Part shown: piece after piece, positions 1 through 34,645 of the stretch
How positions within the stretch are numbered: position 1 is the first letter of the stretch
Layout of the letters: every line of letters starts with the position of its first letter
Source of the DNA: Myxococcales bacterium
Lineage (GTDB): Bacteria > Myxococcota_A > Polyangia > Polyangiales > Polyangiaceae
Assembly (NCBI GenBank): GCA_013297655.1
Contig: JAAFHV010000077.1
Coordinates: forward strand, 1-34,645
Length of the DNA stretch: 34,645 nt
Direction of reading: 5' to 3'
Notes under the pieces: model-generated
The model's input: the letters and a program-made list of their open reading frames with translations, nothing else
Databases searched by the model: none
Told to the model about the DNA's origin: nothing
Program-made: the position numbers and the translations under genes

Positions 1-40
1 AAGCGGGCGTAACGACCCTCGGGCGACGGGAAAAATAAGC

Positions 41-1231
41 TCAAATCATGCGCGCGAGGGCCGCCGCTCTCGCGCTCGCGAGCAGCTCCACGTCGTCGGC
101 GTGCACACCCGACTCGGTCTCGGCGATGGCGCGTGGGTCGTCCCCGTTCACGATGCGCTCTCGCGCCTCCGCGCGCCCGGTGAGCAGATCGAACGCGGGG
201 ATCGTGTCGACGAACTCGTACTTCTCGGTGCGGAAACGAAACTCTTCCCGGTGGGCGTGGTGCGCGAGCGCGACGAGGGCGAGGTAGGTCGCGTAGGGGC
301 GGAACGAAGCCGCGTCCGTCACGTGAATTTGTACGCCGCCGCACACCTTCTGCGCGTGCTTGTGGAACATGGGAAAGAACGTGACCGGGCGCGCGGTGAA
401 GCCGGGGAGGCCGGTGTCGGCGAGGCCCTTCGCGAGCTTCTCGCCGTCGACCCAGGGGGCCCCGGTGAGCTCGAAGGGCCGCGTGGTGCCGCGGCCATCG
501 GAGAGGTTCGTGCCTTCGAGCAAGCAGCCGCCGGGGTAGACGAGCGCCGTCTCGAACGTGGGCATGTTCGGCGACGTCATCACGAAGGGTCGATCCCACG
601 ACGACGCCAGGGCGCCGCGATCGAGCTCCTCGCAGCGAACGATGGTGAGCGCCTCTTTCGGGAGCCCCTCCACGTCGGCGCGGTGCGCGCAAATCTCTCC
701 GAGGGTGAGCGCGTGGCGAACGGGGAGCGGCTCGAGGCCGACGAACGAGCGAAACGCCGGATCGAGCGATCGGCCCTCCACCACCGTGTGCCCGAGCGGG
801 TTCGGCCGGTCGAGGACGAGGGTGGGAATGCCGAGGCGCGCCGCCGCACGCATCACGAGCACCGCCGTCCACACGAACGTGTAGTAGCGCGAGCCTACGT
901 CTTGGAGATCGACGACCACCTGGTCGACGCCCTCGAAATCGACGTCGCGCGGGGAGAGGTCCGCGAAGTGCTCGCCGTAGAGGCTGCGAATCGTGGTGCC
1001 GTGAAGATCTTTCGCGTCGGCGACGCCGATCATGTCCTGCGCCTCGCCGCCATAGCCGTGCTCCGGCCCGAACACGATCCGCGGGCGCTTGCCGAGCCGC
1101 GCGAGGAGCGCGCTCACGTGCTCGAGCCGCGACGTGACCGACGCCGGATGCGCGAGCAGCGCGAGCCTCCCGTCGTGGAGGCGCGAGGCGAGGGTGGGGT
1201 CGAGCGCGAGGCGATCCGTTCCGGTCTTCAC
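41..1231 (-). CDS. DUF1343 / NamZ-like exo-beta-N-acetylmuramidase
   Basis: A 396-residue protein matching the DUF1343 family, whose characterised member NamZ removes N-acetylmuramic acid from the non-reducing end of peptidoglycan fragments. Visible family hallmarks are the FGPEHG stretch (about residues 54-59), the DLQDVGSRYYTF motif (about 109-120), the DRPNPLG motif (about 141-147), and the SPNMPT and EGTNLSDGRGT motifs in the second half. The start is the first possible one, a GTG at 1231, because a TAG lies seven codons upstream in frame. There is no Shine-Dalgarno and no signal peptide, which is odd because many relatives are exported. The protein may act on imported muropeptides or be exported in another way. 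It is divergent from the response regulator at 1363. Family assignment is confident; substrate and location are inferred. Confidence 0.88.
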   Translation of the reverse strand: MKTGTDRLALDPTLASRLHDGRLALLAHPASVTSRLEHVSALLARLGKRPRIVFGPEHGYGGEAQDMIGVADAKDLHGTTIRSLYGEHFADLSPRDVDFEGVDQVVVDLQDVGSRYYTFVWTAVLVMRAAARLGIPTLVLDRPNPLGHTVVEGRSLDPAFRSFVGLEPLPVRHALTLGEICAHRADVEGLPKEALTIVRCEELDRGALASSWDRPFVMTSPNMPTFETALVYPGGCLLEGTNLSDGRGTTRPFELTGAPWVDGEKLAKGLADTGLPGFTARPVTFFPMFHKHAQKVCGGVQIHVTDAASFRPYATYLALVALAHHAHREEFRFRTEKYEFVDTIPAFDLLTGRAEARERIVNGDDPRAIAETESGVHADDVELLASARAAALARMI

Positions 1232-1263
1232 CCGCGAAACGTAAACCGACTATGCGCGCGGCA

Positions 1264-1299
1264 CGCAAGGAATTGCGCACGAAAAGCCGTAAAATTACG
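1264..1299. promoter_or_regulatory. Two inverted repeats in the divergent promoter region
   Basis: Between the divergent starts at 1231 and 1363 lie CGCAA-GGAA-TTGCG (1264-1277) and CGTAA-AA-TTACG (1288-1299). They share the pattern CGYAA-n-TTRCG and their centres are 23 bases apart, about two helical turns. The surroundings are unusually AT-rich for this window. They could be paired operator sites serving one or both genes. This is pattern recognition only; no regulator is identified and the two spacers differ (4 versus 2 bases). Confidence 0.35.
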
Positions 1300-1362
1300 A
1301 AATAAACCCGCCGATGTTCGGTTCTATGAAAACTTTTCCAGCCCTAGGATAGGGTGAATTTG

Positions 1363-2724
1363 ATGCGCCGCGTTCTGGTCGTCGACGACGAAGAAAACAT
1401 TCGGCTCGTGCTGCGGACGCTGCTCCGCAAGCACGGTTACGAGGTCGAGGTCGCGGACAACGGCGAGAGCGCGCTCGCGCTGGTCGAGTCGTTCGGGCCG
1501 GACGTCATCTTGACCGACGTGCGGATGCCGAAGATGGGCGGGATGGATCTCCTCGCCACCCTCCGCGCCAAGCAGAGCTCTGCCACCGTGATCGTGATGA
1601 GCGCCTACGGCAACGTGGACCTCGCGCTCGAGGCGATGAAGGCGGGCGCCTACGACTACGTGGGCAAGCCCTTCAAGCCGGACGAGATCGTGCTCGCGCT
1701 GCGCAAGGCCGAGGAGCGAGAGTCGCTCCGTCGCGAGAACCGCTCTCTCCGCGAGCAGATCCGAAACGAACAAACGTTCGAGTCGATTTTGGCGAAGAGC
1801 CAAGAGATGCAGGACGTCTTCCGCACGATCTCCAAGATCTCGGAATACAAGACCACCGTGCTCGTCACCGGCGAGAGCGGCGTCGGCAAGGAGCTCGTCG
1901 CGCGGGCCCTCCATTCGCGATCGTCCCGTAAGAACCAGCCGTTCGTCGCGATCAACTGCGGTGCGATTCCCGAGAACCTCCTCGAGAGCGAGCTCTTCGG
2001 CCATCGTAAAGGCGCGTTCACCGACGCGAACAGCGATCGCCGCGGTCTGTTCGAGGAGGCCTCCGGCGGCACGCTCTTGCTCGACGAGATCGGAGAGCTT
2101 CCGACGTCGCTCCAGGTGAAGCTCCTTCGTGTGCTCCAAGAGGAGACGATCCGCCGCCTCGGCGACACGAAAGACGTGAAGGTCGACGTGCGCATCATCG
2201 CCGCGACGCACCGCGATTTGGCGGCGGAGGTGAAGGCGGCCCGCTTCCGGGAAGACCTTTATTACCGCATCAACGTGCTCGCGGTGCACATCCCACCCCT
2301 TCGCGCGCGGAAGGACGACGTGCACCTCCTCGTCGACCATTTCGTGACCCGAAACAACGCGCGCCTCGGCACGAACATTCGCGGCGTCTCGCCCGAGGCG
2401 AGGAAGTTCCTCATCGAGTATCCGTGGCCGGGCAACGTGCGCGAGCTCGAGAACACGATCGAGCGCGCGATGGTGCTCGCAGAGGGCGAAATCCTGGAAG
2501 CTTCCGATCTGCCGGAGCGCCTCCGCGACACCCTCGATCCGGTGCAAGCGCAGCTCGCGTCCGGCGAGCTCAGCATCAAGAAGACCAGCGCCGCGGTCGA
2601 GGAGATCCTCATTCGGCGCGCGCTGCAGAAGACCAAAGGCAACCGCACCCGCGCGGCCGAGGTCCTCGAGATCAGCCACCGCGCCTTGCTCTACAAAATC
2701 AAGGACTACAAGATCAACGACTGA
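1363..2724 (+). CDS. NtrC-family sigma-54-dependent response regulator
   Basis: A 453-residue activator with the classic order receiver, AAA+ and Fis-type helix-turn-helix. The receiver (1-120) has the acidic pair D8-D9, phospho-acceptor D52 in LTDVRMP, and K102. The AAA+ domain has Walker A GESGVGKE (170-177), the sigma-54 contact loop as GAFTDA (217-222; the common form is GAFTGA), Walker B GGTLLLDE (235-242), an arginine-finger region FREDLYYR and the WPGNVREL motif. The C-terminal helix-turn-helix lies near residues 420-450. Start: ATG at 1363 is preferred, with AGGG 8 bases upstream; a GTG at 1354 would add three residues. No cognate kinase is adjacent, so it is an orphan here. It could drive the -24/-12 promoters found elsewhere in the window, but that is only a hypothesis. 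Confidence 0.95.
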   Translation: MRRVLVVDDEENIRLVLRTLLRKHGYEVEVADNGESALALVESFGPDVILTDVRMPKMGGMDLLATLRAKQSSATVIVMSAYGNVDLALEAMKAGAYDYVGKPFKPDEIVLALRKAEERESLRRENRSLREQIRNEQTFESILAKSQEMQDVFRTISKISEYKTTVLVTGESGVGKELVARALHSRSSRKNQPFVAINCGAIPENLLESELFGHRKGAFTDANSDRRGLFEEASGGTLLLDEIGELPTSLQVKLLRVLQEETIRRLGDTKDVKVDVRIIAATHRDLAAEVKAARFREDLYYRINVLAVHIPPLRARKDDVHLLVDHFVTRNNARLGTNIRGVSPEARKFLIEYPWPGNVRELENTIERAMVLAEGEILEASDLPERLRDTLDPVQAQLASGELSIKKTSAAVEEILIRRALQKTKGNRTRAAEVLEISHRALLYKIKDYKIND

Positions 2725-2739
2725 CGCGTGGAGCCGCGT

Positions 2740-3318
2740 TTAGCGCGCGGCGAGCTTGGCGCGCACGACGTGGTAACCCGTGCGTGGATCTCCTCGCCCC
2801 GCGCCGACGAGCGCGACGAAGGGCACGAGCAGCAGCAGCGCGACGACGATGGCGAGCTTCGTCGCGAGCCCGCGCTTCGCCGGAGGTGCGAGCGTTGGCT
2901 GCGGCTCGGGCTGCGCCGGGAGCGCGGCGGAGGTGGCGACGTCGGCGAGCAGCCTGTCGACCTCGGTGCCGTCGGCCGCGCTCGACAGCGCGCGCCTCAC
3001 CTCGATGGTGGACGCCTTCTTCGTGTCGGCCTCGTGGACGGAGAAAGCCTCGCGCGGCGCGGCTCGCTTTCGCGCGCCGGACTTCTCGTCACGCGTGCCG
3101 CTTCGGGACTCGGCGAGCGCCGCCTCGAGCAGCGCGACCGGGACGGAGGTGGTGTCCGACTCGAGCGCCTTTCGGCTCGCTTCGGTCGCTCCGCTCGCTT
3201 CGGCGTCGCCCTTGTCGGCCGCACTTTCGGACTGCCACGGCGTGCTGGCGCGGACCCGGGTCGGGACCTCGTGCTCGGAGAAGCCCGACAGTGACGGAGA
3301 GGACGGCGTGCGAGCCAT
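2740..3318 (-). CDS. Hypothetical single-pass membrane protein with disordered cytoplasmic part
   Basis: A 192-residue protein I do not recognise. Residues 1-150 are rich in Ala, Ser, Glu, Arg and Pro and look disordered. A hydrophobic segment (about 155-178, LATKLAIVVALLLLVPF then ALVG) is followed by a short basic tail ending in KLAAR, consistent with a C-terminal membrane anchor. The ATG at 3318 is chosen because the further upstream extension (GTG at 3438) runs into the next gene. It follows the gene ending at 3398 by 79 bases on the same strand and may be the last member of that operon. It converges on the response regulator with only 15 bases between stop codons. Composition and reading frame support a real gene, but function is unknown. 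Confidence 0.6.
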   Translation of the reverse strand: MARTPSSPSLSGFSEHEVPTRVRASTPWQSESAADKGDAEASGATEASRKALESDTTSVPVALLEAALAESRSGTRDEKSGARKRAAPREAFSVHEADTKKASTIEVRRALSSAADGTEVDRLLADVATSAALPAQPEPQPTLAPPAKRGLATKLAIVVALLLLVPFVALVGAGRGDPRTGYHVVRAKLAAR

Positions 3319-3397
3319 GCGTAAGTCTTGTCTGGATAGCGCGCGTGTAGCAAGCGTTCTCGCGCGCATCCTTTCGCCTACGCGGTGCGTGATTGGC

Positions 3398-4552
3398 TTA
3401 CTTGACCCCGTAATAATGGCCAGTGCCGCCGTGGTCACTCACCTTGTCACGGTCGTACCAAGCCTTCTTCGTGCGGTAGGTCGCGAAGAACCCGATGATC
3501 GCGCCGATGCCGGAGCACAGCCCGAGGATGACCGCGATGCCGTTCAGCGTAGGTCGATCGCCGAGATACGCCGCGTAGTCCGAGTCCCCGAGGTGCACGG
3601 TCGGCACCTTCTCGCCGGTGCGCTCCAACGTGCCGAGGTCGGCGTAGGCGGGGCTCGTGACCTCGCGCTCGAAGCTCACGCCCGACTCGGTGAAGACGCT
3701 GACGGCGTAGTGGGTGGTGGTCGAGTTTTTGTTGTGTGTCACCCAGGAGCGGTGATGCACCACCGTGGCGAGATCCCGTGTGCCGAAGAGCGCAGTCGCG
3801 AGGTATGGCGCGACAAAAATCGCCTGAAACGCGACAAAAACGAGCGCGCTCACGATTCCCCATTTTCGCAGGTGGGCGATGCGCTGGGTGTAGCGGTCCT
3901 TGATGCTCGCCGACGCGAGGTACATGCGTCCGTTCGCGGGTCGCTTCAGGACGAGCCCCATTCCGTCGCGATAGGCGCTCGCGGCGCGGGCATGAGGCTG
4001 CCGAACGAGGGTGCCGTACGCCGAGAAGGTCTCGCCGCGCTCCACGTCGCAGTAGCGCTTGCGGCCCATCGTGGGGCACCCCGCGAAGGTGGTCTCCATT
4101 TCGTCGATGACGAACGCGTCTTCTCCCGGCTCGACGAGCACGGTCTCGCCCTGATCGGTGACGAGGTAAAACGGTCGCGCCATCGTGCGTCGCGCCGCCT
4201 CCTCCCAGGTGTGCCAGCTATTGTTCTTCGCGGTGTGGTTCTTCGCGATTTGATCGATCTCGATCCGCACCGCGATCGCCTCGTTTTCGGTCGGCTCGAC
4301 GACGCCGCGGACCATCTTGTGGGGCCCCGGCTCGAGGTCGGACGGGCTCTCCGCCGCGCGTGTCTCCGAGACCGTGCGAAGGGTGAGGGCCCGCGCGCGA
4401 ACGAAAAGGAGCGCGACGAGCGCCCCGCCGCCGCAGAGCAGCACGAGCACCCCGAAGAAGAAGCTCGCCCCCGGCGAGAAATGGTTCGCCGCGACCAGGT
4501 CGATGTTGGCCGGATCGACCGCGGTTCGCGCTCCGAAATCGAACAGCATCAT
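3398..4552 (-). CDS. Membrane protein, GIDE-like N-terminal half and DUF3592-like C-terminal half
   Basis: A 384-residue membrane protein. Hydrophobic segments lie at about 29-50, 231-257 and 337-358. Residues 55-225 (RALTLRT..., PGPHKMVRGVV, PFYLVTDQGETVLVEP, CDVERGETFSAYGTLV) resemble the GIDE/MULAN-type domain found in bacterial membrane proteins annotated as E3-ligase-like. There is no RING finger, so no ligase activity is implied. The loop at 260-335 has the look of a DUF3592 domain. The start ATG at 4552 overlaps the stop of the preceding gene by four bases (ATGA), implying translational coupling. It is the third gene of a coupled run 5636-4914, 4917-4549, 4552-3398. The domain calls are by eye and moderately uncertain; function is unknown. 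Confidence 0.72.
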   Translation of the reverse strand: MMLFDFGARTAVDPANIDLVAANHFSPGASFFFGVLVLLCGGGALVALLFVRARALTLRTVSETRAAESPSDLEPGPHKMVRGVVEPTENEAIAVRIEIDQIAKNHTAKNNSWHTWEEAARRTMARPFYLVTDQGETVLVEPGEDAFVIDEMETTFAGCPTMGRKRYCDVERGETFSAYGTLVRQPHARAASAYRDGMGLVLKRPANGRMYLASASIKDRYTQRIAHLRKWGIVSALVFVAFQAIFVAPYLATALFGTRDLATVVHHRSWVTHNKNSTTTHYAVSVFTESGVSFEREVTSPAYADLGTLERTGEKVPTVHLGDSDYAAYLGDRPTLNGIAVILGLCSGIGAIIGFFATYRTKKAWYDRDKVSDHGGTGHYYGVK

Positions 4553-4917
4553 GACCTCGACAGCTCGAAGATCCGCGTTCGATCGAGGAGCGCCGTCTCC
4601 GCGATCGCCGCGAGCTCGGGGATGTAAAATACAATCATCGCGACGTCGGTCGGGGTGTCCTCGCCCTCGCGCGGCTCGCCGTCGGGGCAGGGGAGGTGGG
4701 TCGCCATCAAGCGCGCGCCGTGGTCGCGGCGGATTCGGAGGAGCTCGACCGCGACGAGGGACGACGACGGCGTGAGGGTCGCGACGTCGGAGAAGGTGCC
4801 TGGCGCGGAGGTGAGCAGCTTCGCGAGGAGGCCCGTGTGCTGGGGCTCTTCGACCAGCTTCGAGGCGACGTCCGCGAGGCGCTCGTAGAGGGTGTCGTCG
4901 GTGAGTCGCCCGCTCAT
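4549..4917 (-). CDS. Hypothetical small protein in a coupled envelope operon
   Basis: A 122-residue soluble, acidic and largely helical protein with no family I recognise. It starts at ATG 4917, which overlaps the stop of the lipoprotein gene upstream by four bases, and its own stop overlaps the start of the membrane protein gene at 4552 by four bases. This tight ATGA coupling on both sides is the best evidence that it is real and made together with the flanking lipoprotein and membrane protein. No signal peptide or membrane segment is visible, so it should stay in the cytoplasm. A contact with the cytoplasmic face of the GIDE-like protein is conceivable, but inferred only from gene order. 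Confidence 0.7.
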   Translation of the reverse strand: MSGRLTDDTLYERLADVASKLVEEPQHTGLLAKLLTSAPGTFSDVATLTPSSSLVAVELLRIRRDHGARLMATHLPCPDGEPREGEDTPTDVAMIVFYIPELAAIAETALLDRTRIFELSRS

Positions 4918-5636
4918 GGGCAGTTCGGCAGCGCGTCTATGTAGATGTCGGCCGCGCAGGTCGCGAACCGCCGCGCGCAGGTGCCAGCGTCTGCGCCGGC
5001 GTCCGCGATCGCGGCACCGGTGCACTTCTGATCGATCGCGTTCACGAGGGGAGTCGCGAGCTCCCACGCGGCGATGTAGAGGTCGTCGACCGATTTGGGC
5101 CCCGCCGCCGGATCGTACACGGTGTGCGCCGCGGCGCAGGTGGCGACCCCCGGCTCGCACGTTTGGCAGTAGTCCGCGACGAGCTTCTGCTGCGCGGTGG
5201 AGAGCGCGAGCGTGTTGTACGTGGAGTAAATGCACGCGTTCTTGAGGGCGGGATCGCAGTTCGCGGCGACGAGGCATTTGGCGCGTGCGATCGCGCGTTG
5301 CTCGCTGTCGACCTTCTCTTGGCTGTCTTTGCACCAAGGCTCGAACTTGGCCGCGGTGCACGTCACGTCTTTCGGATCCACGTTGCAGGTCGTGAAGTAC
5401 GCGAGCTCCTGCGCGCACACTTTCGTGGGGTCGAACACCACGGCGCCGTCTGCGGCGGTGCTCGCGTCTTTTTTCACCGCGCTGTCGGTGGTGCTCGCGT
5501 CGCGGGTCGACGTCCCTGCCTCGTCGTCGATCGCGACGCTCCCGTTGCTCGTGCACGAGGCGACACCGGCGAGCACGACGACGCTGCTCCACACGGCGAA
5601 GAGACAAACGAACGAGCGCGAGCGGAACATGGTCAT
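4914..5636 (-). CDS. Cysteine-rich lipoprotein of unknown function
   Basis: A 240-residue predicted lipoprotein. The N-terminus has arginines, a hydrophobic stretch and a lipobox VASC with the modified cysteine near residue 28. A Ser/Thr/Asp/Ala-rich linker follows (about 30-65), then a domain with about a dozen cysteines, including CAQELAYFTTCNV and CQTCEPGVATC, and paired CTGAAIADAG / CARRFATCAAD near the C-terminus. Even cysteine numbers in a secreted domain suggest disulfides. Start: ATG at 5636 has GAGG six bases upstream; ATG 5630 is a close alternative, and the longer frame to 5705 would bury the signal peptide. It is first in the ATGA-coupled run with the 122-residue and GIDE-like proteins. 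Lipoprotein prediction is firm; function is unknown. Confidence 0.8.
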   Translation of the reverse strand: MTMFRSRSFVCLFAVWSSVVVLAGVASCTSNGSVAIDDEAGTSTRDASTTDSAVKKDASTAADGAVVFDPTKVCAQELAYFTTCNVDPKDVTCTAAKFEPWCKDSQEKVDSEQRAIARAKCLVAANCDPALKNACIYSTYNTLALSTAQQKLVADYCQTCEPGVATCAAAHTVYDPAAGPKSVDDLYIAAWELATPLVNAIDQKCTGAAIADAGADAGTCARRFATCAADIYIDALPNCP

Positions 5637-5788
5637 GCGAGGCCTCGAGACGGACGAAAAGGGAGAGGAAGAAAGAGGCAGAATGCCACAGCGCATCTTA
5701 GCCAACTTCGCGCGAAACCAAGGCCGTGCTTTCTCGTGACGCTACGCGCCTTTGACGAGGAGCACGCGGTGGGTGCAAGATTCGCCGC

Positions 5789-6289
5789 ATGTCGAGGTCG
5801 ATCGTTTCGGTTGCCGTGGTCGGGGTGTCTCTTCTGTTCGCGTGCGGGGAGCCCAAGCCCGCCGAAAGCGCGAGCGACGTGAAGCCAGACGAGAGCGCGA
5901 CGGACACGCCTCCGCCGCCGCCGAAGCCGAGCACGCCCGATCCCACGAAAAAGAGCTCCAACGAGTACGACAAGGAGAACACCGAGGTCGTCCTCAAGCG
6001 CGCCGGTCGCAGCGTGAAAGACTCGTGCGGCGAAGCCAAGGACGACAACGGCGTCGCGACCGGCCCATGGGGCAAGGTCACGATCCAAGTGATGCTCGGT
6101 CGCAACGGGCACTCGAAGGCCGTGACCTTGCCCGCCTCGCACGCAGAGAAGCCCGCGGGAAAGTGCATCGCGAACGCGTTCGCGAACCTCGCGTTTCCGC
6201 CGTGGGCGGGCCAAGACACGCAGATCGATTGGGAGGTGGAGCTCGTTCAGCCCGCGCCCCCTGCCGTCGCGCCGCCGAAGAAGAAGTAA
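5789..6289 (+). CDS. Lipoprotein with AgmX/TonB-like C-terminal domain
   Basis: A 166-residue lipoprotein with signal sequence and lipobox (LFAC, Cys 19), then a Pro/Asp/Ser-rich linker (20-65). The C-terminal domain (about 70-155) contains VKDSCGEA, KVTIQVMLGRNG and CIANAFANLAFPPW. This matches the AgmX/PglI-type, TonB_C-like domain common in Myxococcota: a beta strand set with a conserved Cys pair and a closing F-x-x-W/P segment. The C-terminus ends in a Pro/Lys tail. Relatives take part in gliding or energy-transduction machines, but here the gene stands alone, divergent from the lipoprotein gene starting at 5636. The domain assignment is by eye, so treat it as probable rather than certain. 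Confidence 0.75.
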   Translation: MSRSIVSVAVVGVSLLFACGEPKPAESASDVKPDESATDTPPPPPKPSTPDPTKKSSNEYDKENTEVVLKRAGRSVKDSCGEAKDDNGVATGPWGKVTIQVMLGRNGHSKAVTLPASHAEKPAGKCIANAFANLAFPPWAGQDTQIDWEVELVQPAPPAVAPPKKK

Positions 6290-6402
6290 GACCCGCGAGG
6301 CGCACGATTCGGGTCGGTCTCCGCCGATGTGAGTCGTCGCCCCACGCTGCTGCTCGCCGGGCGCGAAGGCCTCGGTCCGCGCCCATCGACGGGCCGCTAA
6401 AT

Positions 6403-7923
6403 TCAGCGCCGGTTCGCGGCGGCGGCGAGGAGCTCCGTGGTGCCCTCCGAGATGCTGCGCTGCTTCGGGGGGGCGCTCGCGTCGAAAGAGGCGTCCGCGT
6501 CGCCCATCGCGACGGCGGCGTAGAACGCGGGCGAGCCGTAGAGCTCGAGGCCCCCCGCCATCGCGCCGTCGCAAGAGGCGTGCACACACGCGCCCGCGAG
6601 GAACCACACCTCGGCCCGCCCTTCGGCGCCTACGAGCACGAGCTTTCCTGTCTTTTTCCCCGCGACGAGGCCTTGTACGCGTTCGAGGAGAGACGGCTCA
6701 CGGAGCGACTGGGCGAGGAGCGTGATCGCCGACGGGTCGAACAGCGTGCCCGCCGCCTTGGTGAGGATTGTAAGGGCTTCTTGTGGAGTCAGCAGGCGAC
6801 CGTAAGGGTTCTCCGGATTCTTCACGAGGTCGGCGTAGGCGTCCGCGACCGCGAGGAGGCGCGCGCCCTCGGGGATCGCCGTGCCCGCCGCGCGGCTCGG
6901 GCCGCCGAGCCCGTCCCATCGTTCGTACATGTGGAGCATCGCGAGCTTCGTGGTCTCGCTGAGGCCCACCGCCTCGAGGAGCTGCCCGGGGACCATGGCC
7001 GCCCTGAGCACGATCGGCTTCACGTTCTCGAGCGTCGCCGAGAGCGCCGTGACGTGAATTTCCCCTGGTTTTCCGAGGTCGTGCGCGAGGCCGGCCGCGA
7101 AGAGGGCTTGGACCTCCTCGGTCCCGAGCCCCGCCGTCTCGGCCATGCGCGAGACCAGCTTGGCGACGATCGCGGAGTGCCCCCGGAGCTCACCGCGGTG
7201 GGCATCGAGGAGGCGCGCGGTGACCTCGAGGAGGGCGTGGACGCGGTTCCCCGTCGGCGTGGGTGGCGGTGGGCCAGCGGCAGCGCGCGGAGCCTCCGGG
7301 GCCTCGAGCTCGCGTCGTGGTTTGGCCGCCACCGTGAGCGCAGGCGTGGGGACGTCTTGGGCGCGCGCTCCGCCAGCGACGCCGGAGAGCTTGCCGCTCG
7401 GGAGGAGCACGTTCGCGTCGTACATCGCGGCGGCCGCCTTCGGACCGAGGCCCGAGAACGCGAAGGTTTCGCCCAAGTGGTGCTTTCGAATCGCCGCGCG
7501 CACGGAAGCTGGTCGCGCGACGAAGGCCTTCACCTCGCGCGCACCGGACAGTACGCGCACTTCCGAGAGCATGCTCGCGTCGTCCGGATCGGGCGTCACG
7601 ACGCTCAGCGTGCCCGACTGCGGATCGAACATCACCGGGAACACGCAGAGCAGCTCGGCCACCCGTCGCGGGATGGTCTGGAGGGTCGACTTCGCGATCT
7701 CGAGCTTCGCGAGCTTCTCGCTCGAGACGAAGTGAACGCGATACGCCTGTGAGAGGCCGGAGAGGAGCGCCGCTTCGTCGAGGATGTCGGCGTCGACGAG
7801 GGCGTCCTCGCTGCGGGTGGTGCCGTCCGAGACGAGCTCCACGATCTCGTCGTAGCGCTGCGCGGGGAGCGCACCGGCTCGCACGAGCACGTCCGCGCCC
7901 TTCATCGGCTGGGTTGCGGGCAT
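6403..7923 (-). CDS. MshEN / degenerate HD-GYP / DUF4388 signalling protein
   Basis: A 506-residue cytoplasmic protein with three parts. Residues 1-150 resemble the MshEN (GspE N-terminal) domain, some of which bind c-di-GMP. Residues 225-405 form an HD-GYP-like domain: H249 (GHS), H281-D282 in AHDLGK, and IPEGARLLAVADAYADL. The defining HHE...GYP motif has decayed: the twin histidines read MY (332-333) and GYP reads GGP (340-342), so phosphodiesterase activity is doubtful. Residues 415-480 match DUF4388 (PATAN-like), with KTGKLVLVG and AEVWFLAGACVHA. Start ATG at 7923 lies right after GAGGGG with no spacing; ATG 7905 is an alternative. It follows uridine kinase by 55 bases on the same strand. 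It may be a c-di-GMP-sensing or scaffolding protein rather than an enzyme. Confidence 0.85.
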   Translation of the reverse strand: MPATQPMKGADVLVRAGALPAQRYDEIVELVSDGTTRSEDALVDADILDEAALLSGLSQAYRVHFVSSEKLAKLEIAKSTLQTIPRRVAELLCVFPVMFDPQSGTLSVVTPDPDDASMLSEVRVLSGAREVKAFVARPASVRAAIRKHHLGETFAFSGLGPKAAAAMYDANVLLPSGKLSGVAGGARAQDVPTPALTVAAKPRRELEAPEAPRAAAGPPPPTPTGNRVHALLEVTARLLDAHRGELRGHSAIVAKLVSRMAETAGLGTEEVQALFAAGLAHDLGKPGEIHVTALSATLENVKPIVLRAAMVPGQLLEAVGLSETTKLAMLHMYERWDGLGGPSRAAGTAIPEGARLLAVADAYADLVKNPENPYGRLLTPQEALTILTKAAGTLFDPSAITLLAQSLREPSLLERVQGLVAGKKTGKLVLVGAEGRAEVWFLAGACVHASCDGAMAGGLELYGSPAFYAAVAMGDADASFDASAPPKQRSISEGTTELLAAAANRR

Positions 7924-7935
7924 CCCCTCATCTAT

Positions 7936-7949
7936 ATCCCATCTGGGAT
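7936..7949. promoter_or_regulatory. Palindrome next to a -10-like element upstream of the HD-GYP-like gene
   Basis: ATCCCA-TC-TGGGAT is a perfect inverted repeat 12 bases upstream of the start at 7923. Read on the minus strand it is followed directly by TATAGA, which resembles a -10 box. The arrangement would suit an operator inside a promoter. A transcription start there would leave a very short leader. Only the palindrome is certain. Confidence 0.3.
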
Positions 7950-7978
7950 GAAATTCGAGGACGTGCTCGCGCTCGAAA

Positions 7979-8611
7979 TCACGCTCGCGAGCGGATGAAC
8001 CCGAGCAAGAAATCGAGCGCGACCTGGTTTTGGCCGCCCTCCGGGATGATGATGTCGGCGAAGCGTTTGGAAGGCTCCACGAAGGCGAGGTGCATCGGCC
8101 GCACGCTCTCGTAGTACTGCTTACGAACCTGCGCGAACACGCGCCCGCGGTGCTCGAGATCGCGCCGGATGCGACGCATGAGCCGTATGTCGGCGTCGGT
8201 GTCGACGAACAGCTTCACCTCGAACGACGAACGCAGGCGCTCGTCCGAGAGGACCAAAATGCCCTCGACCACGATCACCTTGGTCGGCGCGACGGTGGTC
8301 GAGTCCTTCGCGCGATCGTGGGTCGCGAAGTCGTACGACGGTCGTTCGATCGTGCGGCCCGCGCGGAGGGCCTCCACGTGCGACGTGAGGAGGTCGAGCT
8401 CGAGCGCATCGGGGTGGTCGTAGTTCACCCGCTCGCGCTCTTCCGGGGGCAGGTGCGATTGCGGGCGGTAGTAGTGGTCCTGCTCGAGCAGGATGCCGTC
8501 GCCGACGGGGAGAGCGCCGAGGATGGCTCTCGCGATCGTGCTTTTGCCGGAGCCCGAGCCCCCCGCGATGCCGAGGACGAGCGGGGGCTTTCCTTGTTCG
8601 GGCGAGGTCAT
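7979..8611 (-). CDS. udk: Uridine kinase
   Basis: A 210-residue uridine/cytidine kinase of the P-loop phosphoribulokinase/uridine kinase family, which phosphorylates uridine or cytidine to UMP or CMP for pyrimidine salvage. Walker A is GGSGSGKST (17-25). The substrate region has LEQDHYYRPQ, then FDHPDA-type NYDHPDALELDLL, YDFATHDR and VIVVEGILVL. The lid-type region RRIRRDLEHRGR is present, with a normal C-terminus for the family. Length is typical (about 205-215). It lies upstream of the HD-GYP-like gene in the same direction (55-base gap), with no functional link evident. Confidence 0.95.
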   Translation of the reverse strand: MTSPEQGKPPLVLGIAGGSGSGKSTIARAILGALPVGDGILLEQDHYYRPQSHLPPEERERVNYDHPDALELDLLTSHVEALRAGRTIERPSYDFATHDRAKDSTTVAPTKVIVVEGILVLSDERLRSSFEVKLFVDTDADIRLMRRIRRDLEHRGRVFAQVRKQYYESVRPMHLAFVEPSKRFADIIIPEGGQNQVALDFLLGFIRSRA

Positions 8612-8860
8612 CGGCGCGCCTTATTCCACCTCTTTCGGTCCTCGGTCAACGCACGCGCGCGTGATCGTCGCGGATCGCGAGAATTGCGCTGCGCGAACGG
8701 CGGTCGCGACCGCACCAGCGCGCCCTCGCGACGCGACCGTGCGGCCCCTGACCTCCAAGGGCCGGTTCGGGCGGCTGTCTCGACGCACGAAGCACGAGCG
8801 CGACGTGGATGAAACGATCCGAACGAACGAGCGCGACGCGACGACGAGGCTCCGCGGCTG

Positions 8861-9655
8861 CTAGCGCCCGCGGGCGAGCCACGAGAGCGGCCGGCGGTAG
8901 GTCGTGATCATGCGGTCGCGCGCGATTTCGTGACCCATGCCCGGCGCGATGCGCACGCGGACGGGCACCTTGTACTTCTTGAGCGTGTCGCCGACGCGGC
9001 CGGTGTTCTCGGCGACGCCGTCCGTCTCGCCCGTGAGGAGGTACACGCGCTGAAGCTTTCCGCCGCCCGATCCCGCGGTGAGCGAGGTGGGCGCGTCGCC
9101 AACCCAGTAACGATCGCTCGCCGCGAGGATGAGCCAGCGGCTCCACGTCTTTTGGTCCATCAGGCCGGCTTGCATCGCCACGAAGGCGCCTTCGCTGAAC
9201 CCCACGAGAATGTTGCCGTAGCGCTGGACTCGTCCCTTGTGCTTCGCGCGGAGGGCGTTCAGCGACGCGTCCATCACGGCTTTGCCGGCCTGCGCGCTGT
9301 TCATCCACGTGCGACCGCCGTTGCCCGAATCACCAGGGCCCTGCGGGCAGAGCACCCAGCCGAACTGCGTCGCGACCTTCGCCCACTTGCGGCAGTCCTC
9401 CGCCGCGTTCCCGCCGCGACCGTGAAGGTAAAGGATGACCGGCTTCGTGCCCTTGCCGCGCGCTCGGTAATAGAAGGCGTCGGGTTGGCCGGGCACCTCG
9501 AGGCGGATCGGATCACCGATGCCGGTGGTGCTCTTCGCGAACGCCTCGCTCGAGAGCGCGACCAACACGGTGAGCACCGCGAGGAACAAGAACGAAGCGC
9601 GTCCGAGGAGGGCGCGAACGCGGCGTGCGTGAGAGGAGGGGGTCACGTCTCGCAT
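8861..9655 (-). CDS. Secreted alpha/beta hydrolase (dienelactone hydrolase / esterase-like)
   Basis: A 264-residue alpha/beta hydrolase with a Sec signal peptide: arginines, a hydrophobic run at about 21-35 and a likely cleavage after AFA (40). The oxyanion strand is LYLHGRGG (76-82). The nucleophile elbow is GFSEGA with S154, the probable acid is D212 (TGETDG) and the base is H242 (GMGHEI), so the catalytic triad looks complete. Fold and order resemble phospholipase/carboxylesterase and dienelactone hydrolase relatives acting on esters outside the cytoplasm. Substrate is unknown. It stands alone: 249 bases without a gene separate it from uridine kinase, and it is divergent from the cassette starting at 9959. 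Confidence 0.85.
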   Translation of the reverse strand: MRDVTPSSHARRVRALLGRASFLFLAVLTVLVALSSEAFAKSTTGIGDPIRLEVPGQPDAFYYRARGKGTKPVILYLHGRGGNAAEDCRKWAKVATQFGWVLCPQGPGDSGNGGRTWMNSAQAGKAVMDASLNALRAKHKGRVQRYGNILVGFSEGAFVAMQAGLMDQKTWSRWLILAASDRYWVGDAPTSLTAGSGGGKLQRVYLLTGETDGVAENTGRVGDTLKKYKVPVRVRIAPGMGHEIARDRMITTYRRPLSWLARGR

Positions 9656-9746
9656 CTGGCTAACAGCGGTGCCCCGTTGTGAGGCGGCCTGAAGCTAGAC
9701 GCAAACGCTCGTGCGCGAAAGGCCGAGTTCACTTCGTGGGGGGCTG

Positions 9747-9852
9747 GCCCTTCAGGGGGGGTGGTACCGCCTACATCCACCGCCATTTCCGCCGATTCGA
9801 CTCCAGCTCGGCCTGGATCCGAATCCCCCCATGAGTTTGCCCTTCACGGGGG
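9747..9852. promoter_or_regulatory. Repeated GCCCTTCA elements upstream of the cassette promoter
   Basis: The 303-base gap between 9655 and 9959 holds two copies of GCCCTTCA followed by a G run (9747-9759 and 9839-9852), 92 bases apart. The second lies in an imperfect inverted repeat pairing TCCCCC (9824-9829) with GGGGGA (9848-9853). They sit about 160 and 70 bases upstream of the predicted start of transcription, in the range of enhancer sites for sigma-54 activators. No activator is known, so this is a candidate only. Confidence 0.3.
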
Positions 9853-9884
9853 ACACATTTCCATAGGTTACGAGAATTCATCGA

Positions 9885-9900
9885 CGGCACGCTCCCTGCT
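9885..9900 (+). promoter_or_regulatory. Sigma-54-type (-24/-12) promoter of the haem-protein/DUF1501 cassette
   Basis: CGGCACG-CTCC-CTGCT: GG at 9886-9887 and GC at 9898-9899 with exactly ten bases between, two mismatches from the consensus TGGCACG-N4-TTGCW. Transcription would start near 9911, giving a leader of about 48 bases before the ATG at 9959, which has an excellent Shine-Dalgarno. It sits in the only sizeable gap before the cassette, which makes chance unlikely but not excluded. Confidence 0.65.
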
Positions 9901-9958
9901 TAAGGGGTAGTGCGTGGCGCGAATCCAAAACGGAAGTAGCGCCCCTACAGGAGGAACC

Positions 9959-10939
9959 ATGAGCGTGGCAAACCTCGGACGGCGTGCAACCCTTCTCCTC
10001 CTTCCGGCCCTCCTCGTGGGCGCCGTGATGGCAGGGGCAGGCAAGAAAGCCTCCGCTGAAGACACCGACCCGACCGCCAAGAAAGAGCGCTGTGCAACCC
10101 GCGTGGCCATTGCCTTCACCGGCAAAGAGACCACGCCGGCGATTTCGGCGGACCCTCAAGGTTCGGTCGACGCGCTCGTTGCAGACCCCGCGTTCGTCGA
10201 GAGATTCTCTCGCTTCATCAACCACGAGTTCAACGAGACTCCTGGCGCGATGGAAAAGGAGGACGCCAGCTACTTCCTCATGAAGTACGTCCTCGAGAAC
10301 AAGCTCCCCTACAAGGACATGTTCCTCGGCCAGTTCAAGGTCGACGGCAACATGCAGGGCAACCAGACCACGGTCACCGCCGACCCCGAAGGTCTCGGTT
10401 ACTTCCGCAGCCAGCCCTGGCTCCTTCGTTATGCCGGTAACGAGCTCGAAGGCTACAAGCTCGTCACCGCGTACCGCCTCATGCAGAACACCGTCGGCCT
10501 CACGCTCGTCGCCTCGACGAACGCGCCCGGCGCCGCGATCGACACCGCCGCCCGCACGTCGAACCCCGGCTGCGTCGGCTGCCACGGCCCCGCCGACAAG
10601 GCCGGCGCTGCTCCCTGGTTCGCTCTCGACCGCGCCGCTCGTGTCCTCACGAAGGTTCGTCGTCAGGGCAACACGGTGACCTTCACGCCGCCCACGGAGG
10701 CGCCGCAGATGGTCGCCGACAAGATGGTGAACAACGACAAGGAGCTCGTCCAGGCTCTCGTCGACTCGCCGAACTTCAGCTTCAACGTCTGCCGCCTGAC
10801 GTTCAAGTTCCTCTACGGCCGCGCCGAGAACGTGTGCGAGTCGAAGGTCTTCGACGCCTGCGTCAACGAGTTCAAATCGAAGGGCACCATCCAAAGCGCG
10901 CTCGTTAGCGTCGCCAAGGATCCCGGGTTCTGTCAGTGA
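9959..10939 (+). CDS. Secreted mono-haem protein related to DUF1588/DUF1592-type cytochromes
   Basis: A 326-residue exported protein. AGGAGGAA eight to ten bases upstream sets the start at ATG 9959 rather than the GTG at 9914. The Sec signal has arginines, a hydrophobic core (10-27) and a probable ASA-E cleavage near 33. One c-type haem site, CVGCH (205-209), lies in a long helical protein. DPAFVERFSRFINHEF (about 76-91) and the end segment FNVCRLTFKFLYGRAE with ALVSVAKDPGFC resemble the architecture of planctomycete/myxobacterial DUF1549, DUF1588 and DUF1592 haem proteins. It is shorter, so it may be a compact member. First gene of the cassette, 17 bases before the lipoprotein gene. Haem attachment is strongly predicted; reaction and partner are unknown. 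Confidence 0.82.
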   Translation: MSVANLGRRATLLLLPALLVGAVMAGAGKKASAEDTDPTAKKERCATRVAIAFTGKETTPAISADPQGSVDALVADPAFVERFSRFINHEFNETPGAMEKEDASYFLMKYVLENKLPYKDMFLGQFKVDGNMQGNQTTVTADPEGLGYFRSQPWLLRYAGNELEGYKLVTAYRLMQNTVGLTLVASTNAPGAAIDTAARTSNPGCVGCHGPADKAGAAPWFALDRAARVLTKVRRQGNTVTFTPPTEAPQMVADKMVNNDKELVQALVDSPNFSFNVCRLTFKFLYGRAENVCESKVFDACVNEFKSKGTIQSALVSVAKDPGFCQ

Positions 10940-10956
10940 GGAAAGGAGGAGCGACC

Positions 10957-11667
10957 ATGAAGATTTCTACGTTCCTTTTTGCAATTCCGATCCTCGCGGC
11001 TGTCGCGGCATGCTCGGGCGGCTCGGATGAGCTCACCGGCGGTCTCGACCCGAACGATCCGAACAACCCGAACAACCCGAACAACCCGAACAACCCGGGC
11101 AACCCCGACCCCAACAACCCGGGCACCCCCGGCGAGAAGACCTGCGCGGAGTCGCAGCAAGGGTACGTCGGTCTCGGTGGGCTCGCGCTCCACGGCACGC
11201 GTGCGGAGTCCGCCGCCAACGTCGACCGTGACCGGTTCAAGCCGTTCTCGTCGCTCTCGGGCGAGTTCCGTCGCGTGATGGGCCTCGGCCAAGCTCCGAA
11301 CCTCGGCGCCTCCGCCGCGACCTTCGGCGAGCCCCCGGCGCGCTTCTACGCGGAGCCCAAGGCCACCGCGGTGAACCTCTTCGAGGCCTACCAAGTCTCG
11401 TTCCGCCTCTGCGAAGCGAACAACACCGGCGCCACCTTCACCGCCGTCCCCACCGACGCCGCTGCCAAAACGCAGTGCGCCGATTGGGAGCGCAAAATCT
11501 GGAGCCGCACGCCCACCCCCGCCGAGATCGACGCATGTGCGAAGGTCGCCGTGACGGACTCGGTCACCGAGACGTTGCAAGCCGGCCCCCGCCAAACGAC
11601 GCCCGTGCGCCGCTGGGCTTACGCCTGTGCGAGCGTCCTGACCTCTGCCGGCTTTTTGACCTACTGA
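10957..11667 (+). CDS. Cassette lipoprotein A, ending in a W-A-Y-A-C...GFLTY motif
   Basis: A 236-residue lipoprotein behind a perfect AGGAGGA six bases upstream of ATG 10957. Lipobox AAVAAC is near residue 20. A flexible linker made of Asn-Pro repeats (about residues 30-57) is encoded by a 9-base tandem repeat. The folded part contains CAESQQGYVGLGG, DRDRFKPFSSLSGEFRR, EPKATAVNLFEAYQV and a C-terminal TPVRRWAYACASVL...GFLTY. That ending resembles the closing helix of DUF1553/DUF1800-type partners of DUF1501 proteins. It is about 65-70 percent identical by eye to the product at 13123-13815, so the two are paralogues. It lies between the haem protein and the DUF1501-like gene, 13 bases before the latter. 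Exposed on the periplasmic or outer surface; role unknown. Confidence 0.8.
   Translation: MKISTFLFAIPILAAVAACSGGSDELTGGLDPNDPNNPNNPNNPNNPGNPDPNNPGTPGEKTCAESQQGYVGLGGLALHGTRAESAANVDRDRFKPFSSLSGEFRRVMGLGQAPNLGASAATFGEPPARFYAEPKATAVNLFEAYQVSFRLCEANNTGATFTAVPTDAAAKTQCADWERKIWSRTPTPAEIDACAKVAVTDSVTETLQAGPRQTTPVRRWAYACASVLTSAGFLTY
11062..11097 (+). repeat. 9-base tandem repeat in the lipoprotein A linker
   Basis: Four perfect in-frame copies of AACAACCCG, flanked by decayed copies, encode the Asn-Asn-Pro linker after the lipobox. A change in copy number would lengthen or shorten the tether by three residues without a frameshift. The paralogue at 13123 has a linker of similar position but no such repeat. 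Confidence 0.9.
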
Positions 11668-11680
11668 GCAGGAGCGAATC

Positions 11681-12877
11681 ATGAGCAAATTCAATCGTCG
11701 TTCGTTCCTCAAAGCTGTCGGCATCGGCGCAGGCGCTGCTGTCGGCACTCGCCTCGCGGGTCCGGGCTTCATGCCCGACGCGATGGCGCAAAACTCGGGC
11801 GCCGGTAAGCCGGCCGTCCTCGTCATCTACCTCGGTGGTGGCTACAACGCGCTCTTCGGCAGCGCGGCCTCCTTCATGAACACCGCGTTCGGCGTCACCG
11901 CGGGCAACACCGCGCAAGTGCCTGGCGGTCCCCTCGTCGACGCGTCGTTCAACCGCCTCCCGAAGGCGGCGTTCGACAAGATCAGCACCGTGCAAATCAA
12001 CCACCGCTCGAGCGATCACGGCGGCGGTCAGCGCGGCGGCCAATCCGAAGGCGGCCCGGTCGGCTTCGCGATCCAACTCGCGTCGTCGATGGGCGGCGAC
12101 GGCACCATCAAGATGGCGACCGTCGGTGGCGGCAACGTCAACGGCCTCGCCGGCACGATGAACGGCACGTCGATCCAGAACATCGGCGACGCGCGCTCCA
12201 CGATCGACGCACTCAAGGGCAACGACACGCTCGCCGACCGCGCCATCGCGGCCAAGGCGATCGAGCAGTCGCAGGCCATGAGCGCCGGTCGCTTCGCCGC
12301 CAGCCCGAAGGGTCTCACCCACCTCAAGGACGGCTACGACACGGTCCGCGCGACCCTCACCAAGACCGCGACGCCCTACGACTACGCCGCGGTTCTGCCG
12401 GGCTACGGCGTCACGGGTACGGCGATCAACAACTTCAACTCGAAGATCGCTGCCGCCGAGCTCATGATCCGCGCCGGTGCGAACGTGGTCTACGCCATCG
12501 ACGGCGGCTGGGACACGCACGGCGACCGCGACGGCTCGAACGTCCGCAACATGATGAACACGCGCATCATCCCGCCGCTCATCACGTTCTTCAACCGCAT
12601 GTGGGTCAACAACACCGAGCCGGTCCAGCGCAACGTGAACGTGGTCATCATGGGCGACTTCTCGCGAAGCCTCCCGGGCAGCGACCACGCCACCGGCTGC
12701 GCGGCGACCATCATCGGCGCCAACGTCAAGGTGGGCGGCTTCCAGCGCGTCACCAACAACGTCGGCTTCGACCCGAACCGTCCGTCGGGCCGCGGCTTCT
12801 TCTCGCTCCTTGGTGCTCTCACCAAGACCGCGGGAGCTCCGTTCGGCGCGAACGCCCACCCCGACCTCGCGGTCTGA
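11681..12877 (+). CDS. Tat-exported DUF1501-like protein
   Basis: A 398-residue protein with a twin-arginine signal (NRRSFLK, 5-11) and probable cleavage after AMA (36). The mature part is of DUF1501 type, a divergent branch of the alkaline phosphatase/sulfatase superfold. It shows LVIYLGGGYN (47-56), NHRSSDHGGGQRG (108-119), GGWDTHGD (275-282) and GDFSRSLPGSDHA (325-337), the last two being the usual DUF1501 signature positions. AGGAG six bases upstream supports ATG 11681. DUF1501 proteins usually sit beside DUF1549/DUF1553, DUF1592 or DUF1800 proteins, and here the neighbours are the short haem protein and lipoprotein A. Folded export by Tat suggests a cofactor or metal acquired in the cytoplasm. 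No activity is established for the family. Confidence 0.87.
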   Translation: MSKFNRRSFLKAVGIGAGAAVGTRLAGPGFMPDAMAQNSGAGKPAVLVIYLGGGYNALFGSAASFMNTAFGVTAGNTAQVPGGPLVDASFNRLPKAAFDKISTVQINHRSSDHGGGQRGGQSEGGPVGFAIQLASSMGGDGTIKMATVGGGNVNGLAGTMNGTSIQNIGDARSTIDALKGNDTLADRAIAAKAIEQSQAMSAGRFAASPKGLTHLKDGYDTVRATLTKTATPYDYAAVLPGYGVTGTAINNFNSKIAAAELMIRAGANVVYAIDGGWDTHGDRDGSNVRNMMNTRIIPPLITFFNRMWVNNTEPVQRNVNVVIMGDFSRSLPGSDHATGCAATIIGANVKVGGFQRVTNNVGFDPNRPSGRGFFSLLGALTKTAGAPFGANAHPDLAV

Positions 12878-12940
12878 GGGCGCACACCTCGGAGACCGAG
12901 GTCCCCCTCGCCAACGAGGTACCTCGAAACCGAGCCACGC

Positions 12941-12972
12941 GCGGCCCTCTTCCCTCCGGGGCAGAGGGCCGC
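12941..12972 (+). terminator. Strong hairpin after the DUF1501-like gene
   Basis: GCGGCCCTCT (12941-12950) pairs perfectly with AGAGGGCCGC (12963-12972) around a 12-base loop. Only TTT follows closely (12977-12979), so it may be a weak terminator or a 3' stabilising hairpin separating the first three cassette genes from the fourth. Confidence 0.55.
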
Positions 12973-13084
12973 ACCGTTTCCGAGCTCCCTCGCGAATGGC
13001 TTCGCGCTCGGGGGCGACCGCTCGAAGATGGGGTCCGCAGCCCCCTTTGAACGCCGTAACTTCCTGAAATTGCGTCTGATTTTG

Positions 13085-13100
13085 CGGCACAAGGCGTGCA
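13085..13100 (+). promoter_or_regulatory. Possible sigma-54-type promoter of lipoprotein B
   Basis: CGGCACA-AGGC-GTGCA: GG at 13086-13087 and GC at 13098-13099 with ten bases between, three mismatches from consensus. Predicted transcription start near 13111 is at the Shine-Dalgarno AGGAAG, leaving only about 12 bases of leader before ATG 13123. That weakens the call. Confidence 0.42.
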
Positions 13101-13122
13101 AAGCTTTCCGAGGAAGACCTCC

Positions 13123-13815
13123 ATGAAGAACGTGATCCTCTCCACCAGCGTCGTGCTCTTCGGTCTGCTCACGCTCACGGCGTGCTCGGGTGATGGCGGC
13201 AGCCTCACGGGCGATCCGGACCCGAACGGACCTGGCGGCTCCCTCATCCCTGGCCTCCCCGGAGCCGAGGCTCCGCCGCCCGAGAAGGTGTGCTTCGACC
13301 AGCAGCAGGGCTACGTTGGACTGGGCGGAATCGCGCTCCACAGCTCGCGCGCCGAGGCGCTGCCGGGCGTCGACCGTGATCGCTTCAAGCCGTTCTCGTC
13401 TCTGTCCGGCGAGTTCCGCCGCGCACTCGGCACACCGAACGCGCCGAACCTCCAGAACTCCGCCGCGACCTTCGGCGACGCGCCGCCCCGCTTCTTCGCG
13501 GAGCCCAAGGCCACCGCCGTGAACCTCTTCGAGGCCTACCAGGTCGCGTTCCGTCTCTGCGAGGCAACCAACACGACCGGCTCGTTCGCCTCCGCGCCCA
13601 CCGAAGCCGCCGCGCGCACCGAGTGTGCGAGCTGGGAGCGCAAGGCCTGGAGCCGCACCCCGACGCCCGCCGACATCGACTCGTGCGTGAAGATCGCCGT
13701 CACCGACTCCATCACCGAGAACCCTCCGTCTGGCCAGCGGCAAACCACCCCGGTGCGTCGCTGGGCCTACGCCTGCGCCACCGTGTACGCGTCGGCGGGC
13801 TTCCTCACGTACTGA
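13123..13815 (+). CDS. Cassette lipoprotein B, paralogue of lipoprotein A
   Basis: A 230-residue lipoprotein (lipobox LTAC near residue 22) with a Gly/Pro-rich linker and the same folded domain as the product at 10957-11667. It shares QQGYVGLGG, VDRDRFKPFSSLSGEFRR, EPKATAVNLFEAYQV, CEAxNxTG, WSRTPTPA-DID-C and the closing QTTPVRRWAYACA...AGFLTY. Four cysteines are conserved in position between the pair (besides the lipobox). ATG 13123 is preceded by GAGGAAG. It lies 245 bases after the DUF1501-like gene, beyond a strong hairpin, and may have its own promoter. The pair could be alternative or heteromeric partners of the cassette; nothing in the sequence decides this. It converges on hemC with a shared terminator. 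Confidence 0.8.
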   Translation: MKNVILSTSVVLFGLLTLTACSGDGGSLTGDPDPNGPGGSLIPGLPGAEAPPPEKVCFDQQQGYVGLGGIALHSSRAEALPGVDRDRFKPFSSLSGEFRRALGTPNAPNLQNSAATFGDAPPRFFAEPKATAVNLFEAYQVAFRLCEATNTTGSFASAPTEAAARTECASWERKAWSRTPTPADIDSCVKIAVTDSITENPPSGQRQTTPVRRWAYACATVYASAGFLTY

Positions 13816-13878
13816 GCCTCGCGGCGCTCCTGGTCCACTCCGTCACCGGGCCGCGGACCACGCGCGCTCCCCGAAAAT

Positions 13879-13919
13879 AGAAAGGCCCGTGACCTCCACG
13901 AGGGGGAGGGGCGGGCCTT
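13879..13919. terminator. Bidirectional terminator between lipoprotein B and hemC
   Basis: AAAGGCCCG (13879-13887) pairs with CGGGCCTTT (13910-13918), with a further inner CCTCC/GGAGG pairing, and a T run follows on the plus strand and an A-rich stretch precedes it. It serves the plus-strand cassette and can also act for hemC arriving from the other side. Confidence 0.88.
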
Positions 13920-13947
13920 TTGCCATTCGCGAAGTAACCGGTTTATT

Positions 13948-14871
13948 TCAGGATTTCGCGAGGGCGAGGAGAGCACGGGCGGCTTTGCGACCCACGAGCT
14001 CGGCGTCGTCGTCGGACGCGGGGTAGGGGTAACGTTCGTCGATCGCGCGGCGGTGCATGCCGTCTGCGTCGGCCATCATCGCGCGGAGCCGAAGCTCGAT
14101 GCCGTGGCTCGCTTCGATGCGCTCCGCGAAGGCCCCGATCGGTGTCTTGCAGTCGCCCTCGAGCTCCGCGAGGACGCCGCGTTCGGCGCGCACGGTGCGC
14201 GCGGTGGTGTCGTGGTGGAGCTTGACGAGCAGCTCGCGGGTCGCGGTGTCGTCCTCGCGGCACTCGATGCCGAGCGCTCCTTGGCCGACCGCGGGCAGGG
14301 AGGCTTCTGCGGTGAGCACCTCGGTCGCGCGTGCCTCGAGCCCGAGCCGACGAAGCCCCGCGTGGGCGAGCACGATCGCGTCGTATTCCCCCTCGTCGAG
14401 CTTGCGGAGCCGCGTGTCGACGTTTCCGCGGAGGGGCACGATGCGGAGGTCGGGCCGCGCGCGGAGGAGCTCGACGTAACGACGGAGGCTGCTCGTGCCC
14501 ACCTTGGCGCCCTCCGGGAGGCCCGCGAGCGTGAGGTGCTTCGGAGACACGAGCGCGTCGAAGGGGGACTCTCGCTCGGGGATGCACGTGATGACGAGGC
14601 CCGCTGGAAGCGCCGAGCCGGGCACGTCTTTGATGGAGTGTACGGCGAGGTGAGCGCGTCCTTCGAGGAGCGCCTCTTCGATCTCTTTCACGAAGAGACC
14701 CTTGCCTCCCACCTCCGAGAGCGGCCGATCTTGGATCCGGTCGCCCGAGGTCGTGACGGTGAGCTCCTCGACCTCCAGCGGGTCGTTCGCAGCGACGAGG
14801 CGCGCGACGAACGCGCGGCATTGGGCGAGCGCGAGGGCCGACTTGCGCGTGGCATACACGACTTTCGACAT
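13948..14871 (-). CDS. hemC: Hydroxymethylbilane synthase (porphobilinogen deaminase)
   Basis: A 307-residue enzyme that joins four porphobilinogen units to hydroxymethylbilane in haem and tetrapyrrole synthesis in the cytoplasm. Hallmarks are ATRKSALALAQ (7-17), GGKGLFVKE (55-63), HSIKDVP (78-84, catalytic Asp 82), the arginine-rich GTSSLRR (125-131) and RGNVDTRL (148-155), and the dipyrromethane cofactor cysteine C241 in EGDCKTPIGAFA. Length is typical. The start ATG at 14871 gives the normal N-terminus MSKVVYATRKS. The gene stands alone, separated from other haem genes. Haem made here would also serve the nearby c-type protein, but no special link is shown. Confidence 0.97.
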   Translation of the reverse strand: MSKVVYATRKSALALAQCRAFVARLVAANDPLEVEELTVTTSGDRIQDRPLSEVGGKGLFVKEIEEALLEGRAHLAVHSIKDVPGSALPAGLVITCIPERESPFDALVSPKHLTLAGLPEGAKVGTSSLRRYVELLRARPDLRIVPLRGNVDTRLRKLDEGEYDAIVLAHAGLRRLGLEARATEVLTAEASLPAVGQGALGIECREDDTATRELLVKLHHDTTARTVRAERGVLAELEGDCKTPIGAFAERIEASHGIELRLRAMMADADGMHRRAIDERYPYPASDDDAELVGRKAARALLALAKS

Positions 14872-14960
14872 GGGGCCGAGCCTACCATTTCGGTCGAAAA
14901 ATCGCCGTCCGCGCGCGGGCATGAACGAAACCACGATCGCGCGCCACCAACTCGGACAGC

Positions 14961-15461
14961 ATGAAAGCGACCCCGATCGTCTCGGTCGGCGCGGCGCTCG
15001 TGCTCTTCGTGTCCACGACCGGGTGCGCCTCGAGCGCGCCACGGCCCGCGGACGCGCCGAGCACGACCAACGCCGTCGCCGATCTCGCCCCTGGACAATA
15101 CGAGCTCTGGATCGACCACCGATGTCGCCGTGAGGCGCGACGGTTCTCGAAGCTCGGCGACGACGCGTACATGCGCGTCGCGAGCGAGAAACGCTTCGTC
15201 GTCTTCCGAACCGCGGACCGCATCGTCCTCCGCTCGGTGGACGCGCCCGGCGTGGAGCTCGAAGCGATCCCGCACCACGACGTACCGGGCGTCTACGCGA
15301 TCAAGTCGGCCTCGGGAGGCCTGCTCACGTTGCACGAGCCCGGGAAGTCCCTGTCGCGGGAAGGGCCGAGCGAGCGCCGCGCCGAGCTCGTCCTCTTCGG
15401 CACCGGGCTCCCGTACCTCGCGTGCGACCGAGGCTCGCTCCGCGCCGTCGCGAGCCTCTGA
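14961..15461 (+). CDS. Small lipoprotein of unknown function
   Basis: A 166-residue predicted lipoprotein with lipobox TTGC (Cys 22), a short Ala/Pro/Ser linker, and a compact beta-rich domain from about residue 45 (GQYELWIDHRC, DAYMRVASEKRFVVF, DRIVLRSVDAPGVELEAI, GVYAIKSASGGLLTL). Two cysteines near its ends could form one disulfide. I do not recognise a family. It is divergent from hemC (89-base gap) and convergent with the DUF4139 gene. No clear Shine-Dalgarno is visible before ATG 14961. Confidence 0.7.
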   Translation: MKATPIVSVGAALVLFVSTTGCASSAPRPADAPSTTNAVADLAPGQYELWIDHRCRREARRFSKLGDDAYMRVASEKRFVVFRTADRIVLRSVDAPGVELEAIPHHDVPGVYAIKSASGGLLTLHEPGKSLSREGPSERRAELVLFGTGLPYLACDRGSLRAVASL

Positions 15462-15497
15462 CCGTCGCGCGCGTCGCACCCGCGAACCGACCGCGTA

Positions 15498-15520
15498 GAT
15501 GCATGTAGAGCTCATGCATC
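15498..15520. repeat. Perfect 23-base inverted repeat between convergent genes
   Basis: GATGCATG, a 7-base loop TAGAGCT, then CATGCATC: eight perfect base pairs in AT-richer sequence than its surroundings, in the 87-base gap between two converging genes. No T run follows on either strand, so it is not a standard terminator. It could be a protein-binding site, a 3' hairpin for either mRNA, or a structural element. Confidence 0.6.
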
Positions 15521-15548
15521 GTCGCGCGAGCCCCCGGGTGGCGCACCC

Positions 15549-17597
15549 TCAGGGCTTGGTCGTTACGGGCGCGACGTATTTCACGGAGCGGAGCAGATCG
15601 CGGAACCGCACGTTCGTCTCCGCCAGCTTCGCCTGCGCCTCGACCAGCTTCTTGCCGACCTCTTCTCCCTTTTTGGAGAGATCCTCGAGCCGCTTCGTGA
15701 GCTGGGCGCGGAGCTTGTCGGCGATCTTGTTCTTCTCGATCGCGCGGAGGCTTCGGCGTGTCTCTTCGCTTTGCGACGAGATCTCGGAGAGCTCGCGCTG
15801 GTGCTCGTGCTGCACGTCGGAGAGGTGGAGGATGTCGCCGCGGAGCTTCCACGCTTCGCCGAGCGCCGTCTTCGTCGCGGCGGGCACCTCGGGCTTGGCG
15901 AGGAAGGCGCGGATCGCGGCGTCGGCGACCGGTGTCGTCCAGGGCTCGTTGCGCTGCACGCTCACCCGCTCATCGATCGCGAGCTCGCCCTCGCTCTTCG
16001 CGCCGAGGGTGTACGGCACGAGGGCGGAGCCGGTCCCGACGTTGTCCTCGGTGCCGACGGGGGGCTTCTCGAGGCGGCTCCCGTTGATGCGCGGGTGCTT
16101 CACGAGCACCTTCGCGGGATCCGTTCCGCCGTTCTTCACCCTGTAAATCGTGTGCGTCGCGCTGTCGCGCTCGATCCAGAGCTCGCCGTTGTCGATCTTC
16201 TGCACGCGCTCGCCGAGCTCGTCGCTCTTGAGCGTCTTGTCGATCGCGAGCGCGCGGTCGAGGGCAAAGGGAACGGTGGCCGTCGCGCCTTCGGGGAGGG
16301 GTTCGACCATTCCCTGGCCCAGGAACGCGCCGTGATCGAAGACCGCGATCGGGCCCTTCTCGAGCGTGCCGCCGCTCTTGTTGGTGAACCGCACCACGCG
16401 GAACGGATGGGAGTACGAATCGGGCACCCCGCCGTCCGGTGCATAAAGGAACGCCGCGTCACCGGGGAGCTTCTTCGAGAGGAGCATGACCATCGTCGCG
16501 GCCTTGTCCGGGATCGTCACCGCCTCGGGGAGATCGTAGCGGGTGACGCCACCGGTCGCGCTCACCGCGGCGAGGGCGCGAAGGTTCCGCGGCGCGCCGG
16601 GAGCGACCGGAGCGGCCTGGGCCTGCGCGACCGGTCCGTTCGATTCGCGTGGCATCCGGGTGACCGCCGCGCCCCGAGGTGAGGAAGCTGGCGGCGGCGG
16701 AGGTGATCCCGGGCGCGCGGCCTTCATCCCGCCGCCGGCGCTCGCGCCCTTGCCCGCTTTCGCAGGGGAGTCTTTTTTCATCGGCCGGTCGTCGTCGAGG
16801 TCGGACTCGTCTGCGGGCTCGGCGGGGGCCTCGGGGGCGGGCTCGGCCGCGGGGGGAGCCTGTTTCTTGAGCTCACCTCCGCTCGCGAGCGATGTCTCGG
16901 CGCGCGGCACCGCGGCGATGACCTCGCCTTCGTCCGTCACGATCGGGCGCTGGGGCGTGATCGGGGTGCCGAGGGTGGCCTCGAACGCGAGCGGCGCGCC
17001 GGCGACGAGGGAGAGCTTGATGTCTTTCCAGTCTTCGCCGGAGAGGTTCTGCACGATGCCCCACGCCTGAATCGACGCGGTGCCGTTGCCCTCGACGACG
17101 AGTCGGTAGGACGGCCGCCACACGGGGGCCTCCGTGACGTAACCCACCTGCAAATCGTGAGACTTTCCATCGAGTTGGAGCACGACCTCGCGAATGTGGC
17201 GGCGCTCGTCCTCGGTGCACGGACGGAGGCGTTGCGGCGTGTCGTCGACGTCGTTTCCGCGGTGAAGCTTTCGCGGAGGGAGCACCGCGAGGGGGCTCGG
17301 ATCGCACGTGGGCACGTCGTCGGGGCTCGGGATCGGGAAGGCCGCCGCGCGCACGCTGCTCCCGCCTTGTTCCATCACCGCCAGGGTCGCGAGGAAGTCG
17401 CCGACCGCGTTCTCCTTCATCTTGAAGCGGACCTCTTGCTCGTCCACTTTGCCGCCGCGCTCGAAGTACGCGATGCCGTTCCGGTACACGACCACGCGCT
17501 TCAACGGGAGGTTGGAGCTTACAGTCGCGGTGTTCTCGCAGCCGAGGACACCGAGCGCGAGCAAGAGCGACAGACCAAGCCACGGACGAGCGTTCAT
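15549..17597 (-). CDS. DUF4139 domain lipoprotein
   Basis: A 682-residue lipoprotein (lipobox VLGC near residue 20). Residues 28-60 (LKRVVVYRNGIAYFERGG) start the N-terminal domain typical of DUF4139 proteins. The DUF4139 core follows, with GYVTEAPVWRPSYRLV and IQAWGIVQNLSGEDWKDIKLSLVAGAP, then a long Ala/Pro/Lys low-complexity insertion (about 245-335). The core resumes with YDLPEAVTIPDKAATMVMLLSKK and HTIYRVKNGG, and the C-terminus is a charged coiled coil (about 605-670). The family is widespread and has no firmly assigned enzymatic role. Start: ATG 17597 with AGGG eight bases upstream; GTG 17606 is an alternative. It is divergent from the hybrid kinase, so co-regulation is possible. Confidence 0.88.
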   Translation of the reverse strand: MNARPWLGLSLLLALGVLGCENTATVSSNLPLKRVVVYRNGIAYFERGGKVDEQEVRFKMKENAVGDFLATLAVMEQGGSSVRAAAFPIPSPDDVPTCDPSPLAVLPPRKLHRGNDVDDTPQRLRPCTEDERRHIREVVLQLDGKSHDLQVGYVTEAPVWRPSYRLVVEGNGTASIQAWGIVQNLSGEDWKDIKLSLVAGAPLAFEATLGTPITPQRPIVTDEGEVIAAVPRAETSLASGGELKKQAPPAAEPAPEAPAEPADESDLDDDRPMKKDSPAKAGKGASAGGGMKAARPGSPPPPPASSPRGAAVTRMPRESNGPVAQAQAAPVAPGAPRNLRALAAVSATGGVTRYDLPEAVTIPDKAATMVMLLSKKLPGDAAFLYAPDGGVPDSYSHPFRVVRFTNKSGGTLEKGPIAVFDHGAFLGQGMVEPLPEGATATVPFALDRALAIDKTLKSDELGERVQKIDNGELWIERDSATHTIYRVKNGGTDPAKVLVKHPRINGSRLEKPPVGTEDNVGTGSALVPYTLGAKSEGELAIDERVSVQRNEPWTTPVADAAIRAFLAKPEVPAATKTALGEAWKLRGDILHLSDVQHEHQRELSEISSQSEETRRSLRAIEKNKIADKLRAQLTKRLEDLSKKGEEVGKKLVEAQAKLAETNVRFRDLLRSVKYVAPVTTKP

Positions 17598-17723
17598 AGC
17601 GTGCACCCTACACGAAAGGAGCGCGCCTGGGACGGCTCCCGTTCTGGGGTCGTAACTGCACGAAACTACGGTTTTATTGCAGTGGAGCCGCCGCCGGGCC
17701 CGCGCCCCGCATATAGTTTCGAC

Positions 17724-19301
17724 GTGACCGACCCCGCCCAGTTGCTCGACGACAAGACCCTCTTCGAGCGGGGTCCGGTGGTGATTTTCAAGTGGCGCAA
17801 CGAGGCCGGCTGGCCAGTGGAGTACGTCTCGCAAAACGTCGTCGAGGTGTTCGGGTACAGCGCCGCAGAGTTCCACGCGGGCACCGTCGCCTACGGCGAG
17901 ATCGTGTTCGAGGCCGACCTCCCTCGCGTCGGTCGTGAGGTGCAAGAGGCCTCTGCGTCGGCCGACGTGCACTCGTTCGCGCACGAGCCTTACCGCGTGC
18001 GGCGTCGTGATGGTGAGCTCATCTGGCTCTACGACTACACCCACCTCCTCCGCGATCGCGAGGGGCGCGCGACCCACTTTCTCGGGTACGTGTTCGACGT
18101 GACGAGCCACGTTCGTGCCGAGGCCGAACGCCACGAGCTCGAGCGCCGCCTGCTCCACGCGCAAAAGCTCGAGAGCCTCGGGGTGCTCGCCGGTGGGGTC
18201 GCCCACGACTTCAACAACTTGCTGACCGGCATTCTCGGTCAGGCGAGCGTCGCGCGGCAGGAGCTCGGCGCCGCGCAGCTCGCGTCTGGTCGCGCCGACG
18301 CCGTCGATCGCGCCCTTTCTCACATCGAGCAGCTCGCCCTCCGCGCCGCCGACCTCACGAAGAAGCTGCTCGCCTACTCCGGCAAGGGCACCGTCGTCAT
18401 CGAGGCGGTCGACCTCGGGCGCGTCTTGGACGAGCTCGCGAGCATGCTCGACGTCGCGATCTCGAAGAAGGCGACGGTGGTGCGGAAGCTCGCTCCGAAC
18501 CTCCCCGCCGTGAAGGCCGATCGCGCGCAGCTCGAGCAGGTGGTGCTGAACCTCCTCACGAACGCTTCCGACGCGCTCGGCGACGGCGAGGGCACGATCG
18601 AGCTCGCGACGTGCACGCGGATCGTCGACGAAGACGTAGCGCGGAGGCTGGAGATCGCACCCGGCGCCTACGTGTCGTTCATCGTGTCCGACACGGGGTG
18701 CGGGATGAGCGAAGAGGCCAAAGCGCGCCTCTTCGAGCCGTTTTTTACGACCAAATTTGCGGGCCGTGGTCTCGGCATGTCGGCCGTGCTCGGGATCGTG
18801 CGCGGCCACCGCGGGGCGATCGAGGTGACGTCCGAGGTGGGCGCCGGCGCGCGCTTCGAGGTGCTCATTCCGAGCACGACCGAGCGAGCGGCGCCGGCGA
18901 AAGAGGCACCGCGTGGCTCGGCTTGGAAGGGCGCGGGCACCATCGTCGTCGCCGACGACCAACCCGCGATCCGCAAGACGCTCGGTCTTCTCCTCGCGTC
19001 CCTCGGCTTCACGTGCGTGGAAGCCTCGAATGGCCAGCGCGCGATCGACCTCTACCGTGAGCATAGCGCCGACGTGGTGCTCGTGCTCCTCGACATGACG
19101 ATGCCCGTCCTGTCCGGGGTGGAGGCGCTGCGGGTCCTACGCTCGCTCGATTCGTCGCTGCCGGTGATCCTGTCGACGGGGTACAGCGAAGAAGAGGTCA
19201 CCGAGCGCGCAGCGGGAGAGCCGGTCGTGTTCCTCCAGAAGCCCTACCAGCTCGAGGAGCTCGAGGACGCCCTCCGAACCGCGCTCGCGATGCGCGGATA
19301 G
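17724..19301 (+). CDS. PAS-containing hybrid sensor histidine kinase with C-terminal receiver
   Basis: A 525-residue soluble hybrid kinase. A PAS domain lies at about 14-130 (VEYVSQNVVEVFGYSAAEF ... FDVT). The HisKA domain has phospho-acceptor H161 in GGVAHDFNNLL. The HATPase has N-box NLLTNASDA (276-284), G1 DTGCGM (323-328), F-box FEPFFTTK (337-344) and G2 GRGLGM (347-352). The C-terminal receiver (405-520) has DD 411-412, acceptor D457 in LLDMTMP, and QKPY. There is no membrane segment, so it senses a cytoplasmic signal, possibly via a PAS ligand. Start: GTG 17724 is chosen; GTG 17682 would add 14 Pro-rich residues, and neither has a clear Shine-Dalgarno. Output is probably by phosphotransfer to another protein, since no DNA-binding domain is present. 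Confidence 0.92.
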   Translation: MTDPAQLLDDKTLFERGPVVIFKWRNEAGWPVEYVSQNVVEVFGYSAAEFHAGTVAYGEIVFEADLPRVGREVQEASASADVHSFAHEPYRVRRRDGELIWLYDYTHLLRDREGRATHFLGYVFDVTSHVRAEAERHELERRLLHAQKLESLGVLAGGVAHDFNNLLTGILGQASVARQELGAAQLASGRADAVDRALSHIEQLALRAADLTKKLLAYSGKGTVVIEAVDLGRVLDELASMLDVAISKKATVVRKLAPNLPAVKADRAQLEQVVLNLLTNASDALGDGEGTIELATCTRIVDEDVARRLEIAPGAYVSFIVSDTGCGMSEEAKARLFEPFFTTKFAGRGLGMSAVLGIVRGHRGAIEVTSEVGAGARFEVLIPSTTERAAPAKEAPRGSAWKGAGTIVVADDQPAIRKTLGLLLASLGFTCVEASNGQRAIDLYREHSADVVLVLLDMTMPVLSGVEALRVLRSLDSSLPVILSTGYSEEEVTERAAGEPVVFLQKPYQLEELEDALRTALAMRG

Positions 19302-19318
19302 CTGCGCGCCGCCGGCGG

Positions 19319-19933
19319 CTACGGAGCGGCCTTCGCCGGCAACGCCGCCACCTTGCTCACGATCCGGTCGACGACCTGGCGGAGCGCTTTTTCGTAGGCG
19401 CGGACGACGTTCGCGTCGCCCTCGCCTTCGACCGGAACGTCGACGGAGAAGGTCTCGCCGGCGAGCACGTTGCGTTCGTCGTGAAACGCGTAAACGACCC
19501 CGACGCGAACGCTCTTCGTTTTGTTCTCGGCCTCGTTCTCCTCGAAGTGCAAGAGCTCGCAGTCGAGCACCGGCGCGACCCCGCTGATCGCCTGCTTCAC
19601 GCCTTGCTCGTCGAAGAGCGCGCGCGCAAGGGCGCGGCGGAGGTACGCATCGGGTCGCTCGGTCCAGCGCTTCTCGTCGTCGAAGACGAGCTCGGCCCCG
19701 CGCTTCACCACGCGGCGGTCGCGGAGGTGCGATGCGGCCGACATGCGACCGAGGCGAACCTCCGGTCCTGCCCCTGTCGCCGCGGCCTTCGTCGCGCCAG
19801 ACGAGGTGACCTCGGGCTCGAAATACCGCACCACGAGGGCGTCCGATTTCGACGTGAGGGCGCAGCCCGGCATCGCGCAAAGCACGAAAAAGAGGAGCAA
19901 ATAGAAGGATTTGGGGAGCTTTGGGCGGTTCAC
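19319..19933 (-). CDS. ABC-type lipid transport auxiliary lipoprotein (PqiC-like)
   Basis: A 204-residue lipoprotein (lipobox MPGC, Cys 24) of the ABC-transport auxiliary/PqiC type. It has YFEPEVTSSG at the start of the mature domain, VRLGRMSAASHLRDRRVVKRG and a YLRRALARALFDEQG segment, then alternating strands and a final helix YEKALRQVVDRIVSKVAA. Such proteins bind MCE assemblies at the outer membrane. The start ATG 19933 overlaps the stop of the MCE gene by four bases, so it is the last gene of the operon 22780-19319. It converges on the histidine kinase with only 17 bases between. Confidence 0.83.
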   Translation of the reverse strand: MNRPKLPKSFYLLLFFVLCAMPGCALTSKSDALVVRYFEPEVTSSGATKAAATGAGPEVRLGRMSAASHLRDRRVVKRGAELVFDDEKRWTERPDAYLRRALARALFDEQGVKQAISGVAPVLDCELLHFEENEAENKTKSVRVGVVYAFHDERNVLAGETFSVDVPVEGEGDANVVRAYEKALRQVVDRIVSKVAALPAKAAP

Positions 19934-20904
19934 GGCTTCGGCTTCCCTTTTTTGGCGTGGCCTTTGATGAGCATATCCGGATCGCGCTCGAGCTCGTCGG
20001 TGAGGGCGCGGATCGACTCGGCCGCTTCACGCACCTCGCGGAGGGTGGCCTCGAGCTCGCGGGTGGTACCGGTCGCGTTGCGGCCGAGGTCTCCGAACGC
20101 CTCGCTCGTCTTTTGCGCGCTCGCGACGAGGCCCTTGTCCCCGTCGATGCGGTCGAGGAGGGTGCTCATCTTGTTCACCGCCTTGTCGAGGTCGGTCACG
20201 GTGACGGACGCCTTCCCGATCACGTTCGAGCGGCGGAGGTCTTTCAGCGTGCCGTCGAGCGACGCGAGGACCTCGTCGACGTGCTTGAACGTGTCCTTCG
20301 CCGCGTCGGGGACCTTCTTCGAATCGAAGTCCTCGAGGATGTGGTTCACGCGCAACATGATGCCGAGCACGCCGTCGATGAGCTCGGGGATGCGGTTCAC
20401 CGCGCCGACGATCGAGTCCTCGAGGCCCTTCAAGGTGGAGACGGCGGAAGGGATCGTGTTCTCGCCGACGGGGAACGGGAGCTGCTCGGCGGGGTTCGAT
20501 TTCACGTCGAAGAAGTCCATCTGAACGAACTTCACGCCGGTGATTCCCTGCGACGCGAGCTGGGTGCGGAGGTCGGGTGGCACCTTCGCTTTCGCGGTGA
20601 GGCTCGGGGTGCCGTCGGTCAGCTTGAGGCGCGCCACGTCGGCGAAGTTGAGCTGCATCGTCACCTCGATGTGGCGGCGGTCGGGCGCGATGTCGGCTGC
20701 CGCAACGGTGCCGATCGAGACGCCGCGGTACTTGACCGGCGACCCCACCTCGAGTCCTTGGACCGACTCGTTGAAGTAGGTCTTGAAGGTGAGCGTCTCT
20801 TTGCGGAGCGACTGCGCGCCGAAGACGACGAGCGTGGTCATGAAGGCCAAGAAGCCGGCGACGACGAAGAGACCGAGCTTGGTCGGGTTGGTCTTTCGGC
20901 TCAT
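19930..20904 (-). CDS. mlaD: MCE (MlaD-type) substrate-binding protein
   Basis: A 324-residue membrane-anchored MCE protein, the periplasmic lipid-carrying part of an Mla-type phospholipid transporter. One N-terminal membrane helix (about 10-30, GLFVVAGFLAFMTTLVVFG) is followed by the MCE domain (about 35-115) with FNESVQGLEVGSPVKYRGV and IGTVAAADI. A long alpha-helical tail (about 170-315, coiled-coil-like, with DLDKAVNKMSTLLDRIDG) could form a bridge. It ends in a basic GHAKKGKPKP tail. The start ATG 20904 overlaps the ATPase gene stop by four bases. A single MCE domain with a long helical tail is closer to the MlaD/Mce4 style than to the multi-domain YebT type. Confidence 0.9.
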   Translation of the reverse strand: MSRKTNPTKLGLFVVAGFLAFMTTLVVFGAQSLRKETLTFKTYFNESVQGLEVGSPVKYRGVSIGTVAAADIAPDRRHIEVTMQLNFADVARLKLTDGTPSLTAKAKVPPDLRTQLASQGITGVKFVQMDFFDVKSNPAEQLPFPVGENTIPSAVSTLKGLEDSIVGAVNRIPELIDGVLGIMLRVNHILEDFDSKKVPDAAKDTFKHVDEVLASLDGTLKDLRRSNVIGKASVTVTDLDKAVNKMSTLLDRIDGDKGLVASAQKTSEAFGDLGRNATGTTRELEATLREVREAAESIRALTDELERDPDMLIKGHAKKGKPKP

Positions 20905-21629
20905 GTGTCCCTCGCGATGCGGTTGAAGAAAGCGTGCACGGTGGGGTTCGAGGTGTCCTGTTTGAGCTCGCGCGGGTTTCCACGGGCGAGGATCGTCTTC
21001 GTCTGTTTGTCGAGATAGATGGCGTCGCTTATGACCGCGAAGATGCTCTCGAGCTCGTGAGTGACGATGACGACGGTGGTGCCGCGCTCGTGGCACAGAC
21101 GCAAAATGAGCTTGTCGAGCTCGGCAGAGGCGACCGGATCGAGGCCGGCGGAGGGCTCGTCGAGGAAGATCAAGTGCGGCTCGAGGGCGAGGGCGCGCGC
21201 GATGGCGACCCGCTTTTTCATGCCCCCCGAGAGCTCGGAGGGCATCTTCGTCTGCGAGCCGTCGAGGCCGACGAGGGCGAGGTTCTTCGCGACGAGCTCC
21301 GCGACGCAGTCGTCTGGCACGTCGCTCCATTGCTTCACGCCGAGGGCGATGTTCTCCTCGACCGTCATCGATCCGAAGAGCGCGCCGGACTGGAACATCA
21401 CGCCGTAGCGCGGGCGCCCCACCTCGAGATCGGGCTCGCCGATGCCGTCGATTTCGATCTTGCCCGCCATCGGCTTGTCGAGGCCGACGAGGTAGCGGAG
21501 CATGGTCGATTTGCCGCAACCGCTGCCGCCGAGGATGCCGAAGGTGGACCCGCGCGGCACGTCGAACGTCGCGTCTTCTTGGAGGATCTTCTCGCCCCAG
21601 CCCATCTTCAGGTTGCGAACCGAGATCAT
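20901..21629 (-). CDS. mlaF: Mla-type ABC transporter ATPase
   Basis: A 242-residue ABC ATPase that powers the MCE lipid transporter. Walker A is GGSGCGKST (34-42), the Q-loop is at Q80, the signature is LSGGM (133-137), Walker B is LIFLDEP (153-159) and the H-loop is H191. KKRVAIARAL follows the signature as usual for MlaF. Two starts are possible. ATG 21629 gives the standard family N-terminus MISVRNLK and is reported here. GTG 21698 would overlap the permease stop by four bases like the other junctions in this operon and add 23 polar residues. Family assignment is certain; the start is not. Confidence 0.93.
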   Translation of the reverse strand: MISVRNLKMGWGEKILQEDATFDVPRGSTFGILGGSGCGKSTMLRYLVGLDKPMAGKIEIDGIGEPDLEVGRPRYGVMFQSGALFGSMTVEENIALGVKQWSDVPDDCVAELVAKNLALVGLDGSQTKMPSELSGGMKKRVAIARALALEPHLIFLDEPSAGLDPVASAELDKLILRLCHERGTTVVIVTHELESIFAVISDAIYLDKQTKTILARGNPRELKQDTSNPTVHAFFNRIARDT

Positions 21630-21694
21630 CGGGCGCGTCTCTTCGGCGCGCTCGTTCGCGGTGCGCGAGTCCCTCCGCCTGTAGGCCTGGCCGC

Positions 21695-22780
21695 TCACAG
21701 GTCGAACGCCCGGAAGAAGATCGTGAAGAGCGTGTCGACGATGACGAGGGCGAAGAGCGACGTCACGACCGACGAGGTCGTCTTGCGGCCCACGCCCTCG
21801 GCGCCGCCCTCGGCGGAGAAACCTTGTTGGCAAGAGATGAGGGCGATGACGAGCGCGAACGCGACGCTCTTCACGAGGCCGGAGTTGAAGTCCCACGCGG
21901 TGACCGCCTTTTGGGTCTCGACGATGTACCCGCGCACCCCCAAATCGAGGCTCGTCACGCCGACGACGAGGCCGCCCATAATGCCTACGAAATCAGCGAA
22001 AATCGTCAGGATTGGCGCCACGAGCATGAGGCCGAGCGCGCGCGGGAATACGAGGTAGCGCATCGGGCCGAAGCCCATCGTGCGGAGCGCGTCGATCTCC
22101 TCCGAGACCTTCATCGTCGAGAGCTCTGCCGCGAACGCGGACCCGGACCGACCCGCCAAAATGATCGCGGTCATCAGCGGGCCTAGCTCGCGCGTGACCG
22201 ATAGGCCCACGAGGTCGGCGACGAAGATGTTCGCGCCGAACATCTTGAGCTGCTTCGCGCCCTGGAACCCCATCACGAACCCGACGAGGAAGTTGATGAA
22301 CAGCACGATCGGGACCGCGTCGGCCCCGGCGCGCTCGGCGATCCGGAACACGTCGCGGTAGTTGCCCGTCTTCGGCTCCTTCGCGACGCCGATGACGGAG
22401 AGCACGACCTCGCCGACGAACGAGAAGATGTCCTTCGTCGCGCCGTAGACCGCGAGGGTCGAGGTGCCGATCTGCGAGAAGAAGCCAGGGGTCGGCTCGC
22501 CCGCGGTCGCGGCTCTTCCGACATCGGCTGTGATCTCGCCGCGCAGCCGGTCGTCCCCACCTTCGATCCGGATCGTGTGGCCCTTTCGCTCGAGGTCGCG
22601 GAGGTGCTTCGTGAGCACGGCGACGCTCGCGCCGTCGAGTGACTCGACGCCCTCGAGGTCCACCACGACCTCTCCCTTGGAGGGGAGCGCCTTGCGGTGG
22701 TCGTCGAGAGCACGGACGAGCTTTCCGACCTCGTCGATCGAAAACGCGCCGTCGAGCTTGAGCGGAGCATTCGGGGTCAT
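21695..22780 (-). CDS. mlaE: MlaE-type permease with N-terminal STAS domain
   Basis: A 361-residue permease of the MlaE family for phospholipid transport. The N-terminal 85 residues form a STAS (MlaB-like) domain: LEGVESLDGASVAVL, LRDLERKGHTIRI. The permease part has helices from about residue 100, including the conserved GFVMGFQGAKQL, LGPLMTAIILAGRSGSAFAAE, STMKVSEEIDALRTMG and FPRALGLMLVAP segments. Fusion of STAS to permease replaces a separate MlaB. The start is ATG 22780; a TTG at 22798 would add six residues. It is first in the operon with ATPase, MCE protein and auxiliary lipoprotein. No MlaC or MlaA is in the window. Confidence 0.93.
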   Translation of the reverse strand: MTPNAPLKLDGAFSIDEVGKLVRALDDHRKALPSKGEVVVDLEGVESLDGASVAVLTKHLRDLERKGHTIRIEGGDDRLRGEITADVGRAATAGEPTPGFFSQIGTSTLAVYGATKDIFSFVGEVVLSVIGVAKEPKTGNYRDVFRIAERAGADAVPIVLFINFLVGFVMGFQGAKQLKMFGANIFVADLVGLSVTRELGPLMTAIILAGRSGSAFAAELSTMKVSEEIDALRTMGFGPMRYLVFPRALGLMLVAPILTIFADFVGIMGGLVVGVTSLDLGVRGYIVETQKAVTAWDFNSGLVKSVAFALVIALISCQQGFSAEGGAEGVGRKTTSSVVTSLFALVIVDTLFTIFFRAFDL

Positions 22781-22937
22781 AGGCAGCAAAGGAAGCAAAC
22801 GTTACGAGGCAGTCAGCAGCATAAATCACTTCTCACGGATCGAGAGCGGGGTCTGCCAGTTGTGTTCCAGCGGTGAGCATTTCATGAGCAGAAACCGACA
22901 TTTGTCGCACGGCGCAAAAGGGGCGGGCTCGACGGTG

Positions 22938-22966
22938 GTGTGCAATGGAATGCACGCGCGTGTGCA
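22938..22966. promoter_or_regulatory. GTGTGCA direct repeats, possible activator site
   Basis: GTGTGCA occurs at 22938-22944 and 22960-22966, exactly 22 bases apart (two helical turns), and the second copy also ends the near-palindrome TGCACGCGCGTGTGCA (22951-22966). This lies about 80 to 110 bases upstream of the predicted transcription start of the gene at 23178, where sigma-54 activators usually bind. The rest of the 397-base gap from 22781 shows no convincing gene. Confidence 0.35.
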
Positions 22967-23019
22967 CGCCGCGCGCGGAATCCTCGAGACCGCGCGCGTT
23001 TACGCACGAAGGTGCCGTT

Positions 23020-23035
23020 TGGCACTCCCCGTGCT
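23020..23035 (+). promoter_or_regulatory. Sigma-54-type (-24/-12) promoter upstream of the cysteine-repeat lipoprotein
   Basis: TGGCACT-CCCC-GTGCT: GG at 23021-23022 and GC at 23033-23034 with ten bases between, two mismatches from consensus, preceded by T. Transcription would start near 23046, giving a leader of about 130 bases. The -24 element is also half of an inverted repeat GTGCC-GTTT-GGCAC (23012-23025). It resembles the element at 9885, both continuing into TGCTTA. Confidence 0.62.
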
Positions 23036-23177
23036 TAGGCGCTCCCCGAGGGCGGCCGCGGCGCAATGCAAGCTCGTGGTCGGCGTCCTTCGAGACGGTC
23101 CCGGTCTGGTTGGTGGCCCGTTCGATGATAACTTCTCGGTCGAGCGCGCCTCGGCCAAGGTGCTCGAGGAGGTCCGT

Positions 23178-24884
23178 TTGAGCTCGAAGTTCTTTGCTTT
23201 GGCGAAGCAGGTCGTTGTCGCAGGTTCGGTCGTCGGAGCGATTTCGTTCGCTTCGGCCGCGTGCGGAGGGGGAGAAGAGTCGGAGGGCGGGATCCCATTC
23301 CACGGCGAGGCGCCTGCGCTGCCCGGGTTTTCCTACGATACCGGGCTCATCCCAGCGAGCAGCCCCGCCCAAGTTTCGCTCAAGCTCGTCGCCGGAGGGA
23401 ACATCCTGGTCGACGCGCAAGGCGTATCCACCGACGGAAAAATCACGGGCAAGGCCGGCACCGGTCGCGCCAAGCTCGACGTCCACGTGAAGCTCGAGGG
23501 CCGCCTCAAGGTCGACACGGCCCTCAAGAAGTACGACGGCGAGATCCCCGGGCTCTCGAACATCGACATCCCCATCGTCGCGGAGACCCCCTTCGATCCG
23601 TTCCTCCTCGACGGCAAGACCGCCGACGTGGCCGCCGACGTCCCGGAGACGAAGCTCCCGGATATCCCCCTCGGGAGCATCCCCGGAAACCTGCAGCTCA
23701 CCGTCGTCGCCGGAAGCAAACTGACTGCAAAGTACACCGGTGGCTGCATGGCGATCGCCAACGGCGAGGCGAAGCACTCGGGCTCCGCGGTCATCGGCGG
23801 TACGCTCCGGATGAAGGGGGCGATAAAGCTCGAGCTACCTTCCCCCCTCGACAAAACGATCGAGCTCGCCGAGTTCTCGGTGCCCATTCCGGAGACGACG
23901 CGCGCGGTGCCGTTCGGGCCAGTGGCCGTCTCCGCGACGGACGCGAACGAAGGTCCCGCGTGTGGGAAGCCCGTCGATCCGGGGGGAAGCGCCGACGGCG
24001 GCGTGATCTCCGAGGACGGCGCCGTGGTCATCCCCGACGGCGCGGTCTGCGGCGCGAGCAACTGCGATGGTTGCTGTCGTGACGGCGTATGCCTGAGCGG
24101 CCAAACCTACCAGGCGTGCGGGCGCCCGGGCGAGGCGTGCGAGTCGTGCTCCGGCTCCACGCTCTGCGTCGGCCGCGCGTGCGTCGACGTCAACTGCGGC
24201 CCCGCGAACTGCTCCGGCTGCTGCCAGAACAACGTCTGCATCAGCGGTACCACCACGAGCGCCTGCGGCGCCGGCGGAGCCTCGTGCACGAGCTGCGGCG
24301 CGGGGACCGTATGCGACGGGCTCGCGTGCGTGAACGTCACGTGCAAATCGAGCTGCAGCGCGGGCTGCTGCAGCGGGAGCACATGCAACCCGGGCAATAC
24401 CGCCGCGGCGTGCGGCAAGAGCGGCGATTCGTGCATCGCGTGCGGCGCAGGAAAGACGTGCACCGCGGGCGCGTGTGCCGTCCCCACGACCGCCCGCTAC
24501 GACCTCTTGCTCTACTCGGCGACGATCCCGACGACGAACAAGTCGAACGGCGCGTGGGACGCGTTCAACGGCCTCCCCGACGCGTTCGCGAAGATGGTCT
24601 CGGTCGAGGGGGCTTCGAGGCACGAAGGCCAAACGGCCATCCTGAACGACACTCGCGTCCCGAACTGGAACCAGGTGGTGCTCTCGAACGTCGCCGTGTC
24701 CGAGCTCAAGAGCTCCCTCCGGATCGACGTCTTCGACAGCGATCTCAACTTCGACGACACGATCGGAGGCTGCACCGTGCCGCTCACGGACGCGTCGTTC
24801 GACGGCACGCTTCGCACCGGTACGTGCGCGGCCTCGACCACCGGCGTCGCGTTCACGTTCACGTATCGGCTGATCGCGCGCTGA
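23178..24884 (+). CDS. Lipoprotein with three cysteine-rich repeats and a C2-like domain
   Basis: A 568-residue protein starting at TTG 23178. GGAGG ends five bases before it and the resulting N-terminus is an ideal lipoprotein signal (LAKQVVVAGSVVGAI then SAAC, Cys 29); longer starts would bury it. Residues 60-245 are beta-rich with repeated D/K strands (LSNIDIPIVAETPFDPFLL, LPDIPLGSIPGNLQLTVV). Residues 291-435 hold three repeats of about 48 residues, each with roughly ten cysteines in the order C-x4-C-x-GCC-x4-C ... CG-x4-C-x2-C-x5-C-x4-C. Residues 440-566 resemble a C2 domain: TAILNDTRVPNWNQ, LRIDVFDSDLNFDDTIGGC. The acidic positions would suit calcium binding. Likely a disulfide-rich surface lipoprotein; partner unknown. 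Confidence 0.82.
   Translation: MSSKFFALAKQVVVAGSVVGAISFASAACGGGEESEGGIPFHGEAPALPGFSYDTGLIPASSPAQVSLKLVAGGNILVDAQGVSTDGKITGKAGTGRAKLDVHVKLEGRLKVDTALKKYDGEIPGLSNIDIPIVAETPFDPFLLDGKTADVAADVPETKLPDIPLGSIPGNLQLTVVAGSKLTAKYTGGCMAIANGEAKHSGSAVIGGTLRMKGAIKLELPSPLDKTIELAEFSVPIPETTRAVPFGPVAVSATDANEGPACGKPVDPGGSADGGVISEDGAVVIPDGAVCGASNCDGCCRDGVCLSGQTYQACGRPGEACESCSGSTLCVGRACVDVNCGPANCSGCCQNNVCISGTTTSACGAGGASCTSCGAGTVCDGLACVNVTCKSSCSAGCCSGSTCNPGNTAAACGKSGDSCIACGAGKTCTAGACAVPTTARYDLLLYSATIPTTNKSNGAWDAFNGLPDAFAKMVSVEGASRHEGQTAILNDTRVPNWNQVVLSNVAVSELKSSLRIDVFDSDLNFDDTIGGCTVPLTDASFDGTLRTGTCAASTTGVAFTFTYRLIAR
24048..24482 (+). repeat. Three degenerate 145-base repeats encoding cysteine-rich modules
   Basis: The DNA encoding residues 291-338, 340-387 and 389-435 of the lipoprotein above. 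The repeats are clear in protein (GCC, C..CG, CxxC and CxxGxC positions align) but diverged in DNA, suggesting old internal duplication. Comparable modules are common in secreted myxobacterial proteins. Confidence 0.8.
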
Positions 24885-24904
24885 CCTTCGCGCTGGGCTC
24901 GAAC

Positions 24905-24940
24905 GAAGGGGCCGTCGCAGCTCGCGGCGGCCCTTCTTTT
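24905..24940 (+). terminator. Intrinsic terminator of the cysteine-repeat lipoprotein gene
   Basis: GAAGGGGCCGTCGC (24905-24918) pairs with GCGGCGGCCCTTC (24924-24936) with one bulged G and one G-T pair, followed by TTTT. It is a long, stable stem 20 bases after the stop at 24884. Confidence 0.9.
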
Positions 24941-25029
24941 GTTCGTATTTTCGGTGGGTTACGGCCGTGCGTCGAAGACGACCACGAGGCCTCGTGCTCG
25001 GCGCGGTGAGCCTCACGTCGCTCTGGAGG

Positions 25030-25050
25030 CGCGAGCCTCGGCGGCTCGCG
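25030..25050. repeat. 8-base-pair inverted repeat between convergent genes
   Basis: CGCGAGCC, loop TCGGC, GGCTCGCG. It lies 23 bases beyond the end of the minus-strand gene stopping at 25073. No T run follows, so it may be a 3' hairpin or chance in GC-rich sequence. Confidence 0.35.
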
Positions 25051-25072
25051 TCCGCGCGCGACTCGTTTTGGA

Positions 25073-25924
25073 TCAGTCGGTGCCGGCGTCGGCGGGGGCG
25101 GCGCCGCAGAGGTAGTACGCGACGCGGGTGAACGTGGCGGGGAGGTTCGCGCCTTGGCACGTGCTCGCCCACACGGCGAAGTCGTCTTTCAGCGCCTTGT
25201 CGCACTCGCGCTCTTTGGTGCCGACGCACGCCGTCTCGGCGAAGGCCTCGCAGTCGCGCTTGGAGACGGTGCCGATGCAGGCGGTGCAGCTCCCGGCGGT
25301 GCACGCGCTCGCCTTGGCGATCGGGAGCGCACAATCGGATCGCCCGAGCACGAGCGCGCCGCAGCTTCCCAGGTTGGGCATGAGGGACTGCGGTCCGGAC
25401 GGGATGAGTGCTCCGATCGGCGCCGAGCCCGCCGCCTCGCCGTCGAGCGGCCCGAAGATGCAGCGCGCGCATTCTTGATGCGTGTCTTTCCAAGCCTTGC
25501 ACGCCACGTCGCCGTGGACCGCGGTGAGGCAGGTGCGTTCCACTTCGCCGATCGCTTGCGCGTCGCACAGGTTGCGATGGGCGACCGGAGCGGAGCCCTT
25601 CACCTTGTCGCCCAAGCTCGAGAAACAGACCGATCCGTCCGGTTCGGTCGGCGTCGTCGTGGTGACCGGCGGGGCTCTTCCGTCGCGCGCGGACGCGTCC
25701 TCCGCTGGAACGTCGACGCCCGGTCCGCCGTAGACGGGCATCGACAACGAGCACGCGGGTGCCGCCGCTGCGATGGCCAACGCGGTGCCTGCGAAGAGCA
25801 CGCTGCGGGAGACCATCGTGTTCGGCGCGGGGACGAGCGCGCGCCGGCTCGCGCCGCAGTAAGGACAAGACTCATCGGAAGAGCGAACGTGCCGCTCGCA
25901 GCCTGCGCAAAGTTCCAAAGCCAT
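25073..25924 (-). CDS. Zinc-ribbon, membrane-spanning, cysteine-rich protein
   Basis: A 283-residue protein with an unusual layout. Residues 1-25 form a treble-type zinc ribbon (C6-x2-C9 ... C20-x2-C23). A hydrophobic segment follows (about 38-57, SVLFAGTALAIAAAAPAC), then a YGGPG turn, a Pro/Thr/Asp linker and a C-terminal domain with 14 or so cysteines (CKAWKDTHQECARC, CTAGSCTACIGTVSKRDC, CVGTKERECD). The zinc ribbon should face the cytoplasm and the cysteine-rich part the periplasm. Alternatively, initiation at the internal ATG (residue 37) would make a plain lipoprotein with Cys 58. Layouts like this recur in myxobacterial genomes, but I know no function. It follows the lipoprotein gene by 47 bases and may share its operon. 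Confidence 0.75.
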   Translation of the reverse strand: MALELCAGCERHVRSSDESCPYCGASRRALVPAPNTMVSRSVLFAGTALAIAAAAPACSLSMPVYGGPGVDVPAEDASARDGRAPPVTTTTPTEPDGSVCFSSLGDKVKGSAPVAHRNLCDAQAIGEVERTCLTAVHGDVACKAWKDTHQECARCIFGPLDGEAAGSAPIGALIPSGPQSLMPNLGSCGALVLGRSDCALPIAKASACTAGSCTACIGTVSKRDCEAFAETACVGTKERECDKALKDDFAVWASTCQGANLPATFTRVAYYLCGAAPADAGTD

Positions 25925-25971
25925 GCCCGAAGCTTACCCGCGACGGGCGCCCTCGCCAGGTGAATGCGGCG

Positions 25972-27132
25972 CTACTGGCAGGGATCGGCGGGCGGCGCAG
26001 GATCGTTCGCTACGTTCGCGAGCGGACGAAGCTCGGTCGCGACGAAGCCGAGCCCGATCGAGATCGCGTCGCACGTGGCAAGCTCGCGGTTGGTTCCGTC
26101 GCGGAGCATGTCGGCCGCGCGGCGGACGCTCTCCGCCAGATCGTCGTAACGGGTGCCTTCGCAGAGCGTGGTCGAGAACCGCCCCGCTTCGTCGCGGAGG
26201 TGCCCGAGCAGCTCGTCGACGTCGAGGGTGCCCGCGAGCGTGCCCTCCGCGGTGTCGAAGCCGGTCTTCGGTTTTCGGAAGGAAATCGTGGCGTTGCGAA
26301 TGTCGAGGGCGAGCGTGCCGCCGCCGATGGGGAGCCGCACGCGGAGCGACCCTGCTTTCGCGACGACCACGCCTTGGTTCACGTAGGCCTCGCGGAAGGT
26401 GCCCTTCGCACCCGAGGCCAGGGTCGCGCCGTCGACGAGCGACGTGGGGAGCACCGAGAGATCGTCCGAGCCGTTCCACGCCGGGCGGGTCGTGCGCGCG
26501 GTCGCATCGAACGATCGCGCCGAGAGGCCGGACGCGGTCTGCGATGGATCGAGATCGAGGCCCGTGACCTCGACGAGGGTGTTCCCGCGGCCGGCCGCGA
26601 GCACCTCGTTCGTGGTTCGTGAGAGGGCAGGAGCGAGGGCCGCGATCACGCGGAGCACGTGGGCGCCGAACGCGTTGTCGATCCCCATCGCGCCGTCGAG
26701 CCGAACGCGAGGATCCGCTCCGTCGCGGAGGGCGCAGTGCTCGCTCGAGGTGGCGCTCGAGGCGAGGCCGTCGAGGTCGTACCCTAGCGATTTCCAAGCG
26801 TCCGGCGACGCGACGCTCGCGCGGTTCGTGTCGCCCAAGAAGAGCACTCGCAGAGCGAACGCGTGCTTCGTCGTAGACGCAGTGGGCGCGCCGACGTTGG
26901 GTGGTGGCCTCGCGAGCGACGAGGGCGGCGCGCTCGTGTCTTCCGCGCGCGCGTCGCGGTCGTTCGGGGCGGGGGGCGGCGTGGTGGCGTCCGACGCGCT
27001 CGCGCTCGGCGCTGGAGGGGGCCCGCCGTCGACGAGGGTGTCGTTCGGCGAGTCGCACGAAGGGATCGCGCCGAGGCACGTGAGCGCGAGGCCCACGGTG
27101 CACGCTCCGAACGACGTCTGCCTCCACCCCAT
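25972..27132 (-). CDS. Lipoprotein of unknown function
   Basis: A 386-residue predicted lipoprotein starting at ATG 27132 (MGWRQTSFG), with lipobox IPSC near residue 26 and a long Pro/Ala/Ser/Asp linker (27-80). The mature domain starts around residue 85 with FALRVLFLGDTNR and contains VLAAGRGNTLVEVTGLDLDPS, LPIGGGTLALDIRNATISF and GTLAGTLDVDELLGHLRDEAGRF. It reads as a mixed alpha/beta domain with two late cysteines. No family is recognised. An upstream extension would overlap the kinase gene and is rejected. It lies 70 bases after the Ser/Thr kinase gene on the same strand, so the kinase, this lipoprotein and the zinc-ribbon protein may form one unit. Confidence 0.72.
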   Translation of the reverse strand: MGWRQTSFGACTVGLALTCLGAIPSCDSPNDTLVDGGPPPAPSASASDATTPPPAPNDRDARAEDTSAPPSSLARPPPNVGAPTASTTKHAFALRVLFLGDTNRASVASPDAWKSLGYDLDGLASSATSSEHCALRDGADPRVRLDGAMGIDNAFGAHVLRVIAALAPALSRTTNEVLAAGRGNTLVEVTGLDLDPSQTASGLSARSFDATARTTRPAWNGSDDLSVLPTSLVDGATLASGAKGTFREAYVNQGVVVAKAGSLRVRLPIGGGTLALDIRNATISFRKPKTGFDTAEGTLAGTLDVDELLGHLRDEAGRFSTTLCEGTRYDDLAESVRRAADMLRDGTNRELATCDAISIGLGFVATELRPLANVANDPAPPADPCQ

Positions 27133-27202
27133 GCGGCGGACGATAGCTCCCCGAACGCGTCGCGTCGAACGTGCCCTCGATCTTCGGCGCTCTAGCAGGC
27201 CG

Positions 27203-28846
27203 CTAGGGTGCAGGCGCAGGGCCGGATCGCCTGTAATATCCCGCGCTCGCGAAGAGGTACGACGTGCCGGAGTCGGCATACTCTTGCCCGTTTGCGTCCG
27301 GGATCGCGAAGCCGGCAAATGTCTTCTTCGCGCAGGCCAGGAGGGCCTCCGACTCGGGCGCGGGCGACTGGCCGGTGCCGTTCTTGACGGGCGTGATGTC
27401 GGTGCGGCGGCCGCCGCCCTTTGGCCAATACAAGCGTATCGCCAGGCTCCACACCACGTCGTCCGTCGGCGCGGGGAGGCAAGCTCGCATGCTGGGCAGG
27501 TTCGTCTGTACGGCGCGAATGAGCTCCGCGCCGTTATTCCCCATTCCAGTGTACCGACCCGTCCCGGACTCGAACACCACGTGACGCTGCTCGGGGACGG
27601 GGGGCTTCACGAGCGGCGTCTGCGCTGGCTTCTTCGTGCTCGCGGTCGCGCTCGGAGTGACCACGACCGGTGACGTCGCGCTGGCGCTGGGGACGATCTC
27701 GGGCTGTCGTGAGGTGGCGACCGCCGATGGAAGCGGAGCGTCGGGCGGCGGCTTCGCGGGCGCGACGCCTTCGTGTGCAGTGTACATGTATACGCCGACT
27801 CCCGCCGCGAGGGCACACCCACCGCCGACGAGGACGACGAGCGCGAGGACGGGGGCCCACGAGCGCGCGCCACGGTTCGTCGTCGTCTTCGCAGGAGGCG
27901 CGTCGGCGACGAAGAGCGCGGTGCTCGCGTAAGGCGAAACCGGCGGCGTCGCGGGGGCCAGCGGCGCAGACGGCCCGCTCGCTCCGTGGGCGAACGAAGC
28001 CAGCACCGCGCCGACCTCCGCGAGCTGTGGACGTGCGTCGCGTGGCTTCGCGAGCATCCTCGCGACGAGCGCGGCCAGGCCCGCCGGAACGTGTGGCACG
28101 ACGGTGGAGACCGACGGAAACTCGCCCGTCGTGATGCGTTTCATCACCTGCCCGAAGCCCTCGCCGTGGGTGGGGAGGATGCCCGTGAGCGCCTCGTAGA
28201 GCATGATCCCGAGGGCCCAAACATCGGCCCGCGCGTCGACGTCGTTCTCGCCGAAGATTTGCTCTGGGGCCATATAGTGCGGAGTGCCGAGCACGGCCCC
28301 GGTCGACGTGAGCGAGGGAGGCACGGTCTCGCCCTCGGCGCCGCGGAACAGCTCCTTCGCGATCCCGAAGTCGAGCACCATCGGAACGCCTCGGTGGAGG
28401 AACACGTTCTCCGGCTTGAGATCGCGATGAACGATGCCGACGCCGTGCACGGCCGCGAGCCCGGCGACGATGCCCGAGAAGAGGACCGCGCAGTCCGCGA
28501 CCGGGAGCCCGTGGCGGCGTGCGACGTGCGCGCGGAGGCTCTCGCCCTCGAGGAACGGCATGACGAGGCACGGGAGCCCGTGGTCGGTCTCGACGACGGC
28601 GAGCACGGGGACCACGTTCGGGTGCCGCACGAGGCTCGCCGCGCGTGCTTCGCGGAGGAGGCGCGCGTAGGTCTTCGGATCGCTCGGCCGATCGGTGCGC
28701 GCGAACTTGAGCGCGCAGATCGCGCCTGCTTCGTCGCGAGCGGCCCACACGCTGCCCATGCCGCCTTGCCCGATTGGGCGCTCGAGCCGATAGCGACCCG
28801 CGACGACGAGCCCCGCAGACAGTGGTTCGCTGACGACCTCGAGCAT
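27203..28846 (-). CDS. Transmembrane Ser/Thr protein kinase (PknB type)
   Basis: A 547-residue kinase. The catalytic domain (about 19-285) has the glycine loop GQGGMGSV (26-33), lysine K47, HRDLKPEN (140-147, catalytic D142), DFG (159-161), a threonine-rich activation loop and APEQ (193-196). A membrane helix (about 331-355) leads to a Pro/Ala/Ser linker and a C-terminal extracytoplasmic domain (about 420-540). That domain has paired cysteines (MRACLPAP and LLACAKKTF) and a TonB_C/AgmX-like feel (AIRLYWPKGG ... FAGFAIPD). All catalytic residues are intact, so it should be active. The outer domain may sense a ligand or envelope state. It is upstream of a lipoprotein and the zinc-ribbon protein in the same direction. 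Confidence 0.93.
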   Translation of the reverse strand: MLEVVSEPLSAGLVVAGRYRLERPIGQGGMGSVWAARDEAGAICALKFARTDRPSDPKTYARLLREARAASLVRHPNVVPVLAVVETDHGLPCLVMPFLEGESLRAHVARRHGLPVADCAVLFSGIVAGLAAVHGVGIVHRDLKPENVFLHRGVPMVLDFGIAKELFRGAEGETVPPSLTSTGAVLGTPHYMAPEQIFGENDVDARADVWALGIMLYEALTGILPTHGEGFGQVMKRITTGEFPSVSTVVPHVPAGLAALVARMLAKPRDARPQLAEVGAVLASFAHGASGPSAPLAPATPPVSPYASTALFVADAPPAKTTTNRGARSWAPVLALVVLVGGGCALAAGVGVYMYTAHEGVAPAKPPPDAPLPSAVATSRQPEIVPSASATSPVVVTPSATASTKKPAQTPLVKPPVPEQRHVVFESGTGRYTGMGNNGAELIRAVQTNLPSMRACLPAPTDDVVWSLAIRLYWPKGGGRRTDITPVKNGTGQSPAPESEALLACAKKTFAGFAIPDANGQEYADSGTSYLFASAGYYRRSGPAPAP

Positions 28847-28895
28847 TTCCCCGAAGCAAAAGAGTGCCCGAAAATGCGCGAAATAGCGAACTTCG

Positions 28896-29579
28896 TCAGG
28901 TCGTGAGCATCCACCGGAGGGCGCGGCGGAGCTCCGCCTTGGCGTCCGCGACGACGATGTCGCCGTGGGCGACGACGACGGTCTCGAAGGGGAGCTCCAA
29001 GATGGTCTCCGCGCTCTGCCGCGCCTCGCGCCGATCCTTCACGAAGAACCGTATCGCTCGGCTCTGCCCGAGGCGCTTGTAACAGCCGACGAGGAACATC
29101 GCGACGTGGGCGACGAACCCGCGCGGACGGAGGACGTTGAACACGAGATCGGTCACGACGAGCGTCTTCGAGGGCGCGTGGAAGATCGCGTGCTCTGCCA
29201 GCGCCGGCGCCCCGCGCACCGGCACCAGGGTCAGATCGGGGGTGAGCGTCTCGACCGCGCCGTCCTCGAAGAACGCGTCGATTCGGAGCGAGGGCTGCTT
29301 CTTCACGAGGTCCCTCGGCGCCAAAATTTCCGCCCCCGGATAACGGACCTTCGCCTGCCCCAAATAGAGATGATGCAGCAAGTTCGGCGCGACGAGGTAC
29401 CGAACCTCGCCCAAGGTCGCAATCTCTGCCGCCATCGTGTCGTCGATCGGGATCGGCGACACGAGCACCACCCCGGCGGACGTGGCGAGCGCCGTCATCC
29501 GCGCGGGCATGTGGAAGCCACCCGGCAGCCGCTGATCGAGATCGAACGTGAGCAAGGTCGACGATGGCGGCGAGGTCAT
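28896..29579 (-). CDS. DUF4336 protein (metallo-beta-lactamase-like fold)
   Basis: A 227-residue protein matching DUF4336, a family related to metallo-beta-lactamases: MTALATSAGVVLVSPIPIDD, LGEVRYLVAPNLLHHLYLG, TLVVTDLVFN and VVVAHGDIVV. The HH pair and the later H are in place of metal ligands, but the full HxHxDH motif is absent, so activity is uncertain. Some relatives act in phytanoyl or detoxification settings, but no substrate can be named. It is divergent from a MarR regulator gene with a perfect operator between them, which suggests the MarR protein controls it. Confidence 0.82.
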   Translation of the reverse strand: MTSPPSSTLLTFDLDQRLPGGFHMPARMTALATSAGVVLVSPIPIDDTMAAEIATLGEVRYLVAPNLLHHLYLGQAKVRYPGAEILAPRDLVKKQPSLRIDAFFEDGAVETLTPDLTLVPVRGAPALAEHAIFHAPSKTLVVTDLVFNVLRPRGFVAHVAMFLVGCYKRLGQSRAIRFFVKDRREARQSAETILELPFETVVVAHGDIVVADAKAELRRALRWMLTT

Positions 29580-29594
29580 GTAGATAGTTAAGCA

Positions 29595-29617
29595 CGCTTG
29601 ACTATATTGGTCAAGCG
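29595..29617. promoter_or_regulatory. Palindromic MarR operator in a divergent promoter
   Basis: CGCTTGAC-TATATTG-GTCAAGCG is a perfect inverted repeat (8-base arms, 7-base centre) in the 51-base gap between the DUF4336 gene and the MarR gene. Its TATATT core looks like a -10 box, and a further TTGAC half site lies at 29621-29625 near the MarR start. Size and form suit a MarR dimer shutting off both genes. Confidence 0.78.
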
Positions 29618-29630
29618 ACGTTGACTAAAT

Positions 29631-30179
29631 ATGGCAGCCAAGAAGAAGACCTACGAAGCCACGTTGGAGACGAAGAAGCGCGCGAGCACTCTCCAGCTCT
29701 TGTTCAAGGCCGCGCGTCTCTTGGACGAGGAGGCGCTCGTGCGGGTGGCGATGCTCCCCGATCGCCCGCGAATTCGTCGCTCGCACAGCGCGCTGTTTCC
29801 GCACATCGATTTGGCAGGCACTCGGGTGACCGATCTCGCGGAGCGGGTCGGGGTGACGAAACAGGCGATCTCGCAGCTCCTCGACGACCTCGAAACGTTC
29901 GGGGTGGTGTCGCGTGTGCCCGATCCCGCCGACGCACGCAGCCGGCTCGTCGTGTTCACCGATCGAGGGAAAAGGGGGCTCCTCGAAGGGCTCGCGGTCC
30001 TTCAGAAGCTCGAGGCCGATCTCGAGCGCGCGGTGGGGGCGAGTGCGATGAGCGGGCTACGCGAGGGGGTCGTCGCTGTGGTCGCCGCCCTCGATCGTGA
30101 CCCCGAAGTGCTGCGAAAGGTTCAGGCTCCTACCGCTGTCGTCGAGCCGACCCCCGACGCGCCACGGAAGCGACGCTGA
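29631..30179 (+). CDS. MarR-family transcriptional regulator
   Basis: A 182-residue winged-helix regulator. The DNA-binding part lies at about 60-115: the recognition region is VTDLAERVGVTKQAISQLLDDLETFGVVSRVPDPADARSRLVVFTDRGK, read in sections, with D-x-R-S-R in the wing. Flanking helices would make the dimer. A basic, Lys-rich N-terminus and a Pro/Arg/Lys tail are extra. It is divergent from the DUF4336 gene, with the palindromic operator at 29595 in between, so it probably represses that gene and itself until a ligand is bound. No Shine-Dalgarno precedes ATG 29631. Confidence 0.9.
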   Translation: MAAKKKTYEATLETKKRASTLQLLFKAARLLDEEALVRVAMLPDRPRIRRSHSALFPHIDLAGTRVTDLAERVGVTKQAISQLLDDLETFGVVSRVPDPADARSRLVVFTDRGKRGLLEGLAVLQKLEADLERAVGASAMSGLREGVVAVVAALDRDPEVLRKVQAPTAVVEPTPDAPRKRR

Positions 30180-30270
30180 GAGGTGCGCGCGGCCGCCGTG
30201 ACGAAGGGGCCCGCGTCGCACGGACCGTCTCGACGCGTCGGAAGCTCGAATGTAAAGTGCATCCGTTCGG

Positions 30271-31203
30271 TCAACGCTCGGCGGCGAGGCCGTCGAGGTG
30301 GCGGAGGAGGGCGCGCACACGCGCGGGCATCCGGCTCCCGGGGTGAGTGAGCGCGAACACCTTCCGCGTCGACGGTAGAGCTCCCGGGAAGAGCTCGACC
30401 AGCCTGCCGCGCGCGACGTCTTTGTGGGCGAGGTAGGTCGGGAGCACCGCGACCCCGAGGCCGAGCACCGCCGCGCGCTTCACGGCGAGGATGCTGTCGC
30501 TGTAGAACGCGACCCCGAGGCTCACCGTCGTCGGCCCCGCGGGACCGACGAGGCGGAGCGTGAGCGCCGGCTCCGGGCTCGGCCCATAGACGAGGCCGCG
30601 GTGGCGAGCGAGGCCGTCAATCGTGGAGGGCGCGTGCTTGCGGCGGAGGTAGCTCGCGCTCGCGTAGATGCCACGTCGGTCGTCCTCGAGCACGCGCGCG
30701 ACGAGCCCTTCGGGGGGGGCGGCGACCATGCGAATCGCGACGTCGATCCCGTCCTCGACGAGGTCGAGCATCCGATCGCTGCATCGAAGCTCGATCGCGA
30801 GGCGAGGGTGCGCACGCGAGAGGCGCGCGAGGTGAGGCGCGAGGCGCATCGGGCCGTACACCGTGGGCGCCGCGATGCGGAGGGTGCCCTCGACCTTCGT
30901 GTCGCGCGACGAGACCTCGCGCTCGAGGGTGCGAAGATCGGCGACGATGCGCTCCCCGCGGGCGACGTAGGCGCGGCCCAAATCGGTGAGCGAGAGCTTC
31001 CTCGTGGTGCGCCGCACCAGCACGACCCCGAGGCGCGACTCCGCGCGCGTGACCGCTTTGCTCACGCCGGAAGCAGAGATGCCGAGGCGCTCGCCGGCGC
31101 CGACGAACGAGCCCGACGAGGCGATCGCGAGGAGCGTTTGCAGCGCCCAAGTGCTCTCGCGGAGGTCGATTCCGGACTCCGAGTCATGAGTGAACGGACG
31201 CAT
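30271..31203 (-). CDS. LysR-family transcriptional regulator
   Basis: A 310-residue LysR-type regulator. The helix-turn-helix (about 17-75) has LQTLLAIASSGSFVGAGERLGISASGVSKAV read in two sections and RTTRKLSLTDLG. The effector domain (about 95-295) has the usual DVAIRM and LGVAVLPTYLA motifs and a closing R-x-LLRHL. The start is ATG 31203; a GTG in-frame at 31236 is possible. It is divergent from the alcohol dehydrogenase gene at 31279, a classic arrangement in which the regulator controls the enzyme from the shared 75-base gap. Within the LysR family it is most like the DsdC/AaeR-type group with short effector domains, but the ligand is not deducible. Confidence 0.94.
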   Translation of the reverse strand: MRPFTHDSESGIDLRESTWALQTLLAIASSGSFVGAGERLGISASGVSKAVTRAESRLGVVLVRRTTRKLSLTDLGRAYVARGERIVADLRTLEREVSSRDTKVEGTLRIAAPTVYGPMRLAPHLARLSRAHPRLAIELRCSDRMLDLVEDGIDVAIRMVAAPPEGLVARVLEDDRRGIYASASYLRRKHAPSTIDGLARHRGLVYGPSPEPALTLRLVGPAGPTTVSLGVAFYSDSILAVKRAAVLGLGVAVLPTYLAHKDVARGRLVELFPGALPSTRKVFALTHPGSRMPARVRALLRHLDGLAAER

Positions 31204-31278
31204 GAGGGCATTGTAGCCGGCACGGGCACGAGTCATGGTGTGGACGTCGGCCCGTCGCCGACGGAAAGAGCAAACGCC

Positions 31279-32295
31279 ATGTCGATTCGCGCCGTCGGAC
31301 TCCTCCGTTACCTCCCGATCGACGACCCCGAGTCGCTCCTCGACGTGACGATCGAAGAGCCGACCCCCGGAGACTGGGATCTCGCCGTGAAGGTCGAGGC
31401 GGTCTCGGTGAACCCGGTCGACACCAAGGTGCGCTCGCCGAAAGACAAGGTGGAGACCACGCCGCGGGTGCTCGGGTGGGACGCGGTCGGCACCGTGCAC
31501 GGCAAGGGAAAGCTCGTCGGCGGCTTCGCGGTCGGCGATCGTGTGTACTATGCAGGCAGCATCCTGCGTCCGGGCTGCAACGCGGAGGTCCACCTCGTCG
31601 ACGCCCGCATCGCGGCGAAGGCCCCCGTGAGCCTCGCGCCTCGGGACGCGGCGGCGCTCCCGCTCACGACGCTGACGGCGTGGGAGGGCTTGTTCGACCG
31701 GATGGCGATCGATCCCGGCGGTGCGCACGAGGGCCGCTCCGTGCTGGTGATCGGCGGCGCGGGAGGCGTAGGCTCGATGGTCATTCAGCTCGCGAAGCAG
31801 GCGAAGCTCCGCGTCATCGCGACCGCCTCGCGACCTCTCACGAAGGCCTTCGCGGAGAGTCTCGGCGCCGACCAGATCATCGACCACACGAAGGGGCTCC
31901 GCGCCGGGATCGAGGGCCTCGGGCTCACCGACGTCGACTACGTGTTCGATACGCAGAGCACCGAGGCCTACTGGGACGCGATGGCCGACGTGGTCGCGCC
32001 CGAAGGCCGGGTCGTGGGCATCGTCGAGACGAAGGCGCCACTGTCGCTCGAGCCGTTCCGCGCCAAGAGCGCGTCGTTCTCTTGGGAGCTCATGTTCACC
32101 CGCTCGATGACGGGCCGGAACATGGAGGCCCAGGGCGCGATCCTGACGCGGGTGGCCGCGCTCGTCGACGAGCGCAAAATCGTATCGACGCGCACCGAGA
32201 CGTTGGGACGGATCGACGCCGGCACTCTACGCGCGGCTCATGCGCGCCTCGAGTCGGGGAAGACGCACGGCAAGATCACCCTCGAAGGGTTCTGA
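31279..32295 (+). CDS. Zinc-type alcohol dehydrogenase-like / quinone oxidoreductase family protein
   Basis: A 338-residue medium-chain dehydrogenase/reductase of the zinc-type alcohol dehydrogenase-like subgroup (about 335-340 residues). Visible features are EAVSVNPVDTKVR (42-54), VLGWDAVGTV with a tryptophan-rich entry, LPLTTLTAWEGLFDRM, the Rossmann motif GGAGGVGSMVIQLAK, and VDYVFDT followed by the closing ARLESGKTHGKITLEGF. The structural and catalytic zinc cysteines of classic alcohol dehydrogenases are missing, as in this subgroup. It probably uses NADPH to reduce quinones or enones, but the substrate is unknown. It is divergent from a LysR regulator, which is the likely controller. 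Confidence 0.93.
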   Translation: MSIRAVGLLRYLPIDDPESLLDVTIEEPTPGDWDLAVKVEAVSVNPVDTKVRSPKDKVETTPRVLGWDAVGTVHGKGKLVGGFAVGDRVYYAGSILRPGCNAEVHLVDARIAAKAPVSLAPRDAAALPLTTLTAWEGLFDRMAIDPGGAHEGRSVLVIGGAGGVGSMVIQLAKQAKLRVIATASRPLTKAFAESLGADQIIDHTKGLRAGIEGLGLTDVDYVFDTQSTEAYWDAMADVVAPEGRVVGIVETKAPLSLEPFRAKSASFSWELMFTRSMTGRNMEAQGAILTRVAALVDERKIVSTRTETLGRIDAGTLRAAHARLESGKTHGKITLEGF

Positions 32296-32686
32296 GCGAC
32301 GTTCGAGGCCCCTCCGCCGGCGGTGCGACCACATTGGCCGACCGCGCCGGGCGAACGGGCGCCCATTTCTCGTCGGCCCTCGTCCGCGCCATCCCGCTGC
32401 GGCGTTCTCTCTTCGGTGCCCGGTCGTGGGCGCGGCGGAGGCTACCCGCTCGCCGCGCGCCGCTGGCGCACGCGCGGCAAATTCTCCAGCGAAATCCGCG
32501 CGATCGCCGCGTGGTCGATGTCCTCGAACGGCAGCGGTTCGCCACCGTTCGCGGCCCGATTCCGCTCCGTTACGGGGAGAGGGCAGGCCCCAGGAGCGAT
32601 CGCGCGCCCGCCTGTTCTATGCAATCTGCATATTTCTGACGGGAACCATTCATTGACAGGGGATGGCACGATGTTAGGCGTGCGCG
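32296..32686. other. 391-base region without a confident gene
   Basis: No protein with recognisable features is seen. One minus-strand frame (32442-32669) reads naturally near its end (LPFEDIDHAAIARISLENLPR), which could be a gene remnant or chance. Before the gene at 32687 there is a perfect TTGACA (32653-32658). At 32664-32670 TGGCACG looks like a -24 box, but the matching -12 element is defective. Confidence 0.4.
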
Positions 32687-33502
32687 ATGGCTAACTTCGA
32701 CGCGAAGCGCGTGCACATGCTCGCCACCACCACCGACACCTATCGCGTTCCACTCGAAGATCCGGAGCCCGGCACGTTCGCGGAGCGCGGCACGAGCGCG
32801 GTCGTCAAGACGCTGCATTCGTGGTGGGCGGGGGCGAGGCCGGAGGACGACAGCGCGCTCGAGAAGGCGATTTCGTGGATCGAGACCGCGGAGGAGGCCC
32901 GTGAGTCGCACGGTGACCCCCCGATCCTCTCGGTGTCGCAGCGGCGCGAGGCCCTCGCGATCGCGTATTGGCTCACGGGCGACCGGAACCGCGCGCGCGA
33001 GACGTTCCGCACCGCCGCCGAGGCGGGGATGCAGTACCTCGCCGAGTGCTCGCCGAACGAACGGCGCACCTATGTCGGCCAAGTGCTTCTCCATTGGCTC
33101 GCGGCCGGTGAGCCGGCCGAAGGGCTGCGCGCGGTCGAGGCCCTCGCCGTCCCGCTCCCTCGCGAGGGAGCCCCGGAGCCGCGCGACGCGGCGGGCAACT
33201 CCTTCTCCGACTCGCAGGCGAAGGCCGCGAAGACGTGCGCGGGCCACTTGATCGCAGGGAAGAAGCGTCGCGACGTGAGCGCGGCGATGAAGCGCTTCCT
33301 CACGAGCAACATGGACGCAAAGTGGCTCGGCGCCGGCAACCCGATCAACCCCGCGATCTGGATGTACCTGATTTACGGAATGCTCAGCTCCGTGTCGGAC
33401 GCAGAGCTCGCCCTCTCCTTCGGCTACCGTTACATGCCCAAGGTGAGCCCGCTCGGGCGCATGAAGGGCCTCGTCGAGCGCGGCGAGAAGCTCCTCCCCT
33501 GA
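32687..33502 (+). CDS. Hypothetical helical (TPR-like) protein
   Basis: A 271-residue soluble, mostly alpha-helical protein. The stretches REALAIAYWLTGDRNRARETF and TYVGQVLLHWLAAGEPAEGLRAVEAL look like helix pairs of TPR or related repeats, and the C-terminal third has AIWMYLIYGMLSSVSDAELALSF. No signal peptide is visible. I cannot name a family; helical immunity proteins have a similar style, but no toxin gene is next to it. Start ATG 32687 has no clear Shine-Dalgarno, and ATG 32717 (residue 11) is a possible alternative. It converges with the gene ending at 33542. Confidence 0.75.
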   Translation: MANFDAKRVHMLATTTDTYRVPLEDPEPGTFAERGTSAVVKTLHSWWAGARPEDDSALEKAISWIETAEEARESHGDPPILSVSQRREALAIAYWLTGDRNRARETFRTAAEAGMQYLAECSPNERRTYVGQVLLHWLAAGEPAEGLRAVEALAVPLPREGAPEPRDAAGNSFSDSQAKAAKTCAGHLIAGKKRRDVSAAMKRFLTSNMDAKWLGAGNPINPAIWMYLIYGMLSSVSDAELALSFGYRYMPKVSPLGRMKGLVERGEKLLP

Positions 33503-33541
33503 ACGCGGTCGCACCTCGAACGCGCGCGCGCTCGTCACTCG

Positions 33542-34645
33542 CTATTCGGCGGTGACGATCGCGTAGGTCGGCCTCGGCGCGTCGCTCGCGAGAACGAACG
33601 CCATGCTCGCGCCTCCGATGACGGAGACGACACGAGCTCCGCCGGCGGGCACGACGACGGGGGTGGCTTTGCCTGCCTCGAGGCGATCGAGCGCGCCCTC
33701 GGCCGTTACTCCGAAGAGCGCTCCGTCGTTCGTCTTGGCCAATCGGAGATACGCGCGTCCCTCCGCGATCGTGTCGCGGGTCGCCGGCGTCACCGAACGT
33801 GGGGCAGGGCGCGCGCCTGCTGGCGGCTGCTTGCTCGCGGGGAGCGGCGGCGGCCCCGGAGGCGCGCTCTTCGGCGGTGGGCCGGGCGGTGACCAACGCG
33901 CGACGAACGGAGGCCCACCCGCGTGGGCCAGCACGATCGCGCCGTCTTCCACGAGGCCCCCGAGGAAGATGTTCTGATATCCAAAGATCGGGCCAGGAGC
34001 GAGCTTCCCCGGCTTCGTCGAAAAGCGCTCGATTATCCCCTCTTTCGCGACGACGAACGACGTGCCATCGGGGGCGAGCCCGAGGAACGACTTGAGCGAA
34101 ATCTCGGCCGGACGCATAAAGCAGCGTTTGTCCGGGGGGCAGTCCGAATCGGGGCGCTCTTCGAATAGACCACGATCCGTGCCCGGTCCTTCGACCACGG
34201 TCACCTGCGCGCGGGTGACCGCATAGACGGAGGCACCGAGAGGAACGACCGCCGCTTCGCCGTCGCGTTCGTAGCGCGTAAGGGCTCGTCGCGCCGCGTG
34301 AGCGTAGCTGTCGTAGCTGGAGAGCACCTTGATGGCACCGCCATCGCGTTCGACGAGGCGGACCTTCCAAGGCGAGGGGCTCGTGGCCTCTCCGGGGATG
34401 TGCGCCATCTCTGGCGTAGATTCGATCACCGAGAACCACTCTTTGGTTCCCCGCGCGAACAGGAGCTCGATCCTCGCCAGCGCGCCTTCTGCGAGCGGCA
34501 CGGTGGCGGCCGCGAAGAGGCCCTTCGACACGACGCTCGCGCCGAACGCGACCTCGAGCGACGCGCCGTGAAGTGGGGTTTCCCGGGGTTCCCCTGTCGC
34601 GTCTGCGGCGCGACCACCGGCGGAGAACGCGCGAAGACGTCCGTC
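33542..34645 (-). CDS. Hypothetical protein, 5' end beyond the window
   Basis: The frame is open from the stop at 33542 to the right edge (367 codons visible, plus stop), so the start lies outside. The GTG at 34531 would leave 329 residues with no signal, but the 38 codons upstream remain open and read like protein, so it is treated as partial. The visible part has repeated beta-strand-like segments (VYAVTRAQVTVVEG, DGTSFVVAKEGIIERF, DGAIVLAHAGGPPFVARW, DGALFGVTAEGALDRLE) that could be a beta-propeller, and a Pro-rich insertion near its centre. A Cys pair (CPPDKRC) is present. Function is unknown. Confidence 0.68.
   Translation of the reverse strand, partial: DGRLRAFSAGGRAADATGEPRETPLHGASLEVAFGASVVSKGLFAAATVPLAEGALARIELLFARGTKEWFSVIESTPEMAHIPGEATSPSPWKVRLVERDGGAIKVLSSYDSYAHAARRALTRYERDGEAAVVPLGASVYAVTRAQVTVVEGPGTDRGLFEERPDSDCPPDKRCFMRPAEISLKSFLGLAPDGTSFVVAKEGIIERFSTKPGKLAPGPIFGYQNIFLGGLVEDGAIVLAHAGGPPFVARWSPPGPPPKSAPPGPPPLPASKQPPAGARPAPRSVTPATRDTIAEGRAYLRLAKTNDGALFGVTAEGALDRLEAGKATPVVVPAGGARVVSVIGGASMAFVLASDAPRPTYAIVTAE

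Follow-up and report, generated by a model that had tools for sequence, protein, structure and literature searches.

What does a DUF1501-like protein work with when its gene stands directly behind those for a small exported haem protein and a lipoprotein? The question is raised by a locus in a 34,645-nucleotide contig of a Myxococcales bacterium (JAAFHV010000077.1, assembly GCA_013297655.1), the whole of which is called the window below. DUF1549-DUF1553 proteins are associated with DUF1501 proteins. Gene pairs of the DUF1800-DUF1501 type, with a Tat motif on the DUF1501 member, are also described in PMC5122149. In both systems, the architecture of the partner differs from that of the haem/lipoprotein pair found here. 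The locus is probably a sigma-54-controlled operon in which a circularly permuted PSD/PSCyt3 haem protein is encoded as two separate halves by the first two genes. The features of the locus are as follows.

9885..9900, + strand: sigma-54-type promoter, -24/-12, CGGCACGCTCCCTGCT (CGGCACG-N4-TGCT), score 13.5 of 15.5, 58 nt to the start of the haem gene
9949..9954, + strand: Shine-Dalgarno sequence AGGAGG of the haem gene
9959..10939, + strand (protein 9959-10936, then stop): haem gene, 326 aa, exported mono-haem c-type protein, corresponding to the DUF1592-DUF1588-DUF1585 half of a PSD/PSCyt3 protein
10571..10585, + strand: haem attachment motif CVGCH, C205-V-G-C208-H209 (residues 205-209)
10957..11667, + strand (protein 10957-11664): lipA, lipoprotein A, 236 aa, lipobox Cys19, C-terminal end resembling DUF1595
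11681..12877, + strand (protein 11681-12874): gene for the DUF1501-like, Tat-exported protein, 398 aa
12941..12972, + strand: strong RNA hairpin between the DUF1501 gene and lipB, -29.9 kcal/mol, z -5.46, without a U-run on its 3' side
13085..13100, + strand: possible second sigma-54 site, CGGCACAAGGCGTGCA, score 12.5, 22 nt to the start of lipB
13123..13815, + strand (protein 13123-13812): lipB, lipoprotein B, 230 aa, tandem duplicate of lipA
13880..13921, + strand: terminator-like hairpin 3' of lipB, -28.9 kcal/mol, z -3.91, U-run partly within the stem; absent from the + strand list of a consensus terminator scan

An earlier note on this DNA had described four exported or lipidated products in this order, and all four are present, in frame and each followed by a stop codon. 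The export signals that it assigned to every product are supported: the N-terminus of the haem protein is a Sec-type signal (judged by eye), and the DUF1501-like protein passes the NCBIfam Tat model (18.1 versus 16.7 bits), the Pfam model giving 17.1 bits, under its 22.7; two N-terminal arginines are kept in 41 of 43 DUF1501-like homologues. Strong Shine-Dalgarno sequences were found, as claimed, ahead of the haem gene and lipA. The DUF1501 assignment also holds, with 29.7 bits to PF07394 against the Pfam cut-off of 27, over residues 237-364 only, and the same family is matched by 18 of 30 homologues at E <= 0.01. The two lipoproteins are paralogues (66% identical), and lipB starts 248 nt past the last codon of the DUF1501 gene.

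The arrangement recurs far beyond the window. Lipoprotein and DUF1501 genes adjoin the haem gene at all 47 distinct haem-protein loci, and at 46 of them the order haem, lipoprotein, DUF1501 is kept on one strand, with median intergenic gaps of 11 and 13 nt at the 33 whole-genome loci. Among the matches listed per genome, the lipoprotein is present in 17 of 106 genomes, all 17 haem-bearing; G412, which has two cassettes, lies outside the list behind this count and was possibly not drawn. Haem and lipoprotein genes occur in equal copies, except for the extra lipB of the window and a 40-aa fragment in G413. That the exported genes are grouped by chance is thus a negligible prospect, ruled out by the conserved gene order and opposed as well by the tight spacing, the matched copy number and a conserved promoter site. 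The conserved operon, however, is one of three genes, encoding a Sec-exported mono-haem protein, a lipoprotein and a Tat-exported DUF1501-like protein, and not of four. Accordingly, when the gene order was followed into other genomes, as the earlier note had advised, the trio of its proposed cassette stood, whereas the twin lipoproteins did not: lipB is peculiar to this locus, the other 46 having one lipoprotein within the fetched stretches. No conserved neighbour emerged from the recurring flank clusters (the top 11, by eye), which look mostly like long unspecific reading frames and kinases. Nor was a consistent adjacent activator found, a sigma-54-activator motif lying near five and a kinase motif near four of the 46 loci scanned. 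In these comparisons, gene starts at 14 extra loci were assigned by rule, the L152 lipoprotein was trimmed to its last 220 residues for profile work, and the DUF1501 alignment was made without L057 and L065 (contig ends) and L074 (broken frame), the extended set also without L144 (contig end).

The site at 9885..9900 would by itself prove little, because the window holds three sites scoring at least 13.5 on its two strands, and it is conservation that decides. Sites of the GG-N10-GC type scoring at least 13.5 lie upstream of 30 of the 47 haem genes, where Markov shuffling gives 0.76 on average (maximum 3) and the density of sites within these loci predicts about 1.0; at a threshold of 12.5, the count is 37 of 47 against a shuffle mean of 4.17. 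The sigma-54-type promoter of the earlier note is thereby extended to most homologous loci, and dependence of the operon on RpoN is inferred from this pattern of sequence. The remaining 10 upstream regions have no site scoring 12.5, two of them being cut by contig ends, and the stretches scanned at L042 and L074 were short. At L053, where the DUF1501 gene is divergent, a sigma-54-like site scoring 13 occurs on each strand near both starts; the start of its haem gene is uncertain, as a sigma-54-like site falls inside the start chosen. In contrast to the split operon, canonical PSD genes seldom have a site scoring at least 12.5 (4 of 25 usable upstream stretches), and relatives in which both halves form a single chain have none scoring 12.5 (0 of 24), starts in both comparison sets being assigned by rule. 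For the possible second site before lipB, about 0.055 sites scoring 12.5 are expected per 248 nt on one strand, by arithmetic from the measured density. The conserved site offers a route to the inducing condition, and thence perhaps to the substrate.

As to what the haem protein is, its profile aligns with the DUF1592-DUF1588-DUF1585 portion of PSD/PSCyt3 proteins over 266 columns and residues 45-324 (hhalign probability 97.6, E 2.6e-12), which at the level of sequence profiles shows it to be homologous to their C-terminal half. PSD2/DUF1585 is matched by 24 of 33 haem proteins at E <= 1 (best 9e-5), the window protein alone reaching 15.5 bits, below the Pfam cut-off of 25.8; the unrelated Magnetochrome model is also matched by 12 of 33 (best 0.033), and DUF1549 by four of 33 (best 0.0051). 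A single CxxCH site is present, its C205, C208 and H209 unchanged in all 47 proteins, and no further His, Met or Lys is kept in >=80% of them. The DUF1587-DUF1595 half is missing from the chain, a DUF1595-like end being found in the separate lipoprotein. The AlphaFold2 model of the haem protein has a pLDDT of 85.9 and a pTM of 0.82.

The earlier note had proposed that the large partner of DUF1501 is here divided between the haem protein and a lipoprotein whose end resembles the tails of such partners. Comparison of the lipoprotein by hhalign with ten single large proteins gave nothing significant, and deeper profiles were therefore built. With these, the C-terminal end matches DUF1595 (E 7.3e-5, probability 63) and the tail of the single-chain relatives (1.7e-4), and in both cases, as in the comparison with the PSD N-half, none of 150 column shuffles reaches the observed score; in a first control against the full PSD profile, one of 100 shuffles was at or above it. 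DUF1595 (PSD5) is matched by seven of 34 lipoproteins at E <= 10 (best 0.0052) and, lipid-attachment motif aside (2/34), is the only family with more than one lipoprotein match, although neither lipA nor lipB of the window has a Pfam match to it at E <= 1. Taken together, the profiles show the lipoprotein end to be remotely homologous to DUF1595. The proposed split is thus supported, with a different best-matching parent: PSD/PSCyt3 instead of DUF1549/DUF1553 or DUF1800. DUF1553 gave no significant match to the lipoprotein end (P 0.1, profile from Myxococcota DUF1549/DUF1553 proteins) and was rejected as its best parent, and DUF1800 (PF08811) is not among the families listed for the 33 haem proteins and 34 lipoproteins. 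Both the DUF1553 and the DUF1595 comparison single out one short 'R.P...E' stretch.

A rival view takes the haem protein for a truncated PSD/PSCyt3 protein and the lipoprotein for an accessory anchor of unrelated origin, its likeness to DUF1595 arising from convergent short helical repeats. The matching stretch is only about 65 residues long, DUF1587 (PSD3) finds no counterpart towards the N-terminus of the lipoprotein (P 0.7), and both halves weakly resemble the same generic helical PBS-linker domain, in VIA-align rows under the noise level of the tool (for the haem model, Z 5.3 at rmsd 3.3, 121 aligned; for the lipoprotein model, Z 4.7 at rmsd 4.4, 106 aligned). This explanation is nevertheless unlikely, as it must account for DUF1595 being the only domain family to recur among the lipoproteins, for the outcome of all three 150-shuffle controls, and for a match that ends at the extreme C-terminus of a single-chain relative with the same order of halves and a DUF1501 neighbour. 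Foldseek gave no convincing match for the haem and lipoprotein models among solved structures, nor did the haem model have one among viral predicted structures, and sequence searches of the PDB with the DUF1501 protein and with haem and DUF1501 profiles returned no relevant chain.

These single-chain relatives, L050 and 29 others, are fused proteins with swapped half order, in which residues 1-352 correspond to the PSD C-half (4e-25) and residues 345-526 to the N-half (1.1e-7; 0/150 shuffles), and a DUF1501-like reading frame accompanies them at 28 of 30 loci. They share with the split pair the order of halves, the DUF1501 neighbour, the one CxxCH and the lack of a conserved second His, and differ in being a single chain with few cysteines and no sigma-54 site; in addition, they mostly keep M133 (25 of 30), for which the haem protein of the split pair offers no conserved equivalent. 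Canonical PSD/PSCyt3 proteins (DUF1587-DUF1595-DUF1592-DUF1588-DUF1585) resemble the pair in that their C-half, CxxCH included, aligns with the haem protein and their DUF1595 with the lipoprotein end. Here, however, there are two polypeptides, the gene for the C-half comes first and one half is lipidated, and neither the canonical C396 (31/32) nor the His before the CxxCH, H427 (28/32), has a conserved counterpart. Going by domain names in PMC8981238 and PMC10916295, the X132 domain would have the same architecture as PSD/PSCyt3. In these papers, the domain is found in Cbp2D of Cellvibrio japonicus and in TERTU_2913 and TERTU_3803 of Teredinibacter turnerae, has a single CxxCH and has no characterised homologue; the domain printed there as DUF1687 for the T. 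turnerae proteins is perhaps a slip for DUF1587. Such proteins differ from the split pair in being very large, with carbohydrate-binding or further haem domains. The conservation of the sigma-54 site, the fused relatives of swapped order and the cysteine pattern described next are new here.

How might two separated halves be held together? All 47 haem proteins have five non-haem cysteines, and the number after the lipobox is odd in 48 of 48 lipoproteins (3, 5, 7 and 9 in 5, 34, 7 and 2 proteins, respectively), whereas the tails of the fused relatives have none in 29 of 30 cases and their cores two in 25 of 30. From odd numbers in both halves and almost none in fused tails, a disulfide between the halves is predicted, and the halves are most likely rejoined in this way. 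Alternatively, and with a probability not far short of even, the odd cysteines do not join the two halves, each protein keeping a free thiol, forming a homodimer or ligating the haem by a thiolate; an odd count per chain would also fit free thiols. Against this stand the odd parity of every lipoprotein despite its varying count, the constant five of the haem protein, and the near absence of cysteines from fused tails, where no joining is needed. C152 and C224 are lost together in two separate clades. The pattern makes the manner of their joining open to a clear yes-or-no test.

The locus is best read as encoding a haem redox complex in two pieces, tethered to a membrane and working with a partner that resembles hydrolases. 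Sigma-54 and an enhancer-binding activator would turn the operon on; the haem half would be exported by Sec and receive one covalent c-type haem; the lipidated DUF1595-like half would anchor both, probably in the outer membrane; the halves would re-associate, most likely through a disulfide, to restore the module found in relatives as a single chain; and this would act with the Tat-exported DUF1501-like protein, likely a metal-dependent hydrolase-type partner. A redox or degradation role would follow for the system, with complex, location, chemistry and substrate all conjectural. The three-gene unit, carried by some soil myxobacteria, would encode an exported haem-iron machine and is probably expressed only on demand. 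More tentatively, the whole may be a haem enzyme that was permuted, cut into two exported chains, given cysteines for disulfide stitching and anchored by a lipid on one half, a sigma-54-switched surface machine with a single five-coordinate-type haem and a metal-hydrolase-like DUF1501 partner.

The c-type CxxCH haem of a secreted protein is often an electron relay, as is generally known, and the pair may instead be a relay to or from an oxidase, a copper enzyme or the DUF1501 protein, a lesser possibility of some weight. Cbp2D, whose X132 domain bears a CxxCH and which is also annotated with DUF1587, is described as important for growth on insoluble cellulose (PMC8981238, PMC12542752). However, the X183 relay domains treated in PMC10916295 have His/Met haem ligands, unlike the haem proteins here, and the large redox proteins discussed there were judged unlikely electron donors for LPMOs. 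As no further His, Met or Lys is conserved as a haem ligand, chemistry on a substrate or on oxygen or peroxide is somewhat likelier than pure electron relay. Production of full-length Cbp2D failed (PMC8981238), and the large relatives have resisted such work, whereas the split halves are small (326 and about 230 residues), so that expression, spectroscopy and crystallography may become realistic.

All four genes that the earlier note had joined into one sigma-54-type cassette are present in the window, but the conserved unit comprises three of them, coding for an exported mono-haem protein, a lipoprotein (lipA) and a DUF1501-like protein. The elements concerned are listed below, with signal peptide and lipobox calls made by eye.

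1354-2721, + strand: response regulator of the NtrC type, carrying the sigma-54 interaction domain (PF00158, E 9.4e-74)
9885-9900, + strand: sigma-54-type -24/-12 site
9959-10936, + strand: haem protein, 326 residues, exported, single CxxCH
10957-11664, + strand: lipoprotein A (lipA), 236 residues
11681-12874, + strand: DUF1501-like protein, 398 residues, Tat-exported, DUF1501 match above the Pfam cut-off
12941-12972, + strand: very stable hairpin without U-run (z -5.46), in the 248-nt gap between the DUF1501-like gene and lipB
13123-13812, + strand: lipoprotein B (lipB), 230 residues
13880-13921, + strand: terminator-like hairpin 3' of lipB (z -3.91), its U-run partly within the stem
13951-15042, - strand: porphobilinogen deaminase (hemC, haem synthesis), convergent to lipB

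The lipoprotein and DUF1501-like genes adjoin the haem gene at all 47 distinct loci, and the recurrence of gene order that the earlier note had proposed to check is found, for these three genes, at 46 of them, where order and strand are identical; the exception is locus L053, in which the DUF1501 gene is divergent. Contig ends truncate this gene in three loci (L057, L065, L144), and in another its reading frame is broken (L074). The genes are tightly packed, with median gaps of 11 nt and 13 nt across 33 whole-genome loci. The lipoprotein was found in 17 of 106 genomes of the family (a list from which genome G412 is absent), all 17 of them haem-bearing, and haem and lipoprotein copies stand at 1:1 except for lipB and a 40-residue fragment in genome G413. 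Because copies otherwise match one to one, lipB, whose product shares 66% identity with that of lipA, is a local duplication outside the cassette. Its proximity to hemC is probably a coincidence, since none of the flank-cluster representatives listed for the cassette loci looks like hemC.

Full-length haem protein occurs in 18 of 108 genomes of the window's family, and three further genomes match merely via the tail of larger proteins. In the window's genome the trio occurs once more on a different contig (L042, contig C210, 156-3105), deeply diverged from the first, and the two copies fall on different deep branches of the haem plus DUF1501 tree. Five copies are carried by genome G347 (L043-L047, on contigs C1, C10 and C19) and four each by G392 and G411, so the cassette multiplies within lineages. 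Of 377 genomes drawn evenly from the phylum, four gave full-length haem-protein matches (alignment E <= 1e-20), all four within the family; a further search yielded these four again. A scan of GTDB contigs gave 33 named loci, 19 previously found (100% identical matches) and 14 new, which bring the distinct loci to 47. The 33 lie in MAGs to which their depositors gave the labels Myxococcales, Polyangiaceae, Labilithrix, Archangium, Myxococcus, Myxococcaceae, one 'Deltaproteobacteria' and two 'Oligoflexaceae'. Going by these labels, the trio extends outside the family, and the 377-genome draw therefore missed carriers.

The haem protein is related to the C-half of canonical PSD proteins, which carry DUF1587-DUF1595 (N-half) and DUF1592-DUF1588-DUF1585 (C-half) in one chain. 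Among 33 haem proteins scanned against Pfam (E <= 1), PSD2 (DUF1585) was matched by 24 (best 9e-5), the Magnetochrome model by 12 (best 0.033), DUF1549 by four and DUF1592 by one. In a profile-profile comparison with 32 canonical PSD proteins, haem-protein residues 45-324 align to the C-half at prob 97.6 (E 2.6e-12). For the lipoprotein, DUF1595 (PSD5) was matched by seven of 34 sequences (E <= 10, best 0.0052), window lipoproteins A and B themselves having no such match at E <= 1; apart from the lipid-attachment motif (2/34), it is the sole family matched by more than one lipoprotein. When the profile was extended to 48 lipoproteins, residues 170-234 aligned with DUF1595 (7.3e-5, prob 63), a score reached by 0 of 150 column shuffles; in an earlier control with the whole PSD profile as target, 1/100 shuffles equalled or exceeded the observed score. 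No DUF1587 match was found in the lipoprotein's first half (P 0.7).

Single-chain relatives link the two halves. In L050 (526 residues) and 29 other fused relatives, together the best loci from the 377-genome search, the halves are swapped: the C-half is matched by residues 1-352 (E 4e-25), DUF1587-DUF1595 by residues 345-526 (E 1.1e-7; 0/150 shuffles), and the lipoprotein matches the end of this tail (1.7e-4; 0/150 shuffles). A DUF1501-like reading frame is present in 28 of the 30 loci. The cassette order of C-half, N-half and DUF1501 is thus that of the fused relative and its neighbour. The cassette is best read, from sequence comparison, as a permuted PSD protein in split form, accompanied by its DUF1501 partner. 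The earlier suggestion that a large DUF1501 partner had been split is supported for the haem protein and the lipoprotein's end. Structural matches to the PBS linker (phycobilisome linker), at haem model residues 71-281 (Z 5.3) and lipoprotein model residues 95-236 (Z 4.7), both below the tool's noise level, hint at a helical repeat shared by the two halves.

The haem proteins have exactly five cysteines beyond the haem pair (47/47). In the lipoproteins the count following the lipobox Cys is always odd: three in five, five in 34, seven in seven and nine in two. Two separate clades, both well supported, lack lipoprotein C152 and C224 jointly, which is what a disulfide pair would lead one to expect. 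The fused relatives have a tail without cysteine (29/30) and usually two in the core (25/30). On the simplest reading, one cysteine per half would form an inter-chain disulfide.

The AlphaFold2 model of the haem protein is confident (pLDDT 85.9, pTM 0.82). In the 47 haem proteins, the only His, Met or Lys residues to reach 80% conservation are His209 and the start Met; the canonical second His (H427, 28/32) is not retained in the split proteins, and the fused relatives retain a Met (M133, 25/30). A haem open on one side would fit substrate, O2 or peroxide chemistry, and an electron-relay role is possible. Seven residues are invariant in 43/43 DUF1501-like proteins (D87, H108, H113, D278, H280, H336, H393), a set that would suit a metal site; DUF1501 is presumably grouped with alkaline-phosphatase-like hydrolases.

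Sigma-54 sites were scored against the consensus TGGCACG-N4-TTGCW, with GG and GC obligatory, in a stretch running from up to 300 nt before each of the 47 haem genes to 30 nt inside it. Sites of at least 13.5 precede 30 of these genes and sites of at least 12.5 precede 37, against means of 0.76 and 4.17 (maxima 3 and 8) in 100 first-order Markov shuffles and 1.0 and 3.1 expected from site density across all cassette loci. Single sites carry little weight, three of at least 13.5 lying within the window; as conservation, the promoter type named in the earlier note is well supported, and the cassette may depend on RpoN. Sites of at least 12.5 occur in 0/24 fused relatives and 4/25 canonical PSD genes. 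At L053 (3771-6886), three score at least 13, two of them, each of 13, on opposite strands near the divergent haem and DUF1501 starts. LipB has a site of 12.5 lying 22 nt before its start, about 0.055 being expected in the 248-nt gap. No activator gene is consistently adjacent to the cassette in the loci scanned, and the window's NtrC-type regulator, about 7 kb away, bears no sign of linkage.

The function of PSCyt/PSD genes is entirely unknown according to PMC5615132. In PMC8981238 and PMC10916295, X132 is a CxxCH domain, described as uncharacterised, that lies C-terminally in Cbp2D, which bears a DUF1587 annotation, and in two T. turnerae proteins; in a T. turnerae figure legend the domain at the N-terminal end of X132 appears as DUF1687, possibly a misprint of DUF1587. 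Cbp2D/Cbp2E are reported to be important for growth on insoluble cellulose (PMC12542752), and PMC5122149 describes DUF1501-DUF1800 operons that adjoin chitin synthases. The titles and abstract openings listed mention no split or Myxococcota version of the PSD system. The grouping first noticed is real and more interesting than claimed: it adds a variant, best read as a split one, to a known kind that lacks functional characterisation. Its promoter signal is clean, and the structural prediction it yields is sharp.

By eye, frames resembling the start of an uncut PSD protein lie near split cassettes (L143, 9378-11567; flanks of L129, L148 and L152). In the window, 6406-7923 (- strand) joins MshEN, HD and DUF4388 (just below cut-off) in one protein. 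Locus L094 of the same genome (contig C546; 9-1196, 1219-2511, 3233-4612) is apparently another split system, in which a first lipoprotein, called by eye, matches DUF1549 above cut-off and DUF1588 and DUF1585 below it; the other two products are a lipoprotein that weakly matches a cytochrome and a protein carrying a Tat signal.
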